Source: Nodosilinea sp. FACHB-141
GTDB lineage: Bacteria > Cyanobacteriota > Cyanobacteriia > Phormidesmidales > Phormidesmidaceae
Reading direction: 5' to 3'
DNA: 64,000 nucleotides
Assembly (NCBI RefSeq): GCF_014696135.1
Contig: NZ_JACJPP010000002.1
Span: 62,001 to 126,000 of the forward strand
Position 1 is the stretch's first letter. Every line of letters starts with the position of its first letter. Below the pieces are notes generated by a model. It had not been told where the DNA came from. It did no database searches and was given only the letters and a program-made list of their open reading frames with translations. The translations under genes were made by a program, and so were the position numbers. Shown in pieces: positions 1 through 64,000 of the stretch.

Positions 1-612
1 TAGGGGGTCGAGCTTTTTGCGCAGCCGCTGAATGGCCACATCGACGACGTTGGTGCTGGGGTTAAAATCGTAGCCCCAGACATGCTCCAAAATTTGGGTG
101 CGGGTCAGCACTCGGCCGGGCGATCGCATCAGATACTCCAGCAGATTAAACTCCCGCGCTGTTAGCTCAACCTGGTGCCCGCCGCAGGTGACCTCGCGGG
201 TGATGCGATCGAGGCGCAGGGGGCCAGCGGCCAAAAAATTTTGTCGTTCTCCGCTGCTGCGCCGCACTACCGCATGGATGCGAGCTACCAGTTCTTCGAC
301 ATAAAAGGGCTTGGCAATGTAGTCGTCAGCCCCGAGATTTAGCCCGGCCAGGCGATCGTCTAGCTCGTTGCGGGCAGTAATTAAAATCACTGGCACCGCG
401 TAGCCCGCCCCTCGCAGCGCCTTGAGGATGGCCAGCCCGTCCATCCCTGGCACCATGATATCGAGCAGCACCACGTCGTAGGTGCGATCGGTGGCCAAGG
501 CATAGCCTTCGGTGCCGTTGGGGCAGGTGTCAACCACAAAGCCCTGTTCTTGCAGCCCCTGGGCCACAAAACTGGCAATTTTGGCCTCATCTTCGACTAA
601 TAAAACGTTCAT
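1..612 (-). CDS. OmpR/PhoB-family response regulator (C-terminus cut by window edge)
   Basis: Two-component transcriptional regulator. Reading leftward from an ATG at 612, the protein begins MNVLLVEDEA (acidic pocket ED). It continues with the phosphorylation region VVLLDIMVPGMDG (Asp near residue 51), ITARNE and the conserved Lys in YIAKPF, which make up a full receiver domain of about 120 residues. A winged-helix DNA-binding domain follows (LTAREFNLLEYLMRSPGRVLTR, then a WGYDF motif and a recognition helix with VVDVAIQRLRKKLD). The frame is open to base 1, so only the last residues are missing. The receiver resembles the CusR/CopR/RppA type, but the signal cannot be told. A partner kinase, if adjacent, lies outside the window. 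The small secreted protein at 741 is transcribed divergently and could be a target. Confidence 0.93.
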   Translation of the reverse strand, partial: MNVLLVEDEAKIASFVAQGLQEQGFVVDTCPNGTEGYALATDRTYDVVLLDIMVPGMDGLAILKALRGAGYAVPVILITARNELDDRLAGLNLGADDYIAKPFYVEELVARIHAVVRRSSGERQNFLAAGPLRLDRITREVTCGGHQVELTAREFNLLEYLMRSPGRVLTRTQILEHVWGYDFNPSTNVVDVAIQRLRKKLDPL

Positions 613-740
613 AGGCGCTCACAGCCTAGCACCGCCAGCGAACCACAAAAATGACAAAGCTGTAATTTGGCGGCCATGGTTTTGCCATAGTGCCCAGGCT
701 TAATAGGAATCGTCAACCTAATCACCGGAGCAAATCATTC

Positions 741-1307
741 ATGGTAATTCATCGTTCACTGCTGACTGCTGGCCTGGCGGCTGCCCTGGTTGGTGGTCTA
801 GGTTTGGCCGCCTTTAGCCAAACCACCCAGGGTCAACCCCCGCAGCCCGAAGCCACTCCAACCGAGCCCGCTCAGCGGCCCGAAGGCCGGGGGCGAGGTC
901 ACGGTGAAGGGCTGGCCAACGCTGCGGCAGATCTAGGCGTTAGCGAGGCCGCCCTCAAAGCTGCCCTGGGTCTGCCTGCTGAACCGCCGCCGCGCCCTGA
1001 CCTAGCCGCCGCCGCCACTGAGTTAGGGGTTAGCGAAACTGAGCTAGAGGAAGCCCTACGCAGCGGCAGAGACGGCGATCGCGGCCAAAGACTGGCCACC
1101 GCCGCCACACAGCTGGACGTCAGTGAAGCCGCCTTGAAAGAAGCCTTGGGCCTACCCGCTGAGCCCCCGCCGCGCCCTGAGCTGGCCGCCGCTGCTGCCG
1201 AGCTAGGCGTCAGCGAAACCGATCTTCAGGAAGCCCTGCGCAGCAACATAGGAAGAGGCGGCGGCCCCGGCAACTGCGGTTCCGAAGACAGTTCCCCGTC
1301 GCAGTAG
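741..1307 (+). CDS. small secreted alanine-rich protein with internal duplication
   Basis: Not recognised as a named family. The start is placed at ATG 741 because GGAG lies about 12 bases upstream and a clear signal peptide follows (MVIHRSLLTAGLAAALVGG, cleavage probably after AFS/Q). An ATG at 690 in the same frame would put a basic stretch before the signal. The mature part is a duplication: two blocks of about 60 residues, each with two copies of a helical motif of the form LAxAAxxLGVSExxLxEAL, so four motifs in all, separated by LGLPAEPPPRP linkers. It ends in a Gly/Ser-rich tail. It is probably a periplasmic or secreted helical protein. The gene is divergent from the response regulator at 1-612, so control by that system is possible but not shown. 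Confidence 0.75.
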   Translation: MVIHRSLLTAGLAAALVGGLGLAAFSQTTQGQPPQPEATPTEPAQRPEGRGRGHGEGLANAAADLGVSEAALKAALGLPAEPPPRPDLAAAATELGVSETELEEALRSGRDGDRGQRLATAATQLDVSEAALKEALGLPAEPPPRPELAAAAAELGVSETDLQEALRSNIGRGGGPGNCGSEDSSPSQ

Positions 1308-1342
1308 TCCTCCAACCCCTATCAATCGTCACTCCCCTTGCT

Positions 1343-1384
1343 GCGCCTTGGAAATCACAACGAGATTTCCAGGGCGTTTTTTGG
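1343..1384 (+). terminator. rho-independent terminator after the 741-1307 gene
   Basis: Stem CGCC..GGAAATC / GATTTCC..GGCG with a 7-base loop, followed by a run of six T. It lies 36 bases after the stop codon. Confidence 0.8.
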
Positions 1385-1462
1385 TTGGGCAATACGGCAG
1401 CAAATCAGAACGCGCACAGTGACAGGTGGGAGCCTTTACCTACGTACGCTCTCGATTGAGAT

Positions 1463-2326
1463 TTAGCTGCCTTTGGCCACATCCGGCAGCGATCGCCGAC
1501 CCACATACAGCCACAGTAACCCAGCCACTCCCAACGCTATACCGGTGAGGCTCACTACCTGGGCCATTCGCAGCGGCCCCAGCATTAGGCTATCGAGACG
1601 CAGGCCCTCGATCCACAGGCGGCCTAGGCTGTAGGTGGCGAAGTAGACCAAAAAGAGCGTACCCGTCTTCAGCCGTTCAGGATGGCGCAACCCCCAGAAA
1701 AACAGCCATAGCACCAAGGCAAACACCCCCAGGTTCCACAGCGATTCGTAGAGAAAGGTGGGGTGATAATACTCCACGGTTTCCAGACCAGGGGGGCGCT
1801 GGGCGGGGGGAATATAAACTCGCCAGGGCAGATTGGTTGGGCCGCCAAAGGCTTCGGAGTTAAAGAAATTGCCCCAGCGACCAATAGCTTGGCCCAGCAC
1901 CAGGGCCGGAGCCACCACATCTGCCAAGGCCCAAAACGACAGTCGATTGAGACGAGCAAACAACAGCGCCGCCAGCATACCGCCCAAGATAGCCCCATGG
2001 ATGGCAATGCCCCCCTGCCAAATGGCAAAGGCACTCAGCGGGTCATCGGCATAACGAGCCCACTCAAAGGCGACGTAGTAGAGACGGGCAGCAGGCAAAG
2101 CTCCCAGCACCAGCCAGATCGACAGGTCGGCAACTGCCTCTGGGTCAAGCCCGCGTCGCTGGGCCAGCCGTTGCGCCAGGGTAATGCCAATTGCCAGGGC
2201 GATCGCAATCAGCAGCCCATACCAGCGAATAGCCAGTGGCCCCAGCTGAAAGATAATTGGCCCCGGTGACGCCAGCTGCGCCAATCCGTTGACCGCTAGC
2301 CCCAGTTCTATGCCTGCTAACCCCAT
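1463..2326 (-). CDS. lgt: prolipoprotein diacylglyceryl transferase
   Basis: Transfers diacylglycerol from phosphatidylglycerol to the lipobox cysteine of prolipoproteins in the cytoplasmic membrane. At 287 residues it has the usual length. Visible signatures are [16 protein letters not shown] near the N-terminus, the region around HGAILGG with the conserved His, and the Lgt hallmark [16 protein letters not shown] (conserved Arg and Asn). Several hydrophobic helices span the chain, and the C-terminus LWLYVGRR is positively charged. The start is the ATG at 2326. The gene stands alone on the minus strand. Its substrates in this window would include the several lipobox-bearing binding proteins (SbpA, NrtA, siderophore-binding proteins). 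Confidence 0.96.
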
Positions 2327-2530
2327 TGCCCGCCTACCTGCTTACGTCTTGGCCTCCAGATCGGGAATGCCAAAACCACTATGACATTATATTGAGGCTC
2401 TCCGGCTGACATACTGCTAGACTAAACCAGCTAAACGCCAGTTAAGGGTCAAAGCACTGGGCCAGGGGCAGGTCTTGGCCCAGTTTTACCGATCGCCAAC
2501 ATTGGGCTGCAACAAAGATGCTCGCAAGCA

Positions 2531-2568
2531 ATTTCCCCTACCCTCCGAAAACGGGGGGTGGGGGAAAT
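2531..2568. repeat. long G/C-rich hairpin between lgt and cysA
   Basis: A stem of about 17 base pairs (ATTTCCCC... / ...GGGGGAAAT, with a few G-T pairs) closes an AAAA loop. GAGGTTTTT follows on the plus side. It lies just beyond the end of cysA (minus strand), but the T-run is on the wrong side for a cysA terminator, so it may be a dispersed hairpin. The rest of the 2327-2594 gap shows no gene. Confidence 0.5.
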
Positions 2569-2594
2569 CGAGGTTTTTACAGTTTTCCTGAGCG

Positions 2595-3626
2595 CTAAGC
2601 TACCGATGGTGCGTAGCCCGCTGTGGCTGCAAAGCTGCGAATGAGCTTGGCCCGCAGGTAGACCGTTTGCCCCGTCTCAACACCCAGGTCGCGGTACTGC
2701 TCCCGGTTGATGTGGGCAGTAATCGGGTGGCCATTTTCGAGGGTGAGTTCGATGCGAATTGTCCAGCCCAGGTGGATGATGTGGTTGATCGTGGCAGCGA
2801 CACTGCCGTCTTGATGGTCGGTGAAGATCTCAATGTCGTGGGGGCGTAAAAACACCTCCCCGTGGGTGGGTGCGTCGCGGTGAAGCGATTTCCAGGTGTT
2901 GTCCGGTGAGAGGACGTTGACTGCACCGATAAAGCTCATCACAAAGGGAGTGGCCGGGTCTTCGTACACCTCAGCGGGGGAGCCCACCTGCTCGACTCGA
3001 CCCTGGCTCATCACCACGATTTCGTCGGCAATTTCCATCGCCTCTTCCTGGTCGTGGGTAACGAAGACAGTGGTGACATTCACATCGTTGTGGAGATGGC
3101 GCAGCCAGTCGCGCAAATCCTTGCGCACCTTGGCATCGAGGGCACCGAAGGGCTCGTCGAGCAGCAGCACCTGGGGCTCAACGGCGAGGGCCCGCGCCAG
3201 GGCCACCCGCTGCCGCTGACCGCCCGACAGCTGAGAGGGATAGCGATCGCCCAACCCATTTAGCTGCACCAGGTCTAGCAGGGTATCAACCCGATTCTTA
3301 ATCCGCTCTTTGGGCCACTTTTGTAGCTCTAGGGCAAAGGCCACGTTTCTGCGCACGGTGAGGTGCTTAAACAGCGCGTAGTGCTGAAATACAAAACCCA
3401 CCTGGCGATCTTGCACCGTCTTGTGGGTGGCATCTTGAGCCGAAATGTAGATTCTGCCGGTGTCGGCCTGCTCTAAACCGGCAATCACCCGCAGCAGGGT
3501 CGACTTACCCGAACCTGACGGCCCCAGCAGGGCCACCAAAGAACCACTCTTAATATCCAGAGTGATGGGCTCAAGGGCCTGAAAATCCCCAAATCGTTTT
3601 GAAACGTTGTCTACTCTGATTCCCAC
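2595..3626 (-). CDS. cysA: sulfate/thiosulfate ABC transporter ATP-binding protein
   Basis: ATPase subunit that powers sulfate import with CysT and CysW. Walker A is GPSGSGKST (35-43), the Q-loop is FVFQHYALF, the signature is [15 protein letters not shown] (from 133), Walker B is [12 protein letters not shown] and the switch is [18 protein letters not shown]-terminal TOBE-like region (about 240-343, [13 protein letters not shown]...) is typical of CysA. The start codon is GTG, supported by an AGGA about 10 bases upstream. It is transcribed divergently from sbpA across a 351-bp control region. Split, divergent cys transport genes are usual in cyanobacteria. Confidence 0.95.
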
Positions 3627-3977
3627 GGGCGTTTCCTAAAATCGACAGTGTGCTTCAACGGGGATGCGACATCGGAGCTTAGCGAAGCGGTGCCACTTTT
3701 CCCATCACCTCAAACCCAAATCTAGACAGCAGGGGCAGGGTGCGCCTCAGTTCTCCAGGGGCGATCGCCCACCGACCGAGCTGCAATGTGAACCTACGCT
3801 ACCCCACCCACAATAAAATTGCAACTCATCCCAAAACAAGATCGATCTGGTTCCAAAAAAATGTGCAAATGGCTTCAACTTCATTTTGGATCTAAGTCCA
3901 AAATTTTATGATACAGTCCATAAACGTAATCCTCGAAAACCCTATCGAGATACCGGAGATTCTTTGGAGAGCTACCC
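3627..3977. promoter_or_regulatory. divergent cysA / sbpA control region
   Basis: No gene is visible. The right half is AT-rich and carries the perfect inverted repeat at 3883-3904, plus a further TTCCAAAA half-like copy near 3851. The sbpA ribosome binding site is TTTGGAGAG about 8 bases before its ATG. Confidence 0.6.
3883..3904. promoter_or_regulatory. candidate operator: perfect inverted repeat ATTTTGGA-N6-TCCAAAAT
   Basis: Eight-base arms separated by six bases, centred about 85 bases before the sbpA start. The symmetry and place suit a dimeric regulator. The CysR-like Crp-family protein encoded at 7368 is the obvious candidate, but this is inference. Confidence 0.5.
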
Positions 3978-5054
3978 ATGACATCACCTCAACGTTATAT
4001 TTCGCGGCGATCGGCAATCTTGTTTGCGGCTGGCCTGGGGCTAGCGGGTACCCTAGCCGCCTGCGGTAGCACCACATCGACTCCCGAAGCCAGCAATGGC
4101 GAAGCGACCACTGCTGCCGCCGGCCCCGTAGAGCTCACCCTGGTCTCCTACGCCGTGACCCAGGCAGCTTATGAGCAGATCATTCCTAAGTTCACCGAGA
4201 AGTGGAAGGAGGAAACTGGTCAGGATGTCACCTTTAATCAGAGCTACGGTGGCTCAGGCTCCCAAACTCGGGCTGTGCTCGATGGGCTAGAAGCTGATGT
4301 CGTCGCCCTGGCCCTGGCCGGAGACACCAAAAAAATTGAAGAGGGCGGCCTGATTGAAGCTGGCTGGGAAAACGAAGCCCCCAACAGCGCCATTGTGCAT
4401 TCCTCAGTAGCGGCGCTGGTCACCCGCGAGGGCAACCCCAAAAATATCCAGGGCTGGGAAGACCTGGCCCGCGACGATGTGCAGGTGGTGACCGCCAACC
4501 CCAAAACCTCCGGCGGTGCCAAGTGGAACTTTTTAGGAGCCTGGGGTTTTCAGACCCAGACCGGTAGCGATGACGCCGCTGCCCTAGACTTCGTCACCAA
4601 GATTTATCAGAACGTGCCGGTGCTGCCCAAGGATGCGCGAGAATCCACCGACGTGTTTTTCAACCGAGGCCAGGGCGATGTGCTAATTAACTACGAAAAC
4701 GAGGTGCTGCTGGCCGCCCAAAATGGCGAAGAGCTGCCTTTTGTTGTTCCCGATGTGAATATTTCCATTGACAACCCCGTTGCCGTTGTCGATGCCAACG
4801 TGGATAAGCACGGCACCCGCGAGGTCGCTGAAGCCTTTGTGGAGTTTCTGTTTACCCCAGAGGCCCAAGAAGAGTTTGCCAAAGTGGGCTTCCGCCCCTC
4901 CGACCCAGAGGTGGGTGAACAGTTTGCCGATCAGTTTCCTAAGATTGAAACCCTGTTTACGGTGGCTGATTTAGGGGGCTGGGAAGAGATTGACAAGAAG
5001 TTCTTCGCCGATGGGGCAATCTTTGACCAGGTTCAATCTAAAGTTGGCAAGTAG
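3978..5054 (+). CDS. sbpA: sulfate-binding periplasmic lipoprotein
   Basis: High-affinity sulfate-binding component of the CysTWA transporter. The N-terminus has a twin-arginine-like start (SRRSAILFAAGLGL) and a lipobox LAAC at about residue 34, so it is probably membrane-anchored. The family pattern is present: VELTLVSYAVTQAAYEQIIPKF, TFNQSYGGSGSQTRAV, ADVVALALAGD, ANPKTSGGAKWNFLGAWG and DVLINYENEVLLA. At 358 residues it has the family length. It is followed by cysT after 93 bases and is clearly the first gene of the plus-strand operon sbpA-cysT-cysW-NIL. Confidence 0.95.
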   Translation: MTSPQRYISRRSAILFAAGLGLAGTLAACGSTTSTPEASNGEATTAAAGPVELTLVSYAVTQAAYEQIIPKFTEKWKEETGQDVTFNQSYGGSGSQTRAVLDGLEADVVALALAGDTKKIEEGGLIEAGWENEAPNSAIVHSSVAALVTREGNPKNIQGWEDLARDDVQVVTANPKTSGGAKWNFLGAWGFQTQTGSDDAAALDFVTKIYQNVPVLPKDARESTDVFFNRGQGDVLINYENEVLLAAQNGEELPFVVPDVNISIDNPVAVVDANVDKHGTREVAEAFVEFLFTPEAQEEFAKVGFRPSDPEVGEQFADQFPKIETLFTVADLGGWEEIDKKFFADGAIFDQVQSKVGK

Positions 5055-5147
5055 GTAGATGGCCCTTGCCTCAGCCCTATCCGATCGAGAGCAGGCTGAG
5101 GTGAGGGTCACCCGAAACGGACTGATCGACATGTTTTCTCTGCACCT

Positions 5148-5993
5148 ATGACTTCATCCCCACCGTCTTCATCCCCGGGTCTTTGGCACCAGATTCTCCA
5201 TGCTCCCTGGACTTGGCGGGTTACCTGGTTCTATCTCATTCTGTTTTTGTTTTTGCCGATGGCGGCGCTCGTACTCAAGGCGCTGACCCTCAACCCGGCA
5301 GAGATTTGGCGCATTGCTACCGATCCGGTGGCCATCTCGACCTACAACGTCACCTTTTTTACAGCGCTGGTGGCTAGCATTATTAACGGCTTTGCTGGGC
5401 TTATTATTGCCTGGGTGCTGGTGCGCTACGAGTTTCCGGGAAAGCGATTTTTAGATGCCATCATCGATCTGCCCTTTGCTCTGCCCACGGCAGTGGCTGG
5501 TTTAACCTTGTCCACTATCTACAGCACCAACGGCTGGATTGGCGGCTTTCTAGAGCCCTTTGGCATTAGGGTATCGTTTACCCGACTGGGGGTGCTGGTA
5601 GCGATGATCTTCATTGCGCTGCCCTTTTCGGTACGGACGGTGCAGCCGGTGCTGCAAGACATGGAGTCGGAAATGGAGGAGGCCGCCTGGTCTATGGGGG
5701 CTTCCCAGTGGCAGACCTTTAGGCGGGTAATTTTGCCGCCGCTGATGCCTGCCATTCTAACGGGCGTGGCCATGGGCTTTTCGCGGGCGGTGGGCGAATA
5801 CGGCTCAGTGGTGATTATTGCGGGCAATATTCCCTTTCAAGACCTAATCGCTCCAGTGCTGATTGTTCAACGTTTGGAACAATTCGACTACGCCGGGGCC
5901 ACGGTAATTGGCACGGTGCTACTGCTGATTTCGCTATCGGCACTGCTGGTGATCAACCTTATTCAAGCCCGCGGGAGGCGCTTCTATGGCTGA
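5148..5993 (+). CDS. cysT: sulfate ABC transporter permease CysT
   Basis: Inner-membrane subunit of the sulfate importer. Its 281 residues have about six hydrophobic segments. The binding-protein-dependent permease signature (EAA loop that contacts the ATPase) reads EMEEAAWSMGASQWQTFRRVILPPLMPAI, followed by AVGEYGSVVIIAGN, the usual CysT/CysW sequence. Its stop overlaps the start of cysW by 8 bases, which points to translational coupling. Confidence 0.95.
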   Translation: MTSSPPSSSPGLWHQILHAPWTWRVTWFYLILFLFLPMAALVLKALTLNPAEIWRIATDPVAISTYNVTFFTALVASIINGFAGLIIAWVLVRYEFPGKRFLDAIIDLPFALPTAVAGLTLSTIYSTNGWIGGFLEPFGIRVSFTRLGVLVAMIFIALPFSVRTVQPVLQDMESEMEEAAWSMGASQWQTFRRVILPPLMPAILTGVAMGFSRAVGEYGSVVIIAGNIPFQDLIAPVLIVQRLEQFDYAGATVIGTVLLLISLSALLVINLIQARGRRFYG

Positions 5994-6858
5994 TTCATCT
6001 CTAAAACAACCCATTGCTGCCGCTGGGTCTAGATCTCAGAGAGCAGCGTTTCAGTGGGGCAAGTGGCTGCTGGTGGCCTTTGTCTTTGGTTTCCTGGGGC
6101 TAATTTTGCTGGTGCCGACCCTCAACGTATTTTTTCAGGCTTTAAAGGCGGGTCTACCCGGGTTGCTCGACACGTTTAGCAACAAGTTCTTTTTGAATGC
6201 GGTCAAGCTGACGTTGATTACGGCAGCGATCACGGTACCGCTGAACACGGTGTTTGGGATCTGTGCGGCGCTGTCGTTGGCCAACAAAAATTTTCCAGGG
6301 CGATCGCTCCTGATCAGCATCATCGACCTGCCCTTCTCGATCTCGCCGGTGGTTGCGGGTCTCATGCTGGTGCTGCTGTTTGGCAACCGGGGTTGGTTTG
6401 GGCCTCTGCTCGATGCCAACGGCATCAAGATTATCTTTGCCCTGCCGGGCATCGTCATGGCCAGTATCTTTATCACCATGCCCTTTATTGCCCGTGAGGT
6501 GCTGCCCGCCCTCGAAGAAGCGGGCACCCAGCAAGAAGAGGCGGCTGCCACCCTGGGGGCGAGTCAGTGGCAGACCTTTTGGCGGGTCACGCTGCCGTCG
6601 ATTAAGTGGAGTTTGCTCTACGGCCTAATTTTGACTAACGCACGGGCAATGGGTGAGTTTGGAGCGGTGACCGTGGTTTCGGGCAACATTGTCGGCAAAA
6701 CCCAAACCTTGCCCCTCTTTATTGAAGAGGCGCACATCCAGTACAACAGCCAAGCGGCCTACACTGCCGCCCTGCTGCTGGCCTGTTTGGCCGTAGTCAC
6801 CCTGGTGGTGAAGTTTGTGCTAGAGCGCGGCGCCGGCATTCAGAGCAAAAGTCACTAA
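5986..6858 (+). CDS. cysW: sulfate ABC transporter permease CysW
   Basis: Second permease subunit, 290 residues with about six transmembrane segments. The EAA loop reads QQEEAAATLGASQWQTFWRVTLPSI and is followed by AMGEFGAVTVVSGNIVGKTQTLPLFIEE, a stretch typical of CysW. It is paralogous to the preceding CysT. The NIL-domain gene follows after 11 bases, within the same transcription unit. Confidence 0.95.
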   Translation: MADSSLKQPIAAAGSRSQRAAFQWGKWLLVAFVFGFLGLILLVPTLNVFFQALKAGLPGLLDTFSNKFFLNAVKLTLITAAITVPLNTVFGICAALSLANKNFPGRSLLISIIDLPFSISPVVAGLMLVLLFGNRGWFGPLLDANGIKIIFALPGIVMASIFITMPFIAREVLPALEEAGTQQEEAAATLGASQWQTFWRVTLPSIKWSLLYGLILTNARAMGEFGAVTVVSGNIVGKTQTLPLFIEEAHIQYNSQAAYTAALLLACLAVVTLVVKFVLERGAGIQSKSH

Positions 6859-6869
6859 GGAGGCTTGCG

Positions 6870-7181
6870 ATGGCGTCTATTTCTCCCGACTATGGCCTTG
6901 AGGCAATCCACCTTAAAGACCCAGAAAGCCTGGTGCAAACCCAAGTCAAAATTCGCATTCCCAAGGCACGCCACCCCGACCCGGTAATCTCAAACCTGAT
7001 CAACCGCTACGGGCTCAAGGTGAATATTCTGGGCGCGCTGCTGGGTGCCAACGGCCAAGAAGATGGCTGGTTTGATCTGGCCATTGAGGGCCAGGCTGGC
7101 ACTGTTCACGAGGCCTTGCTCGATTTGGTGGAGCTAGAAGCCGATCTGTGGTTCAACACTGAAACCGACGACGGCTACTAA
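6870..7181 (+). CDS. NIL-domain protein of the sulfate operon
   Basis: A 103-residue protein made almost wholly of one NIL domain, the ferredoxin-like ligand-sensing fold otherwise found at the C-terminus of methionine ABC ATPases. The visible pattern is TQVKIRIPKARHPDPVISNLINRYGLKVNILGALLG, then GWFDLAIEGQAGTVHEALLDLVELEADLWF. A strong AAGGAGG sits 7 bases before the ATG. Because the gene is 11 bases after cysW, it may sense sulfur status or a sulfur amino acid and modulate the transporter. That role is inferred from its position. Confidence 0.85.
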   Translation: MASISPDYGLEAIHLKDPESLVQTQVKIRIPKARHPDPVISNLINRYGLKVNILGALLGANGQEDGWFDLAIEGQAGTVHEALLDLVELEADLWFNTETDDGY

Positions 7182-7190
7182 GTTTGTTTA

Positions 7191-7227
7191 GGGGTGGCTC
7201 GATGGCCTAAGGCCATCGAGCCACCCC
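7191..7227. repeat. perfect 17-bp palindrome GGGGTGGCTC.../...GAGCCACCCC
   Basis: A stem of 17 pairs with a TAA loop, 10 bases after the NIL gene. It lacks a T-run, though it could still end the cys transcript. The flanks (GTTTGTTTAGGGG and CCCCTAC) match those of the palindrome at 33045-33072, so it looks like one copy of a dispersed family. Confidence 0.7.
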
Positions 7228-7301
7228 TACCACTCACTGTCAGCTCAGCTGCCCACCCGGTTCAATTCTCCAATTCAAATACAAGTCAATCGAGATTGCG
7301 G

Positions 7302-7315
7302 TCAAGAATTCTTGA
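7302..7315. promoter_or_regulatory. candidate operator TCAAGAATTCTTGA
   Basis: A perfect 14-bp palindrome 53 bases before the CysR-like gene. It could be an autoregulatory site or a site for another regulator. It differs from the palindrome before sbpA. Confidence 0.4.
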
Positions 7316-7367
7316 GCAAGCGTAGTTTTCGAGGGACAATGGCGGGGTAACGAACCTGTAGTGCAGT

Positions 7368-8168
7368 ATGGCAAGGCAAAAAGGCCAGGTTGCGGCGACT
7401 GATGCCGTCGAAACCTTGACCACGAAAAGTTTTTTGTTTCAGGGCCTAGAGGCCAAAGACCTGCTCAACGGGTTAGACCCCAGCGTCTTGGTCGTAGAAA
7501 AGCTGTACTCCAATCGGCCGGTGTATACGGCCTTTCGTCCGCAGACTTGGTTAGAGCACCTTTACGTGGTGGTCGAGGGCGGCCCGGTGATCATGCGCAG
7601 CACTCCCCTCGACCGGGTGATGGCCATGACCTACCCCGGCGCCTGTTTTGGCATGCGCAATTTGCCCGTGGGGTTTGGGCCGGTGGTGCGGGCGTTTCCT
7701 AGCCTGGTGGAAGCCTACAAAACCACCGACGTGATCAAGGTGCCGGTGGCGGTGGTGCAATCGCTGTACGACCAGCATGAGGCCTTCCGCGATCGCTACT
7801 CTCTGTTATTTGAGCTGCGCGAGAAGTTTCAGTATCACCTGCTCAATTGCAGCACATACCCTCCCCAAGCGGTGGCGGCGCTGCTGCGGGCATTAATCTA
7901 TCAAGAGCGCAGTCTGGGCAGTCAACCGAGCCAAGGCAGCAGCACTAGCTACTGCTTTGACCTGCCCATTGACCTCATCGCCCGCGCTTGCCAGCTCAAC
8001 CACCGCACCGTTGAGCAGGTTTTAAAGGGACTGACTAAAGCGGGCTACATCAAAACCAGCAAAACTGCCGAGTCGGCCAATGACCAGGTGCAGGTGGTTG
8101 ACCCCGAGGGGCTAAAAGAAGTGTACGGGGCCACCCGCGATAAGGTGTCGTGGTGGCCTTTAAAGTAA
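7368..8168 (+). CDS. Crp/Fnr-family transcription regulator, CysR-like
   Basis: A 266-residue regulator with a degenerate cyclic-nucleotide-binding-like N-terminal beta region (about 20-140: LYVVVEGGPVIMRSTPL, YPGACFGMRNLP). A dimerisation helix follows (RDRYSLLFELREKFQYHLLN), and then a C-terminal winged helix-turn-helix (DLPIDLIARACQLNHRTVEQVLKGLTKAGYIKTS). In Synechococcus a Crp-family protein, CysR, is encoded with the sulfate permease genes, and the same location here suggests the same job of activating cysA and sbpA-cysTW during sulfur limitation. The residues that bind cAMP in Crp are not evident. Sequence identity to CysR could not be checked, so the symbol is left out. Confidence 0.75.
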   Translation: MARQKGQVAATDAVETLTTKSFLFQGLEAKDLLNGLDPSVLVVEKLYSNRPVYTAFRPQTWLEHLYVVVEGGPVIMRSTPLDRVMAMTYPGACFGMRNLPVGFGPVVRAFPSLVEAYKTTDVIKVPVAVVQSLYDQHEAFRDRYSLLFELREKFQYHLLNCSTYPPQAVAALLRALIYQERSLGSQPSQGSSTSYCFDLPIDLIARACQLNHRTVEQVLKGLTKAGYIKTSKTAESANDQVQVVDPEGLKEVYGATRDKVSWWPLK

Positions 8169-8198
8169 ATCCTTGCATTGCGCTGGACTCGATCGCCT

Positions 8199-8627
8199 AT
8201 GCAAATTAGACCCGGCGAGGTGGCAGACAGCGTTGCGATCGCGGCCCTGCTCACCGAGCTCGGCTACCCCGTCACCCCCGACTTTGTCATTCACAGCCTC
8301 CAGCGGCAGCTCACCCATGCCGATGCCGCGATTCTGGTCGCCATAGAACAGGACGCCATTGTTGGCTTCATTTCGCTGCACTTTATTCCGCAGCTGGCGC
8401 TGCCGGGAGACTTTTGCCGCATCAGCTACTTTTGCGTTGACCCGGCGGCACGGGGGCAGGGAGTGGGGGCGGCGCTGGAAACAGTGGCCAGCGATCTAGC
8501 TTGGGCGCGGGGGTGCGATCGCATTGAAGTGCACTGTCACAGCCGCCGCGCGCAGGCCCATCGGTTTTATTACCGGCAGGGCTATGTTGAGTCGCCCAAG
8601 TATCTGGTCAAACCTGCTCCTCCCTAG
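8199..8627 (+). CDS. GNAT-family N-acetyltransferase
   Basis: Transfers an acetyl group from acetyl-CoA to an unknown amine. The start is set at ATG 8199 because MQIRPGEVADSVAIAALLTELGYP is the typical first strand and helix of the family. An upstream in-frame start at 8178 adds seven unlikely residues. Motif A is visible as ISYFCVDPAARGQGVGAALETVA (acetyl-CoA pyrophosphate loop RGQGVG), and motif B as RIEVHCHSRRAQAHRFYYRQGYVE. The length of 142 residues is normal. It follows the CysR-like gene by 30 bases but has no evident functional link to it. Confidence 0.9.
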   Translation: MQIRPGEVADSVAIAALLTELGYPVTPDFVIHSLQRQLTHADAAILVAIEQDAIVGFISLHFIPQLALPGDFCRISYFCVDPAARGQGVGAALETVASDLAWARGCDRIEVHCHSRRAQAHRFYYRQGYVESPKYLVKPAPP

Positions 8628-8672
8628 CGGCAGCGAGGCGCTAATGCTTGAGACATTGTCACGGGTTACTGC

Positions 8673-9248
8673 CTAGAGGTGAACCGCTGTGGATGGTTCG
8701 ATCTCGTTGATGAGTGCCATGATGGCAGCGCTCAATTCGCCCGCAATCTCTGGCTCAGCCAGAATTCCAGCGACATCCAGATTTTTGCCCAGCAAAGAAA
8801 CCGTGATGCAGGCTTCAGGCACAATACGCCCTGCCATAGTGGTCACAATTTCGATCAGCGAGGCTTGGGCGTAGGTGGCACGAGGCGAAGCATTGAATAT
8901 CGCAACCGGCTTGCCCATAAACTCCTCACCACTCACTAACCAATCCAGCGCGTTCTTCAACACACCTGGTACGCCGTGGGCATATTCTGGGCTAGAAATT
9001 ATGATGCCATCCGCCCATTTCACTTGGGCCCGTAAATCAGTTACCGCTAGTGGTTCCGCTGGCTCAAGGTCAGGGTTGAAATGGGGTAAATCATCGAGTC
9101 CACCATAAAGGTTCATCTCAACGAATTTAGGCGATAGGGCGATCGCAGCCTTAAGCAAAGCCATATTAGACGAACCCTGACGCAGACTGCCTGAAATTGC
9201 CAAAATATGTACGATTCGAGCTGTGTTCACAGCGTCTGTAGAAGTCAT
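8673..9248 (-). CDS. NADPH-dependent FMN reductase
   Basis: Flavodoxin-fold reductase of 191 residues. The phosphate-binding loop is ILAISGSLRQGSSNMALLKA near residue 14, and the flavin-contact motif SPEYAHGVPGVLKNALDWL is near residue 85. The NAD(P)H-dependent FMN reductase family reduces quinones, azo dyes, chromate or free flavin, and the true substrate cannot be read from sequence. It is convergent with the GNAT gene, 45 bases apart. Confidence 0.92.
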   Translation of the reverse strand: MTSTDAVNTARIVHILAISGSLRQGSSNMALLKAAIALSPKFVEMNLYGGLDDLPHFNPDLEPAEPLAVTDLRAQVKWADGIIISSPEYAHGVPGVLKNALDWLVSGEEFMGKPVAIFNASPRATYAQASLIEIVTTMAGRIVPEACITVSLLGKNLDVAGILAEPEIAGELSAAIMALINEIEPSTAVHL

Positions 9249-9571
9249 TGTTTTATCAGTCTATGCCTGAGGGGCTGATTGAGCAGTCGTTTGGGACGGA
9301 AAAAGCTGGCGCCATACAGGTTGAAAGTAAACATCCTACAGGTTTGGCAACTTGAACCTTGAACAGTTAACCGTCTCAACCAATAGCCTAGCGAGCTGAC
9401 TATCAATTCAACCTCAATTCGAAATTAACGAGTGCTACGCTTGGCACCTCTACCAGATGGCTCCGTCAAAAGACGGATGGAATCTACCTTTACACTTCGC
9501 AACATGTAGTGGAACCCCGATGAATTGATTTAGTTCAATTCATTTTTTTGCAGAAGTTGTAGTGAGAAATT
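9249..9571. promoter_or_regulatory. intergenic leader with attenuator-like hairpin before the DUF2267 gene
   Basis: No gene is visible in this 323-bp gap. Near its end, TGAATTGA (9521-9528) pairs with TCAATTCA (9535-9542), directly followed by seven T (9543-9549). This terminator-like structure ends only 22 bases before the ATG at 9572 and faces the same direction as that gene. No plus-strand gene lies upstream for it to terminate, so it could act in the leader. Confidence 0.4.
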
Positions 9572-10018
9572 ATGGCAAGTCAAACCCAGCAACAGTCTTT
9601 TCTTGACAAAGTGATAGAGCGGAGTAGTTTGAAAACCGCTAACGATGCCGAGCGGGCCACAAACATCGTATTCCGAATTTTGCGGGATATGATGTTGAAC
9701 AAAACCAGCGATCAGATCGAAAAAGACCTCAAGGCAGGCGCATCTGAATCGGAGCAAGAAGTGCTTGATCTTTGGAAAGATCCCAACGTCATGGTCGCTT
9801 TCTTCAGCCGCATTAGCCCTGCGCAAAATTTACACATCAAGCCAGGGACATTTATGCTGCGTCTGCAACAAGAAGGTGCATTGCCCTCCGGGGTTGCTCC
9901 TGAGGAGGTAACAGCAGCCGTGTTCTCAGCTATGAAGGAAATTTTGCCTGCTGAACGAAACCAGGAAATTGCTTCAATCCTTCCCGGTGAAATTCGGCAA
10001 ATTTGGGAGCAGGCGTAA
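9572..10018 (+). CDS. DUF2267 domain protein
   Basis: A 148-residue soluble, mostly helical protein. The N-terminal half matches the DUF2267 pattern FLDKVIERSSLKTANDAERATNIVFRILRDMM and the C-terminal half repeats it (FMLRLQQEGALPSGVAPEEVTAAVFSAMKEIL...ILPGEIRQIWEQA), the usual two-lobed form of the family. Function is unknown. No membrane or signal segment is seen. A terminator-like hairpin lies directly upstream. Confidence 0.7.
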   Translation: MASQTQQQSFLDKVIERSSLKTANDAERATNIVFRILRDMMLNKTSDQIEKDLKAGASESEQEVLDLWKDPNVMVAFFSRISPAQNLHIKPGTFMLRLQQEGALPSGVAPEEVTAAVFSAMKEILPAERNQEIASILPGEIRQIWEQA

Positions 10019-10088
10019 TGATCACCACTTCATAACTGAAGGGTGACCATAGTTAAAATTTGCTCTTAGCGCAATCCGTAGGGCAGAG

Positions 10089-10150
10089 ATTCCAAGGTTC
10101 TAGTTCTGGCTCTACAAACTGGCCAGCAAACTTAGCTAGAGCCTTGGAAT
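10089..10150 (-). terminator. inverted repeat just after nrtD
   Basis: ATTCCAAGG-x-TCTAG (10089-10103) pairs with CTAGA-x-CCTTGGAAT (10136-10150) across a 32-base loop. It lies immediately downstream of nrtD on the minus strand. A folding end signal is likely, but there is no clear U-run. Confidence 0.45.
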
Positions 10151-10160
10151 TTAGCGGTTG

Positions 10161-11027
10161 CTAGCTTTCGTCGTGGGCAAAGCGGTTGTAGAGAAAGTCG
10201 AGGGCGTGGTTGCGTAGCTGGTAGTACTGCGGGTCTTCCATAATCTGGTCGCGATCGCGGGGCCGTTCGAAGGGAATATTCATTACCTCGCCGATACCGG
10301 CAGCGGGACCGTTGGTCATCATCACTAGGCGATCGGCTAGGAATAATGCCTCGTCGATATCGTGGGTGATCATCAGCACCGTGCAGCGGTGGTCATTCCA
10401 GATTTTGAGCAGTTCTTCCTGGAGTTCTTCTTTGGTGATGGCATCGAGCGCGCCAAAGGGTTCGTCGAGAATCAGTACTTCGGGGCGAATGGATAGGGCG
10501 CGGGCGATGGAAACTCGCTGGCGCATGCCGCCGGAGATTTGGTCGGGGCGCTTGTCGGCGGCTTCGGTAAGCCCCACCATGGCCAAGTGGTCGCGCACGA
10601 TCGCCCGCTTTTGGGCCTCGGGTTTGTTGGGCCACACCGATTTCACTGCCAGGTAGACATTCTCAAACACGGTGCGCCAGGGTAGTAGGGCGTAGTTTTG
10701 GAAAACAACCATGCGATCGGGGCCGGGTTTGAGGATGGGTTGCCCGTTGAGGGTGACAGAGCCTTGAGTAGCTTGCTGAAAGCCCGAGACTAGGCTGAGC
10801 AGAGTTGATTTGCCGCAGCCAGAGTGGCCAATGAAGCAGACAAATTCGCCTTGTTGAATGCTCAGGTTGACGTTTTCTAGTACTGGGAATCGGCCTTTGG
10901 CAGTGGGGAAGCTTTTAGAGACCTGATCGAAGACCAGAAAACCTTGGTCGGAGGAGGGTTGGGTATAGTCGGCCTGTCCGGAATGGGCGGGGCGACGAGA
11001 CTTGAGTTTGAGAGGGGTGGGCTGCAT
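10161..11027 (-). CDS. nrtD: nitrate/nitrite ABC transporter ATPase NrtD
   Basis: ATP-binding subunit of the nitrate/nitrite importer. Walker A is GHSGCGKST (67-75), the Q-loop is VFQNYALLPW, the signature is QISGGMRQRVSIARAL, Walker B is [15 protein letters not shown] and the switch is MITHDIDEALFLADR. It has 288 residues and no C-terminal binding domain, which separates it from NrtC. It is the last gene of the minus-strand order nrtA-B-C-D. The 356-bp gap to nrtC is large for one operon and contains hairpins and an octamer repeat. Confidence 0.93.
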   Translation of the reverse strand: MQPTPLKLKSRRPAHSGQADYTQPSSDQGFLVFDQVSKSFPTAKGRFPVLENVNLSIQQGEFVCFIGHSGCGKSTLLSLVSGFQQATQGSVTLNGQPILKPGPDRMVVFQNYALLPWRTVFENVYLAVKSVWPNKPEAQKRAIVRDHLAMVGLTEAADKRPDQISGGMRQRVSIARALSIRPEVLILDEPFGALDAITKEELQEELLKIWNDHRCTVLMITHDIDEALFLADRLVMMTNGPAAGIGEVMNIPFERPRDRDQIMEDPQYYQLRNHALDFLYNRFAHDES

Positions 11028-11383
11028 GGTTTTACTCCTTAAAGATGGAATGTTCTAAGCGTTGAGATGTTGGTTGCCGAGAAAGCGATCGCCTAGGGCG
11101 TAGGATGCTGGGCTGACGAAAGTGAGGTAGCAAAGCCAAGGTTGCTGCTGGGGCCATTTTGCAGGCCCCAGACCCCCATCGACAAGGACGTTCCGTCGTC
11201 CTTGACCTCACGGAAAGGATTGGCTGGTCATCGGTTTAAACGCCTGTTCTGCCGATGGAGGTATCAAAGGAATCAAACTGTGGGGTTCCAAACCTGAATT
11301 GGACGGAAGGCTCCAAACTCTGACTAGATGAATGAAGAAGCAAGCGTCACCCATCCACCCCCTACCCATCCACTCCCCACCCC
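11028..11383. repeat. nrtC-nrtD gap with stacked hairpins and a C-rich octamer arm
   Basis: No gene is visible. GGGGCC/GGCCCC pair around 11153-11170, and CAAGGACG/CGTCCTTG around 11184-11206. At 11348-11386 there is a C-rich run of the octamer repeat (CACCCATC/CACTCCCC type) next to the nrtC stop codon. Confidence 0.55.
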
Positions 11384-13390
11384 CTACGCAGCCAAGGCTG
11401 CCATCCGTCCATCCAACACCACCTCAGCAATGGTGATGTCGCGCTTAATAGCGAGGCTGTTCAAATACCCGATGGGATCTTGGGCGTCAAAGTCGGTGCC
11501 ATCGAATAGGTGAATGCTGCCGCGAGTAAATTTGGCATCGAGCAGGCCCAGTTCGCGGGCGGCGGTGCTATAGACATCGACTCGCACAATGCGTTCGAGA
11601 ATCTCCAGCCAGTTGCGGGGGAAGGGCACGTCACCCCAGCGGGCGAGTTGGGTCATGTGCCAGAGGTGTTCGGTGCGGCTGGGGCGGTTGGCTCCGTCGC
11701 CAAAGAACAGGTGGTGGGCGTACTCGCGCATGGGCTTTTGCAGCTCGCAGACTTTGGTGTTGGGGTCACCTAGCTGGATGTAGTCGATGGGGGTGCCCAA
11801 GTAGGCGCGCTGAGAAAGAATCTGGCGAATCTCTAGCTCGTTTTCGGGGTCGGCGCAGTAGCGGCAGGCGTCGAGCAGGGCCTTGGTGAGGGCGATGTGG
11901 GTGTTAGGGTAGGCGGCAGCCCAGTCTTCGCGCACGCCGAGCACTTTGCCGGGGTGGCCGTCGTAAATTTCGCGATCGGTGGCGATGGTGAAGCCGACCT
12001 CGTCCATGGCGGCGCGCAGGTTCCAGGGTTCACCGACGCAGAAGCCGTCGATCGCATTGTTCTTCAGATCCACCACCATCTGGGCGGGGGGTATGGTTTG
12101 CAGAGCCAGGTCGCGATCGGGGTCGATGCCGCCCGCTGCTAGCCAGTAGCGCAGCAGCAAATTGTGCATCGACGACGGGTGCACCATGCCCATGCGGTGC
12201 TGGGTCTCGGGGGTGCGGTGCAGCATATCGCGAAAGGCATCCAGGCTGTGGACACCCTGGTCGTAGAAACGGCGAGATAGGGTGATGGCGTTGCCGTTGC
12301 GGGTCATGGTCAGCGCGCTGATCACGGGCAGCGGGGTATTTTTGTGGCCACCCAGGGAAAACCACAGGGGCATACCGGAGGGCATTTGGGCAGCATCCAG
12401 GTAGCCGCCGGCGATGCCGTCCACAATGCCGCGCCAGCTGGTTTCGCGGGTCAAGTTGACTTCCTCCAGGCCGTGCTTGGCAAAGAAGCCTTTTTCCTTG
12501 GCGATCGCCACCGGGGCACAGGCGGTCAGTGGCACAAAGCCAATGTCCAGATTCACTTTCTCTAGCCCGTGGCGAGCCACCGCCGTGGTTTTTCTGGCCC
12601 GCAGCTTTTTGATTCGCTTTTGCTGGTTGAGGAAGTAGATGATTTCGCTGCGCAGGCTGTAGTAGCTGGGGTGCTCAACCACCTCCATGCGCTGGCGGGG
12701 GCGGGGAATATCGACCTCTAAAATGTTGCCGATCTCGGCTCCGGGGCCGTTGGTGAGCATAACAATACGATCGCTCAGCAGCACCGCCTCATCCACATCG
12801 TGGGTGACCATCACGGCAGTGACTTTGTTCTCGTCGCAGATGCGCATCAGCTGAGTTTGCAGATTGCCCCGAGTTAGCGCATCCAGCGCCCCGAAGGGTT
12901 CATCAAGCAGCAGTAGCTTGGGGCGAATGGCCAGGGCGCGGGCGATCGCCACCCGCTGTTTCATGCCCCCCGAGAGCTGGTCGGGCCATTTGTCGGCGGC
13001 GTGTTGCAAACCTACCAGGTTAATGTGCTCTTCGACAATGGCGCGGCGATCAGCCTTAGACTTGTCGCCGTAGACCGAATTTACCGCCAGAGCAATATTT
13101 TCGCGCACCGATCGCCAGGGCAACAGCGAATAGTTTTGGAATACCACCATGCGATCGGGACCGGGTTCGGTGATTTTCTTACCCTCCAGGGTGAGCACTC
13201 CAGAACTGGGCAGCGAGAGGCCCGCGATCATATTTAAAAGGGTCGACTTGCCACAGCCCGAGTGGCCAATAAATGAGACAAATTCGCCCGTTTTAATTGT
13301 TAGGTCAATGCCCTTGAGGGCGATGTACTCGCCGCCGTCGGATAGGTTAAAGACCTTATCAACCTGATCCACTGCCACCAATAAGCTCAT
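11384..13390 (-). CDS. nrtC: nitrate/nitrite ABC transporter, ATPase fused to a substrate-binding-like domain (NrtC)
   Basis: Start set at ATG 13390, where GAGGA lies 7 bases upstream. The longer frame to 13459 adds an unrelated leader. Residues 1 to about 260 are an ABC ATPase: Walker [10 protein letters not shown] (42-50), [46 protein letters not shown]. After a basic linker ([13 protein letters not shown]), residues about 285-668 form an NrtA-like domain ([48 protein letters not shown]). In cyanobacterial NrtC this C-terminal domain mediates ammonium-dependent inhibition of transport. The 668-residue length is as expected. Confidence 0.95.
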
Positions 13391-13600
13391 AGTTCTATCC
13401 TCGCGATCGTTGTTAAGTAATGCCGTGGGGTGGGCACTGCCCACCAACGAAAATGTCAAGCGTTATAGATTTCCAACCCGTTGGGTTCCGCTGGCGCTCC
13501 ACCCAACCTACAGTTCTGGATTCCGGCTCCCCTCTCCTCCCTGGGAGAGGGGCCGGGGGAGAGGGCAAACCCAGACCGAGCGGATTTCCCCTCAAAATTC
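13391..13600. repeat. nrtB-nrtC gap with several short dispersed palindromes
   Basis: It holds GGTGGGCA/TGCCCACC near 13428-13444, a GTTGGGTTCC.../...ACCCAACC inverted pair near 13480-13508, and a CCCTCTCC/GGAGAGGG hairpin near 13530-13565 related to the elements at 27938, 43551 and 49891. No gene is seen. Confidence 0.6.
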
Positions 13601-14452
13601 CTACTTCCGAGCCGGAGCAATCTTCGTCTGCAAAAAGGCGATCGCGCGATCGAGCAGCAGACCGACAAAGCCGATGTAAAATACCGCCAAGATAATCTCG
13701 CTGATGTAGTTCTGCTGGTAGGCATCCCAGATAAAGAAACCGATGCCCACAATCCCCGACATCACAATTTCTGCTGCAATAATCGCCAGCCAGGCCAAAC
13801 CGATCGCAATTCTCAGTCCGGTGAAAATGTAGGGCAGTGCCGACGGAAACAGAATGTTCAAGTAATAGTCTTTGCGAGACAGTTGCAGCACCTTAGCCAC
13901 ATTGTCGTAGTCTTCTGGAATCTGACGCACACCCTCAATGGTGTTGATCAAAATCGGCCACACAGAAGTGATGAAAATTACGAAGATGGCAGCGGGCTGG
14001 TTTTGTTGCAGCGCCACCAGGGCGATCGGAACCCAGGCCAGGGGTGCCACCATCCGCAAAAACTGAAAAATGGGGTAAGTGGCTTTATTTAACCAGGGGC
14101 TAGTTCCCACTAAAACCCCAACTCCAATGCCAACTACAGCAGCAGCGCTGTAGCCCTGGGCAACCCGGCCTAGGCTAGCCAGAGTTTGCCAAAACAGCCC
14201 CTTATTCAGGCCACCCAAATCAAAGAATGGATATAGCAATAGCTCGCGGGTGCGCGTATCGGTCCACAAACTTAGCGGCCCGGGCAGTCGGGTAGCTCCC
14301 GACCACGACACCAATTGCCACACCGTCAAAAACACCGCAATACCAATGATGGGGGGAATCAGGTCAGGGCCCCGCTTTTGCCAAAACTCCTGAACCGAGC
14401 CTAGAAAAGGATTAGGGCGTGCCTGCTTGCGAACTGGAGAGTGAGTAACCAT
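13601..14452 (-). CDS. nrtB: nitrate/nitrite ABC transporter permease NrtB
   Basis: Membrane subunit of the NrtABCD importer. The start is taken at ATG 14452 (MVTHSPVRKQARPNPF), which gives 283 residues, close to other NrtB proteins. The frame itself runs on to 14557 with a doubtful leader. About six transmembrane segments are visible. The EAA loop that contacts the ATPases reads KVLQLSRKDYYLNILFPSALPYIFTGLRIAIGLAW, followed by AAEIVMSGIVGIGFFIWDAYQQNY, typical of NrtB/CmpB. A 277-bp gap with an octamer palindrome separates it from nrtA. Confidence 0.94.
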   Translation of the reverse strand: MVTHSPVRKQARPNPFLGSVQEFWQKRGPDLIPPIIGIAVFLTVWQLVSWSGATRLPGPLSLWTDTRTRELLLYPFFDLGGLNKGLFWQTLASLGRVAQGYSAAAVVGIGVGVLVGTSPWLNKATYPIFQFLRMVAPLAWVPIALVALQQNQPAAIFVIFITSVWPILINTIEGVRQIPEDYDNVAKVLQLSRKDYYLNILFPSALPYIFTGLRIAIGLAWLAIIAAEIVMSGIVGIGFFIWDAYQQNYISEIILAVFYIGFVGLLLDRAIAFLQTKIAPARK

Positions 14453-14649
14453 AGTTGCCGTACCTAAGTTAGAAGGAAAAATCACAAACGCTTTGAGGAG
14501 GAAACCCACCCCGGCCTTTCTTTGGGGAGACCGACCGAGGTAGGCTGGTTCAGGCACCGAGGCAAGGGGGAATGGGGCTGCTGTGGACGATGGACCCCAT
14601 GCTCTTGCCTTTGGTCATCTCTCTCTGAACCAGTGCTGTTTGGAGTTAG

Positions 14650-14720
14650 GGGTAGATGGGTGGATGTGTAGATGGGCGTAACTACCTCGCCTACCCATCC
14701 ACTCGCCCACTCATCCACCC
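14650..14720. repeat. octamer palindrome (G-rich arm, short spacer, C-rich arm) between nrtA and nrtB
   Basis: The G arm at 14650-14678 (GGTAGATG/GGTGGATG units), an 8-base spacer, and the C arm at 14686-14720 (CTACCCATCCACTCG type) are near-complementary. It is the most compact complete copy of the octamer family seen in this window and ends 10 bases past the nrtA stop. Confidence 0.8.
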
Positions 14721-14729
14721 TTTCTCCGC

Positions 14730-16076
14730 CTAGACCCGCTTAATCTGAAGACTGTTGAGATATGCCTCAGGGTTGGCCGGGTCAAACTTGATGCCGTCAA
14801 AGAAGGTTTCAACGCCGCGAGACGTATCGGCAGGAATATCAGCGGTGAACCCTGCTTCGGTAGCGGCTTCACGCCAGAGGTCTTCACGGTTGACGGAGTC
14901 GACAATGCGCCGCACAGTGTCAAAGTCGGTGAGCTGGTCCTTGTGGAAACCCCAACGCATGCTCTCGGTTAAAAACCACAGGTCGTGGCTCTTATAGGGG
15001 TAAGACACGTTGCCTTTGGGGTCTTTCCAGTAGAGAGGGCCAGCGTTGATGTCGTTAACATCGGCTTTGCCGTCGCCCATGGTGTACTGGCCTTTGTAGG
15101 GCGGCGTGAGAATCTCGGGGGGAATGTTGAAGTAATTGCGACCAGAGGTAATTTGTACCAGTTCAGCCCGATTGTCAGGGTTGTCGCACCACTGCTGGGC
15201 CTCCATCAACCCTTTTAGCAAAGCCTTGGTGGCTTTAGGATTTGCATCGACCCAGTCAGCTCGCAACGCCAGGTATTCTTCTGGATGAAAGGCCCACATT
15301 TCGTGGGTCAGACCCGCCATGAAGCCAACGTCGTCGGCCACGATGCGGTACGGCCAGGGGTCGCCGGTGCTAAAGGCGTCCATGGTGCCGTTGCGCATGC
15401 CCTGCACAGTTTCGGCTGGGGGCACCGCCAGCAGGTCAATATCTGTGTCGGGGTCAACGCCACCCGCAGCAAACCAATAGCGAATCCAAAAGTCTTGGTT
15501 CACGTTGGGGAAGGTGTGAGCCGCTTTAAACTTGCGGCCCTGGGTGCTGGGAAACCCTTTGATGTAGTCAGCGGCACTTGAGATATCTAACCCAAAGCCT
15601 TTGCCGGCATGGGTGTTAGCAATGGCAATGCCATTGCCCTGAGTATTGAGCTGGGCCAGCACATACATAGGAACCTTTCGGCCGTTGGTAAGAATGCCTT
15701 CGCTGATTAGGTGAGGCATGGGCATTTGCCACTGACCTCCATCGATGCCGCCCCCGGCAGAGCCAATGGTGACGTTGTCGCGCGCCGAGGCCCAGTTAGC
15801 CTGCTTGGCAACTTCTACCTCAGTCATGCCGTACTTGGCAAAGAAGCCCTTTGTCTGGGCAATGATTATCGCTGCCGACTCCACAATGGGAATGTAGCCC
15901 AGCTTGACCTTAGGGGTCTCGGGCGTGTCAGCGGCGGACAAAGGGGCAGCGGCAGCTACCTGCGTGACGGCAACCGTAGCCGATGGGGGATTGCCCAAAC
16001 AGCCTTTGAGTAGCAGCGAACTAGCCGCCGATACACCAGCGGTAACCAGAAACTTGCGACGCGAATAATCGGACAT
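14730..16076 (-). CDS. nrtA: nitrate/nitrite-binding lipoprotein NrtA
   Basis: Periplasmic substrate-binding component. The start is at ATG 16076, preceded by AAAGGAGG at the ideal distance. The N-terminus has a twin-arginine-like [10 protein letters not shown] and a lipobox LLKGC at about residue 26. The family pattern is clear: [82 protein letters not shown]. The 448-residue length fits. It shares its fold with the C-terminal half of NrtC. It heads the minus-strand nrtABCD cluster. No nirA or narB is adjacent, so assimilation enzymes lie elsewhere. Confidence 0.95.
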
Positions 16077-16562
16077 AGGACCTCCTTTGAGCAATCTCCG
16101 CAGGGGGAGCGCCGGTAGCTAAATGACTGTGGATTAGTTGAACAGCTGTGGGTGAGCAGACTGGACCACGAGGCTTACGCCCCAAGAAGCCTAGGGCTTC
16201 GACCAAAGAGAACATCTAAAACGTACATTGATTAAAATCAATTACACATTTGTTTTGCATGAAAGTAAGTCTATAGGCATTTTTGAACCAGTGGATCACC
16301 TTGAGGCGCAAGTTTGCAATGCAATTTTTAATTCAATTGATAGGTTTGGCTTATTTGAGGTGATCTATCTATAGCCTCAATTAATATTGCCGCCATATTT
16401 ACGGCTGGTTGCAGCCCTGAGTTGTCCCATCCCATGGAGAGGCAGACCCAGAAAATATTGACCGGGGTTAAACCAGAGCACAATGGAGCCAATGGGCGAT
16501 CGCGCTAGATCGGGCACCCGGTCGCCGCTATATAGAAAGCCCCGGCTAGACACCAAGGTGCA

Positions 16563-16590
16563 GCCGCAAGAAGCAAAAGCTTCTTGCGGC
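16563..16590. repeat. perfect hairpin GCCGCAAGAAGC-AAAA-GCTTCTTGCGGC
   Basis: A 12-bp stem with a 4-base loop and no T-run on either side. It lies in otherwise unassigned DNA between nrtA and the tonB-like gene. Confidence 0.7.
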
Positions 16591-16704
16591 GTTGCTATGA
16601 TCTGACCCCCCAGTCTTGGGGGATTTGAAGGGCCATGCAGAGTCTGAAGGCTTTGCCGGTTCATTCCTCATTCAGCAACACCGCTTTTGTTCATGCCAAA
16701 AGCA

Positions 16705-16739
16705 GTGCGTCCCGCGTCGGCAACCGACGCGGGACGCAC
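16705..16739 (-). terminator. strong hairpin downstream of the tonB-like gene
   Basis: GTGCGTCCCGCGTCGG pairs perfectly with its complement around a CAA loop (16 pairs), 52 bases beyond the stop of the minus-strand tonB-like gene, with TGCTTTTGG following on that strand. The T-run is short, so this may instead be a dispersed palindrome. Confidence 0.55.
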
Positions 16740-16790
16740 CAAGACAAACAAGGCTTGGCTTCAGAATATAAGTTCAACCTTGCGCTGCAT

Positions 16791-18431
16791 CTACTCCCCA
16801 GTTGGTGCAGCTGACGGAGCCGGCTCCGCTGCTGGCGGAGGACTAGCCGGGGGCGGTGAGGGTGGTGCAACTGGCGCGGGTGGCGGAGCCGCCGGCTCCT
16901 GCGGCCCCGGCGGTGGGGGAGCGCTGGGCGCGGGTGGACTAGGGGTAGGCGCTTGCACCGGCGGCGGGCTCGCTGGTGCGGGCTCTGGCTCTGGCTCTGC
17001 GGGTGCGGGCTCTGCTGCCTCTGCGGGTTTCGGCTCTACAGGTTCTGGCTCTGCTGCCTCTGCCTCTACGGGTTCTGGCTCCGTGGGCTCTGGTTCTGAC
17101 GCCGCTGGTGGAGTTGGAGTTGCAGCTGGCTCATCAGCCTCAACAGGTGGAGTCGGCGTGGGCGTTGGTTCGGGGCTGGGCTCGTTTGTTGCTGTCTCGG
17201 GAGTAGGGTTGGCCTCTGGCGGTAGCTCTACCGCTTGGCGATCGCCCCGACGACGGGCATCGCGGTTGCGACGCGACCCTTCAATGGTCAGGTCATACTC
17301 GATAGGAACGCTGGCTCCCCCACTAACTGGCCGGAACCGAGAATTTCTGGCGGCCTGAATGGCGGCTTGGTCGATCGCCGGGTTGCCACTAGAGCGAGTC
17401 AGGGTAACACTGCGAACGCTGCCATCGGGATTGATATCAACACTGACCATGGGTTGGCCTTCCGCTCCGGCATCCAGAGCGCTTTGAGGATAAGCGGGAC
17501 GCACGCAGTTTTGACAGGCTACAGTGCGCGAACCCTGGCCCGTGCCACTGCCGCTGCCACTACCACTACCACTGCCGCTGCCGCTACCACTACCTGTGCC
17601 GCTACCACTACCACTGCCGCTTCCACTGCCGCTACCGCTGCCTGTGCCGCTGCTACCACTGCCGCTTCCACTGCCGCTACCGCTGCCTGTGCCGCTGCCA
17701 CCACTGCCGTTGGAAGGAGCAGTGGCGACTCCACTGCCGTCGCCAGCAACACCACCTCCAGCAGCTGAGTCAGCGGCAGTCTGAGCTTGTGCATCGCGCA
17801 GACGCTGCAAAAAGTCGCGCAGGTTCTCAGCCTGAGATTCTGTAGACTCAGCAGTTAGAGCTTCTTGCTCTAAGTCTTCTGTTTCTGAGGTTTCTGGCTC
17901 AGTCTCTGACTCTTCTTCCGAGATTTCCGGCTCTTCTGTTTCTGAAATTTCTGGTTCAGTCTCTGGCTCTTCTTCTGAGATTTCCGGCTCAGCTTCAGGT
18001 TCCTCAACGACTGAATCGGCTTGGGTGTTTCGCTCAAGTTCAGGCTCCGATTCAACCCGCTTTACAGGAGGTGCGACTCGGGCAGGGGCAGGGGGTGCTG
18101 TGACCTGAGCTGCCGTAAAGTTTCCACCACCGCCGCCGCCGCCGCCACCGCCACCGCCACCCCCCGGTGCGGCGTCATTAACTTCGGTGCTGATTTCAGC
18201 GGGCAAGTTTGGGTCGGGAATGGCTTCAGGTGTATCGGGCAGGGGTTCGACGACAACCAGCTCGATTGGCTCAATGTCATCGGCAGCCAGCCTCTGCCAA
18301 AAATCGAGCTGGCTGAGGCCAAAACCTACCCCATGTGTCCCCACAGAGCCTAAAAGCCCCCAAAGCAGAATCTTGCGGAGTTTTTGCTGCTCGTGCTGGT
18401 GTTGTTGACTGCAAATCTCTGAAAGACTCAT
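16791..18431 (-). CDS. TonB-like energy transducer with Gly-Ser linker and long acidic-proline tail
   Basis: Start taken at ATG 18431 (546 residues). A single N-terminal membrane anchor lies at about 20-40 (KILLWGLLGSVGTHGVGFGL). There follow a run of 14 glycines (90-103), an E/P/S-rich zone with repeats of the EPEISEEE type (140-190), a GSGS-rich linker (241-300) and a TonB C-terminal domain (301-385: RPAYPQSALDAGAEGQ, VDINPDGSVRSV, IQAARNSRFRPV). The last 145 residues, after the TonB domain, are Pro/Glu/Ala/Thr-rich, which is unusual because the TonB domain normally ends the protein. The gene is divergent from exbB-exbD and most likely transduces energy to the three receptors in this window. 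Confidence 0.85.
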   Translation of the reverse strand: MSLSEICSQQHQHEQQKLRKILLWGLLGSVGTHGVGFGLSQLDFWQRLAADDIEPIELVVVEPLPDTPEAIPDPNLPAEISTEVNDAAPGGGGGGGGGGGGGGNFTAAQVTAPPAPARVAPPVKRVESEPELERNTQADSVVEEPEAEPEISEEEPETEPEISETEEPEISEEESETEPETSETEDLEQEALTAESTESQAENLRDFLQRLRDAQAQTAADSAAGGGVAGDGSGVATAPSNGSGGSGTGSGSGSGSGSGSSGTGSGSGSGSGSGSGSGTGSGSGSGSGSGSGSGSGTGQGSRTVACQNCVRPAYPQSALDAGAEGQPMVSVDINPDGSVRSVTLTRSSGNPAIDQAAIQAARNSRFRPVSGGASVPIEYDLTIEGSRRNRDARRRGDRQAVELPPEANPTPETATNEPSPEPTPTPTPPVEADEPAATPTPPAASEPEPTEPEPVEAEAAEPEPVEPKPAEAAEPAPAEPEPEPAPASPPPVQAPTPSPPAPSAPPPPGPQEPAAPPPAPVAPPSPPPASPPPAAEPAPSAAPTGE

Positions 18432-18728
18432 TAGTGCTTGCCCAAGAAACGGCAAAAATCTTCTTAGCTATATTACACAATCGGCAAACAGTTGCATTAA
18501 GACTGCGGTTTTTAATGCCGAATTATCCTTAGAAACGATCGCTAATAAAGATCGAGATTTTGCCAAAAGCATTCCTGAACAAGGGTTCTACACGTTTCCA
18601 TCCTTAGTTTACTCTCTGAAATTGCTGCCAAGGCCAGACCTGCTGATGAAAATAATCCTAGTTTTAATCTTGACATTGGCTCGCAAATCAGAGTGAATGC
18701 TTGTTGACACTATTTTGCAGCAAAGCCT
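18432..18728. promoter_or_regulatory. divergent tonB-like / exbB promoter region
   Basis: 297 bp without a gene. TGATGAAAATAATCC near 18653 loosely resembles an iron box but does not contain the TGAGAAT core found near the receptors. No convincing hairpin is seen. Confidence 0.35.
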
Positions 18729-19376
18729 ATGGATACTATTTTTGCGGCGGGCGGCATCGTCATGTGGCCACTGCTGGGGTTCTCGATTCTGGCGATCGCG
18801 CTCATCATTGAGCGGACGGTCTTTTGGTTTCGCATCAATCGCCGCCAGCGTCCAGTAATGCAAGAAGTTTTGCGCACCTATCGGCAAGCCCCGATGGATG
18901 TGTACCCCAAGCTGCGACAAAACGTGAATCTGCCCACGGCCCGCATTTTTCTTGAAGCCCTAGAGCTAGAAGGTGCTAAACCCAGCCAGTTTCATCTGGC
19001 CCTGCTCAGCGCTATGCAGGCAGAGCTACCTCATCTGCGCCGGTTTAATACAGTTTTCGCCACAATTGTTACGCTCTCACCATTGCTGGGCCTATTAGGC
19101 ACTGTTTTGGGGCTAATTGCGGCCTTTAGCGCCTTAGGAATTGGCGATATCAACTCGAATGCGGCTGCCGTGACGGGTGGCATTGCCGAAGCTCTGGTCT
19201 CAACCGCCGCAGGGATGGTCGTAGCCATCGGCACACTGCTATTTGCCAATATCTTCAAGGGTCTCTACAAGCGGCAGGTGTCGTTGATTCAAGAGTACAG
19301 CGGGCAACTTGAGATTCTCTATGAAACCCACTACGACCGAAAGACCCAGCTTAGGGAAGAGACCTTTGCCAGATAG
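18729..19376 (+). CDS. exbB: ExbB/TolQ-type proton channel protein
   Basis: MotA/TolQ/ExbB family membrane protein of 215 residues. The first transmembrane segment is at 6-28 (AAGGIVMWPLLGFSILAIALI). The two conserved C-terminal segments are FNTVFATIVTLSPLLGLLGTVLGLIAAF and AAVTGGIAEALVSTAAGMVVAIGTLLFANIF, with the family's GLLGTV and GGIAEAL motifs. With ExbD it would feed the proton gradient to the TonB-like protein encoded divergently. ExbD follows after a gap that contains a C-rich octamer arm. Confidence 0.94.
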   Translation: MDTIFAAGGIVMWPLLGFSILAIALIIERTVFWFRINRRQRPVMQEVLRTYRQAPMDVYPKLRQNVNLPTARIFLEALELEGAKPSQFHLALLSAMQAELPHLRRFNTVFATIVTLSPLLGLLGTVLGLIAAFSALGIGDINSNAAAVTGGIAEALVSTAAGMVVAIGTLLFANIFKGLYKRQVSLIQEYSGQLEILYETHYDRKTQLREETFAR

Positions 19377-19429
19377 GGAATAGGTGTCAGGTATTAGGTA
19401 CCGGATACAGGTAAAAAAACTACAACTGG

Positions 19430-19483
19430 CACCCATCCACTCCCAACTCTCCTACCCATCCACCCTCCCACCCATCCACCCCT
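19430..19483. repeat. C-rich octamer repeat immediately before the exbD start codon
   Basis: CACCCATC/CACTCCCA/...CACCCTCC/CACCCATC-type units run right up to the ATG at 19484, filling the place where the ribosome binding site should be. No matching G-rich arm is next to it. Confidence 0.75.
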
Positions 19484-19891
19484 ATGTCCTACCTTCCTGA
19501 AGAGCCAGAAGAAGAGTTTGAGCTAAACGTCGTGCCCATGATCGACGTTATTTTTGCGATTTTGACATTTTTCATTATGTCTAGCCTGTTTTTAACTCGC
19601 TCTGAGTCGCTGCCGGTGAATTTGCCCAAGGCGGTTAGTGCTGAGATGCAAAAACAAGATCAGATCACCGTAACGGTGCAGGAGTCGGGGGATATTGCCC
19701 TGAATAAAGAGGCGATCGCCCTAGATAAGCTGCAAACTGGCGTGCGCGATCTGATGGGCACATCTCAGGAATCAGTGATTGTGATCAACGCCGATGAAGC
19801 CGTCAACCACGGTCGCGTGATTGCGGTGATGGACGAACTGCGAGCGATCGAGGGTGCAACCTTGGGGATTGCGACTCAGCGAGGCGAGTAG
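19484..19891 (+). CDS. exbD: ExbD/TolR-type transducer protein
   Basis: 135 residues with one N-terminal transmembrane helix ([23 protein letters not shown]), whose membrane Asp in the MIDVIF motif is the conserved proton-handling residue. A periplasmic domain follows (LPVNLPKA..., [34 protein letters not shown]). The start at 19484 is the first plausible ATG, but the upstream sequence is a C-rich repeat with no purine-rich ribosome binding site. Translation may therefore depend on exbB or a longer leader. The fecC-like gene starts 32 bases after its stop. Confidence 0.93.
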
Positions 19892-19922
19892 GAATCGTTT
19901 CGGTGGTTTTCGATCAACTGAT

Positions 19923-20951
19923 ATGGATGCAAAGTCGGTGCAAGCCCAACCCCTAGCTATCTCTAAATCACCTGTATCCCTGGCGCTGGGGTTAGGGTTG
20001 GGCATTGGTGTCTTGCTGGTTTGCCTGCTGTGCAGCATTCTGCTGGGGGCGGCAGATATTAGCCCCGCAACAGTGTGGCAAGCCATTTTTCAGTTTGATG
20101 GCTCGACCGAACACTTGATTATTCGCACGGTACGGCTGCCTAGGGCAATTTTGGCGGTGGTGGTGGGAGCGGCGCTAGCGGTAGCGGGGGCGATTACCCA
20201 AGGGTTGACCCGAAATCCTCTGGCAGCCCCAGACATTTTGGGTATTGATATGGGAGCAGCGCTGGCGGTGGTGCTGGCAATATTCTTTTTGGGCAGCGGT
20301 GGCAGCTATGTAGGGTTTGCCTTTGCCGGAGCCGCGATCGCCGCCATCACCGTCTACTGGATGGGCTCCCTAGGCCGCAGTGGCCTCACACCGCTGAAAC
20401 TGGTGATCGCCGGAGCCGCCATTTGGTATCTGCTCAGCTCGCTCACCTATGGCATTCTCATCCTCAGCCAGCGCACCCTAGACGAAATTCGCTTCTGGCT
20501 AGCCGGGTCGCTAGCCGGGCAGGATATGGCCAGTATGCTACCGGTGCTACCCTACATCGCCCTGGGGCTGGTCGCATCTCTGGCCCTAGGGCGGCAGCTG
20601 ACGCTGATGAGCCTGGGGGAAGAAGTAGCCCAGGGCTTAGGGTTGCAGACGGCTTGGGTGAAAGCGGGGGCAGCGATCGCGGTGGTCTTGTTGGCGGGCA
20701 GCTCCGTCGCCTTGGCTGGCCCCATTAGCTTTGTCGGCCTAGTGGTGCCTCACGTGGTGCGCTTTGCCGTCGGTGTCGACTACCGCTGGATTTTGCCCTA
20801 TTCAATGCTTTTTGGGGGCATTTTGCTGTCAGTCGCCGACCTCGCTGCTCGCCTAATCATCCGCCCCCAAGAGCTGCCAGTAGGCATTATGACGGCACTG
20901 GTGGGGGCACCATTCTTTATTTGTTTAGCTAAGTCAAAGATCAAGCGGTAG
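19923..20951 (+). CDS. iron-siderophore ABC transporter permease (FecCD family), first copy
   Basis: Inner-membrane import permease of 343 residues when started at ATG 19923 ([13 protein letters not shown]). The frame runs back into exbD, which makes the longer start unlikely. Nine to ten hydrophobic helices are visible. Family motifs are [57 protein letters not shown] and [15 protein letters not shown]. It forms a heterodimer with the next gene product and takes its energy from the FecE-like ATPase at 22228. It belongs to the plus-strand iron cluster with exbBD. Confidence 0.94.
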
Positions 20952-21026
20952 GGCACAGGTTGATAGTGGGCAATGCCCGCCCTAGACAAGCCTAAACCTT
21001 AAACCCGTCACCTTAAATCCCTTCCC

Positions 21027-22076
21027 ATGTCCACCACAAAACCCTGGCTTTCCCTTCGACCCCGGCGATTTCCACTCTCTTTTCGGGTTGATCGCCGTGT
21101 CCCTGCGGTTTTAGTGGCGCTGCTGCTGGTTGCCCTGCTGTCGCTGGTGTTCAACGTTAGCCAAGGAGAATATCCATTGCCGCCCCTGGAGGTGGTGAAG
21201 ACGATTTTGGGCTTCTCAGCGAACCCTGACTATGCCTTTGTGGTGAATACCCTGCGGCTACCCCGCGCCCTAGTGGCGCTGCTGGTGGGAATGGGACTGG
21301 CGGTAGCAGGGGCAATCCTACAGGGTATAACTCGCAACCCCCTAGCCGCTCCAGAAATCGTCGGTATTAATTCAGGGGCCAGTTTGGTGGCGGTGGCGCT
21401 AATTGTTCTGTTTCCGCAGGTGACGACGGGCTGGCTGCCAATTGCTGCGTTTTCAGGCGGTCTAGGGGCAGCGATCGCCATCTATCTGTTGGCCTGGAAT
21501 GGTGGCAGCTCTCCCATTCGCTTGATTCTAGTAGGCATTGGCCTGACGGCTCTGACCAGTGCTCTCAGCAACCTGATGATTACCTTTGGCGAAATCAACA
21601 CGGTCAGCCAGGCGCTGGTGTGGCTGACTGGCAGCGTCTACGGCCGCAGTTGGGAACATTTGTGGCCGCTGCTGCCCTGGCTGGCCATTTTTTTGCCCCT
21701 GACCATGGTGCTGGCCAGGGATCTCGACACCCTCAACCTGGGCGATAACCTGGCCCAAGGCCTCGGCAGCCGAGTGGAATGGACCCGCACCTTGCTGCTG
21801 CTCTGCACCGTAGCCCTGGCCGGCGCCTCCGTCGCCACCGCCGGCACCATCGGTTTCGTCGGCCTTATGGCCCCCCACCTGGCCCGGCAATTAGTTGGCC
21901 CCTCCCACGCAGGCTTGCTTCCCGCTGCAGCTCTCACCGGAGCCTGCATTGTCGAACTCGCGGACATTGTGGGTCGCCTCGCCTTCGCCCCCATCGAACT
22001 GCCCTGCGGCGTCATCACTGCCGTCATTGGCGCCCCTTATTTCCTGTGGTTGTTATATCGCGACCGCAACCAGTAA
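21027..22076 (+). CDS. iron-siderophore ABC transporter permease (FecCD family), second copy
   Basis: 349 residues, paralogous to the preceding permease. Motifs are [58 protein letters not shown] and GTIGFVGLMAPHLARQLVGPSH. It is 75 bases after the first permease and is followed by the ATPase after 151 bases that carry another octamer repeat. The pair is the only FecCD set in the window, although three binding proteins are encoded. Confidence 0.94.
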   Translation: MSTTKPWLSLRPRRFPLSFRVDRRVPAVLVALLLVALLSLVFNVSQGEYPLPPLEVVKTILGFSANPDYAFVVNTLRLPRALVALLVGMGLAVAGAILQGITRNPLAAPEIVGINSGASLVAVALIVLFPQVTTGWLPIAAFSGGLGAAIAIYLLAWNGGSSPIRLILVGIGLTALTSALSNLMITFGEINTVSQALVWLTGSVYGRSWEHLWPLLPWLAIFLPLTMVLARDLDTLNLGDNLAQGLGSRVEWTRTLLLLCTVALAGASVATAGTIGFVGLMAPHLARQLVGPSHAGLLPAAALTGACIVELADIVGRLAFAPIELPCGVITAVIGAPYFLWLLYRDRNQ

Positions 22077-22172
22077 TGCAGAAAAGGCAAAAGGCAAAAA
22101 AATGCAGGTGCAGAGTGTTAGGTGCAAGGTGCAAGGCAGAACCATAAACCCGAAACCTAAAACCCCAAATTA

Positions 22173-22227
22173 ACCCACCCAACTACCCATCCACCCACCT
22201 ACTCATCCACCCCGTCACCCCGCCGCC
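22173..22227. repeat. C-rich octamer repeat immediately before the fecE-like start codon
   Basis: CACCCAACTACCCATCC / CACCCACCTACTCATCC units run to within one base of the ATG at 22228. The arrangement is the same as before exbD: a C-rich arm only, in the ribosome binding position. Confidence 0.75.
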
Positions 22228-23040
22228 ATGCTCACCAACACCGCCACCCAAATCGCCCTCACCACCCGCAAGCTCACCCTGGCCTACGACGGCAACGTGA
22301 TTATTCAAGGTCTTGATCTCGCCATTCCCCAGGGGCAGATCACCACGCTGGTGGGGCCAAACGGCTGTGGCAAGTCGACTCTGCTGCGGGGCATGGCGCG
22401 ATTACTCAAGCCCCAGGGCGGCACGGTGTATTTGGATGGGGATGCGATCGCCCACCTGCCCACCAAAGACCTGGCCAAACGCCTGGGTATTTTGCCCCAA
22501 AGCCCCGCTGCCCCAGAAGGGCTAACCGTGCGTGAGCTCGTCGCCCAGGGCCGCTACCCCCACCAAACCTGGCTGCAACAGTGGTCGAAGGAGGATGAAC
22601 TGAAAGTAGAGGAGGCGATCGCCACCACCCACCTGCACGAGTTTGCCAACCGCTCCCTCGACACCCTCTCTGGCGGCCAGCGCCAGCGAGCCTGGATTGC
22701 CATGGCCTTGGCCCAAGACACCGAAACCCTACTGCTGGACGAACCGACTACCTACCTCGATCTAGCCCATCAAATTGAGGTGCTGGATCTGCTCTACCAG
22801 CTCAACCGCCAGGCAAAGCGCACCATCGTCATGGTGCTCCACGACCTAAATATGGCCTGTCGCTACAGCCATCATCTGGTTGCTCTGCGCGACGGACAGG
22901 TCATTGCCCAGGGGCAACCCACCGCCGTTGTAACCGAAACGATGGTGCAGCAGGTTTTTGCTCTAAAGAGCCGCATTATTACTGACCCCGTGTCTAATAC
23001 GCCGCTGTGCCTGCCCATCAGCCAATCTATTGAGAATTAG
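22228..23040 (+). CDS. iron-siderophore ABC transporter ATP-binding protein (FecE/FepC type)
   Basis: 270-residue ATPase. Walker A is GPNGCGKST (43-51), the signature is [17 protein letters not shown], Walker B is [16 protein letters not shown] and the switch is [14 protein letters not shown]. The YLD after Walker B and the ending with [15 protein letters not shown] are typical of the FepC/FecE/FhuC class. Its last codons (SIEN-stop) overlap a TGAGAATTAG motif just before the AraC gene. Confidence 0.94.
23031..23037. promoter_or_regulatory. TGAGAAT motif upstream of AraC gene 1
   Basis: ATTGAGAATTAG lies at 23029-23040, overlapping the fecE-like stop codon and ending 36 bases before the AraC-type GTG start. 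The same string in the same position relative to a stop codon precedes the second AraC gene (47619-47625). Confidence 0.45.
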
Positions 23041-23076
23041 TCTGATCATCGGTGCCAGAAGGAGGACCAGCGGCCT

Positions 23077-24063
23077 GTGACGACTACCTTTAAAAATGGC
23101 GAATTGCGCCAGCTCCTTCGAGAGCATGTTCAGAACACGCAGCCAGAGCTATTGGCAAATAAACGGGATCAAACCCTAACCTATCCTGACTGGCTAGGTA
23201 CTGGCTACAAGCGCGATATTGATCTGCCCAGCGGCATCGCTCTAACCCTGCACCGCTACCGTTTGCACCAAAATCTAGTGCAGGCCTGTTCACCAGAGCA
23301 AAGCAGCTGTTTTGAGTTTGTTTTTAGCCTGACAACTCACAGTCAATACAACGAAGGGCCAGTATTTTGCGATCGCCAGGCCCATTTGCTCGGCCCAGAA
23401 TGGCAAGACAGCCGCTGGCGAGAATTTGCGGATCAAGACTATTTATCGGTCGATATTCATCTCGATCCACCCCTGCTAACGGCGTTAGCTGAAAGTCACA
23501 GCGCTAGGCTACCAAAAACGCTGCAAAACATGATGGCGGGAGAGCAGGAATTTCCCTTTGTTGACCCCATCGCGATCACGCCAGAAATGCAGACCGCCCT
23601 CTGGCAAATCCTACAGTGTCCTTACCAAGGACTGACCCAAACCCTTTACCTAGAGGCTAAATCCCTCGAACTGATTGCTCTTTTTCTAAACGCAATGGAT
23701 GATGGCACCGTTGCTAAGTCCATCCTTCATCAAGATGATCTAGAACGTATCCACCAAGCACGGCAAATCCTGCAAAGTAACCTGCAAACACCCCCTTCCC
23801 TAATCGATTTAGCCCGGCAGGTGGGCCTTAACGATCGCAAGCTCAAGGAAGGATTTCGTCAAGCATTTAACACTACCGTTTTTGGCTATCTCACCCAGCA
23901 GCGGATGGAAAAAGCTTGCCAACTACTTGGGCAGCAGCGCTCCGTTGCGGTCGTTGCGGCGATCGTCGGTTATACCAGTCCAACCGCTTTTAGCGGTGCC
24001 TTTCGGCGCAAGTTTGGGGTGACGCCAAAGGCGTATCAGTTGGCAAACTGTCGGGGAGCTTAG
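23077..24063 (+). CDS. AraC/XylS-family regulator (PchR-like), copy 1
   Basis: 328-residue transcription regulator. The GTG start is decided by AGGAGG 11 bases upstream. The N-terminal half (about 1-220) is the ligand-sensing region seen in siderophore-responsive AraC proteins. The C-terminal half has two helix-turn-helix motifs: PSLIDLARQVGLNDRKLKEGFRQAF and VAVVAAIVGYTSPTAFSGAFRRKFGVTPKAYQ. It lies between the importer genes and the receptor, so a role as a siderophore-dependent activator of the 24294 receptor is likely. Two paralogs occur at 46517 and 52891. Confidence 0.92.
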   Translation: MTTTFKNGELRQLLREHVQNTQPELLANKRDQTLTYPDWLGTGYKRDIDLPSGIALTLHRYRLHQNLVQACSPEQSSCFEFVFSLTTHSQYNEGPVFCDRQAHLLGPEWQDSRWREFADQDYLSVDIHLDPPLLTALAESHSARLPKTLQNMMAGEQEFPFVDPIAITPEMQTALWQILQCPYQGLTQTLYLEAKSLELIALFLNAMDDGTVAKSILHQDDLERIHQARQILQSNLQTPPSLIDLARQVGLNDRKLKEGFRQAFNTTVFGYLTQQRMEKACQLLGQQRSVAVVAAIVGYTSPTAFSGAFRRKFGVTPKAYQLANCRGA

Positions 24064-24235
24064 GGGTTAGTTTTAAGGTGTAGGGTATAGGGTCTAAGGC
24101 TGAAGAATTAGCTATAGGTCCGACGCTTTGCACGACTATTTTTTTGCTGCTTCAAAAAGTCCCGATCGAAGAGAAAAAAGTCCGGGTCGCAGAGAAAAGC
24201 CCTGCCTAAACCCCATAGTCTGAAGCTGGCTTAAT

Positions 24236-24250
24236 TGAGAATACTTCTCG
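24236..24250. promoter_or_regulatory. iron-box-like site TGAGAAT-A-CTTCTCG before receptor 1
   Basis: A 7-1-7 imperfect palindrome close to the Fur-type TGAGAATnATTCTCA form, 44 bases before the receptor ATG at 24294. Binding by Fur or by the adjacent AraC protein are both possible. Confidence 0.5.
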
Positions 24251-24293
24251 TTTGTAAGCGCCGACAAGCTAGTGGCTAATTGTGGTGTGGGGA

Positions 24294-26828
24294 ATGATGA
24301 CTTCGAAAACCTTGGGTTTTGGACTGTTTGTAATGGGCTTGCTGGCGGGTGTGACCGCCCCTGTAGCTAAAGCAGAACCGCTAGCGCTTCAGGAAGCTGA
24401 GCGAGTTTCAGAGGCAATGGCCCAGATTGACTCGGCGGCACTCACCGTGGAGGAGTGGATGGCCCAGGGACAAACCGCCGCCGCAGTGATTACCGACGTT
24501 GACATTAGCGATAGCTCAGAGGGCTTAAGAATTGAGCTGGTTAGCGATCGCCCCCTGGCGATCGGCACCTCCCGCACCGAGGGCAACGCGCTAATTGCTG
24601 ACATTCCCAATGCGACGCTGGAGTTGGTCAACGAGGCTACTGCCGAGCAGTTTGCCCCTGCCGAGGGCATTGCCCTAGTCCAGCTAACGAGCCTACCCGA
24701 CGGCACCGTGCGGCTGTCGATCACCGGCACTGATGGGCCGCCTACCGCCCAGATTGACACAGCCGCAGGCAACCTAGTCTTCAACATAGCGCCAGGAATT
24801 GCCCAGCTTGACGGTGCTGAAGACGCTATTCAAATTGGGGTCACGGGTCAGGGACAACAGGATTACCGAGTTCCTAACGCTGCCGTCGGGAGTAGAACCA
24901 ATACCCCTCTGCGCGATTTACCGTTTTCGGTGCAGGTAGTACCCCAAGAACTTCTGGAAGATCGCCAGGTACAAAGCGTCAACGAAGCCCTGCGCACCGT
25001 AGTAGGCGTTAGTCCTGACAACTCGTCTCAGTCCGCCTTTGAGGGCTATACCATTCGCGGTTTTTCGGGTAGAAACATTTTGCGCAATGGATTGCGCGAT
25101 GACACCAACATTACCTCCCGCATCGCGATTCCTAACATTGAGCGAATTGAGGTTCTAAGAGGCCCGGCGGGGGCCTTGTTTAGCCAAGGTTCACCCGGTG
25201 GCACCGTCAACATTGTGACCAAAAAGCCGTTGGCAACCCCACACTACATTGTGGAGGGAACAATTGACAATTTTGACACCTATGGCGGCTCCATAGACTT
25301 TACCGGGCCGCTCAATCAGTCTGAAACCTTGCTCTACCGTCTCACCGCAGGCGCGTCTAGTTCGTCAACCTTTATTGACTTTTTTGAGCGCCGAAATTAT
25401 GTCATTGCGCCCACGATCAGTTGGCAAGCTGGACCTAACACCCAAATCAACTTTGAAGGCGAGTATACGATTTCTGAACAGCCCAACGATCGCGGGCTAC
25501 CCGCATTGGGCACAGTTTTGCCTAACATCAATGGTCAGCTGCCCCGCAATCGGTTCATTGGAGAACCCAATGATGATTTAGATAAAAACGATCGCTACGT
25601 GCTGCGACTAGGGTATACCCTCGATCACCAAATCAACCCCGATTGGCAGCTGCAAAATTCGTTTCGAGCTAGCTTTCAGCAGCAGCCACAAAATTCCCTC
25701 TTCCCCACAGCGCTGCTCGATGATCAGCGCACTCTAGAACGGGGTCTTTTTACGGCCGGCGACCAATCTCAAGATAACTACTCCTTTGATACTAGCCTGA
25801 CGGGTAGAGTACAAACAGGTAGCATTTCTCACCAGCTCTTATTCGGTTTTGATGTCAATCGCGATATCTACGCGAGCGGTGGTCAAGAATTTGTTCTTGA
25901 TCCCATCGATATTTTTAATCCGGTCTATGGAGTAGCTCAACTGCAGTTCGTGGCTAGCTATCCTAGAGAACCTCTGATTACTAATTCGGTAGGGGTTTAT
26001 GTTCAAGATCAAATCGACCTGCTGCCCCAGTTAAAACTGTTACTAGGAGGGCGGTTTGACCTGATCAGTCAGCAGACGCTCTTTGCCGATGGTTCAGAGG
26101 CTTTCCAAGATGATCAGGCCTTTAGTCCTCGTCTGGGGTTGGTGTATCAACCCAGTGATGAACATGCGCTTTATGCCAGTTACAGTCGCTCGTTCTTGCA
26201 GAGCGTGGGCACAGCCTTCGACAATAGTCTCTTTGAACCTGAGCGAGGCAACCAGTACGAAGTCGGGATTAAATCCGACTGGCTCGACAATCGATTCTCG
26301 ACCACTTTGGCACTTTATCAAATCACGCGGACTAATGTGTTAACTGAAGACCCCATTAATCCGAACTTCTCGGTGCAAACTGGGGAGCAGAGAAGTCGCG
26401 GGGTTGAACTCACGGCTACGGGCGAGATTTTGCCTGGATGGAATATTGCGGCGGGCTACGCCTACACAGATGCTCAAGTCACCGCTGACAATACTTTAGC
26501 CGTAGGCAATCGCCTCAATAATGTGCCAGAACACGCCGCTAGCCTGTGGACAACCTACGAACTGCAATCGGGAGCGCTCCAGGGTTTAGGCTTTGGGCTG
26601 GGGCTATTTTATGTGGGCGATCGCCAAGGCGATTTAGATAACTCATTTCAAGTGCCGGGCTATACCCGAACCGATGCCTCTGTGTTTTACAACCGAGATG
26701 ATTTTCGGATTGGGTTAAACATCGAGAACCTATTTGATATCACCTACTTCGAAGCCGCAGAAAGCCGCCTGCGCGTCTTCTACGGCGCGCCTTTTACCAT
26801 CAGGGGCACGGTTTCCTGGTCGTTTTAA
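24294..26828 (+). CDS. AMIN-domain TonB-dependent siderophore receptor 1
   Basis: Outer-membrane ferric-siderophore receptor of about 844 residues. The start is taken at ATG 24294. The in-frame GTG at 24282 is less likely. A signal peptide (about 1-28, ending APVAKAEP) is followed by an AMIN-type domain (about 60-170: ITDVDISDSSEGLRIELVSDRPL...), typical of cyanobacterial receptors. The plug is at about 200-335 (NTPLRDLPFSVQVVPQELLEDR, GYTIRGFSGRNILRNGLRDD, ERIEVLRGPAGALFSQGSPGGTVNIVTKKPL). The 22-strand-type barrel ends in a terminal Phe (RGTVSWSF). The binding-protein gene follows at once. Confidence 0.95.
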   Translation: MMTSKTLGFGLFVMGLLAGVTAPVAKAEPLALQEAERVSEAMAQIDSAALTVEEWMAQGQTAAAVITDVDISDSSEGLRIELVSDRPLAIGTSRTEGNALIADIPNATLELVNEATAEQFAPAEGIALVQLTSLPDGTVRLSITGTDGPPTAQIDTAAGNLVFNIAPGIAQLDGAEDAIQIGVTGQGQQDYRVPNAAVGSRTNTPLRDLPFSVQVVPQELLEDRQVQSVNEALRTVVGVSPDNSSQSAFEGYTIRGFSGRNILRNGLRDDTNITSRIAIPNIERIEVLRGPAGALFSQGSPGGTVNIVTKKPLATPHYIVEGTIDNFDTYGGSIDFTGPLNQSETLLYRLTAGASSSSTFIDFFERRNYVIAPTISWQAGPNTQINFEGEYTISEQPNDRGLPALGTVLPNINGQLPRNRFIGEPNDDLDKNDRYVLRLGYTLDHQINPDWQLQNSFRASFQQQPQNSLFPTALLDDQRTLERGLFTAGDQSQDNYSFDTSLTGRVQTGSISHQLLFGFDVNRDIYASGGQEFVLDPIDIFNPVYGVAQLQFVASYPREPLITNSVGVYVQDQIDLLPQLKLLLGGRFDLISQQTLFADGSEAFQDDQAFSPRLGLVYQPSDEHALYASYSRSFLQSVGTAFDNSLFEPERGNQYEVGIKSDWLDNRFSTTLALYQITRTNVLTEDPINPNFSVQTGEQRSRGVELTATGEILPGWNIAAGYAYTDAQVTADNTLAVGNRLNNVPEHAASLWTTYELQSGALQGLGFGLGLFYVGDRQGDLDNSFQVPGYTRTDASVFYNRDDFRIGLNIENLFDITYFEAAESRLRVFYGAPFTIRGTVSWSF

Positions 26829-26861
26829 GGATGATAAATGAGTGGTTAAGAACGTAACGCT

Positions 26862-27833
26862 ATGATCGATAAATCCTGGTGGCGACGCGTCCAACTGTTT
26901 TGGAGCGGAGTCTTGATGGTAGCCCTGATCCAGAGCTGTACTGGTTCAGAAAACCAGCCGTCTGCGAGTTCAGTGCCCGAGTCGTCTTGTCACATGGTTC
27001 GCCATGCTCTGGGAGAAACCTGTGTGCCAAATCAGCCGCAGCGGGTCGTTACCCTGAGTGTGCCTAGCCTGGGAGATGCGATCGCCCTGGGGGTCAAACC
27101 AATTGCCACCGTCGTCTATTTTGACGAGCCACCGCCTTACCTGGCAGAACAGCTAGACTCCATTCAAATATTGGGCAAAGAAGAACAGCCCAACCTTGAA
27201 AAAATAGTCGCCCTAAAACCTGATCTCATCATTGGCATTAAATATGCTACCGAAGCCATTTACAGCCAGCTAGCGCAAATTGCTCCTACAGTGGCCGACG
27301 ACTGGGAAGGGTATCCCTCTTGGCGACAGCACGTTGACTTTGTCGCCAACGTATTGGGAAAAACAGATGCAGCTCAACAGGTGTGGAACCGTTATAACCA
27401 ACGCATTCAGTCTTTGAAAACCGCCCTAGAAGATAGCCAGCAAAACCCGGAAGTCTCTTTTGTTCACACCTGCTGTGGCACAATCGACCTAGACTTAAAA
27501 AATTCCTTTAATGGCAGCATTCTAGCTGATGCAAACTTACGTCGACCACCGGCTCAAGCTGTACCGGTTGCTGGCGGCATCGTGAAATTGTCTGAAGAAC
27601 GACTGATGGATATTGACGGCGATATTTTATTTGTCGCTACCGATGGTTCTGAAGCGGCTCAGACAATTACCGAACTCAAACAAAATCCGTTATGGCAGCA
27701 GTTGCGGGCTGTTCAGAACGATCGAGTCTACTCGGTTAACTATCCGACCTGGAGAGGCGGCAATCCATTGGCTGCAGATGCAGTAATAGACGACTTATTC
27801 AAGTATTTGGTAGAAGATAACCAGCCAGCTTGA
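26862..27833 (+). CDS. iron-siderophore binding lipoprotein 1
   Basis: Periplasmic binding protein of the FecB/BtuF type, 323 residues. The signal peptide has a lipobox LIQSC at about residue 26. Family features are PQRVVTLSVPSLGDAIALGVKPIATVVYFD, PNLEKIVALKPDLIIG and the C-terminal DDLFKYLVEDN. An HTCCGTIDL stretch around residue 205 is unusual in having two adjacent cysteines. It is 33 bases after receptor 1 and presumably delivers that receptor's ligand to the FecCD/FecE importer. Confidence 0.93.
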   Translation: MIDKSWWRRVQLFWSGVLMVALIQSCTGSENQPSASSVPESSCHMVRHALGETCVPNQPQRVVTLSVPSLGDAIALGVKPIATVVYFDEPPPYLAEQLDSIQILGKEEQPNLEKIVALKPDLIIGIKYATEAIYSQLAQIAPTVADDWEGYPSWRQHVDFVANVLGKTDAAQQVWNRYNQRIQSLKTALEDSQQNPEVSFVHTCCGTIDLDLKNSFNGSILADANLRRPPAQAVPVAGGIVKLSEERLMDIDGDILFVATDGSEAAQTITELKQNPLWQQLRAVQNDRVYSVNYPTWRGGNPLAADAVIDDLFKYLVEDNQPA

Positions 27834-27937
27834 TGGATCTATGATCAACCCCACGCTACTGCATTGACGGGAGATAAAAGCTGTCCTAGCCATTGGCAAA
27901 ACTTAATCAAAGACAGCGATTATGGCGAAATTGTTGA

Positions 27938-28060
27938 AACACCTTCATCCCCAACCCCTTCTCCCAAAAAAGGAGAAGGGGAGCCGGATTCAAAGTCTCG
28001 CTCGTTCTGAGAGAGGGATTTAGGGTAAAGCTACAAAAGTGGGATTCACTCTGTTGCTCG
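27938..28060. repeat. CCCTTCTCCC hairpin element, copy 1
   Basis: CATCCCCAACCCCTTCTCCC-AAAAAA-GGAGAAGGGG is followed by GAGAGGGATTTAGGG and AAAGTGGGATTCAC. The same blocks occur in the other orientation at 43551-43678 and 49891-50048. This element takes up much of the 323-bp gap between the binding protein and the MFS gene. No gene is seen there. Confidence 0.7.
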
Positions 28061-28156
28061 GCAACAATTTCCAGAGGACCCAAAACTAAACTTATCGCTT
28101 AAATCCCGCCCTTCTCGTGATTCAGACGAAGCACCCTAAGGCTAGAGAACAAGTTT

Positions 28157-29446
28157 GTGCGTACTTTTACGATCATCTGGTTGGGCCAGCTCGTCTCGAC
28201 TATTGGTAGCTACATGACCGAGTTTGCCCTGACCCTTTGGGCCTGGGAGATGACGAAATCGGCCACGGCTTTAGCACTTGTGGGATTTTTTTCGCAGCTA
28301 TCGCGCATCCCGATCACCCTGGTGGCGGGGCTGGTTGTCGATCGCTTCAACCGTAAGCACCTGATGATACTGGGTGATGCTGTCGCTGCTCTCTCTACAG
28401 TTGGCATTGGCCTACTTTACTTAACGAGCCACCTGCAAATTTGGCATTTGTATCTGGCCACTATGCTGAACGGTAGCTTTGGGCAAATTCAAAGCTTGGC
28501 CTATCAGACCTCGATTTCTAGCCTGGTGCCAACCTCTCAACTAACGCGGGCCAACAGCATGAATTCGGCAGTCCACTACGGGGCGACTATCTTTGGTCCG
28601 GCCCTAGCTGGGGTGCTCTATCCGCTGGTGGGTCTGCTGGGGATTGTCGGAATTGATACGGTGAGTTTTGGGGTGGCGATCGCCACGCTCCTTTTCCTTC
28701 AAATTCCGCAGCCTGCGCCCCCAGCCACCGTTGAAATTGAAACCCTGTTGACCAAGCTGACCTTTGGCTTTCGCGAAGTTTGGCAGCTACCCAGGCTGCG
28801 GGCCTTGCTGCTGATTAGCACCCTGTTTTGGTTTTTCCACGATCTGGGTGGTGCCATCTACGAGCCAATGATTTTGGCCCGCTCCAACGGCAGTGCCCAG
28901 GTGCTAGCCAGCACTGCAACGGCAGCCGGCATTGGCGGCGTGGCCGGAGCAATCATCCTCAGCGTTTGGGGTGGCCCAAAACAAAGAGTAGGCGGCATGC
29001 TGGCCGGATTCATCGGTGCGGGGCTGAGCAAGACAGTGTTTGGGCTGGGGCGATCGCCCCAAGTCTGGGTTCCGGCACAGTTCTGCTCGTCGCTCAATTT
29101 TCCTCTGCTGGGCAGTTCCGAAACCGCCATCTGGATGACTCAGATTGCCCCCGCGCAGCAGGGCCGAGTCTTTGCCGCCAATGCCCTAGTACTACAGGTC
29201 GTGAGTGCCGGCGCCGCTCTCATGGCTGGCCCCCTGGCCGATCGCATCTTAGAGCCAGCCATGGCCTCCAAAACGAGTCTCGCTAGAACATTTGGCGATC
29301 TGATGGGCACTGGCCCCGGCTCTGGTATGGCATTCCTGTACGTGGTTTGTGCCTTGGCGATGGTGGGAGTGGGTCTAGGGGGCTACTGGATGCCCAACCT
29401 CAGCAAGCTAGGAGACCGTCCATCACGACCCCATGGCAGCACTTAG
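28157..29446 (+). CDS. MFS transporter, possible siderophore exporter
   Basis: Major facilitator superfamily protein, 429 residues with about 12 hydrophobic segments, beginning at a GTG. It starts RTFTIIWLGQLVSTIGSYMTEFAL, and the loop 2-3 motif region reads GLVVDRFNRKHLMILGD. The subgroup with this N-terminus includes EntS-like exporters and macrolide-efflux-like proteins. Given its place between a siderophore-binding protein and an ABC exporter, a role in siderophore release is the best guess, but the substrate cannot be read from sequence. Confidence 0.85.
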   Translation: MRTFTIIWLGQLVSTIGSYMTEFALTLWAWEMTKSATALALVGFFSQLSRIPITLVAGLVVDRFNRKHLMILGDAVAALSTVGIGLLYLTSHLQIWHLYLATMLNGSFGQIQSLAYQTSISSLVPTSQLTRANSMNSAVHYGATIFGPALAGVLYPLVGLLGIVGIDTVSFGVAIATLLFLQIPQPAPPATVEIETLLTKLTFGFREVWQLPRLRALLLISTLFWFFHDLGGAIYEPMILARSNGSAQVLASTATAAGIGGVAGAIILSVWGGPKQRVGGMLAGFIGAGLSKTVFGLGRSPQVWVPAQFCSSLNFPLLGSSETAIWMTQIAPAQQGRVFAANALVLQVVSAGAALMAGPLADRILEPAMASKTSLARTFGDLMGTGPGSGMAFLYVVCALAMVGVGLGGYWMPNLSKLGDRPSRPHGST

Positions 29447-29630
29447 GGCTAAGTCAGTCTTGGGTGAATGCCACAAAAGCCGTGCCCTGACTTTTCATCG
29501 TTGAATCGGCTGCCCTTTTTTGGGGGTGACCAAGCGGCTGTATTTTCAGTGGAAGGGGTTTGAGCTGATGGCGCTGCAGCTCAATGGCATTTTGAGCGAT
29601 CGCCTGCCCAGACCCAGCGAAACCAGCCTT
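29447..29630. other. gap between MFS gene and eamA remnant
   Basis: About 180 bp. A short plus-strand frame around 29525-29645 (RLYFQWKGFELMALQLNGILSD) looks protein-like and might be the tail of a lost gene, but I cannot name it. Confidence 0.3.
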
Positions 29631-29890
29631 TCACAGGATCAGCACCAATGTCTCAACTAATAGCAGCACTGTGCCTGCGACGACCTTTATTGTTAGCGGC
29701 TCACCCACAAATAAGACAGAAAGCAAGAGGACTAAAATCAACCCTGATTTATCGACCGGCGCAACTAAAGACGCATTTCCAATTTGCAACGCTGTGAAGT
29801 AACACAGCCACAATAGCCCAGTTGCCACTTCCGACAATACTAAAAACCATAGTGTCCTTGGCGAGATAGTCAGTATTGATTGAAATTGAC
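29631..29890 (-). pseudogene. EamA/DMT-type transporter, C-terminal remnant
   Basis: The frame encodes only the C-terminal part of a small EamA-domain membrane protein: ISPRTLWFLVLSEVATGLLWLCYFTALQIGNASLVAPVDKSGLILVLLLSVLFVGEPLTIKVVAG. Complete single-EamA proteins of this type have about 140 residues, so the first helices are missing. The frame upstream runs into the 3' end of the ABC exporter gene, so that gene's arrival, or a deletion, has cut it. No start codon precedes the conserved part other than within the neighbour. Confidence 0.7.
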
Positions 29891-29896
29891 TGCTGG

Positions 29897-31804
29897 TTAT
29901 GACTGAATACGCCCATTTTCTAAAAACAGAATTTGGCTGGCTCGATTGAGCACTGAAGGACGATGGGAGACGACGAGGCAGGTGGGGGGAAGGGGTGGAT
30001 GGGTGGATGGGGTAAATATCTGCTCCCACAGGCGCTGTTCGGTCTCCACATCGAGGGCGCTGGAGAGGTCATCGAATACCATCAGGGCAGGTTGGCGCAG
30101 CAGCATGCGGGCAGCGGCGGCCCGCTGTTTTTGCCCCCCAGAAAGGCGAAAGCCGCGCGTACCGATCAGGGTGTCGAGACCCTCGGGCATGGCGGCAAGG
30201 TCGCGATCGAAGACGGCGGTGGCGATCGCTCGGTCAAGCTGTTCTTGTCCCACGGTATCGCTAAGCCCCAGCAGCAGATTTTCCCGCAGTGAAGCACTGA
30301 AGAGCTGGGGAATTTGGGGTGTGTAGGCAGCCCGAGGCGGCACCAAAAAAGTCGCCGGGTCAAGAATCGGCTGACCGTTCCAATACAGCACACCAGACTG
30401 TCTGGGCAGAAGACCCAATAGCACCCGCAACAGTGTAGTTTTACCCGCCCCCACCCGTCCGGTAATCACCGTCAAACTGCCCTGGGTGAGAGTAAAACTG
30501 ATGTCGCTAATGCCGCCACCGCCCGGATAGCAGTAGGTCAACCCCTCGACGCGCAGCTCATTGAGGGGTTCGGATGCAATGGTCGTCACCATCGACGGTA
30601 GCGCAGGCCCTGAGCTAAGGATGGGTTTGAGGTAGAGGGGGTGAGGGTGGGTGAGGGGGTGAGGGGGTGGGAGGGTAGGCGGGTGGGTGGATGGGTAGAT
30701 GAGTGGATGGGTAGGCGGGAGGGTGGATGGTTGAGATTCGGTTATTTCATGGGTGCTGGTGTCGTCGACTTGCCCACGCTCCCACGCTCCCACCCGCCTA
30801 CTCTCCCACCCGCCTACTCTCTCACCCTCCCACGCTCCCACCAACTTCCCCATGCGCTCAAAGGAGACTTCGCTTTGCTTGATGGTGGCGATGAAGCCGC
30901 CGAGGAAGGCGAGAAAGTAGGTAACAAACGATAAGTAATAGACGAACAGGGCAAAGTCGCCGACGGTGAGGTCGCCTTGGGTGCCGAGGCTTTGAGAGGC
31001 GACTAGCAAAATTAGCCCGGTGCCGATGCTGACAATATTTTCAAAGCCGGAGTTGAGGATGGCGGTGAAGACTTGGTCGCGCACCATCAGATCGCGGCGG
31101 CGATCGCACCGTTCCTCTAATTCCTCCAGCATTTGGGCTTCAGCCCCGGCCACCTTCACCGCTTGCACGGCGGTGAACAATTCGCCAATTAGCCCGGTGA
31201 CCTGCTGGGTGGCTTGGCGGCTGGCGCGGCGGTAGCGTTTGAGGCGGTGCTCGGCCTGGTGGGCGAGAAGGGCGATCGCGCACAGCGGCAAAAACACCAG
31301 CAGCGTCATCGTCGGGTTGACGCTGATCAGCAGCGCCACCGACCCTACAGCAAACACCCCCGCGCCAAAAATCTCGTTGGTGCCCACCACCACATCCTCG
31401 ATCTGGGCTGCATCGTCGCGAAAGTAGCTGAGAATTTCGCCGGGGGAAGCGTTTTGGCCGTCGGCCCCGCCCGTGGCAAGTTCGGCTCCGGGCCGCTTGA
31501 GCAGTTCATGCAGCAGGTTGTGTCGCACCAGGCCACTGATCAAAAAGCGATGCTGGGTCTTGGTGATGCGCCCCACAAAAATGGCCACCACCCGCGCTAC
31601 CCCTACCGCCAGCAGCAGCCCAATCCACACCCAGGGCGACGCGCCAAAGCGAGACTCTCCGGTGAGGGTGTCAAAAAATTCGCGAATGATCAGCCCCGGC
31701 ACCGCTGGCAGACCCAGAATGAACAGCCATAGCAGCGTATCGACCCAGTAGAGCCGCTGGGCGTAGCGGATTAGCTGCCAGAGGAGGTGGGTGATAGGGG
31801 GCAT
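29897..31804 (-). CDS. ABC exporter (fused permease-ATPase) 1, with octamer-repeat insert in the linker
   Basis: Half-transporter of 635 residues. The transmembrane domain is at about 15-320 (start RYAQRLYWVDTLLWLFILGLPAVPGLIIREFFD). The ATPase domain is at about 415-635: Walker A ITGRVGAGKTTLLRVL, signature LSGGQKQRAAAARML, Walker B ALMVFDDLSSALDVET, switch VVSHR. Between them, about 325-400 is a low-complexity segment (GAWEGERVGGWESRRVG, then PSTLPPTHPLIYPSTHPPT). This is a translated octamer palindrome that keeps the frame open. A short second repeat (THPPLPPTCL) sits near the switch. Export of a siderophore or its product is suggested by the neighbours. Confidence 0.9.
   Translation of the reverse strand: MPPITHLLWQLIRYAQRLYWVDTLLWLFILGLPAVPGLIIREFFDTLTGESRFGASPWVWIGLLLAVGVARVVAIFVGRITKTQHRFLISGLVRHNLLHELLKRPGAELATGGADGQNASPGEILSYFRDDAAQIEDVVVGTNEIFGAGVFAVGSVALLISVNPTMTLLVFLPLCAIALLAHQAEHRLKRYRRASRQATQQVTGLIGELFTAVQAVKVAGAEAQMLEELEERCDRRRDLMVRDQVFTAILNSGFENIVSIGTGLILLVASQSLGTQGDLTVGDFALFVYYLSFVTYFLAFLGGFIATIKQSEVSFERMGKLVGAWEGERVGGWESRRVGAWERGQVDDTSTHEITESQPSTLPPTHPLIYPSTHPPTLPPPHPLTHPHPLYLKPILSSGPALPSMVTTIASEPLNELRVEGLTYCYPGGGGISDISFTLTQGSLTVITGRVGAGKTTLLRVLLGLLPRQSGVLYWNGQPILDPATFLVPPRAAYTPQIPQLFSASLRENLLLGLSDTVGQEQLDRAIATAVFDRDLAAMPEGLDTLIGTRGFRLSGGQKQRAAAARMLLRQPALMVFDDLSSALDVETEQRLWEQIFTPSTHPPLPPTCLVVSHRPSVLNRASQILFLENGRIQS
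30641..30842. repeat. octamer palindrome inside ABC exporter 1
   Basis: The G arm is at 30641-30732 (GGGTGGAT / GGGTAGAT / GAGTGGAT / GGGTAGGC units), a spacer of about 41 bases follows, and the C arm is at 30774-30842 (CCCACGCTCCCACCCGCCTACTC type). The arms are near-complementary. The insert lies in the linker between membrane and ATPase domains. Confidence 0.88.
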
Positions 31805-32310
31805 AGGGGTAGATGGGTGGATGGGAAGTATTTGGGGGAGATGGTAGGGAGAGAGTAGAGGGATGGCTGGGGGATTGGTTAGGAGTTATAGGGATTTGGA
31901 GGTTTATCAGGTGGCTTTTGCCGCAGCTATGGAGATTTTTGAGGTGTCTAAACGGTTTCCGGTTGAGGAAAGATATTCTTTGACGGACAAGATTCGAAGA
32001 TCGTCTCGATCAGTGTGTGCCAATTTGGGAGAAGCTTGGCGCAAGCGACGATATCAAGCTGCTTTTGTGGCAAAAATCAGCGACTGTCAGGCTGAAGCTA
32101 CAGAAACTCAAATTTGGTTAGAGTTTGCAGTCAAATGCCAATATTTAGATGCTGAAGTTGGCAGAGACCTCTATAGCAACTACGACCAAGTCTTAGGTCA
32201 ACTCGTCAACATGATCAAAAACGCTTCCAACTGGACAATCCAATAACCCATCCCCTCATCCACCCATCCACTCATCCACCCATCCACTCTCCCACCCCCC
32301 CACTCTCCTC
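31804..32310. mobile_element. S23 four-helix-bundle gene bracketed by octamer arms (candidate complete element)
   Basis: The G-rich arm at 31804-31862 (GGGTAGAT/GGGTGGAT/GGG... then GGGAGAGA) ends at the start codon of the S23 gene. The C-rich arm at 32247-32310 (CCTCATCC/ACCCATCC/ACTCATCC...) begins immediately after its stop codon. The order G arm, insert, C arm is the same as in the short palindromes, with a gene in place of the 8-85-base spacer. That this is the mobile parent of the short copies is inference. Confidence 0.55.
31863..32246 (+). CDS. four-helix-bundle protein, S23 (23S rRNA intervening sequence) family
   Basis: A 127-residue helical protein. The family pattern is SYRDLEVYQVAFAAAMEIFEVSKRFP, then ERYSLTDKIRRSSRSVCANLGEAWRKRRY and FVAKISDCQAEATETQIWLEFA. 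Members are encoded within 23S rRNA intervening sequences of Leptospira and relatives, and the fold is shared with the Avd accessory protein of diversity-generating retroelements. Here the gene fits exactly between the G-rich and C-rich arms of an octamer repeat, and its start lies in purine-rich repeat DNA that may supply the ribosome binding site. Its biochemical role is unknown, but members are basic and thought to bind nucleic acid. Confidence 0.9.
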   Translation: MAGGLVRSYRDLEVYQVAFAAAMEIFEVSKRFPVEERYSLTDKIRRSSRSVCANLGEAWRKRRYQAAFVAKISDCQAEATETQIWLEFAVKCQYLDAEVGRDLYSNYDQVLGQLVNMIKNASNWTIQ

Positions 32311-32433
32311 AGGAACCCCTGCCGGATTTTTTTGGCTGCTGAACGGAGTTTCTATAGAGGGCTGTGCTGGTTGATAGGATGATTGCAGATTGGCTTGTAG
32401 GCTAAACCTTGATTGTTGATGTTGCCCAGTGCC

Positions 32434-33027
32434 ATGGTTGCTTCGCCGCAGTATCTCACCCCCGAAGATTACCTTCAACTCGAAGCCGAAAGCCCCGTTA
32501 AGCACGAGTACTTCGACGGTCAAATCTATGCCATGTCGGGGGCTAGTGATGGGCATGTCACCATTGCGCTTAACCTAGCGGCGCTGCTCCGCAGTCATGT
32601 GCGTGGTACGGGTTGCCGGATCTATATGTCAGATATGAAGGCCCGCATTGAGGCTCGTAACCGCTTTTTTTACCCGGATGTGATGGTGACTTGTGACCCT
32701 CGCGATCGCGAGGTTGCGGGCTACAAACGCTTTCCTAAGTTGGTGGTGGAGGTGCTGTCTGAGTCTACGGAGGCTTTTGACCGGGGCGATAAGTTTGCGG
32801 ATCATCAAACTCTGGAGAGCTTAGAAGAATACGTGTTAATCAACACGCGCCATCAGCGGGTGGAGTGCTTTCGCCGCAACGAGGCGGGGCTGTGGGTGTT
32901 GCAGTATTACACGCCCGAAACGGCGACGTTTTGCCTGGAGAGCATTGATTTCACCGATACCATTGCGGCCTTATACGAAGATGTGACGCTGGAGCCGTCT
33001 GAAGAAATCTTTGATGCCAAATCCTGA
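32434..33027 (+). CDS. Uma2-family (PD-(D/E)XK-type) putative endonuclease
   Basis: DUF820/Uma2 protein of 197 residues, a restriction-endonuclease-like family expanded in cyanobacteria, with no proven cellular role. The start is taken at ATG 32434 (MVASPQYLTPEDYLQLEAES). An ATG at 32419 in frame is an alternative. Visible signatures are EYFDGQIYAMSGAS, the nuclease core FFYPDVMVTCDPRD (Asp of the PD motif) and KLVVEVLSESTEAFDRGDKF (E-x-L with following Lys). It lies downstream of the S23/octamer unit in the accessory region. Confidence 0.93.
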   Translation: MVASPQYLTPEDYLQLEAESPVKHEYFDGQIYAMSGASDGHVTIALNLAALLRSHVRGTGCRIYMSDMKARIEARNRFFYPDVMVTCDPRDREVAGYKRFPKLVVEVLSESTEAFDRGDKFADHQTLESLEEYVLINTRHQRVECFRRNEAGLWVLQYYTPETATFCLESIDFTDTIAALYEDVTLEPSEEIFDAKS

Positions 33028-33044
33028 ATGAATATCCCCGGTTT

Positions 33045-33072
33045 GTAGGGGCGTAGCATGCTACGCCCCTAC
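33045..33072. repeat. 28-bp perfect palindrome GTAGGGGCGTAGCA/TGCTACGCCCCTAC
   Basis: A perfect self-complementary sequence 18 bases after the Uma2 stop, preceded by GTTTG, as is the palindrome at 7191. It is probably a dispersed cyanobacterial palindrome. It could also end the Uma2 transcript, though no T-run follows. Confidence 0.75.
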
Positions 33073-33264
33073 GGGGTTCCTGATGATAGAGCAGGGTTTA
33101 CTGAATCGGATTTTGTTATGAGGTTTGATGCTAGTTGCCTGCTCAGCCAAAGGCGACAGGTTATGCGGAATTTAGTTTCGTTAGCCCTGGTTGGGTTGGG
33201 CAAACGGCGTTTGCCCCTGCGGGAGACGTGGCATGGCTGATTTATACCGGTGTTTAGCAATGCC

Positions 33265-33303
33265 AAAGCCCCCAGAACGTTGAGAGCTCTGGGGGCTTTT
33301 TTG
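33265..33303 (+). terminator. rho-independent terminator
   Basis: AAAGCCCCCAGA pairs with TCTGGGGGCTTT, with TTTTTT following on the plus strand. On the minus strand it also lies just beyond the 33323-33682 gene, so it may serve both directions. Confidence 0.75.
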
Positions 33304-33322
33304 CGGTTTTGGTTTGGGTGGG

Positions 33323-33682
33323 TTAGGCGGCGCGGCGGCGGGGGCGCTTGCGAGCAGATTTTTTCTTATAGCCAACGGATTGGGCTTCGTGGCTGTCGAG
33401 GCCAAACAGGCCGCGCACCGATTCTTTCATAGCCATGACGCTGTTGTGAAAGTCCCACTCGGCTTGGCGGGCTTCGTCGGCAGCGGCTTTGGCTAGGGCC
33501 GCTAGTTCGGTTTCTTTTTGTTGTTTGGCCTGCATGGTGGTCAGGTTGGTTTGCAGTGCCTCGGGGGTGGCTTCGGGGCGGCGAGCTGTGTAGTCGTTTA
33601 CGGCATTAAGCCCTTCGTAGGACTCAACATCTTGCAAAATGACGCGGGTTTGGAGACGGCGACTGGTATCGACAATGGCCAT
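33323..33682 (-). CDS. hypothetical protein with basic C-terminal tail
   Basis: 119 residues from ATG 33682 (MAIVDTSRRLQTRVILQDVES). The frame itself extends to 33736. Not recognised as a named family. The middle (LQTNLTTMQAKQQKETELAALAKAAADEARQAEWDFHNSVMAMKESVRGLFG) should form a long helix or coiled coil. The end, GYKKKSARKRPRRRAA, is strongly basic and suggests nucleic-acid or membrane-surface contact. It stands alone between a terminator and the degenerate repeat region. Confidence 0.65.
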   Translation of the reverse strand: MAIVDTSRRLQTRVILQDVESYEGLNAVNDYTARRPEATPEALQTNLTTMQAKQQKETELAALAKAAADEARQAEWDFHNSVMAMKESVRGLFGLDSHEAQSVGYKKKSARKRPRRRAA

Positions 33683-33964
33683 GGGTGGCACCCTTAATAA
33701 GGTTAATAGGTTGGTGTTTTTGGAACGTAGCAGCAACAGGGCAAGATTTTCAGGGGTTGAGTGGTGCAGGGTGGGGCGGTCGCCATTGCACCGGGTAGAG
33801 CGTTGTTTCGCATAAGCTCATACTGCCCTTGGGGTTGAAACTCGCGCTAGGGCAGACAGTTTTGCGGCAAACATCGGTCAAATGGCGGAGCGCTATCGCA
33901 ATGCAGAAGGGCGCGCTTTAAGTTGACCCGCCGCATGGCTGTACTCTGGGCCTGCAATGCCGAA

Positions 33965-34175
33965 CTGCTGTGCCACATTAGCGATCTGCTGTGCCGCATT
34001 GGCGATCGCAGGGCGCAGATCGCTAAACTGCTGTGCCAGTTTCGTCAAACTGCTGTGCCACATTGGCGATCTGCGCCTTCAAATCACTAAACTGCTGTGC
34101 CACATTGATGATCTGCTGTGCCACATTGGCGATCGCATGATGCAATACGCTAAACAGCAGTGTCAGTTTGGCGAT
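33965..34175 (-). repeat. heptad-coding tandem repeat A (21/42-base units)
   Basis: Seven units start with CTGCTGTGCCACATT or variants, with lengths 21, 42, 22, 42, 21, 42 and 21. On the minus strand the 21-base period spells seven-residue units such as IANVAQQ and FSDLKAQ, a coiled-coil-like pattern. The single 22-base unit breaks the frame. A matching array is at 36359-36484. In both cases the array follows a copy of the same small minus-strand gene. The flanks 33683-33964 and 34176-34280 hold no gene I can support. Confidence 0.8.
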
Positions 34176-34280
34176 CGCAGGACGCAGATTGTCAGTAGGG
34201 GCGATAAGGTACCAGGTTCCTGTGCTCGTAACCTGGTTTGGGCAGCAGCAATAGGAACCCGGTATGTGTGACGAAGAGAC

Positions 34281-34584
34281 TTACTCAATCAGCACGGTTT
34301 TGGTGAGAATCGCCATCCACGGTTGAGGCTCGCTAGGGTGTCGCGGCTCGATGCTGGTAGGGGGCGCGGGGATGGGGTCGCTCCAGTCGTTGGGGTCGGC
34401 GTAGCCGTGGGCGTGGAGGATTTTGATGGTGCGATTCTCCTTTCTAGAGACGCTTCGCGAACGATGCCTGCAAGGCTGCCGTAGAGCGTGTGGTGCACCC
34501 GCTCTGGGCGAACTGGCGGGGTGCTGGGTGAAGACGGCGGAAGATTGGATGCGCCGCTGGCATCGGGGTCGAGATATTTAACCG
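34281..34584 (-). pseudogene. small conserved protein, copy A: frameshifted by a 29-base insertion
   Basis: A homolog of the intact-looking gene at 36603-36883. The reading KYLDPDASGASNLPPSSPSTPPVRPERV matches copy B, runs to YGSLAGI, and resumes in another frame as RTIKILHAHGYADPNDWSDPIP and WMAILTKTVLIE-stop (TAA at 34281-34283). Between the two, bases 34435-34463 replace three bases of copy B, a net gain of 26, which shifts the frame. Copy B's ATG TTT GAA start is GCG GTT AAA here, so there is no start codon either. The family is unknown. Confidence 0.7.
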
Positions 34585-34671
34585 CAAAAGTGCCAGATAA
34601 TACGGAAAATATAGGGTCTTATCTGGCAAATCTGACACTTAATACATACTTATGCTGCTGAGGTATGGGTT

Positions 34672-35229
34672 ATGAAAAGGTCGAACTCTATCTTCTGGGC
34701 GCTCGCAGGCGCAGCACTTCTATGGGGAAGCGTCGCACTCGTCAGCGCCAGTGATGGAGTGTCCATGTTGGATTACGTATTCTACTTCCTTGGCGGCCTT
34801 GCCTTCGGTGCAGTCACAGTTGCCATCGCTGTTGGCTTGCTAGGAAGGGGGCTAAGGAAACGTGAGCGGCTGATTAAAATACTCCCTTACCCTTTCGTAA
34901 TCCAGTTAGTTTTTCTTGCCATCGTCTTTGCGGGCGTCAGTTTCGATCTCGCGTTCGCGGCCAGATTCACCGCAAGTCGCTCTGCGCTTGAGAGGGCTGC
35001 AACAGACACGCGCTCAGGGACGGGGCCACGCGCACCGACGTGGATTGGCCTCTTTAAGGTTAGCGAGATAGACAAGGCTGGCAACGCAGTACGCTTCATC
35101 ATTGGTGAGTGCGGTCTGGCAGATGACTGCGGCGTCGTCCATAGCCCAGACGGTACGCCTCCGATTGTTGGAGAGGATTGGTACGCGCCGATGAAAAGCT
35201 CTTGGTGGAGCTGGAGGCGGAGCTGGTAG
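34672..35229 (+). CDS. hypothetical membrane protein
   Basis: 185 residues, family not recognised. Three hydrophobic segments are at about 7-27 (SIFWALAGAALLWGSVALV), 33-60 (LDYVFYFLGGLAFGAVTVAIAVGLLG) and 72-97 (YPFVIQLVFLAIVFAGVSFDLAF). A C-terminal soluble part follows (WIGLFKVSEIDKAGNAVRFIIGECGLADDCG). It lies between copy A and the VanW gene, within the DNA flanked by the two module copies. Function unknown. Confidence 0.6.
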   Translation: MKRSNSIFWALAGAALLWGSVALVSASDGVSMLDYVFYFLGGLAFGAVTVAIAVGLLGRGLRKRERLIKILPYPFVIQLVFLAIVFAGVSFDLAFAARFTASRSALERAATDTRSGTGPRAPTWIGLFKVSEIDKAGNAVRFIIGECGLADDCGVVHSPDGTPPIVGEDWYAPMKSSWWSWRRSW

Positions 35230-35417
35230 ACCGAGGAAAAGATCAGTGATGGGTGCTGCAACTTAACATCGGCATGCAGCGGGCGCGCATCCGGCAGGCC
35301 TCCCATCATTAAGGGCTATAGCGCGCCGCTGATGCCCGGCACTAGCTTTTACTCTAGATGCGGAATTGCTTGATATCTATTGAATCTATTGGGTAAATAA
35401 GTAAAGGAGTCGCCGTT

Positions 35418-36251
35418 TTGAAAGAATGGAAACGATCTCTACGTATTAGCCTCAAGTACGCTAGGAGCCTGCTTCGTGGTTACCCTTTCTTTTATGCTCG
35501 GCAACAAACTCATGATCAGTCACATCTTTACCCTCATTTATGGTGTGATTCTGTCACAGCTATTCCTGACCGTGGCAGTCCAGAAATTCGGGAAAATCGT
35601 GTCTTAAACTTGCAACTGGCTGCAAGCAAAATTCACCAACTTCAACTTAATCCTGGGCAAATCTTCAGCTTCTGTAATTGCGTAGGCGATCCAAGCTTAA
35701 ACAATGGGTTTAAGGCAGGACCCGTGTTTGTGCGCGGTCAAGTGCAGACGGGAGTTGGTGGCGGACTATGCTTAATTGCTACCAACCTGTTTCATACGTT
35801 TTTGGTTTCAGGCTGCCAGATTCTAGAGCGACATTGCCATAGCATTGATGCTTACGGGAGCGATCGCTTTTACCAGCTTGGTCAAGATGCTTCGATCGCT
35901 TATGGCTATAAAGACTTGATCGTTCGGAATCACAGTGCTGTGGCACTACAGTTGCGCTTACAAGTGCTACCGGAGACGGGTCAGGTAGTCTCTAGTTTAT
36001 GGGGGCAGTCTCCTTGCCCCTGGAAGGTTAAGGTTGACTCTGTGGTTTTGCAAGAGTTGTTACCTTCTTCAACAACTAATATTTCTGGTTGGATCGTTGA
36101 AACTCGACGATCTGTGTGCGATCAAGTGGACGATTCAAGAGCAAGGGCTGACTCGGAAACCATGACTGAAGAACTTTCATGGCAACTTGATTATCGCGCC
36201 ATTAGTGTTTATAAACCTTGTACTGACAGCAGTTTGGAGACTACTGTTTAG
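35418..36251 (+). CDS. VanW-family protein
   Basis: 277 residues. The start codon is TTG at 35418, chosen because AAAGGAG lies 8 bases upstream and there is no nearby ATG. The VanW domain is clear at about 55-160: NLQLAASKIHQLQLNPGQIFSFCNCVGDPSLNNGFKAGPVFVRGQ, then GVGGGLCLIATNLFHTFL and CHSIDAYG. VanW occurs in some vancomycin-resistance operons, but its biochemical role is unknown and most homologs have no resistance context, as here. There is no signal peptide. The gene is flanked by the two copies of the small-gene/heptad-repeat module. Confidence 0.88.
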   Translation: MKEWKRSLRISLKYARSLLRGYPFFYARQQTHDQSHLYPHLWCDSVTAIPDRGSPEIRENRVLNLQLAASKIHQLQLNPGQIFSFCNCVGDPSLNNGFKAGPVFVRGQVQTGVGGGLCLIATNLFHTFLVSGCQILERHCHSIDAYGSDRFYQLGQDASIAYGYKDLIVRNHSAVALQLRLQVLPETGQVVSSLWGQSPCPWKVKVDSVVLQELLPSSTTNISGWIVETRRSVCDQVDDSRARADSETMTEELSWQLDYRAISVYKPCTDSSLETTV

Positions 36252-36358
36252 ATCGATAAAATGGTATGAGCAATGCCTGCGAGAGTGATAGCCATTGTTC
36301 ATGAAAGCTGTTAGTGACAAAAACCAGCTTTTCTAAACAGCGATCTCAATAAGCTATA

Positions 36359-36484
36359 CAGCTATGCCACTTCTCTATACAGCTGTGCCACTTTGCTACA
36401 CATCGGCCTGTGTAAGCTAAACAGCTGTGCCACTTCGCTATACATCGGCCTGTGTAAGCTAAACAGTTGTGCCAGTTTGCTTTA
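36359..36484 (-). repeat. heptad-coding tandem repeat B (21/42-base units)
   Basis: Four units of 21, 42, 42 and 21 bases, each starting CAGCTGTGCCACTT or similar. On the minus strand they read without a stop as units such as EVAQLFS, LHRPMYS and KVAQLYR, ending in a stop about 60 bases past the array. Same period, same core (GTGCCAC) and same place, downstream of the small minus-strand gene, as array A. Confidence 0.8.
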
Positions 36485-36610
36485 CGGAGGTCTTAGTTTG
36501 TGAAACGGGCTGCTCAGTCGGCCAAGTTGCGAGCGGTGAGCTTGATATTGGTCGCCGCCCCCGACGACAGAGGGTGCTGCCATCGGGGACGGGCAAGGTG
36601 CGTTACTCAA

Positions 36611-36883
36611 TCAGCACGGTTTTGGTGGCGATCGCCATCCAGACGGTTCCCTTGAAGAGGTTGCGCCGGTGGTGTCGCTGGTGGGCGGCACGGGGATGGG
36701 GTCGCTCCAGTCGTTGGGGTCGGTGTAGCCGAGGGCGTGAAGGATTTTGATGGTGCGATCTATGCCTGCGAGGCTGCCGTAGAGCATGTGCCGCACCCGC
36801 TCTGGACGAATTTGGGGGGTGCTGGGTGAAGACGGCGGAAGATGAGATGCGCCGCTGGCATCGGGTTCGAGATATTCAAACAT
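36611..36883 (-). CDS. small conserved protein, copy B (probably frameshifted near its end)
   Basis: Start ATG 36883 with GGAGAC upstream (MFEYLEPDASGASHLPPSSP). The core is RPERVRHMLYGSLAGIDRTIKILHALGYTDPNDWSDPIPVPPT, a small helical unit I recognise only as conserved between the two loci here. The open frame ends in SGWRSPPKPC at 36611. The alternative frame gives RNLFKGTVWMAIATKTVLIE with a stop at 36603, which matches the end of copy A, so a one-base shift is likely in the linker. Function unknown. Confidence 0.6.
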   Translation of the reverse strand: MFEYLEPDASGASHLPPSSPSTPQIRPERVRHMLYGSLAGIDRTIKILHALGYTDPNDWSDPIPVPPTSDTTGATSSREPSGWRSPPKPC

Positions 36884-37597
36884 GGGTTCTGTCTCCAGTT
36901 GTTGTTTAGGAAGACAGAACGCGAAAACCCTAGCCACCCGCAGTTGAAGTGCAAACTGAGGGGGCTAGGGTACGATGAACCTAGCCTCGCAATCTGTGCA
37001 AGAGATTTGCGGGGTTAGCTGTCTGTTGGTGTACCAGCACCTTCAGGCAGCGCTAAAGTCTTCGAGTTCTGCGTAAGCACTGCTCTGCTGAACGGCTTAA
37101 TGTAAGAGAATAGTGGTACAAAAGCTCCCCGTCAACCGTAAGACAGCCTTGGTTAAGAAATCCAGCATTCATGAACAAAAAAGAATCTGAAGCCTGGAGA
37201 TACTTCAGCGCTCGGGCGTTCATACAAAAAATATTTCTATATTAAGATCCTATGTTCTGCGTTTAGACTAGAATCTTTCCGCCTAAAATCCATATAAAAA
37301 TATTTAGGCTGATAGACTTCCACCTAAGCTCCCACAGGAGAGTATTAGGCAGAATTTTTTCCTCTAATTATGAGTTAGATCACTTGAGTTGTCTGTGAGG
37401 ACAGCCGCTTGAGAGCTATCTGTAGAATGATCTCAAGAACAGAATAGACAACATGTGAGTACTTTCATCAGAATCATCTAACAGCAATGTTGGGGGAGTT
37501 GAAAATATTAATTTTGGATTAAGTTTATATTTTGTACTCCTTGTAAAAGCTTTTATAACTACGCACCAGTTCTCTAAATTCTAAAGAGGAAGTTTCA
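36884..37597. promoter_or_regulatory. AT-rich gap before the tandem paralog trio
   Basis: 714 bp without a supportable gene. Its right part (from about 37385) is duplicated before the second paralog: GAGTTG...ACAGCCGNTTGA-AGCTATCTGT and CACCAGTTCTCTA-ATTCTAAA-AGGAAGTTTCA occur at both places. The duplication therefore included the promoter and leader. Confidence 0.5.
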
Positions 37598-38119
37598 ATG
37601 ACACGATTATTAAGACAGCCAGGTTTCATTCGACGTAGATTACTCGTTGCTTTCGTAGTTACCTTACCTGCTTCTGGCTTCTTTATTTGGCTGAGTCTCG
37701 TCTTCTTCGCTGCTCCATCTCTGCTTAATTCAGATAGTATTATCCCAGCTTACGCTGGATTTCACATTAATTATCCATATCCAAGTCTTATGGGAGCCGT
37801 GCACAATCTCCGCTGCCGCACTAACGGAGTAGTTATTCCGGATGGCTTTTCCTACTCCTGCCGCTTTAGTATGAAACCATCGAATGTTGAGCAGTTTATT
37901 CAGTGGAGGGAACTAAGCTCTACCAAAAGTAACCACTGTATAGAACGGTTAGCTAAACCTGGAACAGAGTTAGCTAAAACGAGTTGGTTTCCTCCAGAGG
38001 ATTGGTGGAAACCCTTAGAATTAGTCGAAGGACAATGCTACTCAAATCCCGATCGTCACTTCACACTGTTTTATTCCCCAACAAGCCAAATTGCTTATCT
38101 AAGTCATTCTGATTACTAA
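37598..38119 (+). CDS. tandem paralog 1: membrane-anchored extracytoplasmic protein
   Basis: 173 residues, family unknown. Start with GAGGAAG 6 bases upstream. One N-terminal transmembrane or signal-anchor helix (about 12-38: RRRLLVAFVVTLPASGFFIWLSLVFF) is followed by an extracytoplasmic domain of about 130 residues with conserved FHINYPYP, LRCRTNGVVI, SYSCRF, KPSNVEQF, SWFPPEDWWKPLELVEGQCY and LFYSPTSQIAY. Three conserved cysteines could form disulfides. The DNA is more AT-rich than the operons on either side. Paralogs follow at 38647 and 39255. Confidence 0.75.
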   Translation: MTRLLRQPGFIRRRLLVAFVVTLPASGFFIWLSLVFFAAPSLLNSDSIIPAYAGFHINYPYPSLMGAVHNLRCRTNGVVIPDGFSYSCRFSMKPSNVEQFIQWRELSSTKSNHCIERLAKPGTELAKTSWFPPEDWWKPLELVEGQCYSNPDRHFTLFYSPTSQIAYLSHSDY

Positions 38120-38646
38120 GTAGCTATTTGCAATTTATGCTTTTTAAGCAAGCGATCGCGGTTTAACAATGCTTGTGCACACCGGACACAAAGAAGTTAT
38201 TTGTTGCAATAGCTTACGCAAATATAGCTGCAGTACTAGCTGACCAGCAGCGGTTCCAAGAAGCTGTGTAGTGAGACTCGTCGCAAGCATATCCCTAGCC
38301 TTATTGAGTAGTTGGATGCTGACGGTTGGTAACCTAGAGTGGCACCGGCTGTGTAACAAGTCGATTAAGCGGAAAAAGGAGAAATTTTGGTGATCTGAGA
38401 TTATCTGCAACCGCTTATATTGGTCATCAGGCCACTTGAGTTGCTTGCGGGAACAGCCGTTTGAAAGCTATCTGTGAAATAACTGCACAAACAGGATAGA
38501 TAGCCGTGATTATTTCTTCGGACTTGCTTGATGTCAGCGTCGAGGGACTTAATAATATTAACTTTAGATTGGTTTTGTATTTGGTATTCTCCACAAAATT
38601 CCTATGACTACACACCAGTTCTCTAGATTCTAAAAAGGAAGTTTCA
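38120..38646. promoter_or_regulatory. gap between paralogs 1 and 2, including duplicated leader
   Basis: 527 bp. The last 240 bases repeat the leader of paralog 1 with scattered changes. The left part has no supportable gene. Confidence 0.45.
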
Positions 38647-39156
38647 ATGATACGATTATCAGGACAATCAGGTTTCATTCGACCTCGATTACTCATTGCT
38701 TTTTTGATTGCCTTCCCTGCTTCTTGCTTATTTATTTGGATATGTCTCTACCTGTTCAGTGTTGCACATTTACTAAATTCAGGCCGTACTATTCCGACCT
38801 ATTTTGGGTTTCACATTCAATATCCATATCCGTATTTTATTGGAGCTATACATGACCTCCGCTGCCGTACTAATGGAGCAGTTATTGGTCATTCCTACTC
38901 CTGCCGCTTTAATATAAAGCCATCAAATATTGAGCAGTTTGTTCAGCGGAGGGAGCTACGCTCTATCGCAAGTAGCCTCTGTATAGAACGGTTAGCTAAA
39001 CCTGGACCAGAGTTAGCTAAAACGAGTTGGTTTCCTCCAAAGGATTGGTGGAAACCCTTAGACTTAGTCGAAGGACAATGCTACGCAAGAGATCACTTCA
39101 TACTGTTCTATTCTTCAACAAGTCAAGTTGCTTATATAAATGATTCTGATCATTAA
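38647..39156 (+). CDS. tandem paralog 2: membrane-anchored extracytoplasmic protein
   Basis: 169 residues, strongly similar over its whole length to paralog 1 (MIRLSGQSGFIRPRLLIAFLIAFPASCLFIWICL...GFHIQYPYPYFIGAIHDLRCRTNGAVIGHSYSCRF...SWFPPKDWWKPLDLVEGQCYARDHFILFYSSTSQVAY). It has a small deletion relative to the others at the VI-DGFSYSC position. Same leader (AAAGGAAGTTTCA then ATG). Function unknown. It ends two bases before a GGGTTGA-type repeat. Confidence 0.75.
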   Translation: MIRLSGQSGFIRPRLLIAFLIAFPASCLFIWICLYLFSVAHLLNSGRTIPTYFGFHIQYPYPYFIGAIHDLRCRTNGAVIGHSYSCRFNIKPSNIEQFVQRRELRSIASSLCIERLAKPGPELAKTSWFPPKDWWKPLDLVEGQCYARDHFILFYSSTSQVAYINDSDH

Positions 39157-39158
39157 GA

Positions 39159-39236
39159 GCGATCGCAGATCTCCTATAGGTTGGGTTGACGGTGGATGTT
39201 GGGTTTCGCTAGCTCAACCCAACCTACTAACTAGAC
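39159..39236. repeat. GGTTGGGTTGA inverted-repeat element, copy 1
   Basis: GCGATCGCAGATCTCC then TAGGTTGGGTTGA (39177-39189), and TCAACCCAACCTA (39214-39226) followed by CTAACTAG. The 13-base ends are perfect inverted repeats around 24 bases. Shortest copy of the family. Confidence 0.85.
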
Positions 39237-39254
39237 TTTAAAGAGGAAGTTTCA

Positions 39255-39779
39255 ATGACACGATTACTAAGACAGCCAGGTTTCATTCGACGTGGATTAC
39301 TCATTGCTTCCCTGGTTACCTTACCTGCTTCTGGCTTTTTTATTTGGCTGTGTCTCGTCTACCTCGCTGTTCCACATTTGCTAAATTCAGGTCATATTAT
39401 TTCCATTTATTTTGGGTTTCACATTCAATATCCATATCCGCATCTTATCGGAGCTGTACATAATCTCCGCTGCCGCACTAATGGAGTAGTTATTGCAGAT
39501 GGCTTTTCCTACTCCTGCCGCTTTAATATGAAACCATCAAATGTTGATCTGTTTGTTCAGCAGATGGAACTAGCCTCTACTACGAACGACGATTGTATCC
39601 AGCGATTAGCTGAACGCAGAAACCAGTTATCTGAACATAGTTGGTTTCCTCCAACGGATTGGTGGAAACCGTTAGACTTAGTTGAAGGAAAATGCTACGC
39701 AAAAGGTTCTAGTGACTACACCATATTGTTTTATTCTCCAACAAGTCGAATTGCTTATATAAATGATTCTGATTATTAA
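39255..39779 (+). CDS. tandem paralog 3: membrane-anchored extracytoplasmic protein
   Basis: 174 residues, closest to paralog 1 at the N-terminus (MTRLLRQPGFIRRGLLIASLVTLPASGFFIWLCLVY) and to paralog 2 in the middle (FHIQYPYPHLIGAVHNLRCRTNGVVI). That mosaic suggests gene conversion. The leader AAAGAGGAAGTTTCA is kept, but upstream homology stops at the repeat copy at 39159-39236. Function unknown. Confidence 0.75.
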   Translation: MTRLLRQPGFIRRGLLIASLVTLPASGFFIWLCLVYLAVPHLLNSGHIISIYFGFHIQYPYPHLIGAVHNLRCRTNGVVIADGFSYSCRFNMKPSNVDLFVQQMELASTTNDDCIQRLAERRNQLSEHSWFPPTDWWKPLDLVEGKCYAKGSSDYTILFYSPTSRIAYINDSDY

Positions 39780-39781
39780 GA

Positions 39782-39946
39782 GCGATCGCAGATCTCTTAT
39801 AGGCTGGTTGACAAAGCAAACCCAACAATCCCAGAAAGATTTCACTCTCGCCCACTGTGGTATTACATAGTGCTAAATCAACGTTGGGCGTTGGATTACT
39901 CTGCAAGAAGGTAAAGCCTACGCTAACTCAACTCAGCCTGTTAACT
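39782..39946. repeat. GGTTGGGTTGA element, copy 2 (longer form)
   Basis: GCGATCGCAGATCTCTTATAGGCTGGTTGA at the left and TCAACTCAGCCTGTTAACT at the right, with CCCACTGTGGTATTACATAG inside, shared with copy 4. It sits directly after paralog 3. The rest of the 39780-40086 gap shows nothing else. Confidence 0.7.
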
Positions 39947-40086
39947 GCTACGTGGGCGATCGCTCCGAAGACTAGCCAGCAGCCAAACATACTAGAGTAC
40001 AGTTTCAGTGGGCAAAAAAATGGATTAGGCAGCGCCAATCCATTACGTAGCGTTTATCGCCATTAGTCTTAAAGACCACAACGAAA

Positions 40087-40296
40087 TTATTCAGAGTCTT
40101 GGTCATCGACTTGCCCCATACCTGCGCCCTCTTCGTCGCGGCGATCGCCGAGCATTTGAGGGACGACAGCAGGATTTGAAAGGATTTCTTGAGGGTCTTT
40201 GTCGTAGCCACCCTTATTGACTAGATCACGAGGATCAAAGGTTTCCGCATCAGCGGATTGGGTGTTGTCGGGATTGTTATGTTGATTCTCAGTCAT
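40087..40296 (-). CDS. small acidic hypothetical protein
   Basis: 69 residues (MTENQHNNPDNTQSADAETFDPRDLVNKGGYDKDPQEILSNPAVVPQMLGDRRDEEGAGMGQVDDQDSE), acidic, without membrane segments and probably disordered. GAAGTGG lies upstream of the ATG. No known domain. Its codon use and ordinary composition make it a plausible real gene, but support is modest. Confidence 0.5.
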   Translation of the reverse strand: MTENQHNNPDNTQSADAETFDPRDLVNKGGYDKDPQEILSNPAVVPQMLGDRRDEEGAGMGQVDDQDSE

Positions 40297-40392
40297 AAAA
40301 CCACTTCTTTTACGTCGGCTCCTAAGAGCACTTGTTTGTTAGCGTAAGCAGCAATAGCGATCGCTTCATCCCTCATCCGCCATACATTAAGT

Positions 40393-40530
40393 GCGATCGC
40401 AAATCTCTTGCAGGTTGGGTTGACAAAAGAAACCCAACAATTCCAGATAGTACATAGTGCTAGATTAACGGCGGGTGTTGGGTTACTCTGCCAAAAGGCA
40501 AAGCCGACGCTAGCTCAACCCAACCTACTG
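40393..40530. repeat. GGTTGGGTTGA element, copy 3
   Basis: GCGATCGCAAATCTCTTG, then CAGGTTGGGTTGA (40411-40423) and TCAACCCAACCTA (40515-40527). It ends 20 bases before the PfpI-like start codon. Confidence 0.82.
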
Positions 40531-40549
40531 ACTCCTTCTTACCGCCAGC

Positions 40550-41152
40550 ATGCGCATAGCAATCCTCACATTTCAGGGGTTCAACGAACTGGATTCTCTC
40601 GTTGCACTCGGCATACTCAACAGAATCAAGCAGACAGACTGGCAAGTGACCCTGTGTTGCCCCGAGCCAACTGTCACGTCAATGAATGGAGTCACAATCC
40701 AGGCCCAATCGAGTCTCGACGAAGTTGAGTCTGCCGATGCCGTCATCATTGGCAGCGGCGTCAAAACCCGAGAGATAGTAGCTGACAAAGAACTTATGTC
40801 GCGGCTGCGCCTAAATCCCCAACGCCAATTGATCGGAGCGCAATGCTCCGGAACGCTTATCTTGGCGAAGCTCGGCATGCTCGGTTCCGTACCCGCCTGC
40901 ACAGACCTCACAACAAAACCCTGGGTTCAAGATGCTGGGGTCGAGGTTCTCAACCAGCCATTCTTCGCAACAGGTAACGTCGCCACAGCCGGCGGTTGCT
41001 TCGCCTCGCAATACTTGGCAGCCTGGATCATCGCCAAAAGCGAAGGCGAAGAAGCTGCAAAGGCAGCATTGCACTACGTCGCACCTGTAGGCGAAAAGGA
41101 AGAATACGTCTCGCGGGCCATGAAAAACATTGCTCCGTACCTTGAGCGCTGA
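40550..41152 (+). CDS. DJ-1/PfpI-family protein
   Basis: 200-residue class I glutamine-amidotransferase-like protein. The start MRIAILTFQGFNELDSLVALGIL is typical of the family. The nucleophile elbow is GAQCSGTLILAKLG, with Cys at about residue 100. AGGCFASQYLAAWII is the C-terminal family helix. Members act as glyoxalases, isonitrile hydratases, chaperones or AraC-fused sensors, and no choice can be made here. Its leader is largely a GGTTGGGTTGA element. Confidence 0.88.
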   Translation: MRIAILTFQGFNELDSLVALGILNRIKQTDWQVTLCCPEPTVTSMNGVTIQAQSSLDEVESADAVIIGSGVKTREIVADKELMSRLRLNPQRQLIGAQCSGTLILAKLGMLGSVPACTDLTTKPWVQDAGVEVLNQPFFATGNVATAGGCFASQYLAAWIIAKSEGEEAAKAALHYVAPVGEKEEYVSRAMKNIAPYLER

Positions 41153-41219
41153 CGCCTAACCCCTCGCTCAACCGGACAACAACTGCGTGCGATCGCCTGG
41201 GCCACGCTTTACTGAGTAC

Positions 41220-41402
41220 GATCGCAGATCTCCCGTAGGTTAGATTTTCTTCGTCAACCCAACCATTTCAAAAGGATTTTGTACCCAACCCACTGTGGTA
41301 TTGCACAAGATTTACCTATTGGGAATAGACCTAGGATACGTAGTGGAGTGTTGAGGTAACGGTAGGTGTTGAGTTCAGCTAGCTCAACCCAACCTACTAA
41401 CT
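41220..41402. repeat. GGTTGGGTTGA element, copy 4 (longest form)
   Basis: CGATCGCAGATCTCCCGTAGGTTAGA at the left and AGCTCAACCCAACCTACTAACTAG at the right (41382-41405), with ACCCACTGTGGTATTGCACA inside as in copy 2. It fills most of the 315-bp gap before the DinB-like gene. Confidence 0.75.
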
Positions 41403-41467
41403 AGGCGATAATAAGCACTATATCAAGTCATAATCGGGACAGGATTGAGTTTGGAGTAAAAGCCGTA

Positions 41468-42019
41468 ATGAACTTTTCTGAAATAGCAAAAAGGTTGACT
41501 AGATACAAAGCCTGGGCAAATGAAATTACATTTTCAGCCGTAAAATCCTTGCCAGAAGGTGAGGCAACCAAAGAACGCAAAACCCGTTTCAGAAACATGG
41601 TTCATACGCTCAATCATACCTATGTCATCGATTGCATCTTTAAAGCTCATCTGGAAAAAGAAATTCACCCATATACTGCAAGAAATACTGAGACTCATCC
41701 ACCATTAGAAGATCTGTGGCAAGCAGTCAAGACCGTTGACCAGTGGTATGTTGACTATGCTCATTCGATTTCTGAGCAGGAGTGGCTAGACATCGTAAAC
41801 TTCCAATTCGTTGACGGCGGTGAAGGTGCGATGTCCCGTAGTGAAATCATTCTGCATGTAGTGAATCATGGCACTTATCATCGGGGCTTCGTCAGTGACA
41901 TGATGTATCAGGTTCCGGCTGTACCCCCAGCGAATGATCTAACTGTTTATTTAAGAGACGTGATATACAGTTCGCAGTTGAACAATTCTGTTGCACACCG
42001 ACCCAATAAAGTCAGCTAG
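41468..42019 (+). CDS. DinB-family (YfiT/DinB four-helix) putative metal-binding protein
   Basis: 183 residues forming a four-helix DinB fold. The first metal-site region is FRNMVHTLNHTYVIDCIF and the second is SEIILHVVNHGTYHRGFVSDMMYQ, where the H-x3-H spacing supplies the usual metal-binding histidines. The family includes nickel- or zinc-dependent thiol-S-transferases (bacillithiol, mycothiol). The substrate here is unknown. There is no link to SOS response in the leader. Confidence 0.88.
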   Translation: MNFSEIAKRLTRYKAWANEITFSAVKSLPEGEATKERKTRFRNMVHTLNHTYVIDCIFKAHLEKEIHPYTARNTETHPPLEDLWQAVKTVDQWYVDYAHSISEQEWLDIVNFQFVDGGEGAMSRSEIILHVVNHGTYHRGFVSDMMYQVPAVPPANDLTVYLRDVIYSSQLNNSVAHRPNKVS

Positions 42020-42037
42020 TGAATTTGAGAGATTACT

Positions 42038-42109
42038 AGTGGCGGGTGAATAGGGTCGTTGGGTTGACCAAGGAAATCAAACAATCCAACCTACCAACTG
42101 CCCGCCACT
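42038..42109. repeat. GGTTGGGTTGA-related element, copy 5, inside an outer inverted repeat
   Basis: AGTGGCGGG (42038-42046) pairs with CCCGCCACT (42101-42109). Within it, GTTGGGTTGA and TCCAACCTACC recall the core of the family. It separates the convergent DinB-like and DUF1636 genes and could act as a shared terminator. Confidence 0.6.
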
Positions 42110-42110
42110 C

Positions 42111-42482
42111 TTAAGGTGCAGGCGGAATTCGCGCCATTCTGCGAGGTTGAAGCTCATCAGGCAACTTGAAGCAGGGCACCATGCCGTCTTTGCTGTCGAG
42201 ATATAGCTCAGCAGCCGTGAGCAGATCGGCAGCGCAGGTAGCAGGGTCTAGGTCAGCGAAAAGATAGGTGGGTTTGCCCGTGCCCACGTAGGCGATCGCG
42301 CAAGCCTTTTCACAAACGCACAAACACCCCGTCGTCGCAATCGCCAACTCACCCTTGCGAGACCACTGCGAATGTAGCGCCTCCAAGTGCTTCAGCAGGT
42401 GCTCCCCGCCCGTTTCCCCATCGCGCTTCTCTTCATCTGCTGAAAAGCCGCAGCTTTTGCACACAATTAACTGGTCAGGCAT
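42111..42482 (-). CDS. DUF1636 metal-binding protein
   Basis: 123 residues with the cysteine pattern of DUF1636 / thioredoxin-like ferredoxin proteins: IVCKSCGFS at the N-terminus and TGCLCVCEKACAIAYVGTGKPTYLFADLDP in the middle, probably a [2Fe-2S] or other metal site. Its ATG is two bases beyond the stop of the siderophore-binding gene, so it is the third gene of a receptor, binding-protein, DUF1636 operon. A role in reductive iron release or metal handling is inferred from that. Confidence 0.85.
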   Translation of the reverse strand: MPDQLIVCKSCGFSADEEKRDGETGGEHLLKHLEALHSQWSRKGELAIATTGCLCVCEKACAIAYVGTGKPTYLFADLDPATCAADLLTAAELYLDSKDGMVPCFKLPDELQPRRMARIPPAP

Positions 42483-42484
42483 GC

Positions 42485-43471
42485 CTACGATGGCTCCACA
42501 AGATATTTAAACAGGTCATCCAAAATGGCATTGGCGGCGATCGGGCCGCTGCCAATCCAATAGCTAGGTACGGTGTAGACCCGCCCAGCCTGCACCGCTT
42601 TAAGCTTTTGCCAGAGCGGGTCTTGTTGCAGCGTTTCTAGTTTTTGCTGCGCCGTTGCCATCGCCTCTGGGGTGTTCTCACCAGTCCAGAGAAAAATGAC
42701 ATCGCCATCGGCCTGCCCCAGCAGCTCCCGGCTAATGCTGGTTTGAATTGGGTTGTCGAACAGGGCCTTGGCCTCATCGGCTCCAATATCTTGAGCGGTC
42801 GGTCGGGCCAGCCCCGCATCTTGCAACACAGTGCCCACAAACGAATCGCGCAGGTAAAGATTGATCGTGTCGGGATAGATGCGGACGACCGACACCTGAA
42901 GGTTGTCTAGGCGAGCCCCCATCTGTGCCTTAAAATCGGCCATGCGGGCATCGTAATCGGCCATTGTCTGCTGCGCTGCATCGGCTTGGCCCAGGGCCGC
43001 CGATGTCCTTTGGAACGAGTCTTTCCACTGGCCACTATGTTCAAAGTGAAAGAGCAGAGTGGGCGCAATCTGCGTAGCTTGAGCGTAGGCCCCCTGGTTA
43101 TCGTCGAGCCCCACAATCAAATCAGGCTTGAGGGCAAGCACCTCCTCTAGATTGGGTACTCCCGTCTGCCCCACGTTTTTAACCTGGGCCACTTGCTCAG
43201 ACATGTGTTCCATCAGGCCACCTACGGCTGTGGCAATGGGGGAGAGGCCCGCTGCGATCGCATACTCAAACGTCACCCCATCGAGCGTTACCAACCGCTC
43301 ATAGGTTTCCGGCACACAGGTCGTTCCAGCAGCATGTTCAACCTCAGTGCAATCCACCGCAGTCGGTTGGTTAACGGTTGATTCTCCCCCCTGACAAGCA
43401 ACCACTAACCCCAAGGTCACCAGCGCCAGGACAAGGTTGATTGCCCACTGTTTTAGAACTTGTAAGCTCAA
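42485..43471 (-). CDS. iron-siderophore binding lipoprotein 2
   Basis: 328 residues, FecB-type. The start is TTG at 43471, supported by TGAGGT 8 bases upstream and by the signal peptide that follows (KQWAINLVLALVTLGLVVAC, lipobox VVAC at about residue 26). Family motifs are ERLVTLDGVTFEYAIAAGLSPIATAVGG, PNLEEVLALKPDLIVGLDDN and the C-terminal DDLFKYLVEP. It lies between receptor 2 and DUF1636. The cognate permease and ATPase are not next to it. Confidence 0.92.
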   Translation of the reverse strand: MSLQVLKQWAINLVLALVTLGLVVACQGGESTVNQPTAVDCTEVEHAAGTTCVPETYERLVTLDGVTFEYAIAAGLSPIATAVGGLMEHMSEQVAQVKNVGQTGVPNLEEVLALKPDLIVGLDDNQGAYAQATQIAPTLLFHFEHSGQWKDSFQRTSAALGQADAAQQTMADYDARMADFKAQMGARLDNLQVSVVRIYPDTINLYLRDSFVGTVLQDAGLARPTAQDIGADEAKALFDNPIQTSISRELLGQADGDVIFLWTGENTPEAMATAQQKLETLQQDPLWQKLKAVQAGRVYTVPSYWIGSGPIAANAILDDLFKYLVEPS

Positions 43472-43550
43472 TGTCTAACCTCACTCTTTCATCTTGCGAT
43501 CGCTTATTCACTCAGGCCCGTCCCAATTTTGTCGGCCCACCTTGCGGGAA

Positions 43551-43678
43551 GGAAGCTGCACCTAAATCCCTCTCCCTGAGGAAGAGGGACGTTGAAAATC
43601 CGGTTCCCCTTCTCCCTAAGGGAGAAGGGGTTGGGGGATGAGGGCCACAAACTTACAGAAGTAGGATGCACCCTACCA
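43551..43678. repeat. CCCTTCTCCC hairpin element, copy 2
   Basis: CACCTAAATCCCTCTCCCTGAGGAAGAGGGAC, then CCCCTTCTCCC-TAA-GGGAGAAGGGGTTGGGGGATGAGGG and GTAGGATGCACC. It lies between the second binding-protein gene and the receptor stop. Confidence 0.78.
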
Positions 43679-43684
43679 ACTTTC

Positions 43685-46168
43685 CTAAAATTCCACCCCC
43701 ACCCTAGCTGAAACCGTCAGCGGGGCTCCGGGAGTTACCCCCAAAAACTGATCCGACGAGGTGAAATAACGGCTGTTGAATAGGTTTTCAACATTGAGCT
43801 GGGCTCGCCAGTTGTCGCGGCGATAAAACAGCGCTGCATCGGTGCGGAAATAGCTGGGCAGCGTAAAACTGTTGTCAGAATTGCCCGCTCGCTGGCTGAC
43901 GTAATACAGTCCTAGACCAAAGCCTAGCCCCTCCAAACTACCCTCTTGCAGTTCGTAAGTGCTCCACAGGCTGAACTGGTTATCGGGGACATTGGCCAAA
44001 CTATTGCCCACTGTAAGGGTGTTGTCTTTGCTGACAAAAGCATCTAGCAGAGTGTAGTTGGCAGTGAGGTTCCACCCCGGCAAAATTTCGCCGCCCAAGC
44101 CTAGCTCAAAGCCTCGGCTGGCCACTTCTCCAGTTTGAATAGTAAACGCTGGGTCGTCGGGATCGGTGGTTTGCACATTTTGGCGGCGAATATCGAACAG
44201 GGCCGCCGTAAAGCTGAGGCTGTCGGTAATATCGCCCTTAACCCCCACCTCAAACTGTCGGCCCCGTTCGGGGGCGAAGGTGGATTCGTCGGCGTTGCGG
44301 CTGGCCCCAAAGGAAGGCTGAAATGAAGTGGTGTAAGACGCGTAGAGCGACACCGGCTCGATCGGTTGATAAACAATGCCAACCCGAGGCGAAAGAGCGC
44401 TGTCTGTCTGTCTAAATTCTTCGCGGGGCTGACCGATATCGCGGGTCGTGCGAAACTGATCGGCGGTGTCGTAGCGTACCCCAGCCAGCAGCTTGAGATT
44501 CGGCAAAATATCGATCTGATCTTGCAGATAAATGCCTACAGTTCTAATCGTGTCGTCCCTAAAGAATTCGGGTTCGATCGCGTAGGGAGTGCCCGTGTAG
44601 ACCGGGTTAAAAATATTAATGGAGTTGTAGGAATTGCTGAACTGAAACTCGGGTTGCTCCAGCGTGTTGCGATATTCAACGCCAAACAATACCTGGTGAG
44701 GAATGGAACCGGTGTTAAAACGCCCAACGGCCTCTGCATTGGTGTAAAAGCGCTGGTAGGTGCCACCCGCAAAGTAGGCCAAGCGCCCCAGCTCGCCGGT
44801 CGTTTCGTCTAGCGAATCGAATAGGGGGGCGTAGCGGCGCGGCGCATATCGTTGGTACTGGAGGGTATGGCGCAGGTCAAGATTCTCGTTAACCTCGTGG
44901 TTGAGGCGATAGCCCAGGTTGAACTGCTCTTGAGAAAATTCGCCAAAATCTTCGCCAAAAAAGCGATCGCGCGGCAGATCGATAATGCCATTGGCACCGA
45001 CCACTAAACCTTCGTCGATGGTTTCGCGATCGCTCGTGTACTGCCCATACACATCCAGCGAGGTGCTGGGGCTAATATCCCAGGTGATAATCGGCGAAAT
45101 TAGCAGCCGGTTACCATCCACCAGGTTGCGGAAGCTGTTGAGACTTTCGTAGGACACATTGAGTCGATAGCGAAGAGCGCTGTCGTCTGTGATGGGGCCT
45201 GATAGGTCAACCGCCCCGTCGTAGCTGCCAAAGCTATCGACACCCACAGAGATGTCATAAAACGGCTCACTCAGCGGGCGCTTGGGTACCAGGTTAATAA
45301 TGCCACCCGGCTCACCCTGGCCAAACAGCACCGAGGCAGGCCCGCGCAGCACCTCGACCCGCTCGATGTCGTTGGTGCTCAGCCCCCCTAACGAAACCGC
45401 CTCGACCCCATTGCGAAAAACGCCGCCCCGGTTCTCAAAGCCGCGAATCAAAAAGCCAGGGCCAAACACGCTCAGCCCCCGACCGCCGTTGTCGGCCACC
45501 GAACCCGCTGTCTCCAAGGCGTTGCCCAACTCCCGCGCATCTCGGTCTTCAATCACCGCCTGGGGGATCACCTGAATCGACTGGGGAATGTCGCGCAGAG
45601 GCGTATCGGTGCGCGTAGCCGTGCTGGAATCACTCGGAGCATAGCCTTCATCGCCCTCGCCTGTCACTCCGATGCGGATGACCTCATCATCGGTGGAGGC
45701 CAGCCCCACCCCTGGCGCAATGCCCAGCACCAGCCCCGCTGCCCCAGCATTCACATTTACCGCTGGCGGCCCGTCGCTACCGGTGATCGAAACCCGCACC
45801 CGGTTATCCTCCAAGCTGGTCACGCTCACCAGGGCAATGCCCTCGGCAGGGCCAAACTGTTCAAAGCTCTCCCCCTCGGGCAGGGCCAGCACCGCATTGT
45901 GAATCTCGGCCACCAGCGCGTTGCCCACCACCGAAGTGGTGGGCTCCCCCAACGGCCCGTCGGCATCCAGCACCAGGCGAATTCCCTGACCGTCGGGTTC
46001 TACCCGCACGCCAGTAATTTGCGTTGCCCCCTGGGCTAGATTGAGATCTGCCGCCTGCCCGCTGGGTGCCGCCTCCACTAACGGCAGCGCCGTTTCAGCC
46101 TGAGCCGCCATTGGCACTAGCGCTAGCCATCCCGCCAACAATACCAACCGCTGCAATCGAACTCCCAT
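43685..46168 (-). CDS. AMIN-domain TonB-dependent siderophore receptor 2
   Basis: About 827 residues from ATG 46168 (AGGTGG upstream). A signal peptide (MGVRLQRLVLLAGWLALVPMAAQAE) is followed by an AMIN-type domain (about 45-150: ITGVRVEPDGQGIRLVLDADGPL). The plug is at about 185-310 (DTPLRDIPQSIQVIPQAVIEDRDAREL, GFLIRGFENRGGVFRNGVEAVSL, ERVEVLRGPASVLFGQGEPGGIINLVPKRPL). The barrel ends in VGVEF with a terminal Phe. Paralogous to receptors 1 and 3. It heads a minus-strand operon with binding protein 2 and DUF1636. Confidence 0.95.
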   Translation of the reverse strand: MGVRLQRLVLLAGWLALVPMAAQAETALPLVEAAPSGQAADLNLAQGATQITGVRVEPDGQGIRLVLDADGPLGEPTTSVVGNALVAEIHNAVLALPEGESFEQFGPAEGIALVSVTSLEDNRVRVSITGSDGPPAVNVNAGAAGLVLGIAPGVGLASTDDEVIRIGVTGEGDEGYAPSDSSTATRTDTPLRDIPQSIQVIPQAVIEDRDARELGNALETAGSVADNGGRGLSVFGPGFLIRGFENRGGVFRNGVEAVSLGGLSTNDIERVEVLRGPASVLFGQGEPGGIINLVPKRPLSEPFYDISVGVDSFGSYDGAVDLSGPITDDSALRYRLNVSYESLNSFRNLVDGNRLLISPIITWDISPSTSLDVYGQYTSDRETIDEGLVVGANGIIDLPRDRFFGEDFGEFSQEQFNLGYRLNHEVNENLDLRHTLQYQRYAPRRYAPLFDSLDETTGELGRLAYFAGGTYQRFYTNAEAVGRFNTGSIPHQVLFGVEYRNTLEQPEFQFSNSYNSINIFNPVYTGTPYAIEPEFFRDDTIRTVGIYLQDQIDILPNLKLLAGVRYDTADQFRTTRDIGQPREEFRQTDSALSPRVGIVYQPIEPVSLYASYTTSFQPSFGASRNADESTFAPERGRQFEVGVKGDITDSLSFTAALFDIRRQNVQTTDPDDPAFTIQTGEVASRGFELGLGGEILPGWNLTANYTLLDAFVSKDNTLTVGNSLANVPDNQFSLWSTYELQEGSLEGLGFGLGLYYVSQRAGNSDNSFTLPSYFRTDAALFYRRDNWRAQLNVENLFNSRYFTSSDQFLGVTPGAPLTVSARVGVEF

Positions 46169-46226
46169 CACACCACCTGTAAATTGTTGAGGACAATGCC
46201 TTAGCTGCCTATAGCTTTGAGGCAAT

Positions 46227-46241
46227 CAGGAATACTTCTCA
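46227..46241. promoter_or_regulatory. iron-box-like site TGAGAAG-T-ATTCCTG before receptor 2
   Basis: A 7-1-7 imperfect palindrome on the minus strand, 58 bases before the receptor ATG. The plus-strand string AATACTTCTC is identical to that before receptor 1 (24241-24249 region). Confidence 0.5.
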
Positions 46242-46327
46242 ACAAGATACAGGTCAGTGGCAGTCGCTAAAGCGAAAGATGATCCCTAGACGGAGTTTTT
46301 GCGATCAGATTTGGGAGTTTTTGGGAG

Positions 46328-46540
46328 CAAGTGGGGGAGTGGATGAGTGGGCGGGTGGATGGGTGAGTGAATGGGTGAGTAGGTAGGTGGGTAGGCGAAG
46401 TGTGAGACGAGTAAAGGGTAGAAAAACAATCTCCCCACATTTATAAGCATGTAGGTGTGCAGTGCAGAGCATAAAGCGGAACCATCTACCCATCCACCCG
46501 CCTACCCACCCACCCCTCACGCCCTCCTCCCCCTCACATA
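46328..46540. repeat. octamer palindrome between receptor 2 and AraC 2
   Basis: The G arm is at 46328-46396 (GAGTGGATGAGTGGGCGGGTGG type), a spacer of about 86 bases follows, and the C arm is at 46483-46540 (CTACCCATCCACCCGCC type). The C arm runs into the last codons of the AraC gene, whose stop is at 46517. Confidence 0.82.
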
Positions 46541-47446
46541 CACCCCCGGATTCACCCCATACTTGCGGCGAAAGGCGGCGGCAAAATGGCCCCGGCTGGC
46601 AAAGCCTACGGCTTCGGCGGCGGCGGTGACGCTGAGGTCGCCCGATTCGAGTAACTGACGCGATCGCTCCATGCGGTGCTCGTGCAGATAGCCAAACACC
46701 GTGGTGCCAAACACCTGGCGAAAGCCCACCTTGAGCTTGTGGTCGTTGATGCCCACCGCCCGTGCCAGCTCAATCAGCGTGGGGGGATGGGCAATCTGGC
46801 GGCACAGCAGCTTACTGGCGTAGTGAATGCGTTCTACATCGTCGGCTTTGAGGGCTGGTGGGCTGAAGCTGTCAGCCATTGTTTTCAGGTCCTCAATCAG
46901 CAGCGCCATCAGCTCCCACACTTTGCTTTCCAGGTAGAGCCGCTGGGTTAGCCCTTGAAATGGACAGTGCAAAATTGCCTGCACCGCCATCTGCATCGCC
47001 GCGGTTGGGGTACCAGAGCGCTCTAGGTAGCGCTGATCCGCAGGGCGCAACAGGTCTGGGAGATCGTCGCAAGCCTCCCCGATCCACTGGTGGAAGGCGT
47101 AGGGATCGATATGGACGTTGATCCCGACAACCCGTCGATTACCGGGGATTCGCCAGGCCTCCGCCGGGGCTAACCCACTGCCAAAAAAGGTGTAACGCTG
47201 GCTGCTTTTGCCGCCGCTCTGAACTTGCTCAAAGATAAATTCCAGCGGATGTTCGCGATCGCAGTGTCTGATCTCCAGATCATCGTGCAGGCAGAGATCT
47301 TCAATACAAAGTTCGACGCCCTCACGCAGGGACATATAGCGCTGTTGCCCCCGCCCAAGGGCAGCAGGATAAGCCGTCACTTCACCCTCGGTTGCAGCCT
47401 CGTCGAGCCAGTTTGCGTAGTCAGACGGCGAAAGAGTAATGGTCAT
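46517..47446 (-). CDS. AraC/XylS-family regulator (PchR-like), copy 2
   Basis: 309 residues from ATG 47446 (MTITLSPSDYANWLDEAA). The frame extends to 47557 without a better start. The N-terminal sensing region includes DDLEIRHCDREHPLEFIFEQV. The C-terminal double helix-turn-helix is PTLIELARAVGINDHKLKVGFRQVFGTTVFGYLHEHRM and LSVTAAAEAVGFASRGHFAAAFRRKYGVNPGVY. The last residues (VRGRRA) are encoded by the octamer C arm. It probably controls receptor 2 (head-to-tail, downstream) in response to its siderophore. Confidence 0.92.
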   Translation of the reverse strand: MTITLSPSDYANWLDEAATEGEVTAYPAALGRGQQRYMSLREGVELCIEDLCLHDDLEIRHCDREHPLEFIFEQVQSGGKSSQRYTFFGSGLAPAEAWRIPGNRRVVGINVHIDPYAFHQWIGEACDDLPDLLRPADQRYLERSGTPTAAMQMAVQAILHCPFQGLTQRLYLESKVWELMALLIEDLKTMADSFSPPALKADDVERIHYASKLLCRQIAHPPTLIELARAVGINDHKLKVGFRQVFGTTVFGYLHEHRMERSRQLLESGDLSVTAAAEAVGFASRGHFAAAFRRKYGVNPGVYVRGRRA

Positions 47447-47614
47447 AGCGACGAGCGCAGCAGTGCTATAGCGATGAAACGGGAGTGATGAAACGGAGTT
47501 GCCCCAACGCCAGCCGACAATTCCTTGAAGGCAGCCTTTTGGAGCAACCCCTAGCAACCTACATCCAAAACATTAGATGTGAGAGAGGATGAAAAGATCC
47601 TATCCTAATTGGAA

Positions 47615-48622
47615 CTAATTCTCAATAGTTTGAACTTTGGGTTTCGCCCTGGGCCTGAGCCCCCACCTCGAACAGACTAACGACTTTACCGAGTAGGGGG
47701 TGATCTCAGACAAGGACTGACTGGCACAGGAGCCCTTGAGCTGAGCGGTACGGCTTGGGTCAGCCACCACCTCAGCTCGATAGATTTGCTGCTCACCCCC
47801 CGGGGTTTTGTAGGATAGCTCTACTCGATTAAAGTCTTCTGCCTCGTCCTGCTCTATCACCTGGGCGATCGCAGCGCAGTTGAGCCAATCCCAGCCGTGG
47901 GTGAGCAGCAGCTGTTTTTCGAGCACCTGGGCGGCCCAGGGCAACAGGCCCCAGCCGCGATAGATCGTGTCTAGAGTGCGAATGTCGCCCTCGTGGGTGA
48001 GCACTGACCGCAGAGACTCAGCATCCAAATAGCCGTAGTAGCGGGCAGAGGGAAAGTCGATGGCGGTGGGGGCCATACGGTGGCCGCCGATGTGGCTGGT
48101 CTGCCAGATGCGGGTATTTTGCAGGCCCAGTTCGGCGACGAGTTTGCGGGCCTGATGGTAAATGGGTGCGCCAAAGCGAGAGCAGCAGCGATCGCGGCTG
48201 CCGTGGGTGCAGACCAAAATATCGCGGCTGGGCTCATCTACCGGGGTCGCACTGACGGGTTCTCCCATCACTATCTGCTGCACCAAAGGAGCTACGTCGT
48301 GGATATCCCTCAGATGAAATTCCTGCTTTTCGTAGCCCGTGGCCAAGCCGGAGGGCTTGCGAAACACTAGTACGCGAGTGCGGTTTTCTAGCTGCAGTTG
48401 GTCGTTGTGAATCAGCAGAAAGCGGGTCTGGTAACGATCGTAGTCGTCGTAAAAGGCTTTGCCGAGCAATCGCAGATTCTCGGGGATGCCTTTGGAGTCG
48501 AGGTCGTTGGATTCCCAAGGGGGCGAGCAGGCGATCGCCACATAGAGGCTGTGCTCAGAGGCGCTACCTGCAATATCAATGCCAGACTGACGAGCCTGCT
48601 CAGCGCAAAAAGATTGTTCCAT
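47615..48622 (-). CDS. sucrase/ferredoxin-like family protein
   Basis: 335 residues with the thioredoxin-fold [2Fe-2S] sucrase-ferredoxin-like domain: DILVCTHGSRDRCCSRFGAPIY (Cys cluster) and the HIGGHRMAPTAIDFP motif with conserved His and Arg. The ATG at 48622 is one base from the preceding binding-protein stop, which implies a tight operon. Family members in bacteria are often encoded with siderophore uptake genes, so a ferric-siderophore reductase or iron-release role is plausible. The C-terminal part (about 215-335) is less conserved. Its last codons overlap a TGAGAATTAG motif. Confidence 0.87.
   Translation of the reverse strand: MEQSFCAEQARQSGIDIAGSASEHSLYVAIACSPPWESNDLDSKGIPENLRLLGKAFYDDYDRYQTRFLLIHNDQLQLENRTRVLVFRKPSGLATGYEKQEFHLRDIHDVAPLVQQIVMGEPVSATPVDEPSRDILVCTHGSRDRCCSRFGAPIYHQARKLVAELGLQNTRIWQTSHIGGHRMAPTAIDFPSARYYGYLDAESLRSVLTHEGDIRTLDTIYRGWGLLPWAAQVLEKQLLLTHGWDWLNCAAIAQVIEQDEAEDFNRVELSYKTPGGEQQIYRAEVVADPSRTAQLKGSCASQSLSEITPYSVKSLVCSRWGLRPRAKPKVQTIEN
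47619..47625. promoter_or_regulatory. TGAGAAT motif upstream of AraC gene 2
   Basis: On the minus strand, ATTGAGAATTAG overlaps the sucrase/ferredoxin-like stop codon (IEN-stop). It is the same 12 bases, in the same context, as at 23029-23040 before AraC gene 1. It lies about 170 bases before the AraC 2 start. Confidence 0.4.
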
Positions 48623-48623
48623 G

Positions 48624-49655
48624 CTAATTAAGAGGGGTCAAAAAACTAAGATAACTATCCAAAACAGCCGCTGCTGCCACAGGGCCTCGAATCGTGGATA
48701 AACGCGCATCTAAAAAAAAGACTCGCCCTGCTTGAGACACCGGCATCTGACTTAACAGAGGAACGCTGTTCCACTCTTGCTGTAGTTTTTTCCATCCCTG
48801 AGTGTCGCTCTTTGCGGCATCATCCCAAGCAATAACAATAGCAATATCAGTGTCTAGTTGAGGCAAAACTTCAAACGAAATCGTAGGGTTGTCAGAGAGA
48901 ACTGATTCTATGTCTACAAGCTGAAAATTCAGTTCCTCAATCAATCTTGAAAATACGGTATCGTTGTAAGAATAAATTGCCTGAGATAAACTTCCAGAAC
49001 TAATCATTAATACCCGAGAATACTTGCTTGCAACTGAGGCTAATTGAGTGCGGGCGGCTGAAACTTTGGCATCATAGTCAGCCTTTATCTGCTGTAGTTG
49101 CTCAGGTTTATCTAGGGTTTTGCTGACAATCTCAATACTGTGCTGCCAACCGTTCTTGGTATCATCAACCAACACCGTCGGCGCAATTTTAGATAATAGA
49201 TCATACTTGCCTTGGGTACCCTGCCAGCCCTCACCTAAAATCAAATCTGGCTGCATTTGAGCGATCGCCTCTAGAGAGGGGCTGTGGCGATCGCCCAGGT
49301 TAACCAGCTGGTTATTTAATCGACTTCCCAAATAAGGAATTTGTTGCTCAGGGTTGTCAAATTTAGGTCGCCGCAATAAGTCTTTGGTCACATCAGCCGC
49401 AGCATATCCGGCTGGCTCTACTCCTAGAGCCAGCATCATATCCAAAATGTAGGGGCTGAGGGCAACGATGGTAAGAGGCTGTCCGCAAATCTCTGTCTGC
49501 CCAGCGTCATGGGCAATCATTCGACAATCTGAGGAGATGCTCGAAGAACTTTGAGACGAATTACTTGACGGCAGACGATAACTACAGCTCCAACTCAATA
49601 GCAGAGTTAGACAAAGTAGAAAAAAAGGCTTGATAATTCGATAGCTATAGATCAT
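48624..49655 (-). CDS. iron-siderophore binding lipoprotein 3
   Basis: 344 residues from ATG 49655. A TTG codon precedes it in frame. The signal peptide KPFFLLCLTLLLSWSC has its lipobox Cys at about residue 25. The FecB-type pattern is visible (PLTIVALSPYILDMMLALGVEPAGYAA, SLEAIAQMQPDLILGEGWQG, and the C-terminal VLDSYLSF). It is more AT-rich and lysine-rich than binding proteins 1 and 2, which hints at separate acquisition. It forms an operon with the sucrase/ferredoxin-like gene. Confidence 0.92.
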   Translation of the reverse strand: MIYSYRIIKPFFLLCLTLLLSWSCSYRLPSSNSSQSSSSISSDCRMIAHDAGQTEICGQPLTIVALSPYILDMMLALGVEPAGYAAADVTKDLLRRPKFDNPEQQIPYLGSRLNNQLVNLGDRHSPSLEAIAQMQPDLILGEGWQGTQGKYDLLSKIAPTVLVDDTKNGWQHSIEIVSKTLDKPEQLQQIKADYDAKVSAARTQLASVASKYSRVLMISSGSLSQAIYSYNDTVFSRLIEELNFQLVDIESVLSDNPTISFEVLPQLDTDIAIVIAWDDAAKSDTQGWKKLQQEWNSVPLLSQMPVSQAGRVFFLDARLSTIRGPVAAAAVLDSYLSFLTPLN

Positions 49656-50081
49656 CAATTTAATCGACTTACCAGGTAAATCTGTAGGAAAGACTCAGGG
49701 TTTTCCTGAACCTGCAAAATCAAGGGGGTCGCAGCAGGAAGCAATAGCCTGAGCATAAACTAAAAAACAGAGCGCATTGAGAATATTACTAATTCCTAGA
49801 ACTAAATTTTCGTGCCCTAGCTGGGAGAGGGAGGTGGGCTACATACACCTCCCTACTTTCAGGAACAGTTTCCCCTAGGGTTGACAGTCATGGGTGCATC
49901 CCACTTTTGTAACCCTCGCCCTAAATCCCTCTTCCAAAGCAGGAGAGGGACTTGAATCCGGCGCCCCTTCTCCCGAAAAGGGAGAAGGGGCTGGAGGATA
50001 TAGCTTGCTTCCCGCAGGGTGGGTCAACTTGCAAAACTAGGATGCACCGGAAATCATTCCCGCCTCAGCCCTATTACCTCT
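49656..50081. promoter_or_regulatory. gap with TGAGAAT site and CCCTTCTCCC element
   Basis: No gene. TGAGAAT is at 49778-49784, about 120 bases before binding protein 3. The hairpin element is listed separately. Confidence 0.45.
49891..50048. repeat. CCCTTCTCCC hairpin element, copy 3 (most complete)
   Basis: Begins GGTGCATCCCACTTTTGTAA and ends AAAACTAGGATGCACC, so the outer ends GGTGCATCC/GGATGCACC are inverted. Inside are CCTAAATCCCTCTTCC...AGGAGAGGGACTTGAATCCGG and CCCCTTCTCCC-GAAAA-GGGAGAAGGGG. Confidence 0.8.
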
Positions 50082-52774
50082 CTAAAACGTTGTTCGATAA
50101 CTGAGACTCATCGTTCGGCCCTGACCCGCTCGATTGTCGCTGTCAAAGAAGGGGGCAAAGTACTGAGAATATACCGGGTAATACTGGGTGTTGAGCAGAT
50201 TTTGAATGCCCAACGTTAGCTCGCCATTTCTAAGGCGAACACCACTCAAGAGATCAAGGGTGATGTAGCTATTGATAGGAGCACTATCGGCACCGACGTT
50301 AAAGCCGCGATCGCGGTCACCAGAGAACAGCAGTTGCAACCGGTTTCGCCAGCCCGGCAGGGTTTCGTTTTCTACGTAGGCGGTGAGCTTAAACGGCGGA
50401 ATGATCAAACTATCAAGCGCTGTGAAATCCCCGTCTTCGTCAGCATCATCTGCACCCTCTAGCCATGCGGCGGTTCCTCCGAAGCTCCAGCGATCGCTGG
50501 GTTGCCAGTCAAGGGCACCTTCTATCCCATAGACTCGTTGGGGCGATCGCACCGTTTGCAGAGGACCACTATTCGATACGGCAAATCTTGTCCCCAGACT
50601 GGAATAGTTATAAAACGCGGCTACAGACGCCTGTACGGTGTTCCAGTTCCCCCGCAGGCCGATCTCGTAGTTATCGACCTTTTGGGGCTGCGTCAAATCA
50701 ATGTCAGACTCAACGGCAAAGCCGGGCGGGGCAAAGCCCAGCACTCGGCCAATATCCGGCAATGAAAAGCCTTGGGAAAAGCTAGCAAATGCCGTCAAGC
50801 TATCCACAACTTCGTAGGCTAAGCCCAGATTGAAAACTACGTCGTCCGCAGTCAGCGTGCCGCCCTCAACGCTATTGCCGTCATAGGTGGTGTAGTCGTC
50901 AGTATCAATATTGAGGTTGACATACCGTGCCCCGCCGCTCAGGGTGAGGCGATCGACAACATCCCACTGCAGCTGAGCAAAAATGCCCAGATCGTTCAAG
51001 CGGTAGGGAGGGACAAAATCAACCTCACCAATTTTGCGAAAAACCAGTCCGCCGCTGGCGTCAAACTCATCGGGGTCAAACAGGTTAAACCGCTGCGAAC
51101 TGTCTTCTCGCACATAATCGACCCCCCAAAGCAAGCTCAGGGTGTCTTCAGGATTAAACGACGTATTGACCTGAAGCCGCCCCCCCACTGCTGAGTGCTC
51201 CCAGGGGATTGGGAGATAATGCCAAAAAACTCCCGCAGATCGGTGGGCAGTCCGCCCACAAACTCATAGTTGCGGAAAAACACCTGCCCCGAAACCTCAC
51301 TGTTGAGCAAGTCATCATGGAAGTACTGGAGGGTGAGGTTCGTGGTTTCTAGAGAGGCCTCATTGGGGGCATCAATAATTTGAGTGCCTGCCGGTAGTTC
51401 AATAGCTCGGGCTTTCTGCACCCCCGCAATATTGTCTACCTCAGGGTCACTGATATAGGAGACGTTCTGAATTTGGCTGAAGTGGTTAAAGGTGAAATTC
51501 AACCGCTGCGTGGGGCTGAGTTCTCCCCCTAGCCGAATCAACAGGTTCACCTCGTCTGTCTCGGCGTCGGTTAGGTCGCTGGGGATGCGATCGCCCTCCG
51601 CGTCGTAATACACTCCACGCGAGGTGTAAGACAGACTGCCCAAGAGGCTGGCCGTCTCCGTCGCTGCTGATACTGAATAGAGCGCGTTATAGCCAAAGCC
51701 ATCCCCAGTCAGAAAGGCCTCGCTGAAGGCGGCACTGCCACCGATATCAATCGTTTGGCTCACGGGACTCGCATCCGGTTGCCGCGTGATGATGTTGATT
51801 GAACCCCCCGTGGCCTGCCCGCCATAGATCGCATTGGGGCCACGGACCACTTCAATCCGTTCAACCGAGCGCGGATCAATCGTGGTCAGCGCAGCGGGGA
51901 CAGAGCCCAGGTTGCTGTTTTGGGGAATGCCATCGATCAACACCGAAATTTCGCGTCCCCGCAGGGTTTGCCCAAAGGTATTGGTGCGGCTGGTGGGGGC
52001 ACTAAAGCCAGGGACGAGCTGAGACAAAATATCCCCCATGTCCTGGCTGAACCGGGTTTGTTGCTCAATGTCTTCCTGAGTAATCACCGTGACGGAGCGA
52101 GGAACATTTTGTAGTTCTTCTTCGGTTCGAGTCGCAGTGACCACAAGCTGAATGGCTTCCTCGGGCGCTTCCGCCTCGGTTGCCAACCCAAGGGTTACGG
52201 CCAGAGTTAAGCCCTGGGCAGCCGGGCTAACCTCTACACTGGGCGGGGCATCGTTACCAGTAATGGAAACTCGCACCTGATTGTCTGGCAAACCCGTGAC
52301 GCTGATAAAAGCAATACCCGCCGTTGAGCTAGCCTGCTGAAACTCGCCCCCATCAGGCAGAGCTAGCACCGCGTTAGGAATATCGATAATCAGGGCGTTA
52401 CCCAGCGATCGCGTGGCTGGTGCCGACAGCTCACCCGCCGCGGTTTCCAGCACCACCTGCAACCCTGCCTCGGTAGACTCTACCCGCACTCCCGTAATTT
52501 GCACCGTGGCCTGGGCGATCTGGGTCATCCCTTCGTCTACGGCGGCGGCAGGATCGAGGGTAGATGGGTGGATAAGTAGCGGGGTAGATAGGAGCGTGGG
52601 TTGTTCCAACTCATCCACCCGCCCACCCATCCACTCATCCACTTCCCCCACTCGCCCACTCGCCCACTCACCCACATTCCCACCGTTCGCCTGGGCCACC
52701 AGCGGTTGAGCCAGGGCCGCGATCGCCCCCATCACGCCAACCCACACGCTCCATCCCATCCGCTGCTGAGCCAT
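50082..52774 (-). pseudogene. AMIN-domain TonB-dependent receptor 3, interrupted by a one-base frameshift in a G7 tract
   Basis: Two overlapping frames form one receptor. The first (from ATG 52774 to 51137) has a signal peptide, a translated octamer palindrome (GEWASGRVGEVDEW...), an AMIN-type domain, the plug (VTATRTEEELQNVPRSVTVITQEDI, ERIEVVRGPNAIYGGQATGGSINIITRQ) and part of the barrel. The second (to 50082) completes the barrel to a terminal Phe (MSLSYRTTF). They meet at seven G on the minus strand (51180-51186). Eight would join QQWG to GRLQVNTSFNPEDTL in frame. This may be true inactivation, slippage-based phase variation or a sequencing error. Confidence 0.85.
52561..52682. repeat. 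octamer palindrome inside receptor 3
   Basis: The G arm is at 52561-52600 (GTAGATGGGTGGATAAGTAG), a short spacer follows, and the C arm is at 52612-52682 (CATCCACCCGCCCACCCATC type). It lies between the signal peptide and the AMIN domain and reads through in frame. Confidence 0.85.
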
Positions 52775-52812
52775 ATCCTTCACACCACCGTTCAACTATT
52801 CAACAGATTAGA

Positions 52813-52827
52813 TGAAAGCTATTCTCA
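52813..52827. promoter_or_regulatory. iron-box-like site TGAAAGC-T-ATTCTCA before receptor 3
   Basis: On the minus strand, TGAGAAT-A-GCTTTCA, 38 bases before the receptor ATG. It shares CTATTCTCAT(C/T)TA with the site before AraC 3. Confidence 0.5.
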
Positions 52828-52890
52828 TCTAGGTATAGAACTTTAGGGCGAAAGGTGCGAGCGCGTCTGCCTGAGAACGGAACAATTTAG

Positions 52891-53886
52891 TCACAGCACG
52901 GAATTTTTGAAAGCTTTGGGGCTAACCCCAAACTCGCGCTTGAAGGCGGCGGCAAAGTGCCCCGCATGGCTGTAGCCCACTTGATAGGTGACCTCTGCCA
53001 CGCTCATCTCGGTGTCTTGCAACAGCTGCCGCGCTTTAATCAAGCGCTGCTGTCGCAGATAGCCAAATACCGTCGTACCCAACACTTGACGAAAGCCGCG
53101 CTTTAGGGTGCAGTCGTTTAGACCTACGGCCCGGGCAAGTTCCAGCAGTGACAGGGGATCGTCTAGGCGTTGGGCGACGAGATCTCTGGCCTGGTGAATG
53201 CGGTCAATATCTGACGGCTTTAGTCGCTGGGCCAGCCTTGAGGGGCCAGCCTCTAGCCACTGAGCCGTTTGCAGGGCAATCAGCTCCAGTGCTTTCCCCT
53301 CTAGATAGACTTGCTGAATGGATCCGGTATAAGGGCAGTTGAGAATTTGTTGGAGCACCAGTTGAATGCTAGGCGCGATCGTCTCCAGCGGCTGGTACCA
53401 GTGGTCGTTGTGCCTGGCGATTAGCTCCTGCACCTCAGATGGAATCACGTCGAGCTGATCAGGGCTAAAGCTTTGAGAATTTGGCTGGGTTCTCAAATGC
53501 AGGTCAATTTTTAGCACTCTGCCCTTGAGTGGCCATGTCTGAGTATCGCTAATCGTGCGATTCTCTTCATATTGCAGAAAGCTGTTGGGGCCATAGAGGC
53601 TGCTGTGGCGATCGCTGTTGTCGCCTAGGCACAGATTGAAGCCAAATTCCAGGGTTCGCCCTGAAGCCTCAGGGGAGTTTTCTTCAATCAACACATCCTC
53701 TAGCCAGTAGTCGCGGATGAGTAGGTTCAAGCCGTGGCGTAGATTGAGCGATCGCTTACAGCCCTGACTTTTAGTGCCAGGCGCGCTGATAACCAGCTCA
53801 AAACTGCCCAACGACCTTGAGCCCGAACCGACGGCAGGGATGGGCTGGGCAACTGGCGATGGCGGCTCTGAGAGGATGATGGTCAT
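52891..53886 (-). CDS. AraC/XylS-family regulator (PchR-like), copy 3
   Basis: 331 residues from ATG 53886. A TTG at 53916 is the longer alternative. The N-terminal region is divergent. The C-terminal helix-turn-helix pair is LSLLELARAVGLNDCTLKRGFRQVLGTTVFGYLRQQRLIKARQLL and SVAEVTYQVGYSHAGHFAAAFKREFGVSPKAF. It is closely paralogous to AraC 1 and AraC 2. It lies upstream of receptor 3 on the same strand, which repeats the regulator/receptor pairing seen twice elsewhere in the window. Confidence 0.92.
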   Translation of the reverse strand: MTIILSEPPSPVAQPIPAVGSGSRSLGSFELVISAPGTKSQGCKRSLNLRHGLNLLIRDYWLEDVLIEENSPEASGRTLEFGFNLCLGDNSDRHSSLYGPNSFLQYEENRTISDTQTWPLKGRVLKIDLHLRTQPNSQSFSPDQLDVIPSEVQELIARHNDHWYQPLETIAPSIQLVLQQILNCPYTGSIQQVYLEGKALELIALQTAQWLEAGPSRLAQRLKPSDIDRIHQARDLVAQRLDDPLSLLELARAVGLNDCTLKRGFRQVLGTTVFGYLRQQRLIKARQLLQDTEMSVAEVTYQVGYSHAGHFAAAFKREFGVSPKAFKNSVL

Positions 53887-53944
53887 AGGCAGACAGGAAT
53901 GAGCTGATTTAGGCAAGAGTGCGGGAAAGGCCTTTCACCACAAA

Positions 53945-53959
53945 TAAGACCTATTCTCA
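53945..53959. promoter_or_regulatory. iron-box-like site TAAGACC-T-ATTCTCA before AraC 3
   Basis: The minus strand reads TGAGAAT-A-GGTCTTA, 58 bases before the AraC 3 start. The half-site is exact and the other half is degenerate. Confidence 0.45.
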
Positions 53960-54079
53960 TTTATTTGCAGCCACCGGTCAACAGCCTTCGCCTGACAGAG
54001 TGCTGTTGCCGCTCAGCTCAGCCAGCCTCGCTGACCATCAGAATGCGACAGACAGGCTGAGGTACCCCCTTCTATCCTT

Positions 54080-55999
54080 CTATATCGATCCAGCAACAGT
54101 TCCTAATCTGAGCAGCTGGGCAAAACGAGAGTTAGGGTCTTGGGCTAGGGTGATGCGATCGCCGTACTCCACCGCCTGCCCCTGCTCTAAAATTAAAATC
54201 TGGTCAGCCCGCTCCACGGTCTTGAGCCGGTGAGCGATGATAATCCCTGTGCGGTTCACCAACAGCCGATCCACCGCCCGCTCAATCAGCTGCTCCGTCA
54301 GCGGATCGAGCCGCGACGACGCCTCATCTAGCACCACCAGCCCCGGATCTTTGAGAAACACCCGCGCAAAGGCCAACAGCTGCGCCTGCCCCGCCGACAG
54401 CCCGCCGCTGTCGGCCCCCAGTTCTGTATCCAGCCCCTGCGGTAGTGCCTCCAGCCAGGGCATTAGGCCCAGATCTTCTAAGGTTTGCAGAATGGCGCGA
54501 TCGCCAATGTGCGCGTTAAAAAACGTCAGATTATTGCGCACTGAAGTCTGAAATAACTGCACATCCTGAGTCACGAACCCCACGTGGTGCGGCAACTCCC
54601 GCAGCGGCACCTGAGCGATATTCACCCCTCCCAGACAAATCTGCCCCCGCTGAATGTCGTACAGCCGCAGCAGCAACCGCGCCAGAGTGCTCTTGCCACT
54701 GCCCGTCTTGCCCAAGAGCCCTAGGGTTTGACCGGCGGGTAGGTGGAGGGTAAGGGATTGGAGGGTGGGCGGGTAGGTGGGTGGGTGGGTAAGCGAGTAG
54801 GTGGGTAGGCGGGTGGATGGGTAGATGGGTGGATGAGGTTTATCTGCTTTGTCGGTTTCGGTTGTTGATTCATCAATACTCCCACTTGCCCACCCATCCA
54901 CTCTCTCACCCATCCACTCTCCCACCCTTCCCCTCTCCCACTCGCCTACCTCTTCATACCCAAACCAAACCTCCTCAAGCTCCACCGATAGTGCACCAGT
55001 AGGTAAAACGCCTTGACCACCGGGGCTCACCTGAGTCTGGTGCCCCAATAAATCCTGAATGCGCTGGATGCTGGCTTGGGCTTGCTGGAGCTGTTCTAGT
55101 TCTTCGCGGATACGCTCAATGGGGTCTTGCAGCAGGGTGGCGTAGTAGAACAGCAGGTAAACGGTGCCGATGGTAATGGCGGATTGACTCCAGAGGTAGG
55201 CACCGACAGCCAGGGCGATCGCATTCCCTACAGTAAACAGCCCCACTGTGCTGCCCCACAGCAGAGTGCTGGTGAAGCGAGCCTGGTGAAAGGCCGCCAG
55301 CCACCGCCGCAGAATTTTGTAAAACCGATCCATCACATAGCCGACGGCCCCATTGGCGCGGATATCCTCAAGTCCGCTGAGATGCTCGGCCACAAAGCCA
55401 TAAAATTCGGCGCTGATCTGGCGGTAGGTGCCCCAGGGGCCCACGGCCAGGGTTTGCAGACTGCCCAACACGCCAAAAGCCACCAGGGCAAACAGGCTCA
55501 GGGTCACCCCGGCGCGCCAGTCTTCGCGCCACACCATAAATAAGACGCCGACTACCAGCAGGCCGTTGCCCACCACTTGCAACACAAACTGCGAGAAAAA
55601 CCGGGAGAGAGCATCCACATCACCATCGACCCGCTCCACTAGTTCGCCGGGGGTGTGGGCTTTGTGAAAAGCCAGGTCAAGGTCCATTGCGTGGCGGGCC
55701 AGATCAAGGCGTAGGGTATTCGTAGCCCGCCACGCAATGGTTTCGCTGAAGTAGGTAGTGGCGATCGCTAGCCCCTGCTGCAAAATTGCGATCGCCATAA
55801 ACGCCCCCGCCGCCAACACTAGCGATCGCTGCTGCCTACCCGCGATCGCAGTATCGATGAAGTAGCGCAAAATCTGGGGGTTTAGCAGCTGCAAGCCAAT
55901 CCCCCCCAGCAGGGCGATTGCCAACCCCCAAAACCGACCCCGCTGCGGTTTTAGATAAGTCGCCAAAATCGTTCGATACCCCTGTGCTGCTGCTCCCAT
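54080..55999 (-). CDS. ABC exporter (fused permease-ATPase) 2, with octamer-repeat insert in the linker
   Basis: 639 residues from ATG 55999. The transmembrane domain is at about 20-310 (RTILATYLKPQRGRFWGLAIALLGGIGLQLL). The ATPase domain is at about 420-639: Walker A LLGKTGSGKSTLARLLL, signature GLSAGQAQLLAFARVF, Walker B LVVLDEASSRLDPLTEQ, switch IIAHRLKTVE. The linker (about 350-415) is a translated octamer palindrome (GEWERGRVGEWMGERVDGW, then PPIYPSTRLPTYSLTHPPT), flanked by normal sequence (SVELEEVWFGYEE and LQSLTLHLPAGQTLG). It is similar in layout to ABC exporter 1 but not a recent duplicate. Siderophore-related export is inferred from context. Confidence 0.92.
   Translation of the reverse strand: MGAAAQGYRTILATYLKPQRGRFWGLAIALLGGIGLQLLNPQILRYFIDTAIAGRQQRSLVLAAGAFMAIAILQQGLAIATTYFSETIAWRATNTLRLDLARHAMDLDLAFHKAHTPGELVERVDGDVDALSRFFSQFVLQVVGNGLLVVGVLFMVWREDWRAGVTLSLFALVAFGVLGSLQTLAVGPWGTYRQISAEFYGFVAEHLSGLEDIRANGAVGYVMDRFYKILRRWLAAFHQARFTSTLLWGSTVGLFTVGNAIALAVGAYLWSQSAITIGTVYLLFYYATLLQDPIERIREELEQLQQAQASIQRIQDLLGHQTQVSPGGQGVLPTGALSVELEEVWFGYEEVGEWERGRVGEWMGERVDGWASGSIDESTTETDKADKPHPPIYPSTRLPTYSLTHPPTYPPTLQSLTLHLPAGQTLGLLGKTGSGKSTLARLLLRLYDIQRGQICLGGVNIAQVPLRELPHHVGFVTQDVQLFQTSVRNNLTFFNAHIGDRAILQTLEDLGLMPWLEALPQGLDTELGADSGGLSAGQAQLLAFARVFLKDPGLVVLDEASSRLDPLTEQLIERAVDRLLVNRTGIIIAHRLKTVERADQILILEQGQAVEYGDRITLAQDPNSRFAQLLRLGTVAGSI
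54737..54955. repeat. octamer palindrome inside ABC exporter 2
   Basis: The G arm is at 54737-54836 (GGGTAGGTGGGTGGGTGGG, GGATGGGTAGATGGGTGGAT), a spacer of about 41 bases follows, and the C arm is at 54878-54955 (CACCCATCCACTCTCTCACC). It is the longest copy in the window. Confidence 0.88.
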
Positions 56000-56783
56000 A
56001 GCGAGCCTACCTCGCAAAAAAGCCAGCCCATAGCTTACCGACTCGCTCGCCCTAAAAGGATTCCTAAACGGAGTATCTTGACTCTTACCGGGAATTGTTA
56101 ACCCTCAGAAACCAGAGACAGCATCAATAACCATGCCGACAAAAACTTCAGCAATGCCTGAGCAAACCGCTCTGGAGCATCCTGCTATACCTACTAAAAT
56201 GCTCCCTCACTTGAAATAAATGCCTTGGAGCATTCCCCTGCTCTCGTTTGGGGCAGTCCTAGCAGAGCTATAGGCTACAGCAGTAGCTAGATGAGTAGCA
56301 GGGCTAAGAGTGAGTGAAACCGCAACAATTGCTTACTGCAGTCTCATTCTCTAAAAGGTATGCCAGGAGGCGGGCTTGAACCGCCGACACGAGGATTTTC
56401 AGTCCTCGACAGATGCTTGCCAGTCAAGGGGTTCAAGCCTTTGGTGACGCCCTTCCCCCAATTTTCCCCCAATCTTTGAAAATATGGGTTGTTTTAGCTA
56501 TAGATAGACGAGTTTGGGTACGGCCTACATTTGGCAAACACAAATCTGCTTCTAAAACTGCCTTGATCTACCCATCTCCAGAGCTAACGAAAGGCTTTGA
56601 GGTTCAGTCAATAGGCGGATCTACTTAGAAAAGCAAAACCGCCAAGAAGAAACAATGTCTCTCAATTCCACGCCAAATCCGCTCTTCTCATTTCGTTTTT
56701 GTCCCTGCAGGAGAGCTTAAAGTCCTTGGCCAGAGTATGCAGACGCATTTCTCCGGCCAAGGGTGATTGCTGACAGCGCGCCA
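56000..56783. other. 784-bp gap holding a tRNA-Phe fragment
   Basis: Apart from the tRNA-derived block at 56361-56407 I see no supportable gene. A plus-strand frame at 56413-56628 starts inside the tRNA-adjacent sequence and has no recognisable features. The stretch TTCCCCCAATTTTCCCCCAA near 56452 is repetitive. Confidence 0.5.
56361..56407 (-). pseudogene. 3' fragment of tRNA-Phe (GAA), candidate attachment-site scar
   Basis: On the minus strand it reads from the anticodon stem (GAGGACTGAAAATCCTC, anticodon GAA) through the variable loop and T arm (GGCGGTTCAAGCCCGCC) to the acceptor 3' strand CTCCTGGCA. The first 26 or so nucleotides of a tRNA (acceptor 5' strand and D arm) are absent. The preceding bases do not complement the acceptor. 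Such 3' fragments are what tyrosine-recombinase integration at a tRNA gene leaves behind. Confidence 0.75.
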
Positions 56784-58187
56784 TCAGTGGGTAGTGAGCT
56801 TAGGCAGCTTCACGACGCCCCGGCGCAGAGCTACAACTGTGCCCCCCGACAACAGCAGTAGGGCAACACCCCCAAGGCCCAAGGTGCTAAGTGATGCCCC
56901 CGATGAATCATTGTTAAGGGCGGCCTGGGTTTTGCTTAGGTAGTCCTGCACGTAGGGGTAGCTCGGGTTGAGCTCACTGACCTGGCGAAAGCTGGCCAGG
57001 GCACGCTTGAACTGACCCCGCTCAAACTGGGTGACGGCGGTTTGGTAGAGCTGAGAAACGCCGCTAGGGGCAGGTTCTACATTGGCTTGGTTCAAAAATT
57101 CGTTGACTACGCCCATGGGAATGACAAAGTTTGCGCCCTGCACCTGACTGCCCGTGGTGGGGTCAACCTTAGCAAAGGTGGCAATGCCGATCGCCTCGCC
57201 TGCTTCGTTAAACACCGGGCCACCGCTGTTGCCGCTGCTCATGGCGGCATCGGTCTGTAAAATATCCCAACCGTCGGCCATGGTTTTGCGGGCGCTGACC
57301 AGCCCAGCGGTGAGGGAGGCTTCGACCGCTTCTTGCTCGTCGATCACGCCTGCGCCGGGGTAGCCGAGAATGAACATGCGATCGCCCGCCGCCAGCGCTT
57401 TATCGTCTCCTAGGGCCACAGTGGGCATGTGGGTGGCCTCAATTTTGAGAATCGCCACGTCTTTGCCGGGGGCGGGTTCGCCGATCGCTTTGACAGTCGC
57501 TTTTTGGCCCTGCTCAACAATTTGGTCGCGGGCGGTGGCTCCCATCGCCGCATAAATTTTGGTATCTATAGCATCGAGCGACATGTGGTGGGCAAAGTAT
57601 TTGACATGGGCTTGCAGACAGAGCTCCACAAATTCCTGGGTGCCCATCAGTGCACCGATCGCCTCCTGGTAGTAGCCGTCGCTCAGCTCATTCCACAGCG
57701 ATTTGCAGCTAGAGACAGCTACTTCCTCCAGGGCACTGTCGGCCAGCATTCCCTTAATATCGTCTTGCTCTGAGGAGACTACGTGGGCATTGGTGACCAA
57801 GTAGCCATCTTCGGTGACCGCTAGGGCCGAGCCGGTGGTGCTGACTTCGGCCTGCTCTTGCATGCGCTCTGAGATTGGGGTGAAGTAGGCCAGGGGATCG
57901 GCCAATACCGTTTGAATGACCGCCACAAACATCTGCTGCTCAGAGGTATATTCGCCGCTGGTCACTTTTTTGCCCAGAGCCTCAAAAAGCTGGGCCATTT
58001 TGTCCTCGTTGAGGTTGTAGTCGGGTACCGAAAACTCAGCATTGTGAACCGTTTGAATCATCAGGGTGCCGGGCTTGTTTTGTTCGGCCAGTTGGCTGGG
58101 GCTGAGGGCGGTGGTTTTGCCACAGCCAGTGAGGGCAACGGTGAGCAGGCTAGCTGCGATCGCCAGAGACTTGAAGAAGCGTGTCAT
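56784..58187 (-). CDS. trypsin-like serine protease lipoprotein with C-terminal membrane segment
   Basis: 467 residues, S1C/HtrA-like. The signal peptide has a lipobox ALTGC at residue 21. The catalytic triad is visible: His135 in VTNAHVV, Asp243 in GKDVAILKIE, Ser321 in MSSGNSGGPVF. There is no PDZ domain. Instead, about 370-430 carry a TPR-like pair of helices (LYQTAVTQFERGQFKRALASFRQVSELNPSYPYVQDYL), followed by a transmembrane helix (LGLGGVALLLLSGGTVVAL) and a basic tail. AGGAA lies upstream of the ATG. It is encoded downstream of the two CHAT-domain genes on the same strand, which suggests a proteolytic relay. Confidence 0.9.
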   Translation of the reverse strand: MTRFFKSLAIAASLLTVALTGCGKTTALSPSQLAEQNKPGTLMIQTVHNAEFSVPDYNLNEDKMAQLFEALGKKVTSGEYTSEQQMFVAVIQTVLADPLAYFTPISERMQEQAEVSTTGSALAVTEDGYLVTNAHVVSSEQDDIKGMLADSALEEVAVSSCKSLWNELSDGYYQEAIGALMGTQEFVELCLQAHVKYFAHHMSLDAIDTKIYAAMGATARDQIVEQGQKATVKAIGEPAPGKDVAILKIEATHMPTVALGDDKALAAGDRMFILGYPGAGVIDEQEAVEASLTAGLVSARKTMADGWDILQTDAAMSSGNSGGPVFNEAGEAIGIATFAKVDPTTGSQVQGANFVIPMGVVNEFLNQANVEPAPSGVSQLYQTAVTQFERGQFKRALASFRQVSELNPSYPYVQDYLSKTQAALNNDSSGASLSTLGLGGVALLLLSGGTVVALRRGVVKLPKLTTH

Positions 58188-58306
58188 GGGAGTATTCCTT
58201 TTAGAGTTAAAAGACTGGGGGCAAAGATGCCGAAGGCGGTAGCGTTCACAAGAATGTATGTCTGAGCTGGGCAGAGTTATTCAACCCGTGGGGGTCGGGC
58301 CTGGGG

Positions 58307-59860
58307 CTACAGCCCATTGCCGATGAGAATGAAGGGTGCCCAGTAGTAGGGATGACTAAGGTTATCGCTGACGGCGCGAGGCAGATCGCTACGGGCTGTA
58401 ACGAGATTGATGTCAGCGCGATCGCCCGTTCTTGCAATAGTAAAATCGCCGTCGATCAGCGTCTGCTGGGCCAGTTGCAGCGCTTCGGCTTTGGTGTAGC
58501 CCACCTGTAAACCGGTGTAGAAGGCATTCATTAAGACCTGGGTGCCGCCGTCGCTGACCTGCCAGAGCGATGCGATCGCCGCTTTAGCCCCGGCAGTCTG
58601 CATCTGGTAGCCAAAGCCTAAGATCTCGACTCCGCTGCCCAGCTGGGTTTCGCCCACAGCGGTTTCGCAGGCGCTCAGCACCACCAGATCAGTATTGGGC
58701 AGGTTCCATGACGCAATGTCGCGTAGTGAAACAGCGCTGCCGTCCCCAGTGACAATAAATGACTCACTGGCGCGACCCGGCACAAACTTGGCATGGGTGG
58801 CCAAGTGCACAATCGGGTAGTCGCCCATCAAGGTTCGCAGGGCACTGGCGCTAAAGTTGGTGTTCAGCCGCAGTTCGGTATTAGGAATCTGTGCTGCCAG
58901 GGTTTTGACCTCGACCCCAGCGCTGGGCAGGTCAGCAAAGCGAAAGCCGTTGAGTTCAAAATTGCACTGCACACATGCAGCGGCCAGTAATTTGAGGCGA
59001 TCGGGGTGGTAGCTAGGTCGGGCAGTAAAGTTGACTAGCGAGGCGGCGGTAATGTGACTCACGGCGAAGCGCTCGGCTAACCACTGCTGCCCGTCGTGCA
59101 GTGACGCTAGGGGAATATAGCGCAGTGCCCCGTTCGGGGCGTAGAGAATGGTCTCGGCCTGGGCGGCAGTCAGATCGTTTTCGAGGTCGGCAATGAGCCA
59201 TCGGTAGAGCTGCTGGGCTGGAGCGGTAGCATCGAGATGCGGATTTTGGAGGGCCTGCCCTAGCTCGGCGATGGTGCGGTTTAGGTCAGTGGCGCTGACC
59301 AACACGGGCCGCCGAATTGGCGCACCGTAGGGGGTAATCAATATCAACTCCAGGCGATCGGGCAAAATCAGCGGGTAGAGCAGCACAGCGTTGGTGTCGA
59401 GGTTAATCAAGCTACTTTGCAGGGTATTGAAGTGGTCAATCTCAATGGTTTGACCGTTGGTGGTGTCGCGCAACTGGGCGATCGCCGCCTGTACCTCCGG
59501 GCGATCGCGAAACTGCCGAAACTCTGCCCGCAGCTCATCCTGGCGGGACAGCAAATGGTCGCGCCGCCGAGTTTCTGTCGCCGTTAGGGCGGGTTGGGCT
59601 TGGAGCTGGGCTAGCTCAACCCCTTCCTCAATGGTGTGGGCGGAGAGAGCGAGAATGCGCGGCTCAAGCTGCCAAGAGTCGCTATCGGCGGTGGTTGGAT
59701 CACCAACCATTGAGTAGTTAGTGCTCTGCCCCCGCTGGGTTTCAAGTACTGGGTTGGGGGGTGATACGGCGGTGCTAGGGTACATAGAGGGTGCGCTAGG
59801 GGCGATCGCCCCTAGCAGGCAGGCAGAAGCCAACAAACTAAACCCAGGTAAACGGTGCAT
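58307..59860 (-). CDS. secreted CHAT-domain protease without TPRs
   Basis: 517 residues. The start ATG 59860 has AGGAG 9 bases upstream. An N-terminal signal peptide is present (FSLLASACLLGAIAPSAPS). A helical region follows (LAQLQAQPALTATETRRRDHLLSRQDELRAEF), then a CHAT caspase-like domain at about 220-517 with catalytic His356 (VHLATHAKFV) and Cys398 (VLSACETAVG). It is very similar over about 440 residues to the C-terminus of the next protein (60070-64000) but lacks its TPR array, so it looks like a tandem duplication that lost the TPRs and gained a signal peptide. A cysteine pair ACVQCNF occurs near residue 300 in both. Confidence 0.92.
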   Translation of the reverse strand: MHRLPGFSLLASACLLGAIAPSAPSMYPSTAVSPPNPVLETQRGQSTNYSMVGDPTTADSDSWQLEPRILALSAHTIEEGVELAQLQAQPALTATETRRRDHLLSRQDELRAEFRQFRDRPEVQAAIAQLRDTTNGQTIEIDHFNTLQSSLINLDTNAVLLYPLILPDRLELILITPYGAPIRRPVLVSATDLNRTIAELGQALQNPHLDATAPAQQLYRWLIADLENDLTAAQAETILYAPNGALRYIPLASLHDGQQWLAERFAVSHITAASLVNFTARPSYHPDRLKLLAAACVQCNFELNGFRFADLPSAGVEVKTLAAQIPNTELRLNTNFSASALRTLMGDYPIVHLATHAKFVPGRASESFIVTGDGSAVSLRDIASWNLPNTDLVVLSACETAVGETQLGSGVEILGFGYQMQTAGAKAAIASLWQVSDGGTQVLMNAFYTGLQVGYTKAEALQLAQQTLIDGDFTIARTGDRADINLVTARSDLPRAVSDNLSHPYYWAPFILIGNGL

Positions 59861-60069
59861 AGGTCAACTCCTAAGAGTAGCCAAAGCTTAGGCTTCTAGA
59901 AGTTGCCAACCTATGCATTTTTAGGCAATCTTGCCTTCGTTAGACGACCATCTAAATCGCAAGTTAACGTACGAAATCCGTAAGGTTTCTACTTGAAGTT
60001 AATAAGATTCTGTTCAGGTATTAAGAATGCTGATTAACTCAAAAAAACTAGTTGATCAAATCATGGGGG
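59861..60069. promoter_or_regulatory. gap between the two CHAT genes
   Basis: 209 bp, AT-rich, no gene. It presumably carries the promoter or leader of the 58307-59860 gene. No clear terminator hairpin was found for the upstream gene. Confidence 0.35.
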
Positions 60070-63000
60070 TTACAGTCCATTGCCGATCAGAATGAAGGGT
60101 GCCCAGTAGTAGGGATGGTTAAGATTTGTGGTGACGCTACCGGGCAGCCCTACCTGGGCTGTAACCAAGTTTAAGTCGGCCCGATTGCCCTCGCCCTTGA
60201 TTTCAAACTCGCCTGAGATGAGAGCCTGTTGGGCAACTTGTAGCGCCTGGGCTTTGGTATAGCCCGCCTGCAAGGCTCCATAAAAGGCGTTCATCAGCAC
60301 TTGGGTGCCGCCATCGCTCACCTGCCAGAGCGATGCGATCGCCGCCTTGGCCCCCGCTTGCTCCATACGATGGCCAAAGCCAAGAATCTCTACTCCGCTG
60401 CCCAGTTGCGCTTCCCCAATGGCAGTTTCGCAGGCGCTGAGCACGACCAGATCCAGATTAGGTAAATTCCACGACTCAATATCGCGTAGAAAAACCGAGC
60501 TGCCGTCTCCAGTGACAATGAATGATGCGTCGCCCTGACCCTGTACAAATTTGGCGTGGGTTGCCAAATGCACAATGGAGAACTTGCCCATTAAGCCGCG
60601 CAGCTCGCTAGCGCTAAAAGCATTGTCGAGTCGCAGCTCGGTGTTGGGAACTTGTGCCGCCAGCGTTTCGACCTCTACCCCCGCGTGAGGGAGGTTGGCA
60701 AAGCGATAGCCGTTGATATTCTCGAAGCTACACTGCACGCAGGCGGCGGCGAGCATATTTAGGTTGTCGGGGCGGTAGCTGGGTCGAGCGGTAAAGTCAA
60801 CTAGCGAGGCGGCGGTAATGTGGGTAACGGCAAAGCGCTCAGCTAGCCACTGGTCGCCATTATGCAGGGCTGCGAGGGGAATGTAGCGCAGCGCGCCGTC
60901 AGGAGCATAGATAATGGTTTCGGCGTTGGCGGCGGCCAGATCGGCTTCTAGCCCCGCAATCAGCCACTGGTAGAGCTGCTGGGCCGGGGCTTTGGCGTCG
61001 AGGCGGGGGTCTTTGAGCGCCTGGCCCAGTTCAACAATGGCGCGGTTGAGGTCGGTGGCACTGACGTCAACTGGCCGCCGAATCGGTGCGCCATGGGGGG
61101 TAATCAGCACCAGCTCCAGGCGATCGGGCAGGATAAGCGGGTAGAGCAGCACAGCATTGGTATCGAGCTGGGCCAGGCTGTTTTGTAGCTGGTTAAAGTT
61201 TCTGAGTTCAATGTTTTGGCCGTCAGTACTGGCCCGCAATTGGGCAATCGCCGCTTGTACATCGTCGCGATCGCGAAAATCTTGAAAGACGCTGCGTAAC
61301 TCATCCTGGCGGGCCAGCAGTTCGTCGCGCCGCTGGGTTTCAGCAGGGGTTAGCGAAGCCTTGGCCTGGAGCTGGGCCAGCTCGGCTCCTTCGGTAATTG
61401 TCTGGTCGTAGAGGTCGAGAATGCGCTGCTCGGGTTCCCACAGGTCTACCCCAGTGGCGGTTTGCTCGGTGCTGCGCACATTGTGCAGGTAGTCATCTAA
61501 CTCTTGCACCCGCAGTAGGTCGAGCACCCGCTGGGCCTCTAGCACACGGTTTTGCTGCAACAGCAGGTCGGCCAGAGTGCGGTAGGTGTCGGCCACGCTA
61601 TCGGTGTATGACTGTTGCAGGTCGGCGGGTAGGGTACCCAGGTTGGCGCGAATGCCCTCGGTGATGTTGACGGATTGTTTGTAGAATGCGATCGCCATTT
61701 CGGGCTGGTTTTGAGCCACAAAAAGCTCACCCACATTGGTCAATGTCTGCGCTTCGATCGCTGGTTCATTAATCTGTCGCTGAATGGTAAGCGCCTGCTG
61801 AAATGCCTCTAGGGCTTCGTTTTGGCGCCCCTGCTTGCCATAGACAACGCCTAGCCCGCGCAGGGTGCTGGATTCGACTAAACGAAAGCCGGTCTGACGT
61901 GCTAGCACAATGGCCTGCTGGTAGGTGGCGATCGCGCGATCGTCTTGCCCCAGGCGCTCGTAGGTGCGGCCCAGGGCATCGAGCAAGGCGGATTCGGTAT
62001 TGACTTCGCCGATGCCGCGAGCCAGATTAAGAGCCTGTTCGTAAAGAACCTGAGCCTCAGAGGCTTGATTTTGCCAGAGGTATGTTCTGGCCAAATTGCC
62101 CATAGCCAAAGCCTCTTTTGACCGTTGCCCGACCACTCGGCTGAGATCTAGCGCTTGCTGATGAAACTCGCGGGCTTTGTTGTACTGGCCTAGGTTGTGA
62201 TAGCTGATTCCTAAGGAAATGAGACCGCCGATTTCGCTCGATCGCGCCCCAATTTCTTGGTAAATAGCTAGCACCTGCTGCCTGAGATCAATCGCTCGGC
62301 TATAGTTACCTTGTGCGCCATAAATATCGGCTATGTTACCTAGCACAGTAGCCTCAGAGAGGCGATCGCCTGATGCCTGAGCGATCGCTAGGGCTTGCTC
62401 CAGTTTCTCTAACCCTTCCGCACCGAGCCCTTGGTCAGAATCCAAGACAGCAAGATTATTGAGGCTAGTCGTCAGGTCTAGCCCTAATTGCTGGTTAATA
62501 GCTAAGGCTTGTTGATAAGCCTCGCGAGCTTCGTCTACTCTGCCTTGGGCACTGTAAACCACACCAAGGTTGCCCAGCACCGTTGATGCCGAGTATGGGC
62601 TATCGATTGCTTGAGCTAGTTGCAGACTGCGCTGATAAGCCTCTAGGGAAAGAGGATACTGCCCTTGCTCACTGTAGGTGCGCCCTAGATTATTGAGAGC
62701 AACAGTCTGATTAGGACGACTGTTAGTAGACTCAGCAATTTCCAAGGCTCGCTCGTAGGAATCTATAGCCTCGGCATAGGTGCCCATCTCATCATAGACA
62801 CCTCCGATGTTGAGTAGTAACGACGTCTCTAGCTCAAGATTTTTGTACTCTTGGGCAATTGCCAATGCCTGGTTGTATGCAGCGATCGCCTCTGGGTAGC
62901 GCCCCAAGGTTCGATAGTGAGAGACTTGATTGTTTAGGCCCACAGCCATGCCATAGCGGTAGGTGCCTAGGCACTGCTGCCGAATGACAGCACCTACATC

Positions 63001-64000
63001 CTTGGCATAGCCACTGCAAAACTGCTCGAAGCTTTCAGGGGTGTTGGTCTCTAGCGCATCGATCGCCTCCTGCTGTTGGTCGATCGCCTGCTGCTGAGTC
63101 TCTAGCGCCTGCCGATAGTTGCCCTGAGCCGAATAAGCCGTAGCGGTGTTGTTCAGTAGACTAATTTCAGTATCAATATCTCCAAGCGATTGTGCAATGG
63201 GTAGAGCCTGTTTGTATTGTTCTAGTTCAGCAGGGTACTGTCCTAGATTGCTGTAAGCTCGCCCTAAAACCATCAGTGCCGATAATTTTGCATTAGCATC
63301 GTCAAGCAGTTTCTCGGCAGTAATTTTCAAAACTTGCTGGGCTACAGCTAATGCCTCAGCGTAGTTGCCTAGATAGCCATGATTGATAGAAACAAACCTT
63401 AGGGCTTGCAACTGTTGGGTTGGCTCATTGAGCTGCTCAGCAACTTTCGCAGTCTCTTCGAAGGCAGCAATGGCTTCGACATACTGGCCATTGTCGGAAT
63501 AGCCAAGCCCAAGCTGCATCAGTGCACCTCGGCGCTGCACCAGATACTCAACCTCGGGCATGCGATCGCGGTAGGTGTCTAAAATTTCTAGGGATTGCCG
63601 ATGGGCCGCGATCGCCTCAGGAAACTGGCGCAGTTGATCAAACGCATGCCCTTGAGTGGAATAAACAACGTGGGCAGAGGTAATTAGGCTTCCATCCTGC
63701 TCCAGATTAAACCTGCCGCCCTTAGCCAGATTGATAGCTTGCTGGTAGGGGGCTATTGCTTGCTCAGCAATAGCCACTGACTCTGAGTAGGCTTCATCGG
63801 CGTAGAGTCGCTGGGCTTGGCCGAGGTACGTTGAACCAACTCCCCAAAAACCAAAGGCTTCTTGAGTCACGTTATTGACTTGCTGTGCAAGCTCAATCTG
63901 CCGCCGAAAGCATGATCTTGCCTGCTCGTATTCCCCAAGCGTTTCGTAGGTGTAGCCAATCGTATTCAGCGTGCTCAGCTCGCCAACAGAATTTCCATCG
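60070..64000 (-). CDS. TPR-CHAT protease (N-terminus beyond the window)
   Basis: The frame is open to the right edge: bases 63997-63870 encode DGNSVGELSTLNTIGYTYETLGEYEQARSCF, so the GTG near 63870 is not the real start. About 1,310 residues are visible. An array of roughly 40-residue tetratricopeptide repeats (pattern GxYxxAIxxYQQALAIAQ, with LGNLGVVYSAQGRV and the like) fills the first two thirds. A linker helix (LAQLQAKASLTPAETQRRDELLARQDEL) follows, and then the CHAT domain with catalytic His in VHLATHAKFV and Cys in VLSACETAIG. TPRs probably bind a protein partner that controls the caspase-like protease. The paralog at 58307 and the serine protease at 56784 follow on the same strand. Confidence 0.95.
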   Translation of the reverse strand, partial: DGNSVGELSTLNTIGYTYETLGEYEQARSCFRRQIELAQQVNNVTQEAFGFWGVGSTYLGQAQRLYADEAYSESVAIAEQAIAPYQQAINLAKGGRFNLEQDGSLITSAHVVYSTQGHAFDQLRQFPEAIAAHRQSLEILDTYRDRMPEVEYLVQRRGALMQLGLGYSDNGQYVEAIAAFEETAKVAEQLNEPTQQLQALRFVSINHGYLGNYAEALAVAQQVLKITAEKLLDDANAKLSALMVLGRAYSNLGQYPAELEQYKQALPIAQSLGDIDTEISLLNNTATAYSAQGNYRQALETQQQAIDQQQEAIDALETNTPESFEQFCSGYAKDVGAVIRQQCLGTYRYGMAVGLNNQVSHYRTLGRYPEAIAAYNQALAIAQEYKNLELETSLLLNIGGVYDEMGTYAEAIDSYERALEIAESTNSRPNQTVALNNLGRTYSEQGQYPLSLEAYQRSLQLAQAIDSPYSASTVLGNLGVVYSAQGRVDEAREAYQQALAINQQLGLDLTTSLNNLAVLDSDQGLGAEGLEKLEQALAIAQASGDRLSEATVLGNIADIYGAQGNYSRAIDLRQQVLAIYQEIGARSSEIGGLISLGISYHNLGQYNKAREFHQQALDLSRVVGQRSKEALAMGNLARTYLWQNQASEAQVLYEQALNLARGIGEVNTESALLDALGRTYERLGQDDRAIATYQQAIVLARQTGFRLVESSTLRGLGVVYGKQGRQNEALEAFQQALTIQRQINEPAIEAQTLTNVGELFVAQNQPEMAIAFYKQSVNITEGIRANLGTLPADLQQSYTDSVADTYRTLADLLLQQNRVLEAQRVLDLLRVQELDDYLHNVRSTEQTATGVDLWEPEQRILDLYDQTITEGAELAQLQAKASLTPAETQRRDELLARQDELRSVFQDFRDRDDVQAAIAQLRASTDGQNIELRNFNQLQNSLAQLDTNAVLLYPLILPDRLELVLITPHGAPIRRPVDVSATDLNRAIVELGQALKDPRLDAKAPAQQLYQWLIAGLEADLAAANAETIIYAPDGALRYIPLAALHNGDQWLAERFAVTHITAASLVDFTARPSYRPDNLNMLAAACVQCSFENINGYRFANLPHAGVEVETLAAQVPNTELRLDNAFSASELRGLMGKFSIVHLATHAKFVQGQGDASFIVTGDGSSVFLRDIESWNLPNLDLVVLSACETAIGEAQLGSGVEILGFGHRMEQAGAKAAIASLWQVSDGGTQVLMNAFYGALQAGYTKAQALQVAQQALISGEFEIKGEGNRADLNLVTAQVGLPGSVTTNLNHPYYWAPFILIGNGL

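What the first reader, a model, noticed from the sequence alone, without database searches (positions are those of the whole stretch)
31804..32310. S23 four-helix-bundle gene exactly bracketed by the two arms of an octamer palindrome
Seen: a G-rich octamer arm ends at the start codon (31863) and a C-rich octamer arm begins at the base after the stop codon (32247). All other paired copies of this repeat have the same order (G arm, short spacer, C arm) with only 8-86 bases between. Known: S23-family proteins are encoded inside 23S rRNA intervening sequences, which are also bounded by pairing ends, and the fold is shared with the Avd protein of diversity-generating retroelements. Inference: this is the gene-bearing parent of a hairpin element, and the short copies are its non-autonomous derivatives. 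I know of no description of such a pairing, but the literature could not be searched.
Basis: partly seen in the sequence, partly recalled or inferred. Interest (0 to 1): 0.82.

Follow-up and report, generated by a model that had tools for sequence, protein, structure and literature searches.

The report
Repeat-bounded mobile S23 gene
A small gene long known only as a curiosity inside ribosomal RNA genes turns out, across many bacterial phyla, to travel between two matching blocks of 7- or 8-base repeats, sometimes right inside other genes that it leaves readable, so it looks like a widespread, overlooked mobile element.

Summary
The gene is real: 127 aa, PF05635/TIGR02436. It lies between a G-rich octamer arm (31805-31828, ending 34 nt before the ATG, not at it) and a C-rich arm that starts right after the stop (32247). 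This is not chance.

The genome's only other S23 gene has the same kind of arms. Across cyanobacteria, 40/73 S23 loci have complementary flanks against 0/30 Uma2 genes, and 16/30 class-wide against 3/305 random genes. Across 17 named phyla it is 55/80 against 6/290 neighbouring genes. Arms are almost always 7- or 8-nt tandem repeats. Their sequence differs between loci, matches across the gene and follows S23 lineage.

Related plasmids show the site empty, once with a gene-less hairpin sharing the S23 version's left junction. About 20 S23 elements lie inside host genes, mostly DNA methylases where identified. The host frame always runs through S23 in the +2 frame without a stop, while S23 stays under purifying selection.

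Best reading: S23 is the gene of a mobile, repeat-bounded hairpin element, and 23S rRNA intervening sequences are its rRNA-inserted form. How it moves is not shown.

The parts
31863..32246 (+). S23 / 23S_rRNA_IVP four-helix-bundle gene, 127 aa
   Evidence: PF05635 94 bits, TIGR02436 86 bits; dN/dS 0.05-0.08 against orthologues
31805..31828 (.). 5' arm: G-rich octamer repeat (GGGGTAGATGGGTGGATGGG...)
   Evidence: arm complementary to 32279-32298
31829..31862 (+). 5' leader between arm and start codon (GGGAAGTATTTGG..., variant of GGGAATTATTTGG in orthologues)
32247..32308 (.). 3' arm: C-rich octamer repeat starting at the base after the stop codon
   Evidence: RNA of 31780-32320 folds closed by the arms, z = -3.9
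29897..31804 (-). ABC transporter, divergent neighbour; its ATG (31804) abuts the 5' arm; orthologous site A in relatives
32434..33027 (+). Uma2-family gene downstream
   Evidence: PF05685
14648..14722 (.). gene-less octamer hairpin
30630..30846 (.). gene-less octamer hairpin inserted in frame in the ABC transporter gene
46335..46517 (.). gene-less octamer hairpin, loop 123 nt
52556..52638 (.). gene-less octamer hairpin
54764..54950 (.). gene-less octamer hairpin
11347..11377 (.). octamer arm without a clear partner
19429..19483 (.). C-octamer arm next to a different (heptamer-like GGTATTA) repeat
22175..22206 (.). C-octamer arm next to GGTGCAA-type repeats
29991..30014 (.). single octamer arm read in frame in the ABC transporter gene

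Best explanation
The S23 gene and its two complementary short-tandem-repeat arms form one mobile unit of about 450-550 bp: 5' arm, short leader, S23 ORF, 3' arm. Units insert between the stop of one gene and the start of the next, or into a permissive loop of a host protein. In that case they lie in the phase that lets the host frame run through S23 in the +2 frame, so the host protein gains about 150-200 hydrophilic residues while S23 is encoded in its own frame. Each S23 lineage has its own repeat family, and gene-less hairpins of that family are probably derivatives. The 23S rRNA intervening sequences are the same kind of unit in rRNA. Shown: unit structure, specificity, lineage-repeat correspondence, presence/absence, open read-through frames, selection on S23. 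Inferred: an S23 oligomer binds the repeat hairpin (ssDNA or RNA) and promotes its copying or strand transfer into new sites with host replication/repair enzymes, possibly a reverse transcriptase. Target bases are replaced and no target duplication is seen.
For: (a) Specificity: complementary flanks in 40/73 S23 v 0/30 Uma2, 16/30 v 3/305 random genes, 55/80 v 6/290 neighbour genes, p=2e-30. (b) Best arm period 7, 14 or 8 in 134 of 141. (c) Arms follow S23 lineage: tree clades share a repeat family across cyanobacterial families; Mantel r=0.38 on 23 collapsed sites, 0/5000 permutations. (d) Arms belong to the unit: in G024 and G037 the only (GGGAGTC)3 copies in the genome flank S23; L033 and L036 are 86.5% identical over 459 bp from 40 nt before S23 to 45 nt past its stop, at two different host positions. 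(e) Empty sites: in Calothrix plasmids the unit sits between TAA and ATG where about 90%-identical relatives have 3 nt; in Nostoc C052 it replaces 42 nt present in Nostoc C057 (95.7% identity). (f) Read-through: 10 intragenic cyanobacterial copies have 0 stops in +2 v mean 6.65 in the others; 11 of 80 genome-contig loci likewise, none in +1. (g) dN/dS of S23 0.05-0.22. (h) Published Coxiella IVS has an S23 ORF, 28-bp terminal inverted repeat and tandem GACAGAT heptamers (PMC4990558).
Against: No transposition event was observed and S23 has no known catalytic motif, so the mover could be another enzyme. A quarter to a third of loci lack detectable arms, notably tandem S23 pairs beside cas2 and a reverse transcriptase. 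Several genomes with S23 elements have no PF00078 reverse transcriptase (G012, G021, G028, G016, G136), which weakens a retro-mechanism. Some gene-less hairpins occur in S23-less genomes (G009). Loci are phylogenetically related, so p-values overstate independence. The read-through host proteins have not been shown to be made.
Confidence: 0.74

Rival explanations
1. Passenger model: the tandem-repeat hairpin is the real mobile or self-amplifying unit (replication slippage, template switching, gene conversion), and S23 is a cargo gene that rides in hairpin loops without acting on them.
For: Gene-less hairpins are far more numerous than S23 copies (window: 2 S23 in the genome v 29 exact 16-mer octamer sites). 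Arms at one site are exchanged for other repeat families without S23.
Against: Correspondence of S23 lineage and repeat family across cyanobacterial families. Strong purifying selection on S23. No other gene type was found so bracketed: 3/305 random genes scored 20 or more. In G024 and G037 the repeats occur only at S23.
Confidence: 0.15
2. Host-function model: S23 is a domesticated small RNA- or DNA-binding protein, and the arms are its regulatory signals (mRNA stability, attenuation, G-quadruplex), not ends of a mobile unit.
For: dN/dS 0.05-0.22. The RNA of the locus is strongly folded (z -3.9). Long vertical persistence at site A. Tandem S23 pairs without arms near cas2/RT look domesticated.
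Against: Patchy presence (136 of 291 genomes), empty sites in close relatives, insertion inside host ORFs, arm sequence unconserved except for matching its partner.
Confidence: 0.08
3. Chance: a repeat-rich genome happens to have hairpin arms on both sides of this gene.
For: About ten octamer sites in 64 kb.
Against: Both S23 genes of the genome are bracketed; strong enrichment over three control sets; the same pattern in unrelated phyla with different repeats.
Confidence: 0.03

Closest known systems
23S rRNA intervening sequences (IVS), e.g. Coxiella burnetii IVS with S23p ORF (PMC4990558)
   Same: S23 ORF of the same Pfam family, complementary termini, about 430 nt; tandem 7-nt repeats upstream of the ORF are reported for Coxiella
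   Different: Described in rRNA genes and excised there by RNase III; here in intergenic and protein-coding sites, with gene-less derivatives and, in some, a read-through host frame. The Coxiella S23p is reported as probably not synthesised; here S23 is under purifying selection
Cyanobacterial STRR / heptameric repeats (e.g. GGGAATC in Nostoc and Xanthomonas, PMC4692102; TAACTGA, PMC4679880)
   Same: Short tandem repeats, mostly intergenic; in Xanthomonas 70-75 cases of two repeat sites in convergent orientation forming inverted repeats
   Different: No gene or mover was linked to them in those papers; the present data tie such repeats to S23 genes
REPIN / RAYT systems
   Same: A protein lineage with cognate palindromic repeats and many non-autonomous copies (from general knowledge)
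   Different: RAYT is a Y1 HUH transposase; S23 is an all-helical small protein without that signature; repeats are tandem heptamers
MITEs and Rickettsia palindromic elements (PMC10969869)
   Same: Small palindromic elements, in-frame insertion into genes
   Different: The described elements are gene-less; here a separate gene is encoded in another frame of the insert; no target-site duplication seen
Avd of diversity-generating retroelements
   Same: Fold relative; weak profile match (NF033474 E=5e-4, bAvd E=4e-4)
   Different: Far below the curated cut-offs (20.4 v 80; 21.2 v 40); no retroelement at the locus

Membership tests
PF05635 / TIGR02436 (S23, four helix bundle) | profile score above curated cut-off | tested here: met
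   94.2 v 33.8 bits; 86.2 v 24 bits; PDB relatives 2RLD and 2GSC
23S rRNA intervening sequence | located within the 23S rRNA gene | tested here: not met
   Between ABC transporter and Uma2 genes; no Rfam match in the window
23S rRNA intervening sequence | complementary termini enclosing an S23 ORF | tested here: met
23S rRNA intervening sequence | excision by RNase III | not testable with these tools
   needs RNA work
DGR accessory protein Avd | NF033474 score above cut-off and adjacent DGR reverse transcriptase/template repeat | tested here: not met
   20.4 v 80 bits; G000 has 3 PF00078 matches, none near the locus
IS/MITE with DDE or HUH transposase | terminal inverted repeats | tested here: met
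   arms; but made of tandem repeats
IS/MITE with DDE or HUH transposase | target-site duplication | tested here: not met
   none at the two plasmid insertion sites with clean empty relatives; 3 and 42 nt of target replaced
IS/MITE with DDE or HUH transposase | encoded transposase | tested here: not met
   the only ORF between the arms is S23
STRR-type tandem repeats | tandem 7-8 nt units, dispersed in many copies | tested here: met

The most novel reading that the evidence does not exclude
S23 genes define a previously unrecognised class of mobile element, present in bacteria and at least one archaeal contig, whose ends are hairpins of tandem heptamers and whose single gene belongs to a small all-helical nucleic-acid-binding-type fold with no known catalytic motif. 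Some lineages are overprinting elements that insert into coding genes and stay readable in a second frame. They would be the source of the long-unexplained heptamer repeats of cyanobacteria, xanthomonads and others, and of 23S rRNA intervening sequences.
Probability: 0.55. Interest if true: 0.95.

Novelty: new variant of a known kind. Interest (0 to 1): 0.87.

Why it matters
Two old puzzles, what S23/IVS genes are for and where the short tandemly repeated sequences of cyanobacteria and other bacteria come from, would have one answer that can be tested with a purified 14-kDa protein and a synthetic repeat hairpin. If S23 moves its unit, it is a mover without a known catalytic domain. The read-through copies show a gene that enters another gene, leaves it readable in a second frame and keeps its own reading frame under selection; they also add flexible linkers to DNA methylases. 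Annotation pipelines call these genes 'S23 ribosomal protein' or 'four helix bundle protein' and do not report the unit.

Tried and rejected
Chance association: rejected by three control sets. Diversity-generating retroelement: profile below cut-off and no RT nearby. Obligatory RT dependence: not supported, five S23-positive genomes have no PF00078 match. Structured RNA of a known family: none in the window. tRNA target: none. Conserved GGGAATTATTTGG leader motif: found mainly in the window's own lineage, not general. Phage vehicle: no match among 50,697 phage records and only 4 IMG/VR contigs. Site A own-partner test: significant overall (p=1e-4) but the own partner is best in only 3 of 12 rows, because most share the octamer family, so it is weak evidence. 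First genome-contig scan with a seven-sequence alignment failed. Calothrix NIES-22 plasmid pair: the flanks are homologous too, so it is not a transposition pair. Literature: ten searches of the open PMC set found no paper linking S23 genes to flanking tandem repeats outside rRNA; paywalled work and preprints could not be searched.

Full report
What was checked. The window is G000:C2:62001-126000 of a 5.9-Mb cyanobacterial genome. The ORF 31863-32246 scores 94 bits with PF05635 and 86 bits with TIGR02436. The C-rich arm starts at the base after the stop. The G-rich octamers end near 31828, 34 nt before the ATG. The arms are 80% complementary over 20 nt, and the RNA of 31780-32320 folds with the arms closing the gene, z = -3.9 against shuffles. 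Octamer-type sites in the window: 41 against 0.84 expected.

The second copy. The genome has only one more PF05635 gene. It lies between a thiolase and an acyl-CoA dehydrogenase gene and also sits in octamer arms of a related sequence.

Statistics. For each S23 gene I aligned 250 nt upstream with the reverse complement of 250 nt downstream. In relatives, 40 of 73 scored 20 or more; median 22, against 11 for flanks of different loci and for shuffled flanks. None of 30 Uma2 genes reached 20. Class-wide across cyanobacteria: 16 of 30, against 3 of 305 random genes from 400 kb of two relatives. A scan of GTDB species genomes gave 80 loci in 17 named phyla plus unassigned, including one archaeal contig: 55 of 80 reached 20, against 6 of 290 neighbouring genes in the same loci, p = 2e-30. 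The loci are related to each other and were chosen by similarity to one S23 lineage, so the p-values are nominal.

What the arms are. Among 141 armed loci the best repeat period was 7 in 80, 14 in 28 and 8 in 26; shuffled arms gave no preferred period. The sequence differs between loci: GGATGGGT, GGGAGTC, GGTGTAG, AGTGGATA, TTAGCTG, AACGTT-type, AGTTTTG, TAGGCAG, GTGAATG and more. It is shared by the two sides of a gene and by S23 lineages. On a tree of 96 S23 proteins, clades share a repeat family across cyanobacterial families. After collapsing to 23 independent sites, S23 identity and arm 6-mer similarity correlate (Mantel r = 0.38, 0 of 5000 permutations).

The arms travel with the gene. 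In G024 and G037 the only copies of (GGGAGTC)3 in the whole genome are those at the S23 gene. L033 and L036 share 86.5% identity over 459 bp, from 40 nt before the S23 domain to 45 nt past the stop, at two different positions in host genes. Of 17 genomes with (GGGAGTC)3, 15 carry S23, against 121 of 274 without it (p = 6e-4). In the window's genus the octamer is commoner in genomes with the window-lineage S23 (median 39 v 8, p = 0.002). One S23-less genome, G009, still has 21.

Empty sites. Site A (ABC transporter start): several relatives have the S23 unit; others have gene-less hairpins of quite different repeats at the same place, G017 and G013 (GGGGTGAT type), G014 (AGTTTTG), G003 (L127). 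Site B (thiolase/acyl-CoA dehydrogenase): S23 in G000, G001, G010 and G021; AGTTTTG hairpin without gene in G009 and G019. Plasmids give clean cases. In Calothrix brevissima NIES-22 the unit lies between the TAA of an integrase gene and the ATG of the next gene; Tolypothrix, Nostoc carneum and Aulosira plasmids (about 90% identity) have three bases there. In Nostoc C052 the unit replaces 42 nt present in Nostoc C057 (95.7% identity). Nostoc ATCC 53789 has a gene-less GGGAAC hairpin at that site with the same left junction as the S23 version. No target-site duplication was seen.

Read-through copies. In ten cyanobacterial loci the unit lies inside a host ORF, and the host frame runs through S23 in the +2 frame with no stop. 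The other 85 S23 genes average 6.65 stops in that frame; the only other zero, L172, is also intragenic but its host frame is broken. Synonymous-codon shuffles predict 2.7 stops in the ten. Where identified from the flanking sequence, the hosts look like DNA methylases of several types. In one, uninterrupted relatives have an 11-residue loop (FGEPDI-DIDEVEDGQIQ-VKIHGID) that the unit replaces. Eleven more read-through copies lie in Chloroflexota, Planctomycetota, Armatimonadota, Myxococcota, Fibrobacterota and others; none uses the +1 frame. One of them, L231, is the same genome as L036, so about 20 are distinct. The state needs 3-4 changes on the S23 tree. S23 itself is under purifying selection in intergenic and read-through copies alike (dN/dS 0.05-0.22), while the +2 frame shows no amino-acid constraint beyond being open.

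Mechanism. Shown: a unit with defined ends, presence/absence, matching arms, a conserved protein. Inferred: an S23 oligomer (solved relatives 2GSC and 2RLD hold five chains) recognises its repeat hairpin and promotes copying or strand transfer into new sites. A reverse transcriptase in trans is possible by analogy with Avd but not required: G012, G021, G028, G016 and G136 have S23 and no PF00078 match. Insertion seems to replace target bases, which fits template switching or annealing better than cut-and-paste.

Comparison with the known. The Coxiella IVS, in 23S rRNA helix 45, has an S23 ORF, a 28-bp terminal inverted repeat and tandem GACAGAT heptamers before the ORF (PMC4990558), the same anatomy as here. 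IVS mobility was proposed by earlier authors cited there. Heptamer repeats are described in Nostoc, Xanthomonas, Microcystis and Beggiatoaceae without a gene linked to them (PMC4692102, PMC4679880). No paper in the open library links the two outside rRNA.

Verdict.

Noticed in passing
L069, L070, L072, L073 (G013, G027, G034, G001): Tandem pairs of S23 genes, mostly without matching arms, lie beside cas2 and near a reverse transcriptase; they look domesticated, with an Avd-like partnership possible.
   Followed up: partly
L253, L258, L296, L288: In Rhizobiales the S23 unit sits between what appear to be nuoC and nuoD, with GGCAATA repeats in some and GTGAATG in another; the same junction seems to be hit with different repeat families.
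   Followed up: no
L066, L071, L154, L155, L162, L174: S23 units lie between cas genes (apparently cas6-cas4, cas1-cas2) in several cyanobacteria.
   Followed up: no
window 30630-30846 and 29991-30014: The ABC transporter gene carries a gene-less octamer hairpin and a single octamer arm in frame, adding low-complexity residues.
   Followed up: partly
L126 / L074 (G004): The site-A S23 gene is interrupted by a further palindromic insert of about 150 bp.
   Followed up: no
L161, L167: The DUF1156-like methylase hosts carry further gene-less hairpin insertions, read in frame, at other loops.
   Followed up: no
window 33957-34271: Tandem imperfect repeats (ATTGGCGATC...) readable as repeated LLCHIGD peptides.
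   Followed up: no
G027:C2:3253337-3256062: Array of reverse-transcriptase fragments at a regular 350-bp spacing, either a tandem duplication or an assembly artefact.
   Followed up: no
window 7189-7229: Perfect 20-bp inverted repeat with a 1-nt loop.
   Followed up: no
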